Position numbers and translations under genes: made by a program | Notes under the pieces: generated by a model | What the model was told of the DNA's origin: nothing | The model's database searches: none | Seen by the model: only the letters and a program-made list of their open reading frames with translations | Part shown: piece after piece, positions 1 to 64,000 of the stretch | How the letters are laid out: every line of letters starts with the position of its first letter | Numbering within the stretch: position 1 is the stretch's first letter | From: Pomphorhynchus laevis | Lineage: Eukaryota; Acanthocephala; Palaeacanthocephala; Echinorhynchida; Pomphorhynchidae | Length of the DNA: 64,000 bases | NCBI GenBank assembly: GCA_012934845.2 | Contig: WNNJ02000681.1 | Location: 1-64,000, forward strand | Direction: 5' to 3'

Positions 1-4
1 TATA

Positions 5-2287
5 ATGGAGCTGGACGATACTTTTGAATCACAGAGTGTGCGGCATAAGCTATTACAGCTTCACCCTGAAGCTTCCGACATAAGTGAAGGCGTAGCTTTA
101 AATAGTCCTTTACCAAACATGGTTAAGCACCACCCAGTACGTTTTGAATACATATCAAGCGATGACATTATAGAGGCAGCTCGACGCACTCAAGGATCAG
201 CAGGACCTTCAGGAATGGATGCGCAAATATGGCGCACAATGCTATGTTCGTTCGGAATATCATCTTCTCGACTAGCTTCCAGTCTCGCTGATTTTTCGTA
301 TCTAGTGGCATCCGTTAATATCAACCCAGACTCTCTTACAGCATTTACAGCAAGCCGTTTGATTCCATTGAACAAGGACCCCGGCATCAGGCCGATAGGG
401 ATTGGTGAGGTATCACGCAGAATAGTTGGAAAAGTTCTGGCAAAGTTGATAAGTAAAGACTTACAGATCGTGTCGAAATGCGAACAATTGTGCGCTGGAC
501 AAAGATGCGGGGTCGAGGCTGCGATACATTCCATTCGACAGGTTTACATGGAAAACAGTGACATGTGCTTGTTGCAGCTGGATGCTCGAAATGCCTTTAA
601 CTGTGTGAACCGTAAATTGGCTCTAGCAAATATCGAGTATGTTTGTCCTTCACTAGCAACAGTGCTGCGTAATGTGTATGGTAATCCAGCAACTCTTTCA
701 GTCGACAAGGATTTAATGTTTTCCAAGGAGGGGTTCACGCAAGGTGATCCTCTGGCAATGATAGCATTTGCTGCGTCATCACTTCCACTAATAATGAAGC
801 TGAGAGCTATAGCACCAAACGTTACTCATCGCTGGTTTGCAGACGATGCGAATTGTGTGGGTAGTCGATCTGATGTATTGAGAGTCTGGAATGGTATCCG
901 CGAAATCGGCCATAGATATGGATTTCATCTAAATGAACAAAAATGCCAGGTTCTAGTACATAAAGATCAAATAAAATTAGCAGAGAAGACTTTCTGTGGT
1001 ACAGGGCTTAAGATTATATACCAAGGTACAGAAATTCTTGGTTCTGCCATTGGAGATCAAACATATATGGACCAATTTGTTCATGGCAAAATTGAAAACT
1101 GGATTGAATCATTAAAAAATTTGAATTTAGTAGCGAATGAAGATCCATACGTCGCTTTTGCAGCTTTGACGCAGGCGCTCCAATTCAAGTGGAATTATGT
1201 TCAACGAACTTGTATGGCTAGTAGCACATGTTACGAACGTCTTTCATCGTATATATTCGACACGATCATTCCGAAGTTGACAGGAGTTGATTTAGATACG
1301 GGACAACTTGATTCGATAATGATTCCATTACGCTACGGTGGATTGGGTATACTAGACCCGAATAGTAATCCTCTTTCGGAATATGATAGTTCATTACGCA
1401 TGAGCCAACCTCTACTAGATGGATTATCAGGAAGTGATTTAGAGATTAGATATGCCCAAATTGCGCGAGAAATAAGAATATATAAGCAAGAATCTATCAA
1501 AACTCGATTGATGAGGGTTAAATCAAAATCAGCGACTATTAGCGCTTATCTCGATTTCGCAGCCTGTAAAGGGGCATCTAATTGGCTTTCAGCAAAACCT
1601 TCATTAGTACTTAATCACCACTTAAGCAAAAGGCAATTTCAAGATGCTCTGGCATCACGCTATGGATGGAAACCTCCGGACTCACCCATGAAATGTTTGT
1701 GTGGACACAATTTTGATATTTGTCATGCTGTTGCTTGTCAGTCCGGTGGTATTCCAACAATTAGACATAACGTGGTTCGTGATATTATTGCTAAAGAACT
1801 AGCCGATGTATGCAGTTCAACATCAATTGAACCTCCTTTACAACCTTTGTCTGAAGGAATAGTTTTCAAAAATTCCACAACGACCCTTGATCGTAATTCT
1901 AGAGTTGATGTTGCGTGTTACGGTCTGTTTGGGGATAAGACGGAGCGGTCATTATTTGACATTTGTGTTTTCAGCCATCTTGCTCCTTCTTATTCATCTG
2001 GCACGACAAGCAATGCTTTTAACTATCACGAGGCTAGAAAAAACTCGAAGTATGGTGAAAGAATAGCACGGTTTGAACGATCGTCATTTTATCCTATTGT
2101 TCTTGCCTCCAACGGTGCCCTTGGCAGTACAGCACAGATGATTTTAAAGAAAATAGCAAAGATACGAGCAGATAGAACTTGCGATAATTACAGCGCCTGT
2201 ATCCGAAATATAAGGAGTAGAGTCGGTTTTGCTTTAGCAAAAATGTCTTCGATGTCTATACGTGCTGCTCGTACGTCGAAAATTTAG
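5..2287 (+). CDS. Non-LTR retrotransposon reverse transcriptase with C-terminal zinc knuckle and restriction-like endonuclease
   Basis: This 760-residue open frame has no internal stop and may continue upstream of the window. RT palm motifs are in order: motif A (QLDARNAFN, D at about 193), motif B (GFTQGDPLAM, about 243-252) and motif C (WFADDA, D280-D281). A thumb-like region follows. Near 562-578 there is a Cys/His knuckle (CLCGH then CH and C), then an RHN motif, a VDV acidic motif near 635, an FDICVF strand and a K-x3-Y-like block near 680. This order matches the restriction-like endonuclease of R2/NeSL-type elements. It would copy element RNA by target-primed reverse transcription. The intact frame suggests a recent copy. 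The exact clade is uncertain and an N-terminal DNA-binding domain would lie outside the window. Confidence 0.85.
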   Translation: MELDDTFESQSVRHKLLQLHPEASDISEGVALNSPLPNMVKHHPVRFEYISSDDIIEAARRTQGSAGPSGMDAQIWRTMLCSFGISSSRLASSLADFSYLVASVNINPDSLTAFTASRLIPLNKDPGIRPIGIGEVSRRIVGKVLAKLISKDLQIVSKCEQLCAGQRCGVEAAIHSIRQVYMENSDMCLLQLDARNAFNCVNRKLALANIEYVCPSLATVLRNVYGNPATLSVDKDLMFSKEGFTQGDPLAMIAFAASSLPLIMKLRAIAPNVTHRWFADDANCVGSRSDVLRVWNGIREIGHRYGFHLNEQKCQVLVHKDQIKLAEKTFCGTGLKIIYQGTEILGSAIGDQTYMDQFVHGKIENWIESLKNLNLVANEDPYVAFAALTQALQFKWNYVQRTCMASSTCYERLSSYIFDTIIPKLTGVDLDTGQLDSIMIPLRYGGLGILDPNSNPLSEYDSSLRMSQPLLDGLSGSDLEIRYAQIAREIRIYKQESIKTRLMRVKSKSATISAYLDFAACKGASNWLSAKPSLVLNHHLSKRQFQDALASRYGWKPPDSPMKCLCGHNFDICHAVACQSGGIPTIRHNVVRDIIAKELADVCSSTSIEPPLQPLSEGIVFKNSTTTLDRNSRVDVACYGLFGDKTERSLFDICVFSHLAPSYSSGTTSNAFNYHEARKNSKYGERIARFERSSFYPIVLASNGALGSTAQMILKKIAKIRADRTCDNYSACIRNIRSRVGFALAKMSSMSIRAARTSKI

Positions 2288-2390
2288 TCAGTTAGTCAGC
2301 ATGGAACAAGACTTAATAACTATTATTTGACTGTATTCTTAAATGTTTGTATTTAAAAAAAATTATAATAAAAAAAAATTAAAAAAAAAA
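2288..2390 (+). other. 3' UTR and A-rich tail of the non-LTR element
   Basis: About 70 nt after the stop codon the sequence becomes runs of A broken by T (2355-2390), as expected for the 3' end of a target-primed insertion. The exact end cannot be fixed because the flanking DNA is also AT-rich. Confidence 0.5.
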
Positions 2391-3430
2391 ATATAATAAT
2401 TATAAAATAATAATAATTATTTTTGTTCTAATAAATAAAAATAGATAAAAAACAATAATGCTAAATCAATACTTCAAAATTTAATATATAACATTTAGAT
2501 AGATATCAATATTTCATAAAGAGGACAACATTTTAAAACGGCTGTATTATTTATATAAACTTCACAGAATACAACGCTATATTTATTATCCTCTTTAATA
2601 TAAAATAATATAATTTAGTATAAAATTATAAAATTACGATATTATAAAATATCGTAATTTAGTTTATTAGCATTTCTAATTTAAGATCTTCACTTGTAAA
2701 ATCTGTTGTAATTTTTTATTTCGCATTAAACAAATAAATAAAAATAAATAAAAATAATATAATTTATATCAAGTTAAAATTGAAAATTGAAATTTAAAAA
2801 TTTAAAAATTTAAAAGTTTTATAAAAAACCGATAGTTTCTACACCTTAATGTAGCTAAATATATAATAAAATAATTATAAGATTAGTTATAAAATAATAT
2901 TATTATAAATATAATAATTATAAAATAATAATAATTATTTTTGTTCTAATAAATAAAAATAGATAAATCAATAGACAAACATTTAGACAACATTTTTTAA
3001 TAGATAACATAAAGAGGACAACATTTAAAAACGGCTGCATTATTTTTATAAACTTCACAGAATATATCCCTATATATATTAATTATCCTCTTTAATATAA
3101 AATTAAAGACAGATTCATTTGAATTTGTAAAATCTTATGGAATATTTAAATCAAAATTTAATAATTAGATAATAAATAATTATAAATAATTGTTATAAGA
3201 TTTTAATAACTAAAAGTCAATTTTTATGAATTGACTAATAAATAATAGACGATTAATCAGAATAAGGATTAATGGTCATCAGGAGGAACTGATATGCTAT
3301 CAGGTTTCTCGTCCTATATATCTACCCAATAATTCAGCGATGCCAAATGCATGCTAATGACGTAATTAATGCTAATAATGATAATTATTTTTGTTCTAAT
3401 AAATAAAAATAGATAAAATAATAATAATGC
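2391..3430. repeat. AT-rich direct repeat, period about 510 bp
   Basis: A block with the phrase TTTTTGTTCTAATAAATAAA, followed by an AAAGAGGACAACATTT segment and a CTTCACAGAATA segment, occurs at 2391-2620 and again at 2905-3107, about 510 bp apart. The first phrase recurs a third time at 3372-3430. No coding potential is seen. It lies beside small-retroelement 3' ends and may be an older derivative of them. Confidence 0.6.
3268..3362 (-). other. Structured 3' element of small retroelement, copy A (decayed)
   Basis: It carries the conserved order found in the other copies: GTCATCAGGAGGAA, a pseudoknot region and a trailing ATGCATGCTAATGACG hairpin region. The two pseudoknot helices are mostly lost here and the far side of the outer stem is missing. 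Confidence 0.5.
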
Positions 3431-3606
3431 TAAATCAATAAATCAAAATTTAATAATTAGATAATAAATAATTATAAATAATTCTTATAAGATTTAATAT
3501 AATTTATATCAAGTTAAAATAAACAATCGAAATTTAAAATATAGGTCAAATTTTATGAATTGACTAATAAATAGCAAACGATGTGTCAGTATATAGATTT
3601 GAGGTT

Positions 3607-3704
3607 ATCAAGAGGAACTGCTATGTTATCAGGTTTCGGTCCATATTCCTTGACACAACATAGCAGCGGGGCCAAGTACGTGCTAATGACGTATATCTTC
3701 TGAT
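3607..3704 (-). other. Structured 3' element of small retroelement, copy B
   Basis: CTGCTATG pairs with CATAGCAG (3659-3666). GGTCC (3638-3642) pairs with GGGGCC (3668-3673) if one U-G wobble is allowed on the strand as given. TACGT (3677-3681) pairs with ACGTA (3689-3693), where other copies have TACAT/ATGTA, a compensatory A-T to G-C change. The outer stem, ATCA near 3607 with TGAT near 3704, is weaker here. Confidence 0.65.
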
Positions 3705-3739
3705 GAAATTTGATTATATAGTATCTTATTCTAATACAA

Positions 3740-4180
3740 AGTATATTATTTATTATCTATCCATAGAAATTTGCCACTTAAGAGTTTAAATTTATTCTTT
3801 ATATTATTGTGTTGATTTATATATTTTACTATTTTCTGCTTGATGTTATTTTTATAGTAACCTAGTTTAAAATATGCATCTATTAAATTATTTAAATGAT
3901 TTTGAAGAAAGCCAATATCATTATAAATTGTTGCAATTCTTAAAATTTCATTATTTAATGTATTATATTTTATATTATATGGTATGCATGAATGCTCATG
4001 CAAAAATATGTTTCTTGTAAATTTAAATATGTCATCTTTACGATATAAATTAAAGGAGTTTTGATTGATGTTAATTTAATGTTTATATCAAGATATATAC
4101 TTTCTTTATCATTAATATTAAATTTTTGTGCTATTTGTATTTAAATTATTTAAATGATTTTAAAGAAAGTCAATATCATA
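3740..4180 (-). pseudogene. 3' part of small-retroelement reverse transcriptase
   Basis: The minus strand encodes the C-terminal third of an RT-like protein: a YLD motif, an LYRKDDIFKFTRNIFLHEH segment, then a helical Lys-rich tail ending GKFLWIDNK. An 85-codon part (3746-4003) is open. The same segment occurs near 5.5, 13.8, 50.7 and 53.1 kb. The copy is 5'-truncated, and 4137-4180 is a second small piece of the same region in the same orientation. The family resembles RTs with GxPMG and YIDD motifs common in aquatic invertebrates and possibly allied to Penelope-like elements. No intact copy is in the window. Confidence 0.7.
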
Positions 4181-4186
4181 TTTCTA

Positions 4187-4187
<1 letters not shown>

Positions 4188-4232
<45 letters not shown>
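4188..4232. repeat. (AT)n microsatellite
   Basis: About 45 nt of uninterrupted AT dinucleotides within a retroelement fragment. An open frame running through it is a low-complexity artefact. Confidence 0.9.
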
Positions 4233-4234
<2 letters not shown>

Positions 4235-4416
4235 TATTTCAGAAATATTTACATATTTCTATAATATTTATGAAAACTTTAACTTACAATATCCTATTAA
4301 GTGCTATTTTACCTCGGACAATCGCGCGGAATTATTAACTATCCACTAATTGTTTTCTGTTAAAAGTTCGAAATTAATATGTTGAGCGAATATGCTCTGA
4401 ATTCTTATCAAATCAG

Positions 4417-4527
4417 CTAGCTGAGTCTACGTATTTAATATAATTATAAAATAAAAAATAATAATGCTAAATCAAAATTTAATAATTAAATATTAAAAGA
4501 TTAATTTTATAATTTATATCAAGATGA
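4417..4527 (-). repeat. Short 5'-truncated small-retroelement 3' end inside the PCMT intron
   Basis: It begins at the family's 3' terminus (ATCAAATCAGC on the plus strand), shared with the ends near 5092 and 51204, and stops after about 110 nt, next to the splice donor that follows PCMT exon 3. A fixed 3' end with variable 5' truncation fits target-primed reverse transcription. Confidence 0.6.
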
Positions 4528-4532
4528 ATTAC

Positions 4533-4890
4533 ACTACCAACATCAAGTGCGCGAGCCCCATCCACTAGCTTATCCTTCATAAACTCTAACGCATATGCGT
4601 GCTAGTAAATAAAGAGTCGAATCATCCAATATATATTGCAGAAACAACCCATTCCATATGGGGCGCACTAATGGTCGCCCCATATCCAATACTCTGTGGA
4701 CTGTCAGAGTAGGGTTTTGGGCTAGAGCAGAATAAAGCCCTGTCAAATGCTTGCATGGTTTCAAGTATTCGAGGAGTTTTTAAAATACCGGCGACTACAT
4801 TGAAATAAATCATTACATTTCTATAAAAAGTGTCTTACTTTTTAAATTATCAAGTAGTTTGTTCATACTCTCTGCTGGTAGCCAAGTCAT
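4533..4890 (-). CDS. PCMT1: Protein-L-isoaspartate O-methyltransferase, 5' exons (partial gene)
   Basis: PCMT uses S-adenosylmethionine to methylate isoaspartyl residues in aged proteins and so starts their repair. Three exons join in frame: 4839-4890 (ATG at 4890, MTW start), 4649-4794 and 4533-4601. Introns of 44 and 47 nt have GT/AG ends. The product reads MTWLPAESMNKLLDNLK, then GILKTPRILE, then the family signature PYSDSPQSIGYGATISAPHM, then HAYALEFMKDKL and SAM motif I start ALDVGS. All follow PCMT order. Two extra residues (EW) sit at the exon 2/3 junction. The frame stops at a donor inside the SAM site. The following exons are not visible, so they lie left of the window beyond inserted elements, or the gene is truncated. 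An AG acceptor directly precedes the ATG, suggesting a 5' UTR intron or trans-splicing. Confidence 0.82.
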
Positions 4891-5091
4891 CTAAAATCAT
4901 AATAGCTAAATATTTTTTTATTAAATCATAATAAACATATCCCATATGCTGGATGGTCGGTCTTTGGAAGTCTCAAGCACCAATATTTAATAATCAAATT
5001 AAATAATATAATAATATATAATAAGTGAATGAAAAGATCCAAAACTATATGATGGATTTATCCATATGAAAATTATTATCTTTATGGATCA

Positions 5092-5640
5092 AATCAGCAA
5101 ACTAAGTCTGCGTATTTAATATATTCATAAAATAAACAAAACATAATAATGCTAAATCAAAACTTAATAATTAAATAATAAAATAAATAATTGTTTTAAG
5201 ATTTTCTATAATTTAAATCAAGTTAAAATAAAAAATAAAATTTAAAATAAACGTCATTTTTATGAATTGACTAATAAATAACAGACGTTGTATCAGAATA
5301 AGAATTAGAGGTCATCAGGAGGAACTGCTATGCTATCAGGTTTCGGCCCCTAACTCCTCTACCCAACATAGCAGCGGGGCCAAATACATGCTAATGATGT
5401 ATTTCCTCTGATAAAACTATCTAGTATCTTATTCTAATACAAAGTATATTATTTATTATCCATCCATAAAAATTTGCCACTTAAGAGTTTAAATTTATTC
5501 TTTATATTATTGTGTTGATTTATATATTTTACTATTTTCTGCTTGATGTTATTTTTATAGTAACCTAGTTTAAAATATGTATCTATTAAATTATTTAAAT
5601 GATTTTGAAGAAAACCATTACATATTGTTGCAATAAAAAT
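5092..5640 (-). mobile_element. 5'-truncated small-retroelement copy C (RT tail, structured element, 3' UTR)
   Basis: From high to low coordinates it holds the end of the RT frame (about 5635-5445), the inverted arm TCTTATTCTAATAC (5427-5440), the structured element (5314-5412), the matching arm GTATCAGAATAAGA (5290-5303), and an AT-rich 3' UTR ending near 5092 at the shared terminus. It is nearly identical to the copy at 50661-51204 and is truncated at almost the same 5' point. Confidence 0.75.
5314..5412 (-). other. Structured pseudoknot element, copy C (reference copy)
   Basis: Helices on the plus strand: outer stem ATCAGGAGGAA (5314-5324) with TTCCTCTGAT (5403-5412), one bulge; CTGCTATG (5325-5332) with CATAGCAG (5367-5374); GGCCCC (5345-5350) with GGGGCC (5376-5381); hairpin AAATACAT (5382-5389) with ATGTATTT (5397-5404), whose last bases compete with the outer stem. 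The second and third helices interleave, giving an H-type pseudoknot. A further 14-nt inverted pair (5290-5303 with 5427-5440) encloses the whole. Function is unknown. Confidence 0.7.
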
Positions 5641-5744
5641 TAATAAAAGTCTAATAAGTAAATTTTATGAAATTATTAATACAGAACACTTAAATAAGTC
5701 ACTTTTCTTCTCGTCACTTTTCGTCTCAGCGCTGTCTGCTCCTC

Positions 5745-5985
5745 ATTGTTCATAAATCTCTCTTTCTTAGACGACACTAGCCCCATCTCTCCACCACTGC
5801 GTTCCCGTTATTTCCTCTTATTCCACGTTCCCAATTACTCCAGCAACTACGGGCTCCGATCCTTCCTCGTCGCCGCCCCCTCGCCTGGAATCAGCTCCTT
5901 CTCGACGTCCGCCGCGTTTCATCCTTTATCACATTCGAATACCTTCTCCGTACCTACCTTCTAGACACATGATTTACATTTTTGA
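5745..5985 (+). pseudogene. CR1/L2-type ORF2 C-terminal end and 3' UTR fragment
   Basis: The plus strand encodes the element's C-terminal phrase (LDDTSP, LRSRYFLLFHVPNYSS, YGLRSF), which also occurs in the minus-strand copies at 58.0-58.9 kb. GC content is much higher than in flanking DNA. It is interrupted by a foldback MITE at about 5984. Confidence 0.7.
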
Positions 5986-6172
5986 TAAATAATTATTGAA
6001 GCGGGATCAAAGGAAAGAAGAAATTATTTTTGATATTTCGCTAACTACTGTTAGAGCATCTTCAATAAATTACTTCAGAAAATGAGTAATTTTCTGAAGA
6101 TGCTAACAGAAGAAATATCAAAATTAATTTCTTCTTTCCTTTGATCCAGCTCCAATAATTATTTATCAACAA
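5984..6172. mobile_element. Foldback MITE, family 1
   Basis: A near-perfect inverted repeat. The left arm starts TGATAAATAATTATTGAAGC and contains GGATCAAAGGAAAGAAGAAA and GATATTTCGCTAAC. The right arm mirrors these, ending ATAATTATTTATCA. Copies of the same arms occur near 7.2-7.6, 15.5 and 56.7 kb. There is no coding capacity, so it would depend on a transposase supplied elsewhere. Confidence 0.75.
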
Positions 6173-6234
6173 TTACAAAATTTAGATCTAATATACATAC
6201 AATTAATATACAGAGCAATCGAACAACCAAGAAA

Positions 6235-6350
6235 GATCCTCTATTACTGCGATTATTACGATTACTACGATTACAACGTTTCCAACGATTACAACTATAT
6301 TACTACGATTACAATGTTTACAACGATTACATCGATAACAACGATTACTT
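6235..6350 (+). repeat. ACGATTAC-type short tandem repeat in the CR1 5' region
   Basis: Imperfect repeats of the ACGATTACAACG kind run for about 115 nt upstream of the ORF1-like frame and look like a repetitive 5' UTR of that element. Confidence 0.6.
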
Positions 6351-6455
6351 CAACGGAGTTAAAAAGTCTTGGTTATTAAAATTCTTACAATAAAATACAT
6401 ACAATAATTGTTCAATTATCTTTGAACAATCAAAGACGAATCGAGAATCCTGATA

Positions 6456-6953
6456 ATGTGTGCCAAGAAGAAAAATGTATCAAGAGGTAGGCAAGCAAAC
6501 TCAGGGGATACCGACAACAACAGGAAATTCGAGAGTGTACAAGTGGAATGTTCAACTAGCGGTTGTCAAATTTGGACATCGGTAACACACATTTGTGATT
6601 TGGGTGATGATACTGACGACGGACCACCATTTTATTGCGGATTTTGTGCGGCGAAGCAAATCAATGTGTTGGTTGAACGTTTAAAGCAATTGGAAAAGGT
6701 ATTGCAGTGTGGCGGATTTTCTCAAGTTCCAAATGGATCTATCCTGGTAAACGCAGCTTCTACCGAATGCGTATCAGCTGAATGCAACCTACACAAACAT
6801 GCTACCTTGGCTAACATCCCCAAATCACAGTCTGGTAGTAATAACAACCGGGTGGATAACGACAAACCGAACGTATCTGCTGTCCGCTCAGAAATGGCTC
6901 ACAACTCGCAACTACAAATCAAGTACAGATCTAGTCATGCCTACATGAAGTAG
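6456..6953 (+). pseudogene. CR1-type ORF1 N-terminus with PHD-like zinc finger, truncated
   Basis: A 165-codon frame from ATG. Residues about 31-70 carry Cys/His pairs (VECSTSGCQIW, HIC, YCGFC) followed by a leucine-rich helix (INVLVERLKQLEKVL). This is the layout of the PHD-like finger and coiled coil at the start of CR1-clade ORF1 proteins, which bind element RNA. The stop codon lies inside a perfect palindrome (6921-6973), so the frame is ended by a foldback rearrangement. ORF2 does not follow. Confidence 0.6.
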
Positions 6954-6973
6954 GCATGACTAGATCTGTACTT
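6921..6973. repeat. Perfect 24-bp inverted repeat (snap-back)
   Basis: Arms 6921-6944 and 6950-6973 are exact complements with a 5-nt spacer. The right arm is a reverse copy of the coding left arm, so this is a local inverted duplication inside the ORF1 fragment. Confidence 0.9.
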
Positions 6974-7188
6974 CTTAGAGGTGTTTCAGAAGAAATTTCA
7001 GAAAAATTCGAGTGTACAGTCTAGTTATAATTAGATTGCAATTTTCTGATGATGCTAACAGTGATTAGCGAAGTATCAATCATTGAATGAATATAAATTT
7101 GTGTTATTTCATTCTCCGATGTAAACCATTTATTCTTATTAAAAAATCTCATTATTATTTAAAACCTAATAATTAAACTAGGTTTTAA

Positions 7189-7612
7189 ATAGTTGATACT
7201 GATCCATTATTGATAAATAATTATTGAAGCTGGATCAAAGAAAAGACGTAATTATTTTTGATATTTCGATAACTTCTGTTAGCATCTTCAGAAAATTATT
7301 ATATTATAATAAAATAAAATAATTTTTTATATATTATTAATATTATATATTATATATTATTATATATTTTATATAATATATAAATATATATTATAAAATG
7401 CATGTACATTTTAACTTCTTTAAAATGCATTTCACTGCACATTTCCTATTTTCGATCGTTTTGAATTGTTTTATATAAGCATGTACATTTTAAAAAACAT
7501 TGAAATTTTCTGAAGATGCTAACAGAAGTTAGCAAAATATCAAAAATAATTTCCTCTTTTATTTGATCCAGCTCCAATAATTATTTATCAATAACGGATC
7601 ATTATCAACTAT
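7189..7612. mobile_element. Foldback MITE, family 1, long copy with AT-rich core
   Basis: Terminal inverted repeats of about 105 nt: ATAGTTGATA at the left and TATCAACTAT at the right, with the GATCAAAG and TTAGCATCTTCAGAAAA arm motifs inside. The core (7310-7490) is AT-rich with a TGCATGTACATTTTA phrase. A half arm of the same family lies at 7023-7080. Confidence 0.75.
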
Positions 7613-9739
7613 TTATAATTTATTATTAATTTATTTTATTAATATATATGACACTGATAGGATCATGAGATCATTGAATTCGTGCTAGTAACCCTTAGAT
7701 TGACTCTTTCATTTATTTTGTCAATTTTGCTAGAACATTTTAAATTTAATGTATAAATTTTCGATAGCTGCTACTAGCATAGACAGACTGTAATTTCGAC
7801 GGTCATAAATATTTATCAACAAGAAATAAATCTGAAATTTACGAAATGCACAAAGAAAGCAAGCGTATAGCAAAATAAATTGTGTATTACAACTCAAAAT
7901 AAGTATGTATTTCGTCTTTAGTAACAATTAATGCCTTGGATATTGCTCGGCCACTGTAGTTTACTTGTTAGCAGAGAAATTCTGCTTCTATAAATTCAGA
8001 TGCTTAGATTCGTTAGAAAGATAATCTACTTCACTTGAAAGTTTACTCAATTATTCTTATAATATCCCTATTTTTTCGACATGTTAATAATCAACGGCAT
8101 GTTTGGGTAAAAGCGATCAATCCTTGTATTGTAAATACTGTTTACGTTCACTTACTACAGATAGAAAATCATGCCTATCAATAATTTATAATAATTAATT
8201 TAAATAATAATTTAAATAAATCATACTCATCAATGCACAGTTTAATAGAGTAATTAATAAAATTAATGAATAATATTTCTATTTATTAATATAATTAATA
8301 AAATAATATAAAATAATATTTCTATTTATTAATATAATTAATAAAATAATATAAAATAATATTTCTATTTATTAATAAAATTAATGCAGAGAATTTATTA
8401 AAGCAACTTCGCCTTTTGGCTTTGGGCAAAAAGTTTATAACATTGAATAAACGATAATATTTATAAGAAATAAAAGTTCAATTACCCGTGTTTAAATTCG
8501 GTATGTAGTTTGACAACGGAGCATTGGAGGAAGGGTATTGTTGATCATTCAGGAATGCAAATTTACATGAAATGTAGAATAAATGTGTATGTTGGATATT
8601 AGAAAGTAATTTGTTTAAGAGCGACGAAGACAATCAATTTCCTTAAGACTTATATGGCTTAGATGTGGGCAGGTGAATAAGTGAGATATTGAGAAGATAT
8701 TATAAAATTAATAATAAATAGAATTAATTATAATTAATAATTTGGCACGATCGTATACATATCGAATACTCGGATATATTTATATGAAATGTATCATTTA
8801 CGAATATTAAACATTTGAAATCTAATTTAAGACCTATTTTCAGAGACATTTATAGCTGAAACAATATATTAGAACATTAAAACTGATAAAATCATTACAA
8901 ACAAAAATATAAAATTGTAAAATTAATCATAAAATTTCATACCCACCTGTACAAACGTGTGTATATGTCCAAAATACATGGAATTAATTAATTATAATTA
9001 ATAATTTGGCACAATCGTATACATATCATATACGCGGATATATTTATATATTTATAAATTAATCGCTTATCACAGTACAGAACAACATTATCATTTGCTA
9101 ACACAAGAGTTTCAGGATGCACGAGCTGCTTGAAATGGTTTGGATCACATTGCTAAATCAAAATTTGTTTGCGACAAAAATGACAGCACTAAGCACACGA
9201 TTTCCTGTGGAACAAGAGAAATGACAACTGTACGATATAATAGGTTATGACATTCCGATCCGAAAGATTGTAGTGTAGAATCGGATTTGCACTGGCAAAC
9301 GTTTCATCGATGAACTACTAACAACGGTCGATATTATACTATAAACAGCCATATTCACAATAACAATATAGCAAAGCAGGTGGCTTGGATATGCTTCAAA
9401 TAAAAACTAATGGAATAGTTAGTATTCTAATAAATTATTCAAATTCCAATGATATTGATATGAAGAAGGACAATTTATTTATTCTAAGCATTTTATTTAT
9501 AATATTTATCAATTTATTCCTAACAATTTATTTATTCTCTTATTAAAATGTTCAAAGTCTCAATATTTTCATTACTGCTTTAATGTCAATACCAAATATT
9601 GTTGAAAATTCATAAGGGAAATCGTACAATAACTTAATTAAATATCGTTACAACTAATTATATACGTGAAAAACCAATTGAGTCTTAAATATAAAGTCTG
9701 GAATAAAATATTTAATAAAAAATAAAAAATATCGTTTTA
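7613..9739. other. Gene-poor AT-rich stretch
   Basis: No frame here is supported. A ~44-bp unit (AATAATATTTCTATTTATTA and on) is tandemly repeated about three times at 8264-8390. An AATTTGGCAC/GATCGTATACATATC phrase occurs twice (about 8740 and 9003). Short possible exons were seen on both strands but none has enough support. Confidence 0.5.
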
Positions 9740-12015
9740 ACTTTAATTTCTATATACAAGCTTCGATTTTAATCATACAAATAAGATAAGATACGCCATA
9801 TTTTATTTGCGGATATTTAGATAATAAATTATCTAAACATATCGCTTTAACTTTACTTTATATATCCTTAGATAATAAGCTTAGATTTTAATCGTACAAA
9901 TAAGATAAGATCCGCGATATTTTATCTGCAGATATTTAGATAATAAATTATTATTTAAACATATCTTTTTAACTTTACTTTTTATATCCTTTGATAATAA
10001 GTTTCGATTTTAATCATACAATTAAGATAAGATATGCGATATTTTATCTGCAGATATTTAGATAATAAATTATTATTTAAACATATCTTTTTAACTTTAC
10101 TTTCTATATCCTTAGATAATAAGTTTCGATTTTAATCATACAAATAAGATAAGATACGCTATATTTTATCTGCAGATATTTAGATAATAAATTATCTAAA
10201 AATATCGTTTTAACTTTACTTTCCATATTGTTTGATAATAGGTTTCGATTTTTAACAACAAATTAGATAAGATACGCGATAGTTTATCTGCAGATTGTTA
10301 GATAATAAATTATTATCTAAAAATATCTTTTTAACTTTACTTTCTATATTCTTGATAATAAGTTTCTATTTTTAATCATCAAATAAGATTAGATACGCGA
10401 TATTTTATCGACATTTAGATTATAAATTATTACCTAATAATATCGTTTTAACTCTACTTTCTATATCCATGCAATAATATTCGATTTTTAATCATCAAAT
10501 AAGATAAAATACACGAAATTTTATCTGCAGATATCTAGATAATCAATTATCATCTATAAATATCTTTTTAACTTTACTTTCTATATTTTTAGTTAATAAG
10601 CTTCGATTTTTATCGTCAAATAAGATAAAATACGCGATATTTTATCTGCAGATATTTAGATAATAAATTATCTAAAAATATCGTTTTAAATTTACTTTTT
10701 TTATCCTTTGATAATAAGCTTCGATTTTTAATCAACAATTAAAATAAAATACGCGGTATTTTATCTACATATATAGATAATAAATTATTAACTAAAAATG
10801 TCGTTTTAACTTCACTTTCTATGTCCTTATAATAATATTCGATTTTTAATCATACAAATAAGATAAAATACGCGATATTTTATCTGCAGATATTTAGATA
10901 ATAAATTATCTAAAAATATCATTTTAACTTTACTTTCTATATCCTTAGATAATAAGCTTCGATTTTTAATCATCAAATAAGATAAAATACACGATATTTT
11001 ATCTGCAGATATTTAGATAATAAATTATTTTCTATATCTTTTTAACTTTACTTTTTATATCCTTTGATAATAAGTTTCGATTTTAATCATACAATTAAGA
11101 TAAGATATGCGATATTTTATCTGCAGATATTTAGATAATAAATTATTATTTAAACATATCTTTTTAACTTTACTTTCTATATCCTTTGATAATAAGTTTC
11201 GATTTTAATCATACAATTAAGATAAGATATGCGATATTTTATCTGCAGATATTTAGATAATAAATTATTATTTAAACATATCTTTTTAACTTTACTTTCT
11301 ATATCCTTAGATAATAAGTTTCGATTTTAATCATACAAATAAGATAAGATACGCGATATTTTATCTGCAGATATTTAGGTAATAAATTATCTAAAAATAT
11401 CGTTTTAACTTTACTTTCTATATCCTTAGATAATAAGCTTCGATTTTTAATCAACAATTAAAATAAAATACGCGATATTTTATCTACATATATAGATAAT
11501 AAATTATTAACTAAAAATGTCGTTTTAACTTCACTTTCTGTGTCCTTATAATAATATTCGATTTTTAATCATACAAATAAGATAAAATACGCGATATTTT
11601 ATCTGCAGATATTTTAGATTTTATTATCTAAAAATATCGTTTTAACTTTACTTTCCATATTGTTTGATAATAGGTTTTGATTTTTAACAACAAATTAGAT
11701 AAGATACGCGATAGTTTATCTGCAGATTGTTAGATAATAAATTATTTTTAATAGGCTTCGATTTTTAATTATCAAGATAAAATACACGATATTTTATCTG
11801 CAGATATTTTGATAATAAATTATCTAAAAATGTTGTTTTAACGTTAGTTTATGATTGTTAGTTATCGAGCATAGATTTTTTATCCTCAACTATAATAGGA
11901 TTCGCGATATTTGAGCGGAAGGTATATTAATAATAGATTCTAATATTAAAATATCGAATTAGCTTTACTTTTTTATTGTTAACTAACGAGCACTGATTTT
12001 TATCTTCAACTAAGA
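9740..12015. repeat. Satellite array, monomer about 120 bp, about 19 copies
   Basis: Monomers contain TTTTATCTGCAGATATTTAG, ATAATAAATTATCTAAA, TTTTAACTTTACTTTCTATA and ACGCGATA. Successive copies of GATATTTAG are spaced 119-122 bp. Several monomers are shortened, and divergence rises toward the right end (after about 11750). Each unit can fold through GATAA/TTATC dyads. It ends at a cluster of perfect hairpins. Confidence 0.9.
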
Positions 12016-12026
12016 TAATATAAACA

Positions 12027-12256
12027 ATATTTTATCATCAATTTAAAAAAATTGATGATAAAATATCAATTTAATGATATAAATTTAATGAATGATCAAT
12101 TTAAAAATTGATCATTCATTAAATTTGATCATTTAATGAATGATCAAATTTTGAAACGGCGTTCAAGTGAGACTGGGGTCGTAAGATTTGGTCGTAATAT
12201 CTGAGGGCGTGCGCCTATTCAAAGTGCAGGTTGATCTTACGACCCCAGTCTCACTT
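12027..12256. repeat. Cluster of four perfect inverted repeats
   Basis: 12027-12044 with 12049-12066 (18 bp); 12081-12102 with 12105-12126 (22 bp); 12121-12133 with 12139-12151 (13 bp); 12165-12187 with 12234-12256 (23 bp, GC-rich, arm AAGTGAGACTGGGGTCGTAA and on). The last arms mark the left edge of a less AT-rich island. Adjacent palindromes of this kind suggest repeated strand switching during replication. Confidence 0.9.
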
Positions 12257-12395
12257 AGCGCAGTGTCCTCAGATATTTACCCCAACCCTCCTTTTCAACA
12301 AGTTAGACCCAAAACATAAAAAATATACCCAGCTTACAAAAGTAGAAAAGAAAGAAAAATTTTCTTTTTTTATATACATCAGAGCAACCTCCTCG

Positions 12396-12941
12396 TTACT
12401 TGCGTCCTTTCTTTTTCGAGGTATGTGGCTTGTTGCTCTGAGTCCTTATCGCCAGCTGGTCCCGAGAGGAAAAGGCATGTTGGGTGTAAGGTTGAAATTG
12501 TAATGGCCTATTGAGATCCAGGCTTACACGTATGGCAAGTTCAGCGTCCACTCCAGTTACATTAGGCAACTGAGGCGCGACTGTGTGCCAGCCGTGGGTG
12601 ACCGCCATATAGATGGTAACCACACTGCGGAAGAAAATCTGAAACCATTTCTTTGCCATGTAGTTTCCCAGATCTTCTACCGGAATAGCTTTCAACATGC
12701 TGAGGTATGCTGCCAGTTCATGTGCGTTTCGTGGCTTTGCTCTCGGGCTATTTAATGCAGCTTCGATCCTTGCTATGAGCTCTTTTACATCTTCCTGATT
12801 GAAATCATTTCCAATCACTGGTGTCATAGTCACATCAGGAGTCGGTGCCTTGCTACTTTGAAGGTCATGAACGTTTCGTTCTAAACGAGCAATCACATGC
12901 ATCACCTGCTCTAACATATGGGATTGTTGTTCAGGCAGCAT
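12396..12941 (-). CDS. Unrecognised 181-residue protein on a compositionally distinct island
   Basis: Not recognised. Base composition is clearly richer in GC than the surrounding DNA. The protein starts MLPEQQSHMLEQ, has a heptad-like helix at about 8-30 and a charged region at 50-75 (EDVKELIARIEAAL), then a compact aromatic middle (KKWFQIFF, HGWHTV) at about 110-135, and ends in a basic tail (TSKKKGRK). There is no signal peptide or clear membrane segment. A 17-bp hairpin (13027-13068) lies between its start and a divergent short frame at 13146. This divergent layout with hairpins, without introns, resembles an inserted foreign or viral-like segment, but no homology could be shown. Confidence 0.4.
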   Translation of the reverse strand: MLPEQQSHMLEQVMHVIARLERNVHDLQSSKAPTPDVTMTPVIGNDFNQEDVKELIARIEAALNSPRAKPRNAHELAAYLSMLKAIPVEDLGNYMAKKWFQIFFRSVVTIYMAVTHGWHTVAPQLPNVTGVDAELAIRVSLDLNRPLQFQPYTQHAFSSRDQLAIRTQSNKPHTSKKKGRK

Positions 12942-13026
12942 ATTTTCTGAATATGATGATGGATTATAACTGAAGACAGAAATTAATGAATTAGATCGTT
13001 CCGTTGTCGAAGAGTGTATTCAAAAA

Positions 13027-13068
13027 GGGTATGACATGCTAAGACTTGCATGTCAGACCCTTTTAAAT
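13027..13068. other. Hairpin between divergent frames
   Basis: The arms AAAAGGGTATGACATGC and GCATGTCAGACCCTTTT pair over 17 bp with one mismatch around an 8-nt loop. The position, between two divergent frames, could be regulatory or an origin-like structure. The loop has no recognised nonanucleotide. Confidence 0.6.
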
Positions 13069-13145
13069 ACCACAAGGAAAGAAAAAATCTAAATACAACG
13101 AACGAATAACAATCGTAGAAATATCTTCTTTTCATCCATTCATAA

Positions 13146-13220
13146 TGTCGACTTTAGGCGAACTCGGACAAACCGCAAATTCCATACTTAAGCAGGTTGC
13201 CAAAAAAAACATACAGTAAA
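13146..13220 (+). pseudogene. Short divergent frame, probably the broken start of a gene
   Basis: ATG opens 24 codons beginning MSTLGELGQTANSILKQVAK (an amphipathic helix), then stops just after an eight-A run. Another reading frame stays open for about 25 codons beyond, so an indel in the A run is likely. It is divergent to the 12396-12941 frame across the hairpin and has the same composition. Confidence 0.3.
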
Positions 13221-13565
13221 CGAATCGAGGAGATACGCTACTGTCATAAGAAATTTAAGATTTAGACTATCAACAATTGTTGCTTAGATGGTTTCAATGT
13301 CTATCACATCCTTGCAGAACTGTTTCACAGAATAATCGACTATGGGAAGAATATCCTCTCTCGCGGAGTAGTCTCACGATCGGAATTAAGAATATAAAGA
13401 CAACAACTTTTTTAAATGGCCCATTCGAGGAAACCCTTTATTTTGTAAATTATTTAAAAATAAAATTCTTGTTTAAAAATATTAAATTAAGATAATAATT
13501 AAATTAAGATAACTTAATTAACTTAATTAAATTAAGATAATAATTAAACAATCAAAATTATTTAA

Positions 13566-14440
13566 AGGTAGGGACATCTATATTTAAACAAAAAGTGTTC
13601 CAATGGGTGGTAATAGTAGTCCAAGTAGCTTTATGGTAGTCCAGGTATCTTTATTCTTAACAAAACCAATATTAATGATAAAGAAGGTGTATATCTAGAT
13701 ATGAAAATTAAATAATAATTGACTAAAGCTACTATTAATTTATATCGTAAAGATGACATATTTAAATTTACAAGAAACATATTTTTGCATGAGCATTTAT
13801 GCATACCATATAATATAAAATATAATACATTAAATAATGAAATTTTAAGAATTGCAACAATATGTAATGATATTGGCTTTCTTCAAAATCATTTAAATAA
13901 TTTAATAGATACATATTTTAAACTAGGTTACTATATAAATAATATCAAACAGAAAATAGTAAAATATATAAATCAAGAAAATTTCATTAAAAATACATTT
14001 AAACCCTTAAGATGGATAATAAATAATATACTTTGTACTAGAAATAATATACTAGATAATCAAATTTCATCAGAGAAAATTCCTCATTATCATGCATTTT
14101 ACCTCCTTGCTATGTTGGGTCGAAGAATAAGGTTTTTTACTGATTATATAGTAGTTCCTCCTGATAATATACATCGTATATTATTTATTAGTGAATTCAT
14201 AAAAATTGATTTTAATTTTACTTTGTGATAATAAATTTTATCGTTATTTTATTAATATACATTGTATATTATTTATTAGTCAATTCATAAAAATTGATTT
14301 TTATTTTAATTTTCAACAATAAATTTAATCGTTATATAAATTGTATAAAATCTTATATAATTATTTATTATTTGTAATTATTTATCTTTATTTTTATTTA
14401 TATAAAATATGTAATCTCAGTTATCTGACGTTATTAGTTG
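13566..14440 (+). pseudogene. Small-retroelement copy D: RT 3' half plus structured 3' end
   Basis: It begins with a degenerate form of the motif B region, continues through a broken YLDM motif and an open RT tail (13719-14228; LYRKDDIFKFTRNIFLHEH), then the 3' UTR. The structured element at 14068-14165 keeps the outer stem (ATCAGAGAA with TTCCTCCTGAT). The first pseudoknot helix is reduced to ACCT (14101-14104) with AGGT (14130-14133), a different but still complementary pair. Confidence 0.7.
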
Positions 14441-14666
14441 AGATCGGTAATATCTTACGAAAATTTTCTCGGAATTCGGTCCACATTTAATATAATATTA
14501 TTATATTACTAACTATTCAAGAGTTTAAATGTAAAGATTTTTTATGCTCAGTACAATATTTGAATATTAAAATCGAATTACATTTGAAAGATTTTAATAG
14601 TAAAATTGAATTTTATGGAATAAGGTAAGTTCATGTTTGATTTTATGGGATAAAACCCCTATTATC

Positions 14667-15053
14667 ATGGAGGATGACAGGGATAACAGCATATTAAGCA
14701 ATGAATCCGAAGATATTTCAATTAGAGCTAGCGAAGAGGATATCCGTAGACGAAAAATGATGTTCAAGTCTTCAAATTTGAATAAAATACGTCAAGCAAA
14801 GATTGTTCAAGATATTCGATCTGCGAAAAAGATGCCCACAACAGCAATAAGGCCTACCGTAATTGACAAACGAAAAATCAATGAACTATTTTCAGATGTA
14901 TTACGAAAATCCGATACTCTGCTGGAAAGAGCAAGATATGAAATCATATGCGCTCAAAATGTTCGTAATAAGCAGGTGTCTGTAATAAATCGAATTATGA
15001 ACTCTAGAAGTTCAAGTATTGATGCATCGCAGAATTCGTTGCTGACAGACTGA
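14667..15053 (+). CDS. Unrecognised 128-residue acidic/basic protein, single exon
   Basis: Not recognised. ATG at 14667 (MEDDRDNSILSNESEDIS), a TTG-led extension being unlikely in an animal. The N-terminus is acidic. Residues 25-60 are basic and helical (RRRKMMFKSSNLNKIRQAK). Residues 70-115 look like a helix (KINELFSDVLRKSDTLLERA), and the tail is Ser-rich. There is no signal or membrane segment. A candidate AATAAA lies about 170 nt after the stop. It is flanked by retroelement copy D and a MITE. It is a plausible small nuclear or cytoplasmic protein but could be an exon of a longer gene; a donor-like AAGGTAAGT lies about 45 nt upstream. Confidence 0.45.
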   Translation: MEDDRDNSILSNESEDISIRASEEDIRRRKMMFKSSNLNKIRQAKIVQDIRSAKKMPTTAIRPTVIDKRKINELFSDVLRKSDTLLERARYEIICAQNVRNKQVSVINRIMNSRSSSIDASQNSLLTD

Positions 15054-15445
15054 AACTTCGCTATATCTGGTTAATTTTCTTGATTAGTTAGATCTGACAA
15101 CACTACATGTTTAAAATGATATTCAAAATATCTATAAAGTAGACAATTTTAAATTAAATTGATATTTTGAATTATTTACCCATTAATTGTCTTTTGTGCT
15201 AGTATTTAATCTGCAGTGATGTAAATAAAAACCATTCAGGTAAGGAAATAACTGTTAATCGCAAATTTTATATTTCGGGTGCATGAGTAAGGTTCAGAGA
15301 CTTTTAATACAAGTTTATTATTTTGGTCGTATTGAAACATTAAGCAAAAATATAAAAATTTGTAAAATAAATTTTAAAAACAAATTCATATACGAAAGAC
15401 AGCATATTATTAGAAGTTGCTTAATCTAAATTTTAATTTTTCATA

Positions 15446-15660
15446 GTTGATAATGATCCATTATTGATAAATAATTATTGGAGCTGGATCAAAGGAAAGA
15501 AGAAATCATTTTTGATATTTCGCTAATTACTGTTAGCATATTCAGAAAATTCCTGAAGATGATAAAATTCCTGAAAATTTTCTGAAGATGCTAACAGTAA
15601 TTAGCGAAATATCAAAAATAATTACGTCTTTCCTCTGATCTAGCTTCAATAATTATTTAA
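15446..15660. mobile_element. Foldback MITE, family 1
   Basis: Left arm AGTTGATAATGATCCATTAT through TTCGCTAATTACTGTTAGCA; the right arm mirrors it (TGCTAACAGTAATTAGCGAA ... AATAATTATTTA). The inner part has a small duplicated AATTCCTGAAGATGATAAAA segment. The extreme right end is missing. Confidence 0.7.
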
Positions 15661-16079
15661 TTTTTCAATTAAAGAAACATCACTCGTCAATTTATAATCA
15701 TAAAGATTTCAATATTGATTGTAAAGCAACGCGTTTGCTGTAACATAATGTAGACACTACGCTAATCGTTTGACAAGTTTGATTTAAAAAACTATTATAA
15801 AAATTATATTTTAAAATTAATTATTTAATGATACAATTAATGGTGATCTTCTAACTGTTAAATTCGAAATTATTTTATTGCTACTACAGTAATTATATAT
15901 CATAGGATATACAATACAGTTATGTACACGATGTATATCAGCATTTAATATAATATAAAAGATATATTACTGTTACAAAAATGCGTTAGTAATAAAGAAT
16001 TGAAAGTAATTTATAATGATGATATTAGAAACATGCGTTGTAGTAAATAATTGAAATATACACTAACCATAAAATTCAT

Positions 16080-16920
16080 TAATAAATGTATAGATAACAT
16101 ATGTACATTACATCGTATAGTAAATATATTCATAAAATAAGGTATAAACTCCTACCACCATTAGGACGAAAAATTTGTAATTATAATAAAGAATTAAAAT
16201 CTATATGTAATGATGATGTTTGAAACATTTTAGGAACTGAATGCAATTAACAACGACAAAAATAACATAAATATAGGTAGACTTTTAAATAATTCTAAAA
16301 GTAAAGAAATAATTGGATCATATTTAAGTAAATATATTCCTAAAATAAGGTATAAACTCCTACCACCATTAGGACTAAAAATTTGTAATTATAATAAAGA
16401 ATTAAAATCAATATGTAACGATAATATTAGAAACATAATGGAAACAGAATGCAATTGTAAAAGTCTTAATTTTGATAAAATAAATGAACATATATGTACC
16501 CATAATCTAGAATTAATTGAAAATACTTAATTAAGGAAAATGCTATTAAAAGAGTATAAATATGGATTAAGTAATAACAATAAAAATAAAATTTACAATT
16601 CGTTATATAATGACTAAAATGCTTACTTTGGTAAGCTGATTAATAGTGAAAGCTTAAATACATCTAAGATAAACATCTTGAAAACTTATAAATTAGATAT
16701 AATTAAAAGGAAAATGAAATTCTAATTTGTAATATAAAATACTATAATCGGACAATAAATGTTAAAAATAAATGTTAAAAAATATACACTGACCATAAAC
16801 TTCATTAATAAATGAATATATAACATAAATATAGGTAGACTTTTAAATAATTCTAAAAGTAAAGAAATAATAGGATCAGATTTAAGTAAATATATTTCTA
16901 AAATAGTATCAGCAATAAGC
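16080..16920 (+). pseudogene. N-terminal region of the small-retroelement RT, rearranged
   Basis: A stretch in one frame near 16320-16530 reads KYIPKIRYKLLPPLGLKICN, then a CNCKS motif and a HICTHNLELI segment. It resembles the region upstream of motif A in the same RT family (a Cys-x-Cys followed by a G/EH-x-x-T strand). The segment starting KIRYKLLPPLG is present twice (about 16137 and 16341) and the GRLLNNSKSKEIIGS segment occurs at 16275 and 16832, so the copy carries internal duplications. Confidence 0.55.
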
Positions 16921-16939
16921 AATATTACTGCATTATTGT

Positions 16940-17935
16940 ATCCCTCAAGCCCATTTTACTTTTGAAGGAACGTTTACGATCATATAGACGGCGTAGTAAT
17001 GTGTAGCCAGTTAAGACCGATCCCAGCTGAAATATGAGAGTGGGAAGTATTGGCCAGGCCCACAATTGATAAATTTACATATTTGTGTCGTTATGTGGAT
17101 GATGTGTTTATAATAATTGGTGAATCGAATATAGATAAAAGAACACTCTTGACCAAATCTCAATGAGTATGAACCGAATATAAAATGGCAGTTAGAGACT
17201 GAAGAAAACGGTAGCTTTCAATTCCTTGATGTTGCTCTCCATCGAAGTAGTTGAGGCATTAGCACATCAGTATACCGCAAACCAGGTATACCCTCTCTTG
17301 TTAGTCATTGGGAATCTGTCTCCCAAAAGCCCATAAGATCTTAGCCCTCAGAGCACAATTTTTAATATCGTATAGATATTGTAGTACAAAGCTTCTACAC
17401 ATTGCTGAATATATACATGTATTTAACATGTTCCTGGATAGAGGCTATCCACCAACAATAATAAGGAAAACATCAAATTCAGTGCACAAAACAACATATA
17501 GCAAATAATCATAACGAAAAGAAAATTTATATAAATCTGCTCTCCAATAAAGATATAGTAATCTCACATATTAAACGGGGTGTAATAGAATAAATGCACA
17601 GGTAAAAAGTTGTTTCTTTATACCCGTGCAAGCATCAAAATGGTAAGTAGGTTTAAGCGCAAACCCAATAGAAAAACTCACGGAACAGTATATCACATTC
17701 GTGCTCATCCTGTGATTTGGGCTATATAGGACAGACAGAGCCCTACGTGATAGTAATAGAGCATGCCCGCACTTATAGGAATCATAAAAATACTAAATGT
17801 GCTGTCGCGCAACATGTACGTGAAACCTCACATATGTTGGAAATAGATAAATGTAAAATAATCCATACCTGTGCAGATGAATATATTAGGATGTGTTTGG
17901 AGGCGTTGGCTATTAAAAAAACGCTATTTTAAAAG
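16940..17935 (+). pseudogene. Penelope-like element: decayed RT motifs plus GIY-YIG endonuclease
   Basis: Remnants in order: DHIDGVVM (motif B, 16970-17000), LCRYVDDVFIIIGES (motif C, about 17084), FQFLDVALHR (about 17220), SVYRKPGIP (about 17268), then a GIY-YIG endonuclease frame at 17717-17932 (GYIGQT, EHARTYRNHKN, a later R and E). Stops and frameshifts occur throughout. It is a different subfamily from the copies at 61.4-64 kb. Confidence 0.75.
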
Positions 17936-19330
17936 GTAACCAACAAAGAGTAGAACTTAAGTTACATTAATTCATCAAAGTCGTAAACTTTAAGTTTGTT
18001 AAATTAATTTTAATAAGTTTAGTAAAATTCGCTTTAATTTAATTTTGAATTTAATTTTGGTATAATGTATTTTAGAATTTTAAGAGGTTTGATTTTTATT
18101 TTGTATTTATTTACCCTTAAGCTCACACAGTGAAATCATGTAATTGCAGAACAAAGGAGCAGCACTGCATTGCTCTTGATGGTATTACGTAAAGCAAAAT
18201 TATGATTCCACGTGCAGCCTGAAGATGGTAACAGTTCGTTACTGAAAATGTGCAATGACAGTTATCTTTAAATACGATTCTAAAATACCATTGTGATCTT
18301 TAGTATTAAAATATATCAGTTAAACAATTATTTGCTTGTTTTTCTTATAAAATGTATAAGTAGTAACAATGCATAACATTCTAGACTTCAATAGGTCTAG
18401 ACTTATTCCAATTTTTAAAATCTCTTTCGTTAGATTCCGATCATTTACGAGTAATAAACAAAATTGAACTATATCAAAAAAGGAAATATCTAAAATGTGT
18501 TTTTAGTATTTAAGTTTTCATGTAATGACAAATGTGTTGCTCCAATTTACGATAAAGACCAGATTATCACTACAAAATCTAGGAGCATGTCTGGGCCTCT
18601 GGACTATAATGATTAAGTTTCTGATTTAGGTAGTTGAAAAGTATAATCTTGTCGTTGTTGAAAAGTATAATCTTGTCGTAGTTGAAAAGCATATATCAGG
18701 TGTTATATATTAATGGTGCAAAATTATGATAACAGAAGCACCGCATTAACAGCCTGAAGGTTATAACAGTTCTTTACTGAAAATGTGCAATTATCTTTCA
18801 AATATAATTATAAAAATTACCTCTGTGATCTTTATCTTTTTAAAAGTTATAGATAATTCGAGGAGCCACGAGAGTATATACTTTTAAATCATATTATACA
18901 TGGATTAGACTAAGGGATTGATATCAAAAGATCATGCGTTACAAACTAGTGCCGGAATTCACTGAGTAGTAATTTTTAGAATTCACTTAATTATTCACTA
19001 TTAATGAATGGTTAAATTTTAATTAAAAATATTATCTTTTGTATTACTTTTTTGAATCGATAGAACACAACAAAACATAACTTACAAAAAATTTAGCAAA
19101 CAAATTTAACAGCTTAAATACACAACTTTCCAGAGTTACCAGATTTTTAAGTTACAAAACATAACTTACAAAAAATTTAACAAACAATGTAAGAGCTTAA
19201 ATACACAACTTTCCAGATTTACCAGATTTTTAAGTTCGTTACTGAAAATGGGCAATTATCTTTTAAATATAATTCTAAAACATACCTGTGTGCTCTTTAT
19301 TAATAATACTTTTTTTCAAGTAAAAAAAAT
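17936..19330 (+). repeat. Penelope 3' region with repeated hammerhead-like ends
   Basis: A phrase of the form CCTGAAGATGGTAACAGTTC ... ACTGAAAATGTGCAAT is found at about 18219, in altered form at 18755, and partly at 19225, each followed by related AT-rich DNA. A 78-bp segment with AAATACACAACTTTCCAGA is duplicated in tandem at 19072-19155 and 19156-19235. This fits repeated pseudo-LTR ends of the preceding element. Confidence 0.5.
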
Positions 19331-19647
19331 ATTATTTCAATAAATTTACATTTGAAGTTCCCGCAAATGGGAATCAACATATTTCGTATTCACAATATGT
19401 TTAAAAGAAAATAATGATCATTGTGCGATTTGCAACTCAATATCTATGACCGAATGTACCGGTGCATTGAGTTTATTAGTAATACTGTAACAATAATACT
19501 GCAATGAAAGTGTAACTAATTCATAAATTCCACTTATAAAATAATTTTAAAATAATTTTTAAATTTGAATTCACATTAGTTAAATGTGAACTTTCGCGCT
19601 AAATAAATGGTAAAATATTGTAAATTTATCGGCACATTAGTCAAAGT

Positions 19648-22575
19648 ATGAAATACATGGTAACCTGTTTTTACTATTGATTTAATAAATCTTAAAAATA
19701 CTATCGATAAATAATAATATCGATAATTATTACTATTTTTTACTTAAATAAATCGTAAAAATATTGTATAATATTTATTTATAATATTTATAATAGTTAT
19801 TTCACAGTATAAAATAAATGGTTATTTTTTGATAGCTTTAATTCTGTTTTGTTTGATTTAATTTAGCGATTGCAAATAATAAAAACTACAGTTATCTTAT
19901 GGTTTCTCGATTCAGAAGTTTGCTCTTGTGAAAAGTTTTATCGAAAGCTAAAAACGACTTTGCCTATAAAAGATAATATTTTAAATAATCGGGGTCCGTT
20001 TGGAAAATGTTGGTTAAAAGCTACGATGTACGATAAAGCATCAAAGAAATGTGTACCATTTCAATTGAACCCATTACCTGTAGACGTTAACAACTCCCGC
20101 ATGTATGCAGATGCCGAGATGATAGTTATATGTGAACAATTATGGATGGATTATGACGTTAATTTGAAATTTTGTGTGAAACGCAAATTTAACTGGAAAC
20201 TATATCCATCAAAAAAGATGCAATTGCCAAAACCTAAATTAATACAAATAACTGGCCAAAATCCGTCAAATATCTTAGTTATACATAAGCGAAATTTCGT
20301 CGAATGTTTTTTTCACGGATTGAATTATAACTCGAGTTTAGGAGCATGTGAATATTTAACACAAGGAATGCTACAACAGTCGTTGGCTCATAAACTTTGT
20401 GGGATTGATATTGATTTTGAAGTGCATAGATCCGTGTGGTCAATGCTATGTAACAAATTTGACATGAAATACAACACAAGGTTCAAGCTGTGCTTAAGCA
20501 AAACGACGGATTTAGGCTATAAATTCAAGCCAACTGTAAAACAAGTTTTTGCAGGCAAAGTTGATGATATATTTAATAAACATTTGGAATGCTTATTACT
20601 TGGGTTTGATTTTTTACGTGATCAGGATGGGGACTTCTGTATTTCTTTTGAACTGACAAAAGGCAGGGATACACTTAGAAATCACAAAGTTATAGTTCGT
20701 CATTCCAAAGAAATATTGTGTGCCAAATTATTAATGGTTTATCAAGAAAGACCTGATATATGTGCTCAAAATCCTTCAATAAAAAAAGTTAGAGTAAGAA
20801 AAAACACTCAAATAAAACTAAGCGCTACATGTGATCCTGTGGAAATTCCCATTGGAGACGCTTGGAAAGAAACCAGATCATTTAATGACTCAATGTGCTT
20901 TAAGCACGGTTTAAGATATAATTATGGAACTGATAATTGTGAGGTATTTCCTGAAATAAAAGATAGCACGTGGGAAGGGAGATTAATAGAAGCACTTCGG
21001 ATAAGATATATGCCGTTTGTTCATCAAATGTTAAGGGCTAACTGTTACTTACATGGATTTGATTATATGAGAAAGCTACGAGTTTGTAATGTACTTTCCA
21101 TAAAGAGAGGCAAGACTACACACAAGACTGAATTTGATCTGGAAGAATTAAAACGAAAGGATGAAATCACTTACCAAACTAATAGATTTCTAAAATGTGT
21201 TGCAGTTGGACTTGATTATGATCGCATAAAAGATGATTGTGTACCATATCCAGATCCAATTCATACGTCTAATCTTGTCTTTTATGAAAAGAATTGGAAA
21301 ATGCAAATAAGAATTGCATGTAAAGCGTTGGGTTGGATGTACATACCTTCCCATGATTATTGCGTACAGAAGCAATTCGTCAAGAAAGCACTTTCTGTTA
21401 ACAAGTCACAGCTACTCGACGAAACATATAAAATTGAGACGTCCACGATAGTAAAAAAGTATTGCTTCGAATATGGACTAGCAATGCACTCTCAAATTGA
21501 TATTTGCAAGCGTAAAAGTGAAGATAAGTTTAAGTTCAAAAAGCGATACACTTACGACGAGCTAATGATTATATATTGTGCGCAATTATCCAAACATTTT
21601 GATCCTCTTCAAGACGCGTGCACATCTGTGTTCACTTACAAAGCACTAAGGACCTATCAGCTTAATGGCATGTGCAAAAAATACAATCTTGAGTATGACG
21701 AAGATATTCAGTGGTGCGTCATGAAACGCAAAAGTTTCGAGAGAGCAACACCACCTGTCCCTGTTCTGCATCCTGATCACACGGAAGAATCTGCGCTAAA
21801 AACTTGTTTTCTTAGTGGTATGCTGTACAGTCCATCTTTAAGACAATGCACTAGATTTCTTCGAGTAATGACTGAATTCGAGGTAAAATACGCAAAACGC
21901 AAGCTCCAAAAATATATTGACTTTTATTTCAAAAAGTATTGCGAAGCTATTAATATGGATTACCATAAATTCTATGGCTTTTGTCTAGCACGATCCGATG
22001 AAATATTCGTCATTAACAGAAGCGTGTCGGATTTCACTATCAAGCGATCTATTATTAATAAACACTTTTGTTTCCTCAAAGGTATGCAATTGTTTTATCG
22101 CAAAGAACCTCAAAAATGTGAACCATTTCCGCGTGAAGGACCAGAATTAGTAAAATTACGAGACAGCTACGAAGTCAATCGGGAAATGTTTTTAGCTAGA
22201 AGATGTCCAGTATATCTAGAGTATCATAAGCAATTTGGATTTTGTGTACGTCGCACTCCAAAGTTAATTAACGTGGTATCTTATATTCGAATATTTAGTT
22301 ATAGAGGAATTTATTTTTTTTCTAGAAATAAATCTGAAATTATATCAGATGTACGTATGACAGAAGAAAAGTTGGCCAAATGTTGTTACAGCAAAGGCCT
22401 GGATTTTTCAAAAGTTCATCGATCGTGCATTACGATTTTAGTAAGACCAACTCCTTATGAAATTGAATTCTACAGGAATCACGAATTAGTTGTCAAGTCA
22501 GAGAATTTTCAAGATTACTGCCATTACCTAAGGCTTAAAATGGAAAAGCGTGAAGGTTTTGAGGTTTGCGTGTAA
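19648..22575 (+). CDS. Secreted-type protein with nineteen C-x6-[YF]-x6-C-type motifs
   Basis: Not a recognised family. The main exon is 19867-22575 (902 codons and stop), preceded by an acceptor (GATTTAATTTAG). An in-frame TAG just before it means an upstream exon is required. The best candidate is ATG AAA TAC ATG at 19648-19659 with donor GTAACC, giving a signal-like start (MKYM-RLQIIKTTVILWFL). Nineteen Cys pairs follow; most are spaced exactly C-x13-C with Tyr or Phe at the centre (for example C47-C61, C146-C160, C343-C357, C443-C457, C646-C660, numbered from 19870). They alternate with Lys-rich helical spacers in ~100-residue units. A G-L/F-x-Y/F core recalls the last loop of peritrophin-A domains, but the rest of that domain is absent. 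AATAAA occurs at 22809. Confidence 0.75.
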
Positions 22576-23450
22576 ATATTTTAAAATCCAGTTTGCTGAA
22601 ACAAATTACTAAGCCGCCGTAAATTGAATTTTGTATACTTAAATGATTCATAAATGTACACCTTATTTATCACTAAGTATATAACATGTATTTTATTACG
22701 TGGAACATAAATTTGTTTAATTAAGTAGCGAATATTTGCATATCTTTCATTAAATGGGATATTGAACTAAATAATTTCAATTTTATATGCAAATAACATT
22801 TTATAAGTAAATAAAATATTCTCGAATACGCAAACATACTGGTCATTTATCCTTCAATTATTATCATTTGCTTTAGCATTTTATCCTACGTGGCAACAAG
22901 TTCATTATATTTGTTGGATACACAAACATATTAATGCATAATGACGGCACACATTTTCAATAAATAAAAATTCAAATAATTTAAGAAACAAAAATTAAGG
23001 TATTCCATCTGTATAAATTCGTAATTATTTAGCTGCTAAAGATGTATAACGATGAGGAATATGCGCCAAAACCTGATAACATAACAGTTCCTCTTGATGA
23101 CCTCTAATCCTTATAAATAAAAGAAGTAAACATAAAATAAAATAATTTACTTGTGAAAAGTCTTAATGTGTAATAAACTTCAAACCACATTTCAAAGGAC
23201 AATTAAATATTAATTACTGGACAATCAATTATTTTAATTTTAAAATATACTTTTAAAACTAAAAATAAAAAATCAATTATTGCGATCTTTAATTTATTTT
23301 GAATCCACAATAAATTTGTTTAATCTATTGTAGAACTAGATGCAAATACTTTTCTGATTTGTACATAAGAATTTACCTATTTAAAATATATGACTTACAA
23401 TTAAATTTAAATAAAATCTTATAGCAATTATTTACAAAAATTTATTATTT
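22576..23450. other. 3' flank of the cysteine-motif gene and AT-rich DNA
   Basis: It holds the probable 3' UTR with AATAAA at 22809-22814 and a small-retroelement scrap at 23063-23108 (AACCTGATAACATAACAGTT then CCTCTTGATGACCTCTAATC), the right part of the structured element. No gene is seen. Confidence 0.5.
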
Positions 23451-25110
23451 AATTATTAAAGTGATTTTGAAACTTTTGAATTGGAACAGCGAAGACAAAA
23501 CAAAATTGTAAAATTTATAATTCATCAAAGCTAAAAAATAAATTTAATCTCTTAATTTGAAAATATTGATGGATCGATAATATATTCTGTGTTAGAATAA
23601 GAAATTATAATAAAACATTAAATTACATCAGATGAAATATATTTTAATCAATTCATAAAATTTGTCTTTCATATAAAATTTCAATTTTTTTTATTTTCAC
23701 TTCATATATATTATATTATTGTGTTATTGATACGAAATTTAACTGATTTTTAACTGAGTTTTGAATAGGACCAGCAAACACAAAACAAAATTGTAATAAT
23801 TCATCAAAGTAAAATATATTTAAACTCTTAATTTGAAAATATTGATGGATCGATAATATATTCTGTGTTAGAATAAGAAATTATAATAAATAATTAAATT
23901 ACATCAGATGAAATATATTTTAATCAATTCATAAAATTTGTCTATCATATAAAATTTCAATTTTTTTTATTTTCACTTCATATATATTATATTATTGTGT
24001 TATTGATACGAAATTTAACTGATTTTTAACTGAGTTTTGAATAGGACCAGCAAACACAAAACAAAATTGTAATAATTCATCAAAGTAAAATATATTTAAA
24101 CTCTTAATTTGAAAATATTGATGGATCGACAATATATTCTGTGTAAGAATCAGAAATTATAATAAATAATTAAATTACATCAGATGAAATATATTTTAAT
24201 CAATTCATAAAAATTGTCTTTCATATAAAATTTCAATTTTTTTTATTTTCACTTCATATATATTATATTATTGTGTTATTGATACGAAATTTAACTGATT
24301 TTTAACTGAGTTTTGAATAGGACCAGCAAACACAAAACAAAATTGTAATAATTCATCAAAGTAAAATATATTTAAACTCTTAATTTGAAAATATTGATGG
24401 ATCGATAATATATTCTGTGTTAGAATAAGAAATTATAATAAATAATTAAATTACATCAGAGGAAATATATTTTAATCAATTCATAAAAATTGTCTTTCAT
24501 ATAAAATTTCAATTTTTTTTATTTTGACTTCATATATATTATATAATTGTGTTATTGATTCGAAATTTAACTGATTTTTAACTGAGTTTTGAATAGGACC
24601 AGCAAACACAAAACAAAATTGTAATAATTCATCAAAGTAAAATATATTTAAACTCTTAATTTGAAAATATTGATGGATCGATAATATATTCTGTGTTAGA
24701 ATAAGATATTATACTAAATAATTAAATTACATCAGATGAAATATATTTTAATCAATTCATAAAAATTGTCTTTCATATAAAATTTCAATTTTTTTATTTT
24801 CACTTCATATATATTATATTATTGTGTTATTGATACGAAATTTAACTGATTTTTAACTGAGTTTTGAATAGGACCAGCGAACACAAAACAAAATTGTAAA
24901 ATTTTTAATTCATCAAAGTAAAATATATTTAAACTCTTAATTTGAAAATATTGATGGATCGATAATATATTCTGTGTTAGAATAAGATATTATACTAAAT
25001 AATTAAATTACATCATAGGAAATATATTTTAATCAATTCATAAAAATTGAATTTTAAATTTTAATTTTTTTATTTTCACTTGATTTAAATTATATTATTT
25101 TTTCTAACTA
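23450..25110. repeat. 276-bp satellite derived from the small-retroelement 3' end
   Basis: The phrase GATGGATCGATAATATATTC recurs at 23569, 23845, 24121, 24397, 24673 and 24954: exact 276-bp spacing four times, then 281. Each monomer contains, in retroelement order, TTTAAACTCTTAA, GATGGAT, TGTTAGAATAAG, ACATCAGATGAAATA and TCAATTCATAAAA. These match the end of the RT frame and the 3' UTR, but the pseudoknot segment is absent. Monomers are nearly identical, so the array is young or homogenised. Confidence 0.9.
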
Positions 25111-25139
25111 TCCTTTAACATTTTGCTTAGTTCTCTTTT

Positions 25140-25400
25140 CAATTTCAAAGAGCATTTACTTTGAATAAATGTGAGTGGTTCTCGTCACAATCCGACGATT
25201 CTACATATCATGGATGGATAATAAATAATATATTCTGATACATCGTCTGTTATCTATGATTCAACTCATAAAAAAATTACTTTTATTTTAAATTTCAATT
25301 TTTTATTTTAAATATCCATTAATATCAATTGTATAAAATCTTATATAATAATTTATTATTTATCTTTATTTTTTATTAATTTATTAAAAAAATACGTAGA
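25140..25400 (+). repeat. Small-retroelement 3' UTR fragment with internal deletion
   Basis: It contains ATGGATGGATAATAAATAAT, then directly GATACATCGTCTGTTATC and the CAACTCATAAAAAAATTAC segment. The structured element between them is deleted, as in the satellite monomer next to it. Confidence 0.65.
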
Positions 25401-26700
25401 GATGTATAAATAACTTTATAAAAACGTTATAACATCTTTATAAATGCTTTATAACATCTTTATAAATGCGTTGTAAAGATGCATAACGATATTATAATTT
25501 AATTTATTGCAGTGTTATGATAAAACGTAAATTTATTGATATTTATAAATATATTTTATGATTTTAAATTTTTTAAATACGGATGTTACAGAATCAGTAA
25601 TTGAAGCATTTAAAAATTTTCCAGAAAACAAAAACGAAAATGACAAACAACAATTTATATTTACAGTATAAACAGTTAAAACGATCTTTTGATATTACAT
25701 TATAACTTTGCAGTTAGGCAGTGTATAATATATTAGGATGCATTCCAATGATTCGCAGCAACTTTTTGAAACAAATAACCATTAATGACGTAATTATAAT
25801 TCATAATTAATATTGCTAATTTTAATTTAAAAATGAAATAATTTAATATCATAATTAATATTGCTAATTTTAATTATGCTTTAATTATAATCAATTTTAT
25901 CATATTAAAGTTATTCTCGTATTCATAATTAAAAACTGTTTAATGTAGAGTTACCGCAATTCTGAATTTATCCAATAATTGTAAACTTGCGTAACACAGC
26001 AAATTCAAAAACAATGTATAAGTTCATGTCCTCCTTTTGCAATTACAAGTCATCTTTCAAATGATGCGGTACGGTAAATCATATAAAGAATTTTCTAAAA
26101 TGGCTAACCCGGTGCCGTTCGGTTAACTAAATGACGTGGCGATACAGAATCAGGTATTAAAAATATTAAAATTTTGAGTTTTAATAAGGCCACCTCCATT
26201 CAAGTCTTCCAGTGATCCTTTATACTTAATACTTTTATTAATGGGAAAGTATTGATTACTAGGAGCTTCAGTGTACGCCTTACGAACCTTAGATGGAACC
26301 ACTTAACCATATTGTTGATCAACAATTAATAAAGTGAAATTTATTAGAATCGTTTAGTTTTTTCTCTTATACCTAATCACGAATATGCAATATTTATACA
26401 CAACAATCTATTTTTACAAAAATTAATATCAGTAATGCTGTACACTAGGTAACTTATTCAGGTCTCTTATAATTTCGTTGATAGCCGTCATTTCAATTGA
26501 TTGATCATTTGACTGTTTGTAACATGGCGCCTGTTTTATGATTTCAATATTTTAGTGTATAAGTCAAACAAGTGCTCACCTTGGTTGAAAACATTGGAAA
26601 ACTTTCTCTGATCTCGTTACTGCTTCGATTACCAGGAGATAACCAAAGATGTGGTCTCACTAAATTATACATAAGAAACGTAAATGTCATTAAATTTTAT
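25401..26700. other. AT-rich stretch with a block shared with 31.74-31.86 kb
   Basis: 26135-26250 (CTAAATGACGTGGCGATACA ... TTCCAGTGATCCTTTA) is about 80% alike to 31765-31862 in the same orientation. It lies just beyond the candidate alternative last exon, so it may be part of a segmental duplication within the receptor gene. Nothing else is supported. Confidence 0.5.
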
Positions 26701-26713
26701 TAAATGTCATTAG

Positions 26714-26846
26714 TTATGATGTACCAGATGCAAGGGATACAAAATTTTCGTTGGTCGCTGCAACTGAACTGCATTGTTGTGGAGATCGAAAATCGTAGTG
26801 CTGACTATTTCCTCCGCTGCTTGGGAAGCTGCTAGATTCCGACGTT
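26714..26846 (-). CDS. Candidate alternative last exon of the FN3 receptor gene
   Basis: An acceptor (TTATTCAGATAG) precedes a frame beginning TSESSSFPSSGGNSQHYDF and ending NFVSLASGTS and stop. It enters in the same phase as the proximal last exon (29247-29478) and would join the transmembrane exon (30608-30773) in frame, giving a 437-residue protein. AATAAA lies 12 nt past the stop (26697-26702). The tail is Ser-rich and lacks the acidic cluster of the other tail. Another frame through the same DNA ending LHLVHHN is open longer, but its N-terminus has no plausible start. Splicing is inferred. Confidence 0.45.
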
Positions 26847-27289
26847 CTATCTGAATAACGTTTAATAAATCACCGTTAGATATCAATCTATTAAATAGAT
26901 GTATTAGGACAATTAGTATTAGCAAAGTGTCATTTCTTTATAAATTATAAAGTATAACAAACTTAATTATAGCATAAGACTAATTATTGGTCTTATAGAT
27001 AAGATTCAAAACTGGTTATTCATAATGTTCTCAGAGTACTACAGTCACTACTCCTACACGCTAACAGATATCAGTTATTCTGCCATACCTCGGCAATTCC
27101 AAACCCCAATTAATAGCCAACATTAATTTAATTATAAAAATAAATTTTGAAGTTAGAATATAAATTAAAAAACGAATATTTATTAACATTTGTCATTTTA
27201 ATCATAAACCGCCAGAGAGTACCGCCATTTGGTACTTTTATGTAAATCTTATAAATATAGGATTTACAATAAACTTACAAAAACATAAG

Positions 27290-27465
27290 ATTATATAAGC
27301 ATTAAATATAATAAATTAAAAAATCATATAAGCCCGACGCGAAAGAATGACGAATTATTATCTGCTATAATCTTATAAATATAAGATTATATAAGATTAT
27401 ATAAGCATTAAATATAATAAATTAAATAATCATATAAGCCCGACGCGAAAGAATGACGAATGCCG
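27290..27465. repeat. Direct repeat, about 78 bp twice
   Basis: A segment running from ATTATATAAGCATTAAATAT through CCCGACGCGAAAGAATGACG occurs at about 27290-27360 and again at 27400-27465. The second copy is the left end of the MITE, so the first is a solo or partly duplicated end. Confidence 0.75.
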
Positions 27466-27810
27466 TTTCGTCATAACTATGACTAATCAGTGCCAGTTTC
27501 CTCATACTGCTGGACGCAGAGGAAGACTAGCGGACGGCAATTAACCAATGAATCAAGTGCATGATGTACTAGAAAATATCTAGTAACATCATCTAGAGTG
27601 CTGAATTAACACTACAATAGCTTCACCAAATTGGATCATTAGCACAAGTACTGGCAAAAATGTGCTAGAGATTTTCTAGTACATCATGCACTTGATTTAT
27701 TCGTTGATTGCCGTCTGCTAGTCCTCCTCTGCATCACGCGTTGGAAGGGAACTGGTACTGATGAGACATAGTGATGCATTCGTCATTCTTTCGCGTCGGG
27801 CTTATATGAT
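27429..27810. mobile_element. Foldback MITE, family 2
   Basis: Ends are ATCATATAAGCCCGACGCGA and its complement, with inverted arms about 160 nt long that are less AT-rich (GACGGCAA, GTGCATGATGTACTAGAAAA). The centre contains GCTTCACCAAATTGGATCAT. No coding capacity. A half copy lies at 41875-42155. Confidence 0.8.
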
Positions 27811-28316
27811 CCCTAAAAAATTCACGCGGAATGGTATCATCATTTGAGATAAATTAAATATAAGTAAAATATAAGAATTATCATTAATATGATATGTAAT
27901 ATATCATATGTATACATATTTATATGTATACATATATATAATATATATGACCTGTGTGATATCATATTGACTGAACACATGGTGAATTTTATTCGGCTTT
28001 TCTAGACTATTCAAAGACATGCTACACTTGAAATTTGAGATTTAGTACGAAAAGCGGTGACATTAGTTGTGCTGCACTCGATATCTTATAATCTTTTCGT
28101 ATTATTTGGTTTCGAATGACTGCGACTCAATGACTAGAGTAATTTAAAAACATTTAACAATTCGACCTTGTAAAATCATCTCACTAATATAATAATTGGA
28201 CTCATATTGTTCAGCTGTTAGCATTTACAAACAATCAACAGTAGAAAGAACTGCTCAACATATCTATTCACATATAGAGTTGGATTTCTTATTAAAATCA
28301 GTACTTAGCTTAGTAA

Positions 28317-28760
28317 ATGCGTAATTTATTGGCACTTACTCGTTTTAAGTAATCTGTTATTTAGCGCAAAAAATGTTTAACTACACAGAGTAGTCTTTGT
28401 AATTCTGACTAACATTTGGGCTCTAGTAGCTATCATAATAGCTTTGTGTTTATTGTCAGCACTCATTTTTCGTTCAGTTGCAGACTATAGCATTTTTAAT
28501 AGTGAAAATTTACAACTTGTCAGAATTCAGTGTTTTTATAATGTCGTATGAATTCGAGGAATTCATTTAATTTTGAATGAATTTAATTCATTAATTCATT
28601 TAATTCATCTTTTAATGAATTAAATTTAATTTTTAATTCATATAATTTTCTAGTTCTTAGCGTAAATGCATAAATATTTGGCACTTACTCGTTTCGAGTA
28701 ATCTGTTATTTAGCGCAAATAATGTAAAAGACTATACATTATAGTCTTTGTAATTCTGTT
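28317..28760. repeat. Direct repeat of about 95 bp, two copies
   Basis: GGCACTTACTCGTTT, AGTAATCTGTTATTTAGCGC and AGTCTTTGTAATTCTG occur at 28330-28413 and again at 28678-28758. Between them are ATTCATTTAATT-type palindromes. Confidence 0.7.
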
Positions 28761-29039
28761 AATAGATTATGCGTTCATTGCCGCATTGTTTCTTTTGCCG
28801 CATTATCGAGAATATTATCGATACATTTTTATATATTATATGTATATAACATATATACATAAAATATGATATATAATATATCATATTTATATGTATACGA
28901 TGATACATGTTCACTGACAATCTCTCACTCATGAGAGATACACATCTTTAAGATACATATCATCTTTGTCGATGATTTACTTGGGGTATATGAAGTAGTA
29001 CAGTTTCCTGTTTCTACAGACATTTGCACGAGCATTCAA

Positions 29040-29230
29040 CTGAAACGTACAGATATACAAAAACAGAACGTACGAAACAAAGGAAATCAACATTATATTT
29101 AACTTTATTAAATTAAAATAAATGTGCAAAAACCAACATACGTTTTGATTGAAAAGCGGGATTCAAACGGCTGTGCATGTCTACTCGTTCATCACCAAAT
29201 TCGAACTGATCTGTATTTTTAAATAGTTGA
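29040..29230. repeat. Block duplicated at 31405-31595
   Basis: About 180 nt, roughly 88% alike (ACGTACGAAACAAAGGAAAT, ACGTTTTGATTGAAAAGC, GAACTGATCTGTATTTTTAA). One copy is in the 3' UTR of the receptor gene and the other in its intron 5. No coding potential. Confidence 0.75.
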
Positions 29231-29246
29231 GAGAAAACAACAAAGC

Positions 29247-32200
29247 TCAATTACTTCTGTAATAATTTGTGTTAGGCTGAAAGCTATTGTCTGATTGATT
29301 AAATGTTGAAACAGAACTGCTTAGATTTCTGCTACTTTCTTCACTATCAAATTCGATTAATGCCGTACTCTCGGACGAATGGGGAGGCAACATTGATTTT
29401 GGTTTATTTTGAGAATGAGAACTTTCTATTTGGAATCTGTCAAATAGACGTACCTTGTTTCCTTTGATTGCATCCGATCTTAATTATAAAAGAAACAATA
29501 TTATCATTTTCCAAGACTGATTTTATATTTTTCAAAATTTTTGTTCTACCTAAGTTAATTTAATTATATCGAAAAAATCTTTAGCTTCTAATTACATTTA
29601 TTCTATAGAATAAATAATTTTCATTTATTTCAAAATCTCCAACTTCTAATGATATCACTACTTAGCAAAATCGTACCAGATGTAAGGATGGTAACCATAT
29701 GAAGGAGTGTGCGCTTAGCGAATTCCATTCAGTCTACTACTCTCGAAGTTGTGTAGCTACAGGGCCACACTGATGAGATCACTCTGTAGCGTTGAGTAGA
29801 CTAAGGTCGAAATGACCCCTTGGAGCAAAGCGTTTGTGATGGGCGCATCCCGTGTTAAAGTTCCCGAAGAATTTTTTTAAGAAGCATTTCAGGTTTTAGT
29901 TCTTTTTTCAATAGTGTAAATAAATGAAAGTTGTAACATAATTCTTTCAAATTAATTAATAATTAATAAATAATCTGCATTTATTTAAAAATCTCTAACT
30001 TCTAATTACATTTATTCCATGGGGTCTAGTAGGAATAGATTAAATAATAAATACTAAATATTTATTATTAAATAATTAATAAATAGTCTTTATTTATTTA
30101 AAAAATCTTTACTATATTTCTTCCAGAGAATCGAGTAGAAATAGATTAAATAATTGAAACTATTACATTAAGTAAAGAAAATATAAATTATATTATATCT
30201 TTAAAATTAAGATGAATTATTATCTATATTATCTTCATAAAATAAAAAATAGCTTTATTAGAGGAACATACTTAGTTCATACTAGAAAATCACTTTTATA
30301 GCTTGTTGAAATTCGAAAACGATTAGTCGTATTGACCGAAACATGCTGTTAATGAATAACATAATATAAATATATACATAAATATTTATAAAATTATATA
30401 ATTTAATAATTAAAATTTATTATAATAAATAATGATAAATTATTAATAAGAAAAAAGTATAATCTTTAATTATAATTATATATAATTTATAATCCTATAA
30501 TTATATAAATCATGAAGTTTTTAATTTCTCTTTAAATTTCTCATATCGAAGTTTATCGACTTATTTTTGAAAATTTATGAAAAGGGACGTATTTTAGAAA
30601 ATCTAACCTGGGTACTTTATTTCTAACGGATTTTGTTGCTCTATGTCTAAAGCATACAATAAATGGACAGGCACAAATCAGCGGAGTACACAATAAAACA
30701 ATCAGTATTATAAATCGAAACATTTGAGATAAATTAGCCCATATTTGTCGTGCTGTTGACAAAATGTTTGCCGCTAGTCAGAAAATTAATATAAATTAAT
30801 TCATCAGATGCATAGTTACCAGACAAATTTCCATATTCATTTAAAATATCTAAATATTTATTAAATGATATATTCATTAATTGATAAATTTGGGTTACAA
30901 TTAAGCGTGCGATAACGGTACATCTCTGATAGTGGCCCAGATCCCATACTGTTTTTGGCATATATCATAAAACTGTAGAGTGTTTGAAATTTAAGATTTT
31001 GAATTTGATGCTGCATTCGATCTATTGAGTGCTTTGACGAAGAAGGAGTATATACTTCTTTGAACCATTCATTTAATGGCTTCTTTGGACTATCTGTATA
31101 TATCAAAACGTAACCTAAATTTGATAAGAATATTTAGTAAATTTTTTAAATAGCAATTTACCAAAGTCTGGATCCCATTCACCATCGCCTCTATCCCACG
31201 AAATTGTAACTGAACTAGGATTTGATAAATCTGGACTTATGTCTAGTTTAGACGGTGGTAAAAGTGGAGCTAAACGTAAAATTGCAATAAAGTTTAAGTA
31301 TATACATTTTTAATTAAGTTACCACCTAAAACTTTTGGTGTGTAATAACATTTGATTTTAATAGCGATTTAAGATCAACACTTTTCAAACAAAAACTATA
31401 ATGCGATGCAAAAACATATATACAAAAACAAAACGTACGAAACAAAGGAAATCAACATTATATTTAACTTTATTATATTAAAATAAATGCGCAAAAACCA
31501 ATATACGTTTTGATTGAAAAGCATGATTTAAACTACTTTGCATGTCTGCTCGCTTATCGCTAAATTCGAATTGATCTGTATTTTTAAATGGTATAAACAA
31601 ATAAACATTAAACTTATACTCAAATGCAAAATATTCATTTGATTAAAGTTAAGTTAATTTGATTCCTGATGCTGATCAAATTTTTATTCCAAAGTAAATG
31701 TCCCCTCTACAATACATTTAATGGGATACATAATGTTTTAATTTATAGGAAGGGAGCGTCCGCTTATCTAAATGACGTGGCAATATAGGAGCAGTTATTA
31801 AAAATATTGAAATTTTGAGTTGTGGCTAAGCTTCCATTCCCGACTTCCAATGATCTTTTAGACTCAATAAAAAATAAATAAAACAATATAAATATAAATA
31901 CAAATATAAATACAATACGATTTGTTTAGTAGATAAGTTAATAAATTAATTGCTTTCTTATAAACTGTTTGTTACAAGGTGAATGAACAAGTGTTCATGA
32001 GCTACATGATCTATGAAATGCAATAAAGTTTACTTATTCATAATACATGAGCATACAACACGTTAATTCGATGCTATTTAAGACTTAATGTTAGAAAATG
32101 TAAATAAATGTCAAATATGAATGAATAATCCTCATTGTCGAATATACAGAATGTATGAACTATCGTCAAATCCTATAAAACGCAAAACCCCGTCAAAATC

Positions 32201-35200
32201 ACGAAAATTGCTATTTATCAAGCATGCGTCATTTTAAAATAAATTAACAAACAAGCTTACAAATATAAGAAATAATAAAATAAAAGAATTAAACAATTAA
32301 ATCATTTGAGTTAACGAAGATAAAAAAGTAGCTATGAATGAAATTCTAGAAAGATCATGTACAAATCCAAATTACTTCATAATTCTGATGGAATAATTCA
32401 TAGGAAAATGCATTTCAAATGTTCCTTTGAAAATGTTCCAAATAAGGATCTATGACTAAGATAGCCCAGCGACGACACAAAGCTTATAAGATCGCGATAG
32501 GAACGTGATAAACGTAGTTATCTTATCACTTTTATGGTGATCATCATTGATATCATGGTTTCGAGGTAAATTATAATGATCCTTTATGTGAATTATGATC
32601 AAAAATGACAATTATACGGTGTATTGATCATCATTAGGCCCCATGTGAGACGAATGAATTCCGTTTCGTATTCTTATGAAAACAAAAAATCTAAAAAGTT
32701 CAATATGGGTACAATAAAAAACACGTTGAAAATTCTGGATCTATAGCGATAATGATAATAATTTTGACACGCTTTTGACATTAAGTTGCAAACCAATATC
32801 AAAAATACCTGAATTCTTTGTCATTGCTTCGAGTATCAAACTCCAATCACTGTTTACGTTGGATTTTATTCGCTTAACCCGAATTTCATATCGTGAGAAT
32901 GGATTTAAACCCTTTATGTAACATCTAGTAGTGTTGGTAATTTGGGATTTAGTAATCTCGTGCAAATGACTTTTAAAATTTAAACTTAGAATTTATAGTA
33001 ATACTTGCATACCTTTTGATATGACCTATGTTTGCGTGAGAAAGTGTGTATTCGACTATGTAATTCACGGGCGGCATGCTGAAAGAAACGCGAGGATTAG
33101 AATCGTCGTACCAACTAACATATAATTGCGTCGCAGTTGTCGAGATAATTCTTAATTCGGTCGGAGGCAATGTTAACCCTAAACTCGGTTGAATAATCTA
33201 TCACTGAAATTAATCCAATAACAATTCGGTTCGCCGTTAATAAAATATGAACAACAATATTTGATAAATAGTATATATATTGTTGAGTATGAGATCATGA
33301 AGATCGATTGAAATCGAGACTGGTGATCCTGTTATGAATACTTAATTATCTATTGAATAGTTGCCAAGTCACACAAGGTGACTGTCGCTTAAAAACCAGC
33401 TACAAAATCCTTCCTTCATGACTTCAAATTCCATACACCCTGACTACTAGCGGCATCATTGCCACAGCCGTTTTCGTTTCGCCCGCTTTCTGCCATATAT
33501 ATAATTTTAAATCAGAATGCATATATATTCAATAAGCCACATGCAATGTATGACAATAAATCTAATGGAAACTCGAATTGCCTATCATGACCGAAATAAC
33601 ATGAAATTCGTTCGTATCATTATAGATTTTATATTTTCTTTCGTATCATTATAGATGTTATATTTTCTTTCGTATCATTATAGATGTTATATATTCTTTC
33701 GTATCATTATAGATGTTATATTTTCTTTCGTATCATTATAGATGTTATATTTTCTTTCGTATCATTATAGACGCTATCGTCGAAAGCTAATATTATTTTA
33801 TTTTCTATAATAAATTACTTGTGTCTATAATGCCCATCAACCTCAAGGAAGTTGACTTTGTCAGGAAAGCAAATCTTGATTTTAAATAGTATTTTCAAAT
33901 TATATATTAATATATATATAAATTTATTTAGAATTCTAATCCCAATTAGGATATTAATGGGATTAACACTAATCGCATCCTTCTTCCATAGGATAAATTT
34001 CTATTATTAAATTAATCATTAATTCCTATGATCATTAATTATTAATTCTTATGATCATTAATCATTAATTATTAATCATTAATTCCTATGATTAAAATTA
34101 TCCAAGTTATCCATGTTATCCAATGATTTAGGTTATCAAATGATCAAATTGATCAAATTAAAGGTCAGTATTAAATATTAAATCAAAAATACAATTAAAT
34201 TAATAATTAATTTAAATTAAAGATTAAATTAGATTAATTAATAATAATTTAATAATAATTAAATTATCAAAATTTAAATTAGATAAAAATTGAAAATTAA
34301 AAATTAATATCAAAGATTAAATTACGATTAGAATAATCTAATCCAAATCCCAATCCATATGGCATTTAGAACAAAGATCGGCTAAAGAGCAAGACGTAAC
34401 TAATATCATTGATATTATCGTAACTTTCAATTCAAGTCATTATAAATCTATGGTTGACACATATTATTACGATTAGTTTAAAAATATCGAAGGCAAAAAG
34501 TTATAAAAAAATTTTATAAATGTAAATATTTATTTAAAGACAAACTATTTATTATTACAGTAAAGAGGAACACATTTATTTCAAATTTTAAAAATTATAT
34601 CGCACTCTCCAAGTAATCGGAAATAGAAATATTACATATTATGTCAAGCCCAGAAGAACTCGGTTTAAAAGCATCATATAATGCTTTTTTATTTAGCCTT
34701 GTAAAATTAAAGTCGGCAGTGAATTCAGTTGGGTCAGCTAAGGCTATCAATTTTAGAAATAACGATAAAACATCAAGAAACATAAACATGCTTACTACAA
34801 TTTGTCTCGTGTATTTTTACAATATTATCAACAAAGATCGCCAGCCAACCGCATTTATTGTATATTTTGAACACGCAGTTTTAAAAATTATTTTTCGATT
34901 AAATTTAATTGATTAATAACCTCATTACTAAAGGTTCCAACAAGTTAAAAATGAAAAGGGTAAAATAAATGATTTAAATATAAAATTTAATAAATTTACA
35001 TAAATTATTAAAATGTGTGTGTTAAATTAAAAAAATGTAATATATAGCATTATCTCAGTTATAATATATATTACTTTTTATATCATTATTATATACTATA
35101 AAAATGATAGGGGTAAATAATATTATGCTATAATAATGCTAATGTGGAAAATTATCATCTCTATTATTATTATAATTATTATAAATATAAAATATTATAA

Positions 35201-38200
35201 TTGATAATATTTTTTATTGTTTTTATACTTTATAAACTCAAATTTTAATTTTATGCTCTTTGATCATCTCTACTATAAATATACCAGCCATTTAAATTCC
35301 AGGAATAGAAAATATTATCAGACAAAACGATCTATTTAAAATAAAACATTAGAAGTAAAATATAATATTTACGGAAGTTTGTATAACTTGTAATTTTGTA
35401 ATATATTTTTATTAAATCATTTAAGCGATATCTCAGCTATTATTACAGATAACCGTTGAACATATATCCTTTTTAAGTAAAGGTTCAAATATTACAGGTT
35501 AGGCTATGAAAGAATATCTTAGCCGAATAATGAAAAATACTGAATCGTTTAATCGAATGATTGAAGAAGATGCAATGTGGGCCACGAGAAATCAAAATCA
35601 ATCAAAATTAGTAACTAAGGTGCATTACCTGTATCCAATAAGATACTATCTTGTATTCCAGTTGATACTGTATTGTCTAATAATATCGATCGAACAAGCA
35701 CGGTATATTCATGATCCTTTACTAAAGATAAATTCAAATTATAATTGCACAATTTCATCAAATTAATTATAAATTAAATATTATTTAATTAAAATTCGCA
35801 ATTTTACATCAAAATTCAAGATGCTTAATTACTTCTAGATAAAAATGTTTCTACAAATCTAGCATTTTAATTCCAAATTATTATTAATTTTAGTAATGCA
35901 TTCAGATTTAAGTTAACGTCATAAATTTGATAGTAAATAAATATTTTAAGTGAACATCATGATTAACGTATAATTAACATCATTGTAGTTAGCGACTAAA
36001 GCTATTAATTGTAGATTTCTTACGAGCTAATTATTATTCGAGCATTCTTGTCTTACTATTAATCTTCATAATTTTCAAACTATTTTTTTAATTTAAATTC
36101 TCTTCGAATGAAAATATTTTTGTAAACAATAATTAATGTTAATAAATCAGATTAGTTATCTGTGCCTACGCGTTTAGTATTATATATAAATTTGAAAATA
36201 GTATATGCCTAAGAATTAAGATTGGAGGTCATCAGATTGAATTGCTATAGTATCGGATTTCACGTCCTATTCCTCAATACATCATAACAGCGTGAGGCAA
36301 ATACATGCTAATAATGTATTTCCAATTCGATCAAGTAGCGTAATACCTTATTCTAACATAATATAATTGATTATTTTTAGATTTTAAATATTTTTGTTTG
36401 ATTTTTTTATAATATCTGAGTTTCCATATATTTGTTTTATATACGTATATAGGGTATATTGATATACTATATTTATTATAGTATATCATTATAGTATATT
36501 ATTATTGTATTAATATTAAATTATTAAATTATTTTATATACTATATACTATATTAAATTATTTTATTGATTTTAAAGAAAACCAAATTATTATCATCGGC
36601 AATTCTAAAAATTTCATAATTAAAAATTTAAAATTGAAATTTAAAATAAAAGTTAATTTTTATGAATTGACTAATAAATAACAGACGATGTATCATAATA
36701 AGGATTAGAGGTCATCGTGAGACACTGCTATGCTATTAGGTTTCGACCCCTATTCCTCAACCCAGCATAGCGGTGGGTCCAAATTAACGATTAACCTAAA
36801 TTGCCTAGTTGCTGATTCAATCAATAATTGATTGGGGTTAGTACATTTATAAAATAAAGTTGAAATTTTATTTTATATTACCCTGGTTTCACCGAAATGT
36901 GAAATGTAAGTATTGGATCAGTAGCTGATGAGATTTATCAATCTGAAATGTTGCGTACTGCTGTTGGCTTATAGATAGCATTAAAGAAACGTGCAAGATA
37001 AAATAAAAAATTTCAATTGTGACAATAATTGCACAATTAAATTAACTAAAATTTGGAAACATATTATAGATGACTAGTTTGAAAATAGCAATTAATTGCA
37101 AAAATAGGTGAGTATTCAAATTGAAGGTATTACCTTCCCTTACACGCTGATTTAATTTGAAAACATAAATGATTCCAATTAAATTTGCGAAATACAAGAC
37201 GAGTATTTCATCAAATTTAATTGTCAATAAAGTAGACGAATCGAATGATCGTCAGCCAACATTAAAAGAACCGAAAGCTGAAAGGAAGGTATTGGATCAT
37301 TAGTTGATCAGGTCCACCAATACTGGAATGAAGCGTAATGTTGTTGGCTTATAGATAGGATTGAAGCAGCGTTCAGGATGAAAAACAGTCATCAAAATTT
37401 CAATAGTAACAATGACTGCACTGGTATAACAACCTTTGATAATAGTAATTAATTTCAAAAATAGATAAGTTTTAAAAATTGAAGGTTGAACCTTTCCATA
37501 CTTTTGCTGATTTAATTTCAAATCAGAAATGATTTCAATTAAATTTGAAAATGTAAGATAAAAGTCTTTCATTAAATCTAATTGTCAGTAAAATCAGACG
37601 AGTTAACTGATTGTCAGTTAACATTATAAAACCGAAACGTGAAATGTAGGTATTGGATCAGCAGCTGATGAGGTTCACTAATACTGAAATGCAGTGTACT
37701 GCTGCTTGCTTATAAATAGCATTAAAGCAACAAGCAACGTGTAGTATAATCGAAAATTTCAATTGTAACAATTAAATTGACATAAAATGTTTGCGAAATT
37801 TCATTTAATGTATAACACAATTAAATGCGATTTGTTTTTTAATGTGTGTTAAGATTTAGAATGGTTTAGAATTAAATGCTTATTTCATGAAGGTTTAATA
37901 GCAAAATAGATTACTTTTAGTAATTCTTTTATATTTTAGCAAGTAATTAAACGAAATTCTAAATATTATTATTTTATATTAATTAAATCAATCTTAATTA
38001 TAATTCGAAAATTCGCAAGGTCAAAAACAGACATTTGATAGACTTTCTAAAGTTAAAAATATTATTCGATAAGGACAATTGTTTAATAAAATATTAATTG
38101 TTTAAAAAACATTTGTTTTATTGTATAACATAAATTCATTTAAAAATAGATCATTGAAAATTATTTTTCATATTTCTCTAGATACTATTTCAGAATAGAA

Positions 38201-41200
38201 GTTGTTTAAAAATAATCATAAAAAAGTCAAATTCATAAAATTTTCGCAAGGCTTGACCAAATATAAAATTAAAAGTTTCTTATTTGAACGCTTATTTATA
38301 AACGATTTAATTAAAAGTAAATCAATAATAAAAATTCGATTAAGCAATTTTCAAATTAAAAGGTTAATTTAAAATTATTATTTAATTTTAATAAATAATA
38401 GGAAGTGCTATGTGCCAGTCGATTAAGTATTAAATTGGAACCCCTTGCCAATTAGTCTATTTGTGGAGCGGTCCAGACAACGTATGTTCGACATTCGTTG
38501 ATCAAAGGCTAAATAATTAACCGGCTTGCATCAGCCGTAGGAAGTCTTTTTATAGACCATTTCAGATCCTTCTGATGACTCCAACGGCGGATTTGACAAT
38601 GGAAGAAAAGGTGGAAGAGAGTCACAGATGCCTGTTTCCTTACAGTAGCGATGTTAAATCATTAAAAGATATTGGGAACGGGATATAGCCGAACAAACAA
38701 AATCACTCCGATGACTCCAACGGCAGATTGACCAATGGACGAGAAGGCGGAACAGAGTCTCGGAGACCAATTTCCTTACAGTAGCGATGCTAGATCATCA
38801 AAGAATATCGGGAACGAGAGATAGCCGAACAAACAAACCAAAACAATGAAAATGACTAGCAAACAAATTACAAAATATAAATTAAGTGCGAAGAACAATG
38901 ATCAACTTAAAACTGACTGGAGGAGTATCATTGTCGGGTGCCGAGTGACTAGGCAGTTGTACGGAGACAACGAAAGAGGCATCAACACCCGAAGCGGACT
39001 AGCCTTCATGTAGGAACGTGGAATGTCATCTCGCTGGCGGGGAAGGAACCAGAATTAGTTGAGGAGATGGTTTGCTTCGGTCTAGAAATAGTCGGAGTGA
39101 CTTATCTTCATTATTTTGGAACTAGAACTAAACTTTTGGATCAAGGTTGGACCTTGAAGTATTCGGGACTTATCAACGGAAAGTGACGATAGGCGGGTGT
39201 AGGAATACTTACAAGTCCCCGGTTGTCGTTCGTGATAGAGAGGTTAAACCCGGAGAACGAAAGGCTGGCGTCTCTGAGACTTTTAGTCAAAGAGGGAAAA
39301 GGGATAACTGTTCTGTGTGTATTCTCGCAACATTATCTTGGAATACGCAGTCTTCGTGGAAGATCTTCAGGCTATTCTTGTTAGTACTTTGGTTGGAGAT
39401 TCCATCGTTATATGCTCATTGACTTCAATGCTCATGTTGGTATGCACATTAACAGTTGGAAGAGAGTGTTGGGGAGGAACGGACACTCTGATTTGAATGT
39501 GAATAGTGTTGAGTTATTGCACTTTTGTTCTCGTAACAATTTGTACATAACCAACACCATGTTTGAACATAAGGAGATCCATAGATGCACATGGCATCAA
39601 GATTCTCTCAGTCAAAGATCAATGATCGATTTTGTAATTGTCTCATCTGATCTGCGACGTTATGTTATGGACACTAGTGTGACGAGAGGAGCTGAGCTGT
39701 CAACCGGTCACTACCTTGTAGTTAGTAAGCTTCGATGTCAGGATCGGATGCTAGACAAGCCTGGTAAACCTAAACGTTGTGTGAGGGCGTGATGGGAGCG
39801 TCTAGCAGATGTTTATGTCAAATAACGTTTTACTGGCTATATCCGGTAGGACTTCTCTCGGTTGCCAGAAGAGGTGAATAACATTGATAAGGAATGGGAG
39901 ATGTTCAGATCCTCCCTTGTCAAAGCAACTGTGAAAAGTTGTGACTCGAAGGTCTTAGGTTCTTGTCGCGGAGATAATACTCGAACTACTTGGTGGACAC
40001 CAACAGTTAGAGACTTCGTCCAATAGAAAAAGCTGGCTTATATGGCAAATTTGTCTTATAAATAAATGGAAGCTGTAAACAAGTATCGAAGAGCAAAGAT
40101 AGCTTCAGCTCTATAAATTACTGAAGCATAGAAGGCGGCTTGGTAGAAGTTTGAAGAGCAATTAGAGCTTGATTATAAGTCAGCTTCGAAGATATTCTGG
40201 AGGACGATCAGGAACCTTCGTGTTGGAAAGCAGAAAACTTCTCAAACTATCTATGACAAGAGTGGATCTATGCTGACTGACATTGAAGAAATTCTTGGTT
40301 GTTGGAACTATCATTTCAGGAGTCTCCTTAATTCGGTGGATATGACTTCTCTTGTAGTTAAGCTTTTAGAACCAACGGAAGAGATCATATCTTTGGAAGA
40401 GGTCATTGCTATTGTTATAAAACTTCGTAATGACAAGTCTTATGGATTAGATGAGATTCAACCTGAAACTTTGAAGGCTCCCAACGTTGTTGGCATGAAG
40501 TGGCTAACATGGGTCTTCAACGTTGCATTGAAGTCGGGCAAAGTTGCTAGAGAGTGGCGAACTGGGGTGGTGATACCGATATTTAAGAAAGGTAACCGAA
40601 GAGTGTTTCCAATCATCGCGGCATCACTTTTTTAGCCAAACTAGTAAGCTATTTGCTACGGTTCTTAAGTTAAGGATACAGCCTATTATTGATCGACAGT
40701 TGAAAGAGGAATCAGCTCTTTACTCTCTCAACTATACTCGAACTGTCTTGAGAGTTCGCTAACCGGTCTACATGTACTTTGTAGATTTGGAGAAGGCGTT
40801 CAACCGAATTCCGCGAGAGGTTGTGGGAGGTACTAAGGAAGTATGGAGTACCACACTATCTTCGAGTAGCTGTGGCTTCTCTGTATGAACAAAGTATGAG
40901 TTGTGTTCGTATTCTAGGTAGGAAGTCTGAATCATTTCCTGTAGGCGTTGGGCTTAGTCAGGGTTGTCATTTGTTTCCACTTTTGTTCCTTGTTTACATG
41001 AACAAAATTTCGAGACTGGCTGCTCTGCCGAATGTTGGTCTTCAGTTCGGTTCCATCAGGATACCATCTCTGCTTTTTGCAGATGACGTTGTTTTGTTGG
41101 CATCTTGTTCTGAGGATTTACAATGCCTACTAGATCGATTCACGATGGAATGCCAAGCGGCAGAGATATTGGTTAGTACAACCAAGACTGTCTCTATGTG

Positions 41201-42580
41201 TTCGTCTCGCATTCAGGTGCAATGTCAAACCGGATTGAGAAGGTTCTTCCTGACGTAGAGGATTTCAAGTATTGAAATCCTCCACGAGAGATGTTCCTGC
41301 CGTCTCTCTCGAGGGACGGCAGGAACATCAGGGAGATTGAGAAGCGAATTTGTGCAGCTAACACAGCAATGAGTTTTGTACAGGTCTGTCATAATGAAGC
41401 GGGGGTTTAGTCTTCGGATGAAGTTTTCGGGTTACCACCAAATCTTAGTTCCTATCTTAACTTACGGTCATGAGCTTTGAGATGATCGAAAGGATAATAT
41501 CTCGGATACAGGTGGCCGAAATGAGGTTCCTTCGCGGTGTGATCGGCCTTAACCTAAGAGATAAGGTTAGGAATTCGGTTATCCGGGATGGACTAGGAGT
41601 AAGTAGCTGCTTCTCCACATCAAAGAAAGTTAGTGTAGGAGGCTAGGACATGTTCTGATGATGTCTAGGTATAGCCTTTCTCTCATAGCATTCTAGGCCG
41701 AACTCTCTAGAAAGAGACCTCGAGGAACCTCGATACCGGTATAGAGATTAAATCTCGAAATTGGCCGAAGATCGCCTTGGGCAATCTGAAAGAGAACTCT
41801 GGTATGTTGCCCAGGATCCCGATGTCTGGAATAGTTTGGTTCGTGCAATGCTTCCACGACTCGACACCCGGACACATTAGCAAAAGCACTGGCAAATGCC
41901 AGCGCAGGTATCTTTTATATCGGCTAATTATTATATCGGCTAACTAATGATCCTTTTTGGTGAAGCCGTTGGTGCCGGTTTAGCACTCTGTGATGGTACT
42001 AGAGATATTCTAGTACCTCATACACATTACTTGTTTATTGCCGTCTGCTAGTCATCCTCTGCATCCAGCAGTGGGAGGGATTTGGCACTGATGAGTTATA
42101 GTGATGACAAAACGGTATCAAATAATGTTATCGTCCTTCTTCCGCGTCTAGCTTAAAAGATTGTTAACATAATTATTTTATATTTTGAAAATTTGTTGCA
42201 AACAGTGTGATTATTAAGTTAATTATAAAATGAAATTAGATAGAGTGTATGAGAGATAAAACTTACATAAATTATCAATAATAACACTGTTAGTACTGGC
42301 AGTAGTATTGAATTCGTTGTCAAAAGGTCCATTTGATCCATATGAAACAACATAACTTTTCACATGGTGCGATGAAGTCCAAGACACTCTTATGGAATCC
42401 GCTGTAATTTGATAAAGCTCAATGGCGGCTGGTACGTTTTCATACGATCGTTTCATTATTGCTTTAACACAATACTTATAGATAGAATTTAAGAAAACAC
42501 TTACAAGCTACGGAAGAAATCCATATTGAAATTTGTGTGCAGATTAGAGTCGATGTAAATGTAGCTATTTTTATCCTCAT
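29247..42580 (-). CDS. Single-pass receptor with three FN3 domains (DCC/neogenin-like), nine exons
   Basis: Exons in transcript order: 42505-42580, 42267-42461, 35629-35721, 33013-33178, 32809-32969, 31162-31269, 30899-31114, 30608-30773, 29247-29478. All have GT/AG ends and matching phases, and total 1413 nt (470 residues). Exon 1 is a signal peptide (MRIKIATFTSTLICTQIS). FN3-1 is exons 2+3 (SIRVSWTSS, then EYTVLVRS), FN3-2 exons 4+5 (QLYVSWYDD, then SRYEIRVKRI), FN3-3 exons 6+7 (VTISWDRGD, FGYVLIYTD, HQIQNLKFQTLYSFMIYAKN). FN3-3 strongly recalls membrane-proximal domains of DCC/neogenin/frazzled netrin receptors. Exon 8 holds the membrane helix (FRFIILIVLLCTPLICAC). Exon 9 is a Ser-rich tail ending NTNYYRSN. 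Immunoglobulin domains and a recognisable P3 motif are absent. Several introns are 43-47 nt; intron 2 holds an RTE element. The likely role is an adhesion or guidance receptor; the ligand is unknown. Confidence 0.72.
30300..30400 (+). repeat. Penelope terminal-region remnant
   Basis: TTGAAATTCGAAAACGATTA, then TATTGACCGAAACATG and GTTAATGAATAACAT, resemble the minus-strand tail at 61.44-61.50 kb (TTGAAAAGGG, ATTGACCGAAACGTTG). It lies just downstream of exon 8, in intron 8 of the receptor gene. Confidence 0.4.
33608..33775. repeat. Minisatellite, 28-29 bp unit, six copies
   Basis: The unit TTTCTTTCGTATCATTATAG followed by ATGTTATAT is repeated head to tail with one or two changes per copy, in intron 3 of the receptor gene. 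Confidence 0.9.
33776..35500. other. Intron 3 of the receptor gene, AT-rich
   Basis: ATTAATCATTAATTCCTATG-type short repeats occupy 33990-34340. A minus-strand 64-codon frame at 34595-34789 starts with a signal-like stretch (MFMFLDVLSLFLKLIALA) and contains a donor-like ATAAT|GTAATA in the phase needed to join exon 4, so an alternative first exon is possible but unproven. The overlapping plus-strand frame is probably its shadow. Confidence 0.3.
36222..36790 (-). repeat. Two small-retroelement 3' ends with structured elements, copies E and F
   Basis: Copy E (36231-36332) has TCACG (36260-36264) with CGTGA (36291-36295) where other copies have GGCCCC/GGGGCC, and an outer-stem core GAATTG/CAATTC in place of GGAA/TTCC. 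Copy F (36706-36790) has GACCC (36745-36749) with GGGTC (36775-36779) and GCTATG with CATAGC, and ends before the hairpin. Both are in intron 2 of the receptor gene. Confidence 0.7.
36885..37790. repeat. Tandem middle repeat, period about 370 bp, 2.5 copies
   Basis: ATTGGATCA, GCTGATGAG and CTTATAGATAG followed by ATTAAAG/ATTGAAG recur starting at about 36890, 37269 and 37630. The units between hold AAATTGAAGGT...CCTT and TTAATTGTCA segments. The same family occurs inverted at 57.6-58.0 and 60.95-61.25 kb. No coding capacity. Confidence 0.75.
38990..39792 (+). pseudogene. RTE apurinic/apyrimidinic endonuclease domain
   Basis: It starts near 39015 (GTWNVISLAGKEPELVEEM) and is broken before 39412, where an open frame gives DFNAHVGMHINSWKRVLGRN, NTMFEHKEIHRCTWHQDSLS and RSMIDFVIVSSDLRRYVMDT. 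The catalytic DFN-H, TWHQ, S-D and final H (STGHYLVV) positions can be seen. It would nick target DNA. At least two frame changes separate the N-terminal part. Confidence 0.8.
40260..41640 (+). pseudogene. RTE reverse transcriptase domain, frameshifted
   Basis: Fragments in order: KSYGLDEIQPETLKAPN, REWRTGVVIPIFKKGNRR (40555-40610), YFVDLEKAF-NRIPREV in another frame near 40775, VGLSQGCH (motif B, about 40950), LLFADDVVLLAS (motif C, about 41076), then a thumb region interrupted by two perfect hairpins at 41258-41329 and an NLRDKVRNSVIRDGLG stretch near 41560. The YRGITLL region is damaged by stops. It is not functional. Confidence 0.8.
41258..41329. repeat. Two adjacent perfect snap-back palindromes in the RTE frame
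   Basis: GAGGATTTCAA (41258-41268) with TTGAAATCCTC (41272-41282), and GATGTTCCTGCCGTC (41290-41304) with GACGGCAGGAACATC (41315-41329). Related elements have a continuous coding sequence here, so each palindrome is a local inverted copy of coding sequence, not an ancestral structure. Confidence 0.85.
41875..42155. mobile_element. Half copy of MITE family 2
   Basis: ACATTAGCAAAAGCACTGGC, GTACTAGAGATATTCTAGTA, TTATTGCCGTCTGCTAGTCA and a final CTTCCGCGTCTAGCTTA correspond to the right half of the element at 27429-27810. It abuts the 3' end of the RTE element. Confidence 0.7.
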
Positions 42581-42599
42581 AATACAAAATTTCGGATTT

Positions 42600-45500
42600 T
42601 AAAAGTGGAACACACGTTATGAAGGCATCATTGTTGGTTTACAGCAACCAGAGGTTTCGTTTAAACAAAGTTCACATTTGCTCAAATATAAAATTTGCAG
42701 TGACAGGATATACAAATTCAATTTTTACTATTTTGAATTCACAAATTTAGTTTGAGATAATTGTTTTAAAGTTGTAAACGAAGTCTATGCAAAGATTTAT
42801 ATGATCTAAAATGCAGAAGTTTATTGTAAATTTTATAAAAATGTTCTGTTTTTAACAACAGGTAAATAAGTAATTTTTACAAAATCAACAGATTCCGTTG
42901 ACAGTATAAGAGGAACAATTATCAATTTATGGCTACATTTTAATGGTAAGTATATATGTGAGTAAAGAATTGCCATTACAGTAATATATAATAAAAATTA
43001 AAATAAATTTAAACGTTATAAACAAAATAATTTTTTTCCTGTGAATTAAATTTTTAATGAATCAATTTTTATTGACAAATTTATACGTTAAGAAAGTTTT
43101 GTACTTTAATATTAAGAATATTTCAATAAATACAAAATAAATAATTCAAATTCAACAAATATTTGGCTAATTATAACAAATGTTTATTAAATTTTTAGCT
43201 CCTTATCCACAGTAAAGGCGTGCCATTGAATTATAAATTTAAAAAAGTCATGGCGGTATTTGGATTTTACAATATTATTCTGAACATGAAATTTAGTAAG
43301 TACTGATTGAAAATATAAATTATTTTACCGAAATAATAATTAATTCTATTGGATGTCCACAGAAAAGGATAAGTCGTTGCCTAGTGATTAAATTACAATA
43401 TTTGTAATTAATAAAATAAACGAATTTTCCGTAAAAAATGTGTAAGCAAATGAGTTTATAACTAATGCTTACTAATCAAAGCAATCTGTTACCGATTTCG
43501 TAAAAGGATATTTTATATCATGTTTTATTTTATATTAACATCCACAATTTTGAGACACACTTTATATTTGTTAATTTATATTAACAAATTTACTCCTACT
43601 ATTAATGAATATTTGACTATTTATAATAACAGTTTGCCTTCTGGTAAAATTCTAATTAAAAATAAATGTACAAAACATATTTTTAAAAATTTCACAAATA
43701 TGATTGCAAATGCCGGCAGAATTCACACGGTTGTATCATCTTAACAGTTAAGCCACTCGTTACGGTACATGTCCACACTACATCAAAATAAACGACTTTT
43801 TAAATTTCCGGAAGACATATATTGCGATATTGGTGACAAAATATAATCCAATATTAAAATAACATTTTTGTGTTGAAAATTTTCAGTTTTATGGATAGAT
43901 CTAATTGCAACATGTGGTTTTTAACAATTATAGATAGGAACGTTGTACTTTGTAATTACTTCGGATTAAATGCATCAATTGCATGCATATTTGGCAAACA
44001 GCGGTTCGAATCCTGCTAAATATACATTCTAAAGATATTATTATTAATCTAGCAGAAATATTAAGGTATAAATAAAATGTTTCCTAATTGTGTTGTGTAA
44101 ATTCCGAAAAAATTCATTTTGTATTTGTAAATGAATATAGACAGAGCGTGTTCGAATAATAGTTGACGTCTAACTGTAAGTCAAATATCCTGTACCAATC
44201 TGAAAATAACTTTAAACAAACAGCAAGTGCCCTATGCAGAGCGATATGACAAATTTCGTACCATTGGTATATGGACTATCTACAGCAAATAGTAAAAAAT
44301 GTCGAAAATAACTAGTCAGAATCATTACTTTCTGATTGATATAATAATATTAATATATTAATAATATAATAATATATAATATTATTATATTAATAATATT
44401 ATAATTATAATATAATTATAATATTATTAATTATACAATAATATTATATTATTTATTATATTATAATATTATATATTAATATTATATTCCTTGGTCCCAA
44501 TCATTCAACTTTGTGTCGGCACCTCTTATATAACAGAAGAAATCAGAAAGAATTAACTGCGCTTATGTTAACGTAAAAGTACAAAGTGAGTGAGATTATA
44601 TTTTGATATCAATCAATTCATAATTATAAAACAATACTTAAATCAAAAATAACTTCAAGACAATAATTAAATGTAAAATATAAATGTAAAAGATCGTATT
44701 CTTACAAACATCTATTATTGTTCGTTATCTGTACATTTGACCAGATTCGAATACGACATACATATTGCGTTAAATTTAATTTAAAAAAGTGAAATCACCA
44801 GTATTTTAAAAAATAATAAAATTTAAATCAGTGCAGTAGATATTATGCTAATTCAAAATAATTTACTAATAAATTAGTTTTCTGTAGTTAATTGCTATCT
44901 AATGCAACTATTCAAGGCTTTCAAATAAAACAAAATATAATTAGATCGTAATGCTTCGTAATACTAAAGTCTAAGAGAGTATAATTTCGTGATAACGATT
45001 ATGCTTTCTCAAGTTATAATTTAATTATATTGTTAAATATAATAATTTAATTATAACTATTAATTTAATTATATTGTAAAATACAAATTAAATAATTTAA
45101 TTACAATTTAATTATATTAAATTGGAAATAATTAATTAAACTGGAAATTTTATATTACTAGAAAATTTACATAAATCAAACAATTACTCTGAATTTGTTA
45201 GCGTTAGTGAATGGAGATATAGTTTGAATAAATTAGGTTAATTGAAAATTGATCTTTTTAAAGTATATCAAAAAGCAAATGTAACTTGCTTCTATACAAC
45301 CATGACTAATAAGATACACATACCTTCGAGAAAATTGTAAACGTTTTAAAGTCATTTTATTTTTCTAGTTTGAATAATATTGACAAAAACGTTTATAACG
45401 CTGTACAGATTTTCTCAAAAAGAACATTGATTTTTAGACAAGAGTGTCCACTAAAAATATACACAGGCTTTTAAAAATAAAAGCAGATCAATTAAGCTAT

Positions 45501-45600
45501 GTCGACATTTATACATAGGAATTGAATTATGACAAAGTTGACTTTATCGTGAAACCGTTCTGTAAATTTATTTACGATGCATTTAAGATTTAATGTCTTT
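42600..45600. other. AT-rich region upstream of the receptor gene
   Basis: The first ~100 nt should hold the receptor 5' UTR and promoter (transcription to the left); no clear TATA or initiator is visible. Pure A/T tracts lie at 44335-44480 and 45020-45130. A 74-codon plus-strand frame at 43520-43744 has a hydrophobic start but no other support. Confidence 0.4.
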
Positions 45601-45677
45601 TATTAAAAGAAATAGGAGATCAAATTGATATACTGGAGACATCTCTTACTTTCATCAAATATTTTCATTTATATTAG

Positions 45678-45888
45678 CCTGATCGACGGTTTCCTCAGGG
45701 ATGTTTTTGTACCATATTTTCATACTATAGCCTGTTTGGTTATGCAATTTTTTGATTTATTTCTTGAAAATAGTCCTGAAAGTCATTTACTGATGATGTG
45801 CTCTATAAGCAGTAATCGTTTTAAAGTATGCGATTCAGAACAAATTAATGCATTAATAGAAGACATTGCCCAGTACGTTAGTTTTTGA
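45678..45888 (+). CDS. Probable terminal exon of an unrecognised gene
   Basis: The exon follows a good acceptor (TTTTCATTTATATTAG) and reads LIDGFLRDVFVPYFHTIACL, MQFFDLFLENSPESH, MMCSISSNRFKVCDSEQIN, ending IAQYVSF and stop. AATAAA follows within 10 nt of the stop. The mix of acidic, aromatic and Cys residues is unlike the A/T-driven frames nearby. The gene is not recognised. Upstream exons were not located; a neighbouring frame (LKEIGDQIDILETSLTFIKY) just before the acceptor is an alternative reading. Confidence 0.35.
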
Positions 45889-46679
45889 TGAAATAAAGTT
45901 GACATTTCAAATAATGAAAATGTGTTAACCCGAACAAGTGCGTTTCTGCAAGTTTTTAAATTTGATATAATTATCAACGAAGATATCTAAAACCAGATCA
46001 AAATAGGGATCATATTTTGTGATATATATTTTGATATTAATATAAAATTTATTAAATTAATATTATAATATTTTTATTACAATATTGATTTTAATCACAA
46101 TATAATAAATAATAAATTATAATTTATCAAAATTTATTATAATTTATTTTATAAATTATAATTTTATAAAAAATTACAATTTAATAATTTTATTAGTTTT
46201 TAATGCTTGAAAAAATAAATATTCAACATAATTTAAAAGCACAAATCAGTATACACCTTTTTTACTTTTATACACCTTTTTTAATCAGTATACACCTTAT
46301 TTTATTTGTTTGTGCGCATAACAAAAAAAACTCATTTTAATTCTGGGCATATTTGTTTTTATCAGGATTTAAAGTTTCTATTTAAACTTAGTAAATTTCA
46401 CTAAATGTTTATACTAAACTTTAATTTAGTATAAAGTTATTTTGATTTGTATATAACGAATTAAAATTTGAAAACATATTCGAAATTTTGAAATTTTGAC
46501 AGAAATCTAACAAAATATAGATTTATATTACAAAGAGTATTAAATTAAAATTATATATTATCAAAGTAAAAAAACATTTGTTAAATTTTATAATATTTTT
46601 TATTTTAGTTTCTATTTAAACTTTTGCTAGCGGAATGTGAGTAGTAGATTACAGGTAAATGTACAAAAATAGTTACAAA

Positions 46680-46860
46680 AGTAATTGTAACTATTTAAAT
46701 TGTAAAATGATTAAATATTTAAACTGTAACTGCTTTACTTTATTTAAACTGTATTTAAACATTTAAACTGTATGTAACTGTAACTATTTAAACTATTTAA
46801 TCAGTAATCCGGTTAACTGTTTAAACGGATTACTGCAGTAATCCGTTTAAACCTATACTT
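46680..46860. repeat. TAACTATTTAAACTG repeats ending in a 34-bp perfect palindrome
   Basis: Short repeats of GTAACTATTTAAACTGT lead into a spacer-free palindrome at 46819-46852 (half site GTTTAAACGGATTACTG). Confidence 0.8.
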
Positions 46861-49800
46861 TTAAGCTTTGGAGAGTGTTATGAAATTTTATAAAAAGTAC
46901 AAAATTTAGAAAATTGTGACAGCATATATTTGATAAAAGATGCTCATTGACCTAAAAATTGATTGAAAAAAACACCTGGACAATCAAAATTTTTATTTAA
47001 GCAAAATCGAAAATATTTATTCAAAACAAAATAAAAATATAACAAAATATAAAATAAAAATAAAAATACTGAAAATACAATCTAAAAATATATAAGTATA
47101 TAAAATACCAACAAAACAAAAACAATTAGCAATTCACAAGAAATTTATTGCATTCAAAAGAAAGCATAATACAAATTAAACAATTAAACATAATACAATT
47201 GAAATTGCAGAGACAATAAAATCAACTACAAACAAGTATTTCTTTATATCACATCTAAGCTTTATCTAATAACGATGAAATCAAATGAAGCCTTTTCTGC
47301 TTAAGTAGCAGTCGACAAAAGTAAAATAAGTAACAAAAATATATTTGAAAATATAAATATAAAAAAATATATTTGCAATATATTGTGTATTAAAATATAT
47401 CTTTGGATATATGTATTAAGATATGTATTAAAATAAATCGCAAAAATACATAAGAAATTCCTTCAAATAGTAAAGATTATATTTAATATCTTAGTATTTT
47501 ATAAATTTATCATTCTCCCAGTTCTTGCAATATTCATGAATAGATCATTTTATTATACTAGCAATATATTCGTTTTTCTATACAATTATGTTTACATAAT
47601 TTCGATATTTTGCGTATTTTAGACCTTTAGCGAGTGTCGTTTCAGACTGTAACAAAACGGATTTTTTTACTAAGACGTCTGCTCTTTAGATATTTAGAAA
47701 ATGTCTTCTGTCAATCGTCACAAAGTGTTTTTATTTAAACATCGATAATCTTACATAGAAGGTCAGGTCAATATTATTCGAAATTATAGGGTTTGCTCAA
47801 AAAGTGAGATCCAAATTCAATATATCAATAGATTTATGATAGCAATTATAAATGGATAATCCAAAATGGATTTACGATTTAGTAACAATTAAGAAAATTT
47901 ATTAATCACAGAAATATATAATGCTTGCATTTAAAGCACTCACAACATAATATACAATTCGATATAAAATGTACATTTATAGAGGTCATATAAATTTATA
48001 TAAATACATTTTAAATTAGTATTTTATAAATATATAAAAAATATAAATTTATATATGTTATTGACTAAAAATTCATATTGTAAATAAAGTAAATATTATA
48101 ATATTACACTTATTTTTAAATATGATATTTATTTAGATATTTATTATATTAGTATTATAATATTAATATTATAATATTATAATATTTATATTAGTATTAA
48201 TATTATAATATTAATATTATAATTTAATATTAATATGATAATATTGTAATCACGATAAGTTATGACGAATGCGGATTCTAATATATGAAGGAGAAGCAAA
48301 GTTGAGTTTGTTATTTTTGCAAAGGATCGTACTCGTCGTTGTGACACGTTTTCGATTGTTCTTATTGAACAAGTTGTCTCTGACCGAAGTCTACAAACTC
48401 ATTCTACGAATAGGACAGTAAAGTATTGCTTGTGTACTTTTTCAATTTTGCGATAAATTTTGTATTTGCACGCGTTATATATACATTGATAATGGTGGCA
48501 ATTCACATGTTTACCATTAAAGTAGACATTTAAATAATTAATTTGGTCAACTGCAAATGTAAAAGCATACTTTAGCTTAAAAAATTGATATGTTCTTCCA
48601 GGGCGTTCATTTTAATAAATAATAAAATGCTGTTAACTATATCTCTCTATAGTACAATATTTTATAAATATATAATATTATAATATAATATACGATGATT
48701 TGCACATTTTTTATTTCTTTAATAAAACAAATACTTTATTTGATTATTAGCAGGATATATAAATATATTGTATTTCAAAATAAATCAATATCTTTGTGAT
48801 ATTAATATTTCAATATATAGATATAAATAATATATAGATATATTATATATTATATATAATATATAATATATATGTATATATTATATATAATATATATGTA
48901 TATATTATTTACATAGATATTGATACTTTTATATATAGAAAGTTTCAATAGGATTATTTGAACCACTGCTCGGATTCATACATATAATATTATAATATTA
49001 TTTAATGTCATAATAATAACATTAAATAATATTATTTAAATAATATAACTGTTAATATTTGATATTAATATTTAATTGTTAATATATAATTGTTAATAAT
49101 ATAATTTAAATAATAGTTCAATGTTTCATTAAAGAATATAAGCGAGTTTTATAAACATTGCCTATTAATTATCAAGTATTTCAACCAACCGTTTGCTAAT
49201 TCAATTATTGTCACAAACAGCTATTGAATTGTGAAAGTTTTACTGGAGCAAAGTTTTTACTGGATAAAATAAATGAAGGGTAAACTTTGTAGTTTACTTT
49301 TAAACTATTCGTTTAAATACTCACCTTCTTGTATTTGTAAAAATGGAAAGTAGAATGTGAACCGTTGAAAGTAGAATGTGAACAGTAAAAGTTGTCATAC
49401 CAGTCAAAATGATAGGTAGCTAATTGGCAAGCCTTCATTCCGTGTACTGACATATCAGCAGCAAACCTGTTTGGAATGAGTATCTTCCTAATTGTAATTT
49501 TATGGAATCGGCATTAATAAGGGAAAACAAAGCTGTGTACAAGCAAGTTAGCAGAATGTTGTATCGTTGGAATGAATTTTGTGGACTAAGCCAGCATCTT
49601 TACATTAGCAATATGTCACACAGAAATCGATAAAATTGATGGAGATAGCTAAAAATACGAAGGACAGATTTTTGGCAATGGATTACGATGATTGTGGTTT
49701 GTGATAGCGCTGATGGTGCAATTGCTACACAATATGCCTACGACTGCTATGCAAATCACTTGCACATATTTTCAAAACGCTTCTCGTTAATTAATTTTGT

Positions 49801-50240
49801 TAGATGGAACTAATATAATGCACAGTTCCTTCGCATACAGCGTCGTCGTTAGTCATGCAGATAAAACTAATATAAAAATTAGATTAAACGCTTCAATGAA
49901 ATATTTATCAACTAGCTCGACAAATCTACTTGAATATGGACTTCAATTAGTATTGCTCAACTGGGGTTGTTAAATTGGTGTTGTATTCTCTTTACGCAAC
50001 ATTACAATTTGAAAATACAATTGAGATGCTGTTCAACAAAATAGTTGACAAAAAAATTTAATGTGAAATGATATAACATAAAAATTACATTAATTTGGAT
50101 CGAATGTTATTGTTTAATTTAGATCACATTGATAAAGAGAAATCACATTGCGTTAAGTTTGTGCTTGCAATAAATTTGATGAAATAGAAAATGAAATGTC
50201 AAAGTAATTTTATTAGACGTTAAATTTACGACTAACAATT
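46861..50240. other. Gene-poor AT-rich stretch
   Basis: AT tracts at 48100-48245 and 48640-49110. A non-AT-biased patch at 49400-49640 contains a ~75-codon open stretch (MESALIRENKAVYKQVSRML, RWNEFCGLSQHLYI) after a possible acceptor, but no boundary can be confirmed. A 50-codon frame at 48269-48421 is unsupported. No repeat family dominates. Confidence 0.4.
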
Positions 50241-50660
50241 TAATTTAATACTCGTAATGTATATTCTGCCCATTATATAAAAAGAATCGTATTTTATAGC
50301 GTACATATCAACTATACTTTTCCAATGTCAATCCGATTATTCGTCAAGTCTATAATAAGCGCACGAGCTTTAGCTCCAGTTTTTTTAACTATTTTCTTTG
50401 AAAATTCAATTGAAACATCTGCTATACGCTCCCAGCGCGCTTTCACACAACGTTTGGGTTTATCAGACTTGTCTAGTTTCCGATCCTGTCATCAAAGCTT
50501 ACAAGGTAGTGATCGGGTGACAGCTCAACCCCTCTCTTCACACGAGTGTCCATAACATAACGTCGCAGATCAGATGAAACGATTACAAAATCGATCATTG
50601 ATCTTTGACTGAGAGAATTTTGATGCCATGTGCATCTATGGATCTCCTTATGTTCAAATA

Positions 50661-51204
50661 TGATATTGCCTTTCTTCAAAATTATTTAAATAATTTAATA
50701 GATACATATTTTAAACCAGGTTACTATAAAAATAACATCAAGCAGAAAATAGTAAAATATATAAATCAACACAATAATATAAAGAATAAATTTAAACTCT
50801 TAAGTGGCAAATTTTTATGGATGGATAATAAATAATATACTTTGTATTAGAATAAGATACTAGATAGTTTTATCAGAGGAAATACATCATTAGCATGTAT
50901 TTGGCCCCGCTGCTATGTTGGGTAGAGGAGTTAGGGGCCAAAACATGATAGCAAGCAGTTCCAACTGATGACCTCTAATTCTTATTCTGATACAACGTCT
51001 GTTATTTATTAGTCAATTCATAAAAATGACGTTTATTTTAAATTTCAATTTTTTATTTTAACTTGATTTAAATTATAGAAAATCTAAAAACAATTATTAA
51101 TTTTATTATTTAATTATTAAATTTTGATTTAGCATTATTATGTTTTGTTTATTTTATAATTATATTAAATACGTAGACTCAGTTAGCTGATTTGATTGGT
51201 TATG
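50661..51204 (+). mobile_element. Small-retroelement copy G, nested in an RTE fragment
   Basis: It starts inside the RT tail (DIAFLQNYLNNLIDTYFK), runs to GKFLWMDNK and stop, then the arm GTATTAGAATAAGA (50844-50857), the structured element (50872-50969), the matching arm TCTTATTCTGATAC (50980-50993), a 3' UTR, and the terminal GCTGATTTGAT. RTE sequence resumes directly on either side. Confidence 0.8.
50872..50969 (+). other. Structured pseudoknot element, copy G (element-sense strand)
   Basis: Outer stem ATCAGAGGAA with TTCCAACTGAT; hairpin AAATACAT with ATGTATTT; GGCCCC with GGGGCC intact; the second pseudoknot helix is altered (GCAAGCAG in place of CATAGCAG), a change shared with copy H at 52864-52961, so the two are sister copies. 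Confidence 0.7.
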
Positions 51205-52734
51205 CATAAATTGTTACGAGAACAAAAGTGTAATAACTCAACACTATTCACATTCAAATCAGAGAGTCCGTTCCACCCCCACAATCTTTTCCAAGTGTTA
51301 ATGTCTATACCAACATGATCATTGAAGTCACCCAATAAAACGTTGGAATCTCCCACAGAAGTACTATCAAGTAGAACCTGATATTTAATACTCGTAATGT
51401 ATCTTCTGCCTATTATATAGCGTATATACCGACTATACTTGAATTCGCTATGTTTATGGCTCTGATTTTAAATGCCAATCTGATTATTCGTCAAGTCCAT
51501 AACGAGCACACGAGCTTTTGTTCCAATTTCTTTAAAAAAACTATTATCTTTGAAAATATATTTTTTTTCTATTTTGTAGAAATGCAATTCAACAAAATAG
51601 TTAAATGACAAAATCTATAACGTGAAATTATATATTACCGATGTAATAGCGGGAATTCGATAAAAATATACTTGCAATTATATTTGTGTACCCCCATCGG
51701 TAATATGACATTCCAAATGTCTCTTTTCAGCAAATAAGTATGAAATACTTCACTACAAAGACCCGTCACACGTATCTCAACTGACAGAAAGCGCAACGGC
51801 TATACTTGAAGCTTATTAAATATAACCTTCGAATGTTACCTTTTAAACTGACCCCGGCTATGATAGGAAGAAAACTAAATGTCGATGAATCGAGATCTTA
51901 TTTTTGATCACTCTATAAACTTCATATTTGATTTTTGAATTGTAATCCGACCCTTTAACAACTGATTGCAAGGTGATCTTGCATTTATCTTGTTCGCAGC
52001 ATTAGAAGCCAACTAATAAAGTCCTCTGTGAAAAGCAGTGATGATATTTTTTTCAGAGCTGAAATTTCTCTCAGGGTTGCTCGTTTCATATTCTGTCCGT
52101 TTACATCATACACAGTGTAGGAAACATTTGATCAAGTCTAATATTTCCTGGAAAGCTCGTTTACTTCTTACACAGGATAAAACTCTAATGTCATTGTAAA
52201 TGATATTTAATAATATAATAACTAACATGTAGTATGCATACCATAGTTGCAATTGATTGGTACCATGGAACAAAATATCAAGTGACATAATGAACTTAAG
52301 CTCACTATTATATCAATCACATTTACACTTATTTGTACCGTAATTTTAAAATAAAAATTATAAGGCCAAACTCTTCCGGTTGCTGAATTTTGGATATTCT
52401 GTAATATTTTATTTCAGTTCTGCATCGTCATCTTTTGATGTTGACAGAAATAAATTGGCAAACATACACAAACCATACCAAAACATAAAAGAAATCGCAA
52501 CAATAAAACGTACTAAGGTTCTTGGTAATAATATACCCAAGTCTCATAATAAGAGCTCGTTAACATAAATACTATAAGAAAATATTCAATTAAGAAAAGA
52601 AATCAAGTCAATAAAAAATATATTTCAAAGATCAAACAATTATGAATAAACTCATATTATCATACTATATCCAAATCATCTAAGTACGACTGCCCTTTTA
52701 ACCAAATATGTTCACATTTTAATGCATGTAGCAA

Positions 52735-53926
52735 ACTATAAAATAAACAAAACATAATAATGCTAAATCAAAATTTAATAATTAAATAATAAAATTAATA
52801 ATTGTTTTTAGATTTTTTATAATTTAAATCACAGACGTTGTATCAGAATAAGAATTAGAGGTCATCAGGTGGAACTGCTTGCTATCAGGTTTCGGCCCCT
52901 AACTCCTTTACCCAACATAGCAGCGGGGCCAAATACATGCTAATGATGTATTTCCTCTGATAAAACTATCTAGTATCGTATTCTAATACAAAGTATATTT
53001 ATTATCCATCCATAAAAATTTGCCACTTAAGAGTTTAAATTTGTTCTTTATATTATTGTGTTGATTTATATATTTTACTATTTTCTGCTTGATGTTATTT
53101 TTATAGTAACCTAGTTTAAAATATGTATTTATTAAATTATTTAAATTATTTTGAAGAAAGTCAATATTGTTACAAATTGTTGCAATTCTTAAAATTTCAT
53201 TATTTAATGTATTATATTTAATATTATATAGTATGCATGAATGATCATGCAAAAATATGTTTCTTGTAAATTTTAATATGTCATCTTTACAATATAAATT
53301 AAAAGTAGTTTTAATTGATGTTAATTTAATGATCATATCAAGATATAGACTTTCTTTATCATTATTATTGATTTGATTAAGAATGAGGCTACCTGGATAA
53401 ATTTGTTCGCTTATTGAATAAAAATTGATAGAATTAAATACACATATAATATCAATATATCGAAACATATATTTCATATCTTTATATAATTTAGATTTAT
53501 TTTTTAAACAGTTATGAACAAATTCATATTCTATAAAGCTTAAAAACAGGTCAGCTATAATTGGACTACTATTACCACCCATTGGAACACCTTTTACTTG
53601 TCTAAATATAGATGTCCCTACTTTTAAATAATTTTGATTTATCAAAATATTTAAGGATTCTATTAATTCAGTTTTTCCATATATTTATATTTACTTGATG
53701 GTTTAATTTAAAGCGTACTAAAATCGTATGTATTTATATTTTGAAAATTTATTCCTTTTGTCTGTTCTAAAAATTCTTTCGTAGAATTAATACTGAAATA
53801 GTGTTTTATACCAGTATTAATTTCGATTACCCTGCAATATTTTTTGAAGTGTGTTTTAATTACTTTAAGTATTTTATTCATATAAACCAAAAGCGATTTT
53901 AATGTACATTTAAAAGCACTGTACAT
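52735..53926 (-). pseudogene. Most complete small-retroelement RT, with copy H of the structured element
   Basis: From high to low coordinates: a frame ending INTYDFSTL (motif A, 53708-53926), a frameshifted gap, then 220 codons (52983-53645) with RQVKGVPMGGNSSPIIADLF (motif B), FRYIDIICVFN (motif C, second Asp replaced by Ile), YLDMIIKL, LYCKDDILKFTRN and the basic tail. The altered motif C and the gap make it inactive. The structured element is at 52864-52961. The RT family is known from many invertebrates, with an FDFSTLYT motif A and a GIPMG motif B. Its formal class is not certain to me; Penelope-like is my best guess. Confidence 0.75.
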
Positions 53927-54046
53927 TTAAAACCACATTCACAAACATGATTTTTTACTGAATTTGCAAATAAAGTTTACTTGTCTTAGAATCTTAGAGC
54001 CGAATAGACAATTTATTATGGCATCCGTGTATCGATACTCTGAGTG

Positions 54047-54123
54047 TTAACTGCCTTTTTTGCTATCAGATTTGTTCCAACGTAATTGTCGCATAGGTAG
54101 TTGTGCTAGAAATTCTTCATCAA
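54047..54123 (-). CDS. Probable terminal exon of an unrecognised minus-strand gene
   Basis: Acceptor ATATATATTTCAG, then DEEFLAQLPMRQLRWNKSDS-KKGS and stop. AATAAA lies about 30 nt downstream (54012-54017 on the plus strand). The basic C-terminus is coding-like and no A/T bias explains it. The upstream exon was not found; a foldback Penelope end (54236-54491) lies in the would-be intron. Confidence 0.35.
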
Positions 54124-54235
54124 CTGAAATATATATTATACTCATATTTGATGTGATGTTCAAAATATATTGTTCTTTTCATATTTTCTTTAAGTGTTAT
54201 ACAAGATAACACTTTAGAGAAAATTCGTTTCCAAT

Positions 54236-54491
54236 CCGAATTATTACAAGAAGGCGAGGAAACAGGAATATTTATTTGATTAGAAAAATCCAATATTTCG
54301 ACGGCACTACGGCACGTCATCTTCAGGGTTGTATTTACTTTAGATCTCAAACTTTTTTAAGGATCTCAACCTTAAAAAAAGTTTGAGATCTAAAGTAAAT
54401 GCAACCCTGAAGATGACGTGCCGTAGTGCCATCGAAATATTGGACTTTTCTAATCAAATAAATATTCATTTTCCTCACCTTCTTGTAATAA
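54236..54491. repeat. Large palindrome made of two inverted Penelope-type ends with hammerhead-like cores
   Basis: Arms of about 120 nt run from TTATTACAAGAAGG at the left to CCTTCTTGTAATAA at the right around a short centre. Each arm, read outward from the centre, contains CTGAAGA, a short stem-loop (GACG...CGTC in one arm, GATG...CATC in the other) and GAAA, followed by TATTGGA. CTGANGA-stem-GAAA is the hammerhead core order. A cleavable stem III/I arrangement could not be confirmed. Confidence 0.6.
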
Positions 54492-54519
54492 CACTTATAT
54501 ATGTTTATCGTGATAATCA

Positions 54520-54790
54520 AAATATAAGTTTGAAATATCGGAGAGGGATGAGTAAATACTAATTTATATTTCGCTAGATGTTGCTAGCATAATCAGAAAT
54601 AAAAGTACATTTTGTTCATCAAATTGACTAGCAAGTTGTAAGTTTTGTTTCTAATAAAATACATTTTGCATAACATATCAACAAATTATACGTTTTGTTT
54701 CTGATGATGCTAGCAGCATCTAGCGAAATGTAATAAATTAAATTTCTTCATTACATTTGTTTACTGATCCGAAATTTGAAATTTAAAAAT
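54520..54790. mobile_element. Foldback element related to MITE family 1
   Basis: TATTTCGCTAGATG...CTAGCATAATCAGAAA at the left is mirrored by TTTCTGATGATGCTAGCAGC and ATCTAGCGAAATGTA at the right. The design is like family 1 (TTTCGCTAAC ... TTAGCATCTTCAGAAA) with different bases. Confidence 0.55.
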
Positions 54791-55673
54791 GATACATCAG
54801 TTATTTTGAAAGACGATATTTTCATTCAAAATAATCAGAATAATCAAAATGAATGTATTCTATAATACTATAATTGTTGATAAATTTCAAATAGTTTACC
54901 CTTTTAAATTATATTATTACAGAAATGCATAGTATGACTGTAACAATTTTCGTGAACCGGATTGTCAACATTGACTGAATCTTAATTTCTTCGATATTTT
55001 ATTCGAATCATATAAAAATAAACTGTTTTTTTTTGTTAGACGAAAGACTGAATACTTGCATTTTTACTATAAGACCGCTTTGAAGTACTGCGTAAAGTTT
55101 TGCTTCTTTCATAAAGACATTTAATCATAAAATGAACATGTTACAATGAATGACCATATTCAAATTAAATTTGAATTTAAGCGCAAATATGCAATAAAAT
55201 CAACATTAAAATATCACCATTATATATTTATTGGATATATAATATTCACAGATATCATCATTCCCACTGTTGTACTGACGATGTTGTACAATTTTTACTT
55301 CTATTCTTGTACTTTCAATGAGCTTGTGATTTAATAAAATTTAATTTCAATCAAATATTTTATATTCTTATCTAGTATTTTATTGGCATATTGTCTTTCA
55401 AACAATATTTTAAATTAATTTAAAGTCAGATTTAATTCAAATTATACGGAAAAATTGTTTAATAATTTGCAGATTTTTTAGGTACATAATATAACAAAAT
55501 ATCTGATAATTCATTTATAAATACAAAATTTATTTTATATTAGATAAATTTATTTTATATTTATTTTATAATAGATAATTATTATGTAAGAAGACTCCAT
55601 TTTAAATTTGCGGAAAATCGAGAAAAGTCCAATATTTATTTTGTTTTCATATTTTCAGCCACTACTACGGTCA

Positions 55674-56006
55674 TTATTTACAAAACGTCATTGCAACGAT
55701 AAAATTTACGTCGTAACCGTTGGCGGCAAAGTGATTCCAAACTGGCAAGTTGAGTTGTCCAAGACGTAGTACATGCTTGTGACCCAATAATCGAACATCA
55801 ACCTTTTCGTCTGTTTTGTTCTTTGTAATGAGCCGCGCAACCATTACGCGGTATACGGTAGATCCCTCCAATTTTTCATATTTTGGTTTTATTTTGAATA
55901 AACTATAAATACCAGGACCAAGTTTACAAAACACGGTACTGTGAGAACCAATGTTTAAATACGCTAGCCTAAATGCGCGTTGGAGATTATCAAATGAATA
56001 GCAATT
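55674..56006 (-). CDS. Probable terminal exon; N-part resembles a HARE-HTH/winged-helix strand
   Basis: 110 codons are open up to TAA, with AATAAA 34 nt after the stop (55635-55640). There is no in-frame ATG in the first half, so it is read as an exon. It contains NLQRAFRLAYLNIGSHSTVF, CKLGPGIYSLFKIKPKY, then a basic/hydrophobic region (VYRVMVARLITKN, VDVRLLGHKHVLRLGQLNLP) and ends VAMTFCK. The CKLGPGIYSLF strand recalls the end of HARE-HTH domains of ASX-type chromatin proteins; this is weak. The opposite strand holds a retroelement scrap from about 56005, so the exon start is uncertain. Confidence 0.35.
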   Translation of the reverse strand, partial: NCYSFDNLQRAFRLAYLNIGSHSTVFCKLGPGIYSLFKIKPKYEKLEGSTVYRVMVARLITKNKTDEKVDVRLLGHKHVLRLGQLNLPVWNHFAANGYDVNFIVAMTFCK

Positions 56007-56286
56007 TCATTAACTACAGATTTCGCAAACCAGGCCGCCATTCTAAATTATTTGGTGCTCTTCCGGGGAATCGGAAGAGACAAATAAGGATACTGGGATC
56101 TATCTTCGAATCCAGGCTACACTGGAGATCAGACATGGCAAAATGTTTAAATTAGTAAAAAGGTATAAAGTTGTTCTGGCGTGCAAGACGTTTAATTAAC
56201 AGTTTGAGTAGGTGTATAGTAGTGCTCAACGCGTTTGTGTTGAGTGGCCAATACTTCTACTCAAATAATCGTCCACCAGAATAACG
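56005..56286 (+). pseudogene. Non-LTR RT thumb-region scrap (Jockey-like)
   Basis: QIRILGSIFESRLHWRSDM (about 56080-56140), then in another frame KLFWRARRLINSLSRCIVVL. This is the LG-x-D-x-L-x-W and FWxxRRLI order that follows the RT domain in Jockey-like elements. It is short and frameshifted. Confidence 0.55.
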
Positions 56287-56469
56287 TTATAGATTTTTAA
56301 AAAGGCTTCTAGAATTAATAAAAAAGAATTTAATAATGATGAATATTTGAAAAATAAATTAATTAAAAGATATGTAAAGTTTAATAATGTAAAAATAAAA
56401 ATTTCAGAATAATTTCAATTTTTTGAATGAATTTGACTTACTTTGTTTTTGTGTTTAATTTAAAATCTT

Positions 56470-56643
56470 ATGTACATTATTTGTTGTATAAAAAATGAAA
56501 TAGAATTTTATTGTTTAAATGTGGCTTTATTTATTTTTATCATTGTTTTTACCATCACAAATCCGGAAAGAAAAATAATTACGACAGTCAAAAGACAAAT
56601 GTTTCCTGTATATGGGTTTGCAGAAGAGCGCATATGGGCGTAA
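56470..56643 (+). CDS. Possible 57-residue single-pass membrane microprotein
   Basis: ATG opens 57 codons: a short Cys-containing N-terminus (MYIICCIKNEIEF), a hydrophobic helix (CLNVALFIFIIVFTIT), then a basic tail (NPERKIITTVKRQMFPVYGF and AEERIWA). AATAAA occurs at 56697, about 55 nt after the stop. The size and layout fit small mitochondrial or ER membrane subunits. No family is recognised. Confidence 0.3.
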   Translation: MYIICCIKNEIEFYCLNVALFIFIIVFTITNPERKIITTVKRQMFPVYGFAEERIWA

Positions 56644-56715
56644 AGATTTACTTTTCATGAATTAAACGTTCATTGTTAATCGATGTTTTTTACTTTAATA
56701 AAATCTTGCATTTTT

Positions 56716-56815
56716 TAGTTGATAACGGGAGTTATCGAAATATCAAATAGAAATTTTCCTTCTTTCGTTGATCCAGCTCTAATAATTCTTTATCAATAAA
56801 TGTATCATTATCGAC
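56716..56815. mobile_element. MITE family 1, half copy
   Basis: GAAATATCAAATAGAAATTT then TTGATCCAGCTCTAATAATT and ATTATCGACTATTTAAA correspond to one complete end of the family. The other arm is reduced to about 15 nt (GTTGATAACG). Confidence 0.6.
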
Positions 56816-57589
56816 TATTTAAATATAAGTGTAATACTCTATTTCAAACTGTAGGGAAGACAAAATAATATAAATGCTAAGAAGATGCAAGAAATTTCAT
56901 ATGCAAGAAATGCATATGAAAATCTCATTTCATAGATGGACAAAATCTCCAATATATGACTTTTTGAGTTTGTCACATCAAATTAGTAATATTCCGAGGC
57001 GTTATTATAAATTTTGACATAAAATAATAAAGTAAATTTATAATATTAATAACTTTTAGCTGATTTTGAGCGAAGTTTAAACTAACATTTGTTTTTTAAA
57101 TCTATATAATTAATACATCATTAATAATTCCGTCTCACATCGTTGTGCAGCGGTACGTTTGTTAGAATCTACTGATTTTCAAACAAAATCGACAATCTAG
57201 CGGTCTCCGTTATTGAACTCTTGATAAAAAATTAAAGATAACATAAATATATGTAAGTGAACAATGACATAATTGAAATCATGTGAGTTTGGTGTGTATA
57301 ACATTTTAAATGATTGTTTTACTATAACCTTTTAATTGCGATTTAAAGTCAAAACTAAGTATATTCTGAAATAATAAGTATATTATTGATTCTGACAGAG
57401 TATATAATGAATTAAAATTTTGATAAATTTTTCTAAATATTAATTTAGAAACAGTAGCTCATTTCATACAAAATTGATATTCAAATCATTTGTAATTTTT
57501 TTAAAACGCACTATAAATATTTTTACAATTGAAATTCTTGTTATTTTTATTCTGCACGTTGGTTTAAATTAATATACCTGTGCAATCAT

Positions 57590-58035
57590 TGTTACTATTT
57601 AAATTTTGATGACTGTTTTTATCCTGAACGCTGCTTTAATCCTATCTATAAGCCAACAGCAGCACACTACATTTCAGTATTGGTGGACCTCATCAGTTAC
57701 TGATCCAATACCTACATTTCACGTTTCGGTTTTATAATGTTAACTGACAATCAGTTAACTCGTCTGATTTTACTGACAATTAGATTTCATAAAAGACTTT
57801 CTTACATTTTGCAAATTTAATTGAAATCATCTCTGATTTCTAATTAAATCTGCGTTTGTAGGGGAAGGTGCTACCTTCAATTTAAAAACCTACCTAAAAT
57901 TGCAATTAATTACTGCTATCAAACTAGTCATCTATAGTTTGTTTCCTAATTTTAATTTGGTTTACCATGGGAGTCGTTTATTATTGAAATTTTAATGGCT
58001 GTTTTTATTCTGAACGCTGCTTCAATCCTATCTAT
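57590..58035. repeat. Middle repeat (same family as 36.9-37.8 kb), left part, inverted
   Basis: ACGCTGCTTTAATCCTATCT, TACTGATCCAATACCTACAT, TTAACTGACAATCAGTTAAC and CTAGTCATCTATAGTTTG are complements of the tandem unit in the receptor intron. It ends at TCTATAAGTGAACAAC where the CR1/L2 mosaic begins. Confidence 0.75.
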
Positions 58036-60952
58036 AAGTGAACAACAAATTTTTTTTATTTTAACGAGGCAAATGCACATGACCACAACAAAACAAAAAT
58101 GTAAATCATGTATCGAGAAGGTGTGAACGGAGGAAGTGTTTGAATGTGATAAAGAAGGAAGCGTGGCGGACGTCGAGAGGGAGTTGATTTCAGGCGAGTG
58201 GGGCGGCGACGGGGAAGGATCGGATACCGTAGTTGTTGGAATAATTGGGAACGTGGAGTAAGAGGGTATGACGGGAACGCAGCTATAGCGAGGTGGGGCG
58301 AGTGTCGTCTAATACAATACAATAATTTATTTAACGTGGCAAATGCGTGCAAAATGCACGCTTACATGACCACTAACAAACAAAAAAAAGAACATCAAAG
58401 GTCACAGGTAATTAGTTAATTGTTGAAAAAGAATTGGATTTGGCGTTCCAAATCCAATGGAAGGAGCGGAAGCCAAAAGAGGTAGAGTAGATTGGGATAT
58501 GTAAAAGAAGGGAATTACGGGAACGCAGAGCACAATACACAGTACGAGAATTGTCGAGAAAAGGAAGGTTGAGAAATGAAGGGGTATGAGAAGTTATAAG
58601 GCGAAAAGCAATGATAAGAAGACGAATTTGAACACGACAATAAATGGTAGGCCAATCAAGAGAAACAAGATAGTGGGATGTATGATCAAAACGACGAAGA
58701 CGGAGGAGAACTCGAACGGCAGCGTTGATGATGCGTTGTAAAGGAAGAAGAGTGGATTTAGGTGAGTTGGAAAATAGACTAAGACAGTAATCAAGTCTTG
58801 AGAAAAGAAGAGAAGATATGAGAGTCGTACAAGAAGGGAAATCGATCAATCTACGAACTTGACGGAGATTGCGGAGTATCAAGGTAGATGAGCGTACTTT
58901 ATCACTAACGAAAGGTTTAAGTGAAAGTCGGTTGTCGAAATGAAAGCCTAGGAAAACGAGATTATCAACGATAGGAAGAATTGTAGAATTTAGTGATACG
59001 GAAGAAGGTTCTACGCCGAAGCTTCGAGGTAGGATTCACATAATTTTAGATTTATCAGGATTCAGAGAAAGGCGAAGGGAAGAAAGATTGTTTGAAATTG
59101 AGACAAGACAGCTGGAAACAGAAACACTAAGATCATGAATACGATAAGCAGGTGCGTGAGCATAGATGAGAATGTCATCAGCATATTGCATAACATGGAA
59201 GTTAAATTTATGAGAAATCGAAGACAAGTCACCGAGAAGAAGAGAGAAAAGCATAGGGCCTAATACGGAGCCTTGTGGAACACCGGTCGGGATGGATGAA
59301 GGATGGGAGAGAGAAGAGTTAGAATAGACGCGAAATGTACGGTTTGACAGATATGAAGAAAACCATGAAACAGTGGGTAAAGAGAAGCCATAGTCCTTGT
59401 GGACTATGGGAATGATCAATGAGGCAAAATATACAGTGGGATGAGATATGTTTGGTTTACGGGGGAGGATCCACATTATTTAGGACTTTTCGGGGTTTAG
59501 AACGAGATAAAGATTGGAGACGTTTGTAGATAGAAGAAAGACATTTGGAGGCAGAAATTGCGATATCGTGTATGCGATGGGCGGGTGCATGAGCATATAT
59601 GAGGATATCATCGGCGTATTGCTTGACGTTAAAGGAGAAAGGTTTTATAAACGGAGAGAGATCGTCAAGCAGAAGAGAGAAAAGCAGTGGACCTAAGAAT
59701 GAACCTCGTGGGACCCTACAAAAATAGGGATGGGAGGGGAGGATGATAAATTAGAACAGACGTGAAAGGAATGATCGGATAGATATGAGGCAAACCATGC
59801 TACGGAGGAGGAAGAAAAGCCGTAATCATTACGAAGGCGATTAAGGAGGACGGAGTGGTCGACAATGTCGAATGCGGAAGAGAGGTCGAGGGAGATGATA
59901 ACACTATATAGAGCCTTGTCTCGAGAAATGAGTAAGTCGTTGTAAACTTTCATGCAGGCGATTTCTGTGGAGTGATTAGAGCGGAAAGCGGATTGGAAAG
60001 GAGGGTACATATTGGATGAGGAGAGATAAGCGTTGATCTGTATAAAGATAAGGCGTTCTAAGAGCTTAGAAAGAGTAGGGAGCAGTGAAATGGGGCGATA
60101 GCTAGAAGGAAGGGAGGGGTCGAGCGATTGTTTCTTTAGGAGGGGCTAACAATTGCAGATTTCCAGTGTGAAGTGAAGAAACGACTGCGGATTGACAAGT
60201 TAAACATGGTTGTGAGAAAAAGGGATATCGATGAGCATATGGATTTAACTATGTGGATAGGCAGGGGATCGGCAGGTGAGGTTTTGCTGGGCAATGACAT
60301 GAGAAAATATGAAACTTCGGTAAGTGAGACAGGGAGAAGATGAAAGAGTTCCGGAAGGATGAGGCTAGGCATAGCAGAATGGGATATGATGGAGACTGGG
60401 ATGTGAGAGAGCAACGTGGATACATTGGTCTGAAGAAATGACGAATAATCATGGGGATTAATGTTGCAAGACGAAGAGGAGCGAGAAAGGATTGAGTTGA
60501 AAGTATGCCAGTGAGATATAGAGTTTAATGAAGTGTTGATTTTATGCTACCAGAAGGAGTTGCATTTGGTACGTAGTATTTGGAGATGAGACCGGCGAAG
60601 AGCAAGATTGGAATCACGGAGAGACGGAGAGAGCGAGTAGATATCACGTCTGAAAGAGCGGTGATATACTCGAAAAGCATAACGGAGTCGACGCTTTGAG
60701 AGTAGGCATTGGATGTCAAACCATGGGGGACTGTGCAAGCGACGGTGTGGGTGAGGCTTGAAGAGCAAGAGAAGATCGAGAATGAATGTGAGTTCAGGGT
60801 CGATAAGAAAGGCGAGATTGTGAGGATAGAAATATGTTATTGTGGGATAGGATAGAGACGATTTGAGTAAGGCAGAGCGGAGAAGGGAGAGGTCAAGATT
60901 TCTCCAAGGGCGACGTAGGATTGTAGGTGTTTGAGGAGGGGTGTGACAGTAT
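58036..60952 (-). mobile_element. CR1/L2-type retrotransposon mosaic of three partial ORF2 copies
   Basis: From high to low coordinates: copy 2 (60900-59480) with the linker (SPADPLPIHIVKS, HWKSAIVSP), QSAFRSNHSTEIACMKVYND, SLDLSSAFDIVDHSVL (motif A) and a motif C (QYADDILIYAHAPAHRIHD) in shifted frames; copy 1 (59480-58312), starting mid-RT (KDYGFSLPTVSWFSSYL), with GVPQGSVLGPMLFSLLLGDL (motif B), QYADDILIYAHAPAYRIHD and the C-terminal SRLDYCLSLF...NAAVRVLLRLRRFDHTS; then a third, short 3' end (58311-58036). All are 5'-truncated or broken and lack the endonuclease. GC content is far above background. Confidence 0.8.
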
Positions 60953-61250
60953 GTAACATTTCAATATTGCTGAACCTCATCATCTATTGATCCAATAACT
61001 ACATCTCACATTTCGGGTTTTTAATGTTGGATGACGATCACTCGACTCGTCTGCTTTTATTGTCAATCAGATTGAATGAAAGATTTTCGTCTGACATCTT
61101 ACAAATTTAAATGGAAATCATTTCTTATTTCAAATTAAATCAGCGTTGGTAGGGGAATTTTCTATCTACAATTTGAAAATATACCTATTATCTAATTAGT
61201 TACCATGATCAAAGTAGTCATCTATAGTTTTCTCCTCTGCTGTTCGTTTT
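60953..61250. repeat. Middle repeat, right part, split by the CR1/L2 mosaic
   Basis: ACATTTCAATATTGCTGAAC, TTGATCCAATAACTACATCT and TAGTCATCTATAGTTTTCTC continue the family interrupted at 58035. About 12 bases of the repeat are missing at the junction. Confidence 0.7.
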
Positions 61251-61439
61251 TTGAATTCAATATTGTACCATTATTCTTTTTTCTCCCTATTTCGATTTTG
61301 AAATCTCTCTTGTAATATAATTTTTCATACGTGTACATTTTACAAGCTAATATATTTGCTTGTTGTTAAATAAAAAAATTATTCTGTTTTTTAGGCATTA
61401 TTAATTATCCACACGAGAAAAACAATTTTTTTTGTTAGA

Positions 61440-62121
61440 GTTAATTATAACAACGTTTCGGTCAATCACAGTGACCCTTTTCAAGTTGAAAGTTTTCAAA
61501 CACAAATCGCCTTATATTACATAAGTGCGGAAGAAAATGAACATGTTTTCTTAGTCCATAGTGTCGATAGGAATTTTTAAATTATAATTTGATTTATTTC
61601 CATGCATCCTTTCACCACTGCCGTTGATGTGTATAGACTCAAAAATTATCCGTCTATAATAATTTGATTCTTTTGCAAGAATTTTGATATTATCGAATTC
61701 AATATTATGTCCTTTCATGACAGAATGGTTTAAAACAGCAGATGACATGTCCCCTTTCCTTAGAGCATTACGATGTTCCTTAATTCTAAGGTGTAATGGT
61801 CGTTTCGTCTGACCCACGTATGTAGCTTTACAATCTTTACATTTTATCTCATATACGAGACCTAACGTTTTTTGAGATAAGGGTCTCCGTTTGAACATAG
61901 ATGCTACATACGTGCTAGGTGGACAGTAAATTGTAGGACGTGATGTTTGTCGTCTAAGACCATCTTCAAGTTTGTTCAGGCTACGGTTGTCAACGAAAGA
62001 CGATCGTAAATATATTTTAGTTTTTGCTTGGTCTTTTTTATCATGTGTTGATGCAAAAAATATATTCTTCGACTTTCGATCTGCTTAGGTGATGGCCCAT
62101 TTGGGAAAGCCACGATTTTTA
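61440..62121 (-). pseudogene. Penelope-like element, inverted 5'-truncated copy with intact GIY-YIG domain
   Basis: On the minus strand the end of the RT frame (FASTHDKKDQAKTKIYLRSS) leads into the endonuclease (61898-61551): GLVYEIKCKDCKATYVGQTK, RIKEHRNALRKGDMSSAVLN, GHNIEFDNIKIL and a later R and E, the GIY-YIG order. A TAA at 62085-62087 replaces a CAG in the plus-strand copy. The 3' tail contains GGTCA/TGACC and GAAACGTTG. It is truncated at 62121 and inverted relative to the next copy. Confidence 0.85.
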
Positions 62122-62210
62122 CGAAAGTAATTCCAACTTGTGCAAAAGTCAAATCAGGAATCGTTGGTTTTAACAAATCCGAATTGCAAAGAAAATTGTG
62201 CTGTACCATA

Positions 62211-64000
62211 ATGAGGTTTGGTATACGTCAGACACGTAAAACAATTAACGCACATCTTCCAAAGTCGCGCAGTATTTGGTATAACCTTGTCCGAAGTACA
62301 TACAGTGAAGATATGAATTGGATCAATGAGTTTGTTAACAACAAACTGAGAAAACATAAAATTCTTATTATACAACGCCATGAAGCTAAGTTATCCCAAT
62401 TATCACGCTATAACTTACGACAAACCAACCATGATAAGAATTTTATAAACATATCTTCCAGGAATTTAACTGATACTGAAGAGGATTTGCTAAACCGAGG
62501 ACCTGAGTTTATCCCTACGCACATCCCTAGTTTATGTGAAATGCGTTGTGACGCTGAAGTTATGTTGAGTAACCTCCCAAATGAATCGTTTGGGACGGTT
62601 ATTACATATGAAACTATGTGCAGACGCCAAGCAAAGCTCTTACCTTCAACAATGAGTAAGCCAGAAAGAGTGGCAATGAAAAATCTCATGAGAGATGAAG
62701 ACATAACAATATGTAAATCAGACAAAGGGCGAGCACTAGCAGTAGTGAACACCAAAGACTATGTAGAGCATGGGAACTTATTATTAACGAGTAACAAGTT
62801 TGTTAAATTATCAGCTGATCCAACGGCAAAGAGAAGCAAGACTTTTAACCAATTTTTGTTGAAACTTCACAAAGAAGGCAAGTTGAGTAAGCAACAGTAT
62901 AACGAAGCTAGATCTACCGACGCGTCAGCTGGATACCTTTATTTGCTCCCGAAATTGCACAAACCAACCCTAGCATTCCGTCTAATTCTTGCATCATATA
63001 TGTGTTTCGGACATAAATTGGCAAAAATGATCAGCAAAATATTAAATGTTTGCAAATCTCATAGTTTCTCGAGAATAAAGGATGGCCCAGAATTCGCTAA
63101 GTACATCAAGAGTTTTAACGCTAACACGTGTTTCTTCGCAACAGCGGATGTAAATTCATTATTTACTAACGTCCCTTTAAGATCTAGTGTGCAAATTGCT
63201 GCGAAAGTTTTATCCGACAAATGTGATAATCCGATACTAAATATTTCTGAGTGGACAGAGCTATTGATGTGGTGTACTGAAAAGTCAGCGTTTCTGTTTG
63301 AGAACGACGTATTCGATCAAATCGATGGAGTTGCAATGGGCTCTCCGCTGGGACCTACTTTAGCAAACATTTATATGGATGAATGGGAAACAGATATATA
63401 TCATAGACTGCCAGACCTATGTGCATATTGGCGGTATGTAGATGATGTGTTTATGGTTTTCAATACGCGTCCAAATACGGTATCACTTCGAAACGTACTT
63501 AATGAAAAAGATCCGGCCATTCAATGGCACGTACAGTTCGAAGATAGTAAACAATCGATCGCATTTCTCGATGTGCTGGTTAGACGTGGTAATAACATCA
63601 CAACAGAGGTATATCGTAAACCGAATATTACATGGAATCCTCCCCTCTGGTCTACTCATATACCAAACAAATATAAGATATCCGCAGCATCGTCATTGTT
63701 GCTAAGGTCTTTGCAAATTTGCTCAGAGAAATGTACCCGTTTGACTGAGAGTTCGATTATTAAGTCGAAACTTAAAAATCGTGGCTTTCCCAAATGGGCC
63801 ATCACCCAGGCAGATCGAAAGTCGAAGAATATATTTTTTGCATCAACACATGATAAAAAAGACCAAGCAAAAACTAAAATATATTTACGATCGTCTTTCG
63901 TTGACAACCGTAGCCTGAACAAACTTGAAGATGGTCTTAGACGACAAACATCACGTCCTACAATTTACTGTCCACCTAGCACGTGTCTAGCATCTATGTT
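62211..64000 (+). CDS. Penelope-like element reverse transcriptase, open to the window end
   Basis: ATG at 62211 starts 596 codons without a stop, continuing past the window. Motifs: CKSDKGRALAVV (about 168), YLLPKLHKPTLAFRLILAS (about 243), TADVNSLFTNVPL (motif A, D near 313), DGVAMGSPLGPTLANIYMDE (motif B, G near 373), YWRYVDDVFMVF (motif C, D411-D412), IAFLDVLVRR (about 453) and TEVYRKPN. All catalytic Asp are present. The GIY-YIG endonuclease should follow beyond the window, as in the inverted neighbour. Penelope elements prime reverse transcription at DNA ends. This copy looks young and perhaps autonomous. Confidence 0.9.
   Translation, partial: MRFGIRQTRKTINAHLPKSRSIWYNLVRSTYSEDMNWINEFVNNKLRKHKILIIQRHEAKLSQLSRYNLRQTNHDKNFINISSRNLTDTEEDLLNRGPEFIPTHIPSLCEMRCDAEVMLSNLPNESFGTVITYETMCRRQAKLLPSTMSKPERVAMKNLMRDEDITICKSDKGRALAVVNTKDYVEHGNLLLTSNKFVKLSADPTAKRSKTFNQFLLKLHKEGKLSKQQYNEARSTDASAGYLYLLPKLHKPTLAFRLILASYMCFGHKLAKMISKILNVCKSHSFSRIKDGPEFAKYIKSFNANTCFFATADVNSLFTNVPLRSSVQIAAKVLSDKCDNPILNISEWTELLMWCTEKSAFLFENDVFDQIDGVAMGSPLGPTLANIYMDEWETDIYHRLPDLCAYWRYVDDVFMVFNTRPNTVSLRNVLNEKDPAIQWHVQFEDSKQSIAFLDVLVRRGNNITTEVYRKPNITWNPPLWSTHIPNKYKISAASSLLLRSLQICSEKCTRLTESSIIKSKLKNRGFPKWAITQADRKSKNIFFASTHDKKDQAKTKIYLRSSFVDNRSLNKLEDGLRRQTSRPTIYCPPSTCLASM

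Follow-up and report, generated by a model that had tools for sequence, protein, structure and literature searches.

The window considered here, that is, the whole stretch of 64,000 nucleotides that was analysed (29% G+C), contains a repeated module whose transcript can form interleaved helices, and the locus raises the questions of which element carries this module, whether its pairing exceeds chance and what such a folded RNA would be used for. The eight copies named in a preliminary description were all recovered, and seven of them match the copy at 5314 at 73-97% identity: 50804..51052 (plus strand, 97.2%), 52825..53026 (minus, 96.1%), 36630..36784 (minus, 86.5%, truncated in helix H2), 3530..3777 (minus, 85.1%), 3208..3367 (minus, 82.6%), 14011..14220 (plus, 73.8%) and 36212..36374 (minus, 73.4%, with helices H1 and S1 diverged). 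A ninth fragment of the module was found at 23065-23114. In the 249-Mb assembly (3242 contigs), a 22-mer of the module has 4,876 exact occurrences, and a looser module pattern with at most three mismatches gave 12,258 matches, against five for a reversed control.

Some copies are arranged in series. At L037:7587-8319, three module units follow one another head to tail at a spacing of about 283 bp, and the one that comes first in sense order is fused to RT coding sequence; contig C3088:237671-241915 holds six module copies, as three pairs about 435 bp apart, in a tandem-like arrangement. Derivatives of the element were also observed in the window, namely a 276-bp tandem array (23474-25099) whose unit has the element's outer-arm sequence without the module, as if internally deleted, and a stretch at 25210-25290 in which the two outer arms, each reduced to a part, are joined, again without the module. 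The window further includes a large 122/238-bp satellite array (9758-11746), a plus-strand ORF of 760 aa (5-2287) that matches the reverse transcriptase domain RVT_1 (E 4.2e-12) and belongs to a protein family other than the one preceding the module in the fetched loci, and a plus-strand ORF of 165 aa (6456-6953) whose cysteine pattern resembles, by eye, a PHD-type finger and which gave no Pfam match at 1e-3.

It had been proposed that the module lies in the 3′ UTR of a small retroelement. The 3′ UTR was confirmed, but neither the size nor the strand was: judged from its sequence, the element is a Penelope-like retroelement of the Naiad type, subject to 5′ truncation and with its GIY-YIG domain at the N-terminus, its sense strand is the minus strand of the window, and the copy seen here is a truncated one of a full element. 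Since the element lies on the minus strand, its RNA is the complement of the strand read in the preliminary description. This copy occupies 5088..5634 (minus) according to BLAST extents against the fetched loci and the listing of 3′ ends, with its 3′ end near 5088-5091 and its 5′ end near 5634. The C-terminal remnant of the RT ORF (5452..5634, minus) ends in ...NKFKLLSGKFLWMDNK, residues that also end the ORF of L034 and P0001, and is followed by the stop codon TAA (5449..5451, minus), which lies 39 nt inside the core; 8 nt further downstream the fold opens with the outer helix H0, and the module is separated from the 3′ end of the element by about 220 nt.

The same anatomy was observed at other loci. 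In 19 of 28, a common left boundary (plus orientation) was found about 230-290 nt from the 22-mer, with variable right ends, which is the pattern of 5′ truncation in an element on the minus strand; in the other nine the left end lay earlier or elsewhere. A common 3′ end, CTCAGTTAGCTGATTTRATT, was shared by 21 of 30 loci (15 exactly, six nearly) and, together with the varying 5′ ends, is as expected under target-primed copying. Upstream of the module in the minus-strand sense, a single uninterrupted frame of 908 aa occupies L033:5768-8491; it ends in ...KLLSGKFLWMDNK and is closed by a TAA within the core. Only L032 and L033 were seen to have the frame from its start, and their common 5′ boundary lies about 7 nt ahead of the ATG.

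A search of 5.8 billion proteins, in which 8000 candidates were scored, gave 14 relatives, one at 97% and the other 13 at 27-37%. An alignment of 13 sequences showed the order GIY-YIG, CxC and RT motifs wherever rows extend far enough. The Pfam GIY-YIG domain was matched at the N-terminal end of both relatives scanned (P0002 at 89-171 and P0004 at 70-154), in regions that align with VVYLIQC...LQYIGKT of L033, the L033 protein itself having no Pfam match at E ≤ 1. The GIY-YIG domain lies N-terminal to the RT, and between the two the cysteines C355 and C357 reach at least 90% conservation across the 13 sequences of the alignment. The CxC motif is a defining mark of Penelope-like elements with an N-terminal endonuclease (EN), and Craig et al. 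in 2021 reportedly described this domain order for the N-terminal-endonuclease elements Naiad and Chlamys, to which, on the evidence of domain order, the element here corresponds. The AlphaFold model of the protein had a mean pLDDT of 77.9, a PDB sequence search returned no match, and a search of viral contigs for relatives gave 28 pattern matches, none of which was confirmed.

Within 5290-5440, each of the helices first described was found in its place when the sequence was read and folded, although the helices are longer than had been claimed; all coordinates that follow are on the minus strand. The outer helix H0 pairs GTATTAGAATAAG (5428..5440) with CTTATTCTGATAC (5290..5302), and H1 pairs ATCAGAGGAA (5403..5412) with TTCCTCCTGAT (5314..5324), with one bulged C. 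H2 is a hairpin, ATACAT-(7 nt)-ATGTAT, at 5384..5402 (arms 5384-5389 and 5397-5402). Of the two interleaved helices, S1 (also H3) joins GGCCCC (5376..5381), which extends to UUUGGCCCC (5376-5384), with GGGGCC (5345..5350), which extends into GAA (5342-5344), so that UUUGGCCCC/GGGGCCGAA comprises 9 bp with one G-U. S2 (also H4) joins CTGCTATG (5367..5374) with CATAGCAG (5325..5332), the latter lying inside the selecting 22-mer, and the interleaved helix GCUGCUAUG reaches 12 bp when extended with G-U pairs. The helices adjoin with almost no linkers, and loop L1 measures 0-1 nt, L2 about 16 nt and L3 about 12 nt. L2, TTGGGTAGAGGAGTTA (5351..5366), was placed between the S2 5′ strand and the S1 3′ strand from sequence and alignment, and L3, GAAACCTGATAG (5333..5344), is nearly invariant in an alignment of fetched loci that were chosen via the 22-mer containing L3. 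The 14-nt inverted pair said to enclose the module is present, but it belongs to a longer, imperfect inverted repeat (about 48 nt) that extends back over the last codons of the ORF, and the 3′ arm of this long outer repeat (5256..5289), which can pair with the ORF end, differs by 0.005 in young copies.

As pairing potential, the fold is real and far beyond chance. The best pair of interleaved helices reached -41.0 kcal/mol of stacking, compared with -20.7 +/- 3.2 in 2000 dinucleotide shuffles, none of which was as good (the best reached -36.9). Nested RNA folding gave z = -4.3 over 165 nt and z = -6.5 over 250 nt, with 0 of 200 shuffles as good in either case. Unconstrained nested folding of the 99-nt module gave -31.0, and folds with S1 only or S2 only were nearly as good; under constraint, values of -27.1 with S1, -28.1 with S2 and -12.9 with neither were obtained, and that S1 and S2 together would win is an additive estimate rather than an energy computed for the pseudoknot. 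The RNAalifold consensus of an alignment of 51 copies recovered the H2 hairpin alone (6 pairs). Interleaved helices in the 3′ UTR, a feature of the R2-type recognition pseudoknot, were observed here as pairing potential.

The preliminary description had taken paired changes among copies to point to a selected RNA structure. The changes that it quoted are in the sequence, but GACCC/GGGTC (36745/36775) pairs, by eye, only after a one-base register shift, and in register two pairs of that helix are broken. In the fetched loci, 66 distinct copies span the module; under a slightly different cut there were 55 distinct sequences, of which 51 were aligned and four short or very divergent rows dropped. 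In this alignment 92.4% of pair cells were standard, and 19 cells were changed on both sides, compared with 7.4 +/- 2.3 in label shuffles (0 of 500 as high). A null was then built by redistributing substitutions along a FastTree tree (300 nulls), and under it the claim found no support, since none of the 43 pairs was significant, those of the two interleaved helices included, for which covariation had been named as a check. The best pair was H1 61/157 (E = 0.19), followed by H2 71/81 (E = 0.41), H3 91/127 (E = 0.44) and H3 89/129 (E = 1.2). The double changes are therefore not beyond what the tree of copies yields, and selection was not established by the paired changes.

The direction of single changes gave a similar result. 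Events making a wobble pair and events making an A-C pair numbered 45 and 33 (p = 0.21), a balance from which no clear strand-specific RNA signal emerges, and H3 was the fastest-changing helix, with 5.75 events per column. On internal branches, pairs were broken more often than kept: changes from Watson-Crick comprised 17 transversion breaks and 11 to A-C against six to G-U and two double changes, and there were four further changes from G-U to Watson-Crick and one from G-U to a mismatch. At the H2 pair 71/81, all four internal-branch changes kept the pair. Paired columns did not have significantly fewer internal changes in proportion to terminal ones (p = 0.17), and in each of two subfamilies a shared change breaks a pair (col 57/161, seen in 14 copies, and col 22/186, seen in seven). 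Genome-wide, the H4 pair 104/147 was C-G in 3893 copies, U-G in 77, C-A in 70 and U-A in three, with no significant excess of doubles (Fisher p = 0.17) or of wobble (77 vs 70, p = 0.62). For the S1 pair 89/129, a G-to-A change at col 89 was accompanied by a compensating T, counted by eye, in eight of the 49 copies listed (194 in the genome), and in a comparison set unselected on col 89, with two C69 copies omitted, by the same T in four of 98 listed copies, a weak excess (p = 0.02, or 0.08 without near-identical pairs). All ten fetched copies altered in the S1 3′ strand were uncompensated or non-homologous upstream. The copies are probably mostly dead and freely mutating, so the covariation test has little power, and the missing covariation does not disprove the fold.

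Slower change was observed when 23 young copies were compared pairwise, with the 22-mer excluded from the module count and most copies coming from loci picked via that 22-mer. The module differed by 0.019 (column bootstrap 0.011-0.028) and the 3′ tail by 0.036 (0.024-0.049), an interval that slightly overlaps that of the module. The ORF end differed by 0.035, the 3′ arm extension by 0.005, the H0 3′ strand by 0.007 and the H1-H0 spacer by 0.016; no slowing relative to the tail was seen in the H0-H1 spacer (0.068) or in the 5′ strand of H0 (0.040). The module is thus about two and the 3′ arm about seven times less different than the tail. In the 38 copies with both flanks, values of 0.075 for the module, 0.058/0.055 for H0, 0.050 for the 3′ arm, 0.157/0.137 for the spacers, 0.082 for the ORF end and 0.188 for the tail were obtained, the last being inflated because some copies have different 3′ ends.

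Between the two functions first proposed, an RT-recognition fold is the best supported, and self-cleavage stands without positive evidence. We suggest, giving the idea about half of our confidence, that the module is the 3′-UTR core of a Naiad-type Penelope-like element, with its endonuclease N-terminal, and that the folded RNA is recognised by the element's own RT/endonuclease. The folded RNA would be a cis signal bound by this protein, which would thereby select its RNA and position it for target-primed reverse transcription, in a manner analogous to that of the 3′-UTR pseudoknot of A-clade R2, with no homology claimed. Such elements can follow one another in tandem, and the same fold would then precede the next ORF as a pseudo-LTR (pLTR); because the next tandem unit would start almost at its ATG, the 3′ UTR would probably double as a leader, a part that pLTRs play in other elements of the Penelope-like group (PMC11167929 and the available part of PMC3846280). 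Recognition is favoured by the pairing beyond shuffles, the element anatomy, the slow module and 3′ arm, the H2 pair 71/81, the abutting helices and precedent; against it count the covariation result, the wobble balance, the fast H3, the broken pairs, the nested folds that are nearly as good with S1 or S2 alone, and the H0 5′ strand and spacer. The precedent comes from R2, whose avian and turtle proteins bind a 3′-UTR pseudoknot and whose insertion is restored by compensatory mutations, according to the portions of PMC12180492 and PMC12222951 available, and in the accessible text of PMC3846280 bdelloid Penelope pLTRs were judged enough to mobilise a foreign gene. However, for the one full-length Penelope-like protein for which an in vitro study was found, from an element with the canonical domain order and a hammerhead, the RNA needed was the first 172 nt of the ORF (PMC11167929), which counts against a simple transfer of R2 recognition.

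It is also conceivable, though rather unlikely, that the helices and inverted repeats are incidental traces of the element's origin (through inverted duplication, palindromic pieces of pLTRs or DNA-level hairpins) and that the RNA fold has no function. The core is quasi-palindromic, to the extent that a model of it also matches its antisense strand (as on the plus strand at window 5255-5472, E 4e-7), palindromes are found in the pLTRs of other Penelope families in the part of PMC3846280 available, and the copies show neither significant covariation nor wobble bias. A plain inverted duplication, however, yields nested rather than interleaved helices, and the module and 3′ arm are less different than the tail.

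An undescribed self-cleaving ribozyme, which would process tandem or read-through transcripts in place of the Penelope-like pLTR hammerhead, is improbable, and so, by a shade more, is the idea that it forms a new ribozyme family and the missing hammerhead counterpart in N-terminal-endonuclease Penelope-like elements. Naiads are said, after Craig et al. in 2021, to be without canonical hammerheads. The position is pLTR-like, with some copies in tandem, the fold is a compact one of several helices in which the interleaved ones abut, and the loop GAAACCTGATA is near-invariant in the sample, an invariance due in part to sampling because loci were chosen via the 22-mer that contains the loop. In other Penelope-like elements a hammerhead sits at the same place (PMC11167929). 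Against this, no Rfam family was matched at its threshold in the window or in nine loci (L031-L039), HDV and twister included; at E ≤ 10, window 5080-5500 (421 bases) gave only snoTBR7 (11.9 bits vs 45, E 8.6) at 5259-5300 on the plus strand, outside the module, which was taken as chance, and gave no hammerhead or HDV match. Moreover, since cutting at one point might pile up insertion 5′ ends there, the 5′ ends of 96 distinct copies reaching the 3′ part were located: 42 lay at model position 2-3 and 54 were scattered, the densest 5 nt (model 121-125) holding six, so that no sharp peak lies within the fold, which is weak evidence against cleavage-defined templates.

The hammerhead comparison was carried to the level of motifs. 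As first described, CTGATGA and GGAAA were seen on the sense strand in the order of a type II hammerhead with stem I missing; of the 51 copies in the alignment, most have both motifs and some have them altered (e.g., window 3571-3739, L001 and L015). A type II hammerhead on the minus strand was rejected, since the flanks of the would-be cleavage site and of CTGATGA do not pair by eye and stem I is therefore missing. The would-be stem II (GAGG/CCTC) is paired in 88% of the 51 copies, and the diverged copy at 36231 keeps, by eye, most of H1 and has lost stem II (its H1 5′ strand is gapped in the alignment and uncounted).

A role as a translation or stability element of the mRNA, for example an entry site for the next tandem ORF or a block to decay, is less probable still. 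The fold comes directly after the stop codon and, as the two copies with the longest ORF begin within about 7 nt of the ATG, a downstream tandem ORF would have the 3′ UTR of the previous unit as its leader; on the other side, there is no downstream frame for readthrough and no Rfam match at thresholds. Stop-codon readthrough was rejected because another stop in the same frame lies no more than 15 nt further on, and a selenoprotein SECIS because no UGA is in frame in the L033 ORF. Given the kinship of Penelope RTs with TERT, a telomerase-RNA-like pseudoknot was also considered, and was rejected because the loop lengths (L1 0-1, L2 about 16, L3 about 12 nt) do not fit.

Compared with known systems, the element shares with Naiad elements the domain order, the CxC between EN and RT and the high copy number, and we know of no structured 3′-UTR RNA in Naiads. 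HDV ribozymes have a set order of P1 and P2 strands, and HDV-like ones are defined by P3, P1.1 and a C-containing L3 between the P2 5′ and P1 3′ strands. The S1/S2 order here is the P1/P2 order of the HDV-like ribozymes of retrotransposons, but P3, P1.1 and a C-rich L3 are missing and the fold is not at the 5′ end; in the main subfamily the loop TTGGGTAGAGGAGTTA (L2) has, by eye, no C, and an HDV-like ribozyme is not supported. With the Penelope-like pLTR hammerhead (PMC11167929), the module shares the broad element type and the pLTR-like position, and CTGATGA and GGAAA occur in most aligned copies, whereas its order would be type II, stem I is missing and CTGAT is used in H1. Permuted hammerheads of the orders SGC, CSG and GCS, described in the available part of PMC10085705, likewise involve pseudoknots with CUGAnGA, whereas the block order here would be the classic G-S-C, not among the new ones of that part, and stem I is absent.

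Among the matches listed in a literature search (titles and abstract openings of open-licence PMC papers), none linked a pseudoknot or other structure in the 3′ UTR to Penelope-like elements. A compact and very abundant 3′-UTR RNA with pseudoknot pairing potential, in the N-terminal-endonuclease branch, offers a defined substrate for tests of binding, priming and cleavage. The closest parallel is the A-clade R2 3′-UTR pseudoknot, which, in the available portions of PMC12180492 and PMC12222951, likewise has interleaved helices and belongs to the 3′ UTR of a retroelement that uses target priming. It lies in the last 65-67 nt of an element of another class, whereas the candidate signal here lies about 220 nt from the end and within a long helix. 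If recognition holds, R2 and Penelope, two unrelated kinds of target-primed elements, would both use 3′-UTR pseudoknots.
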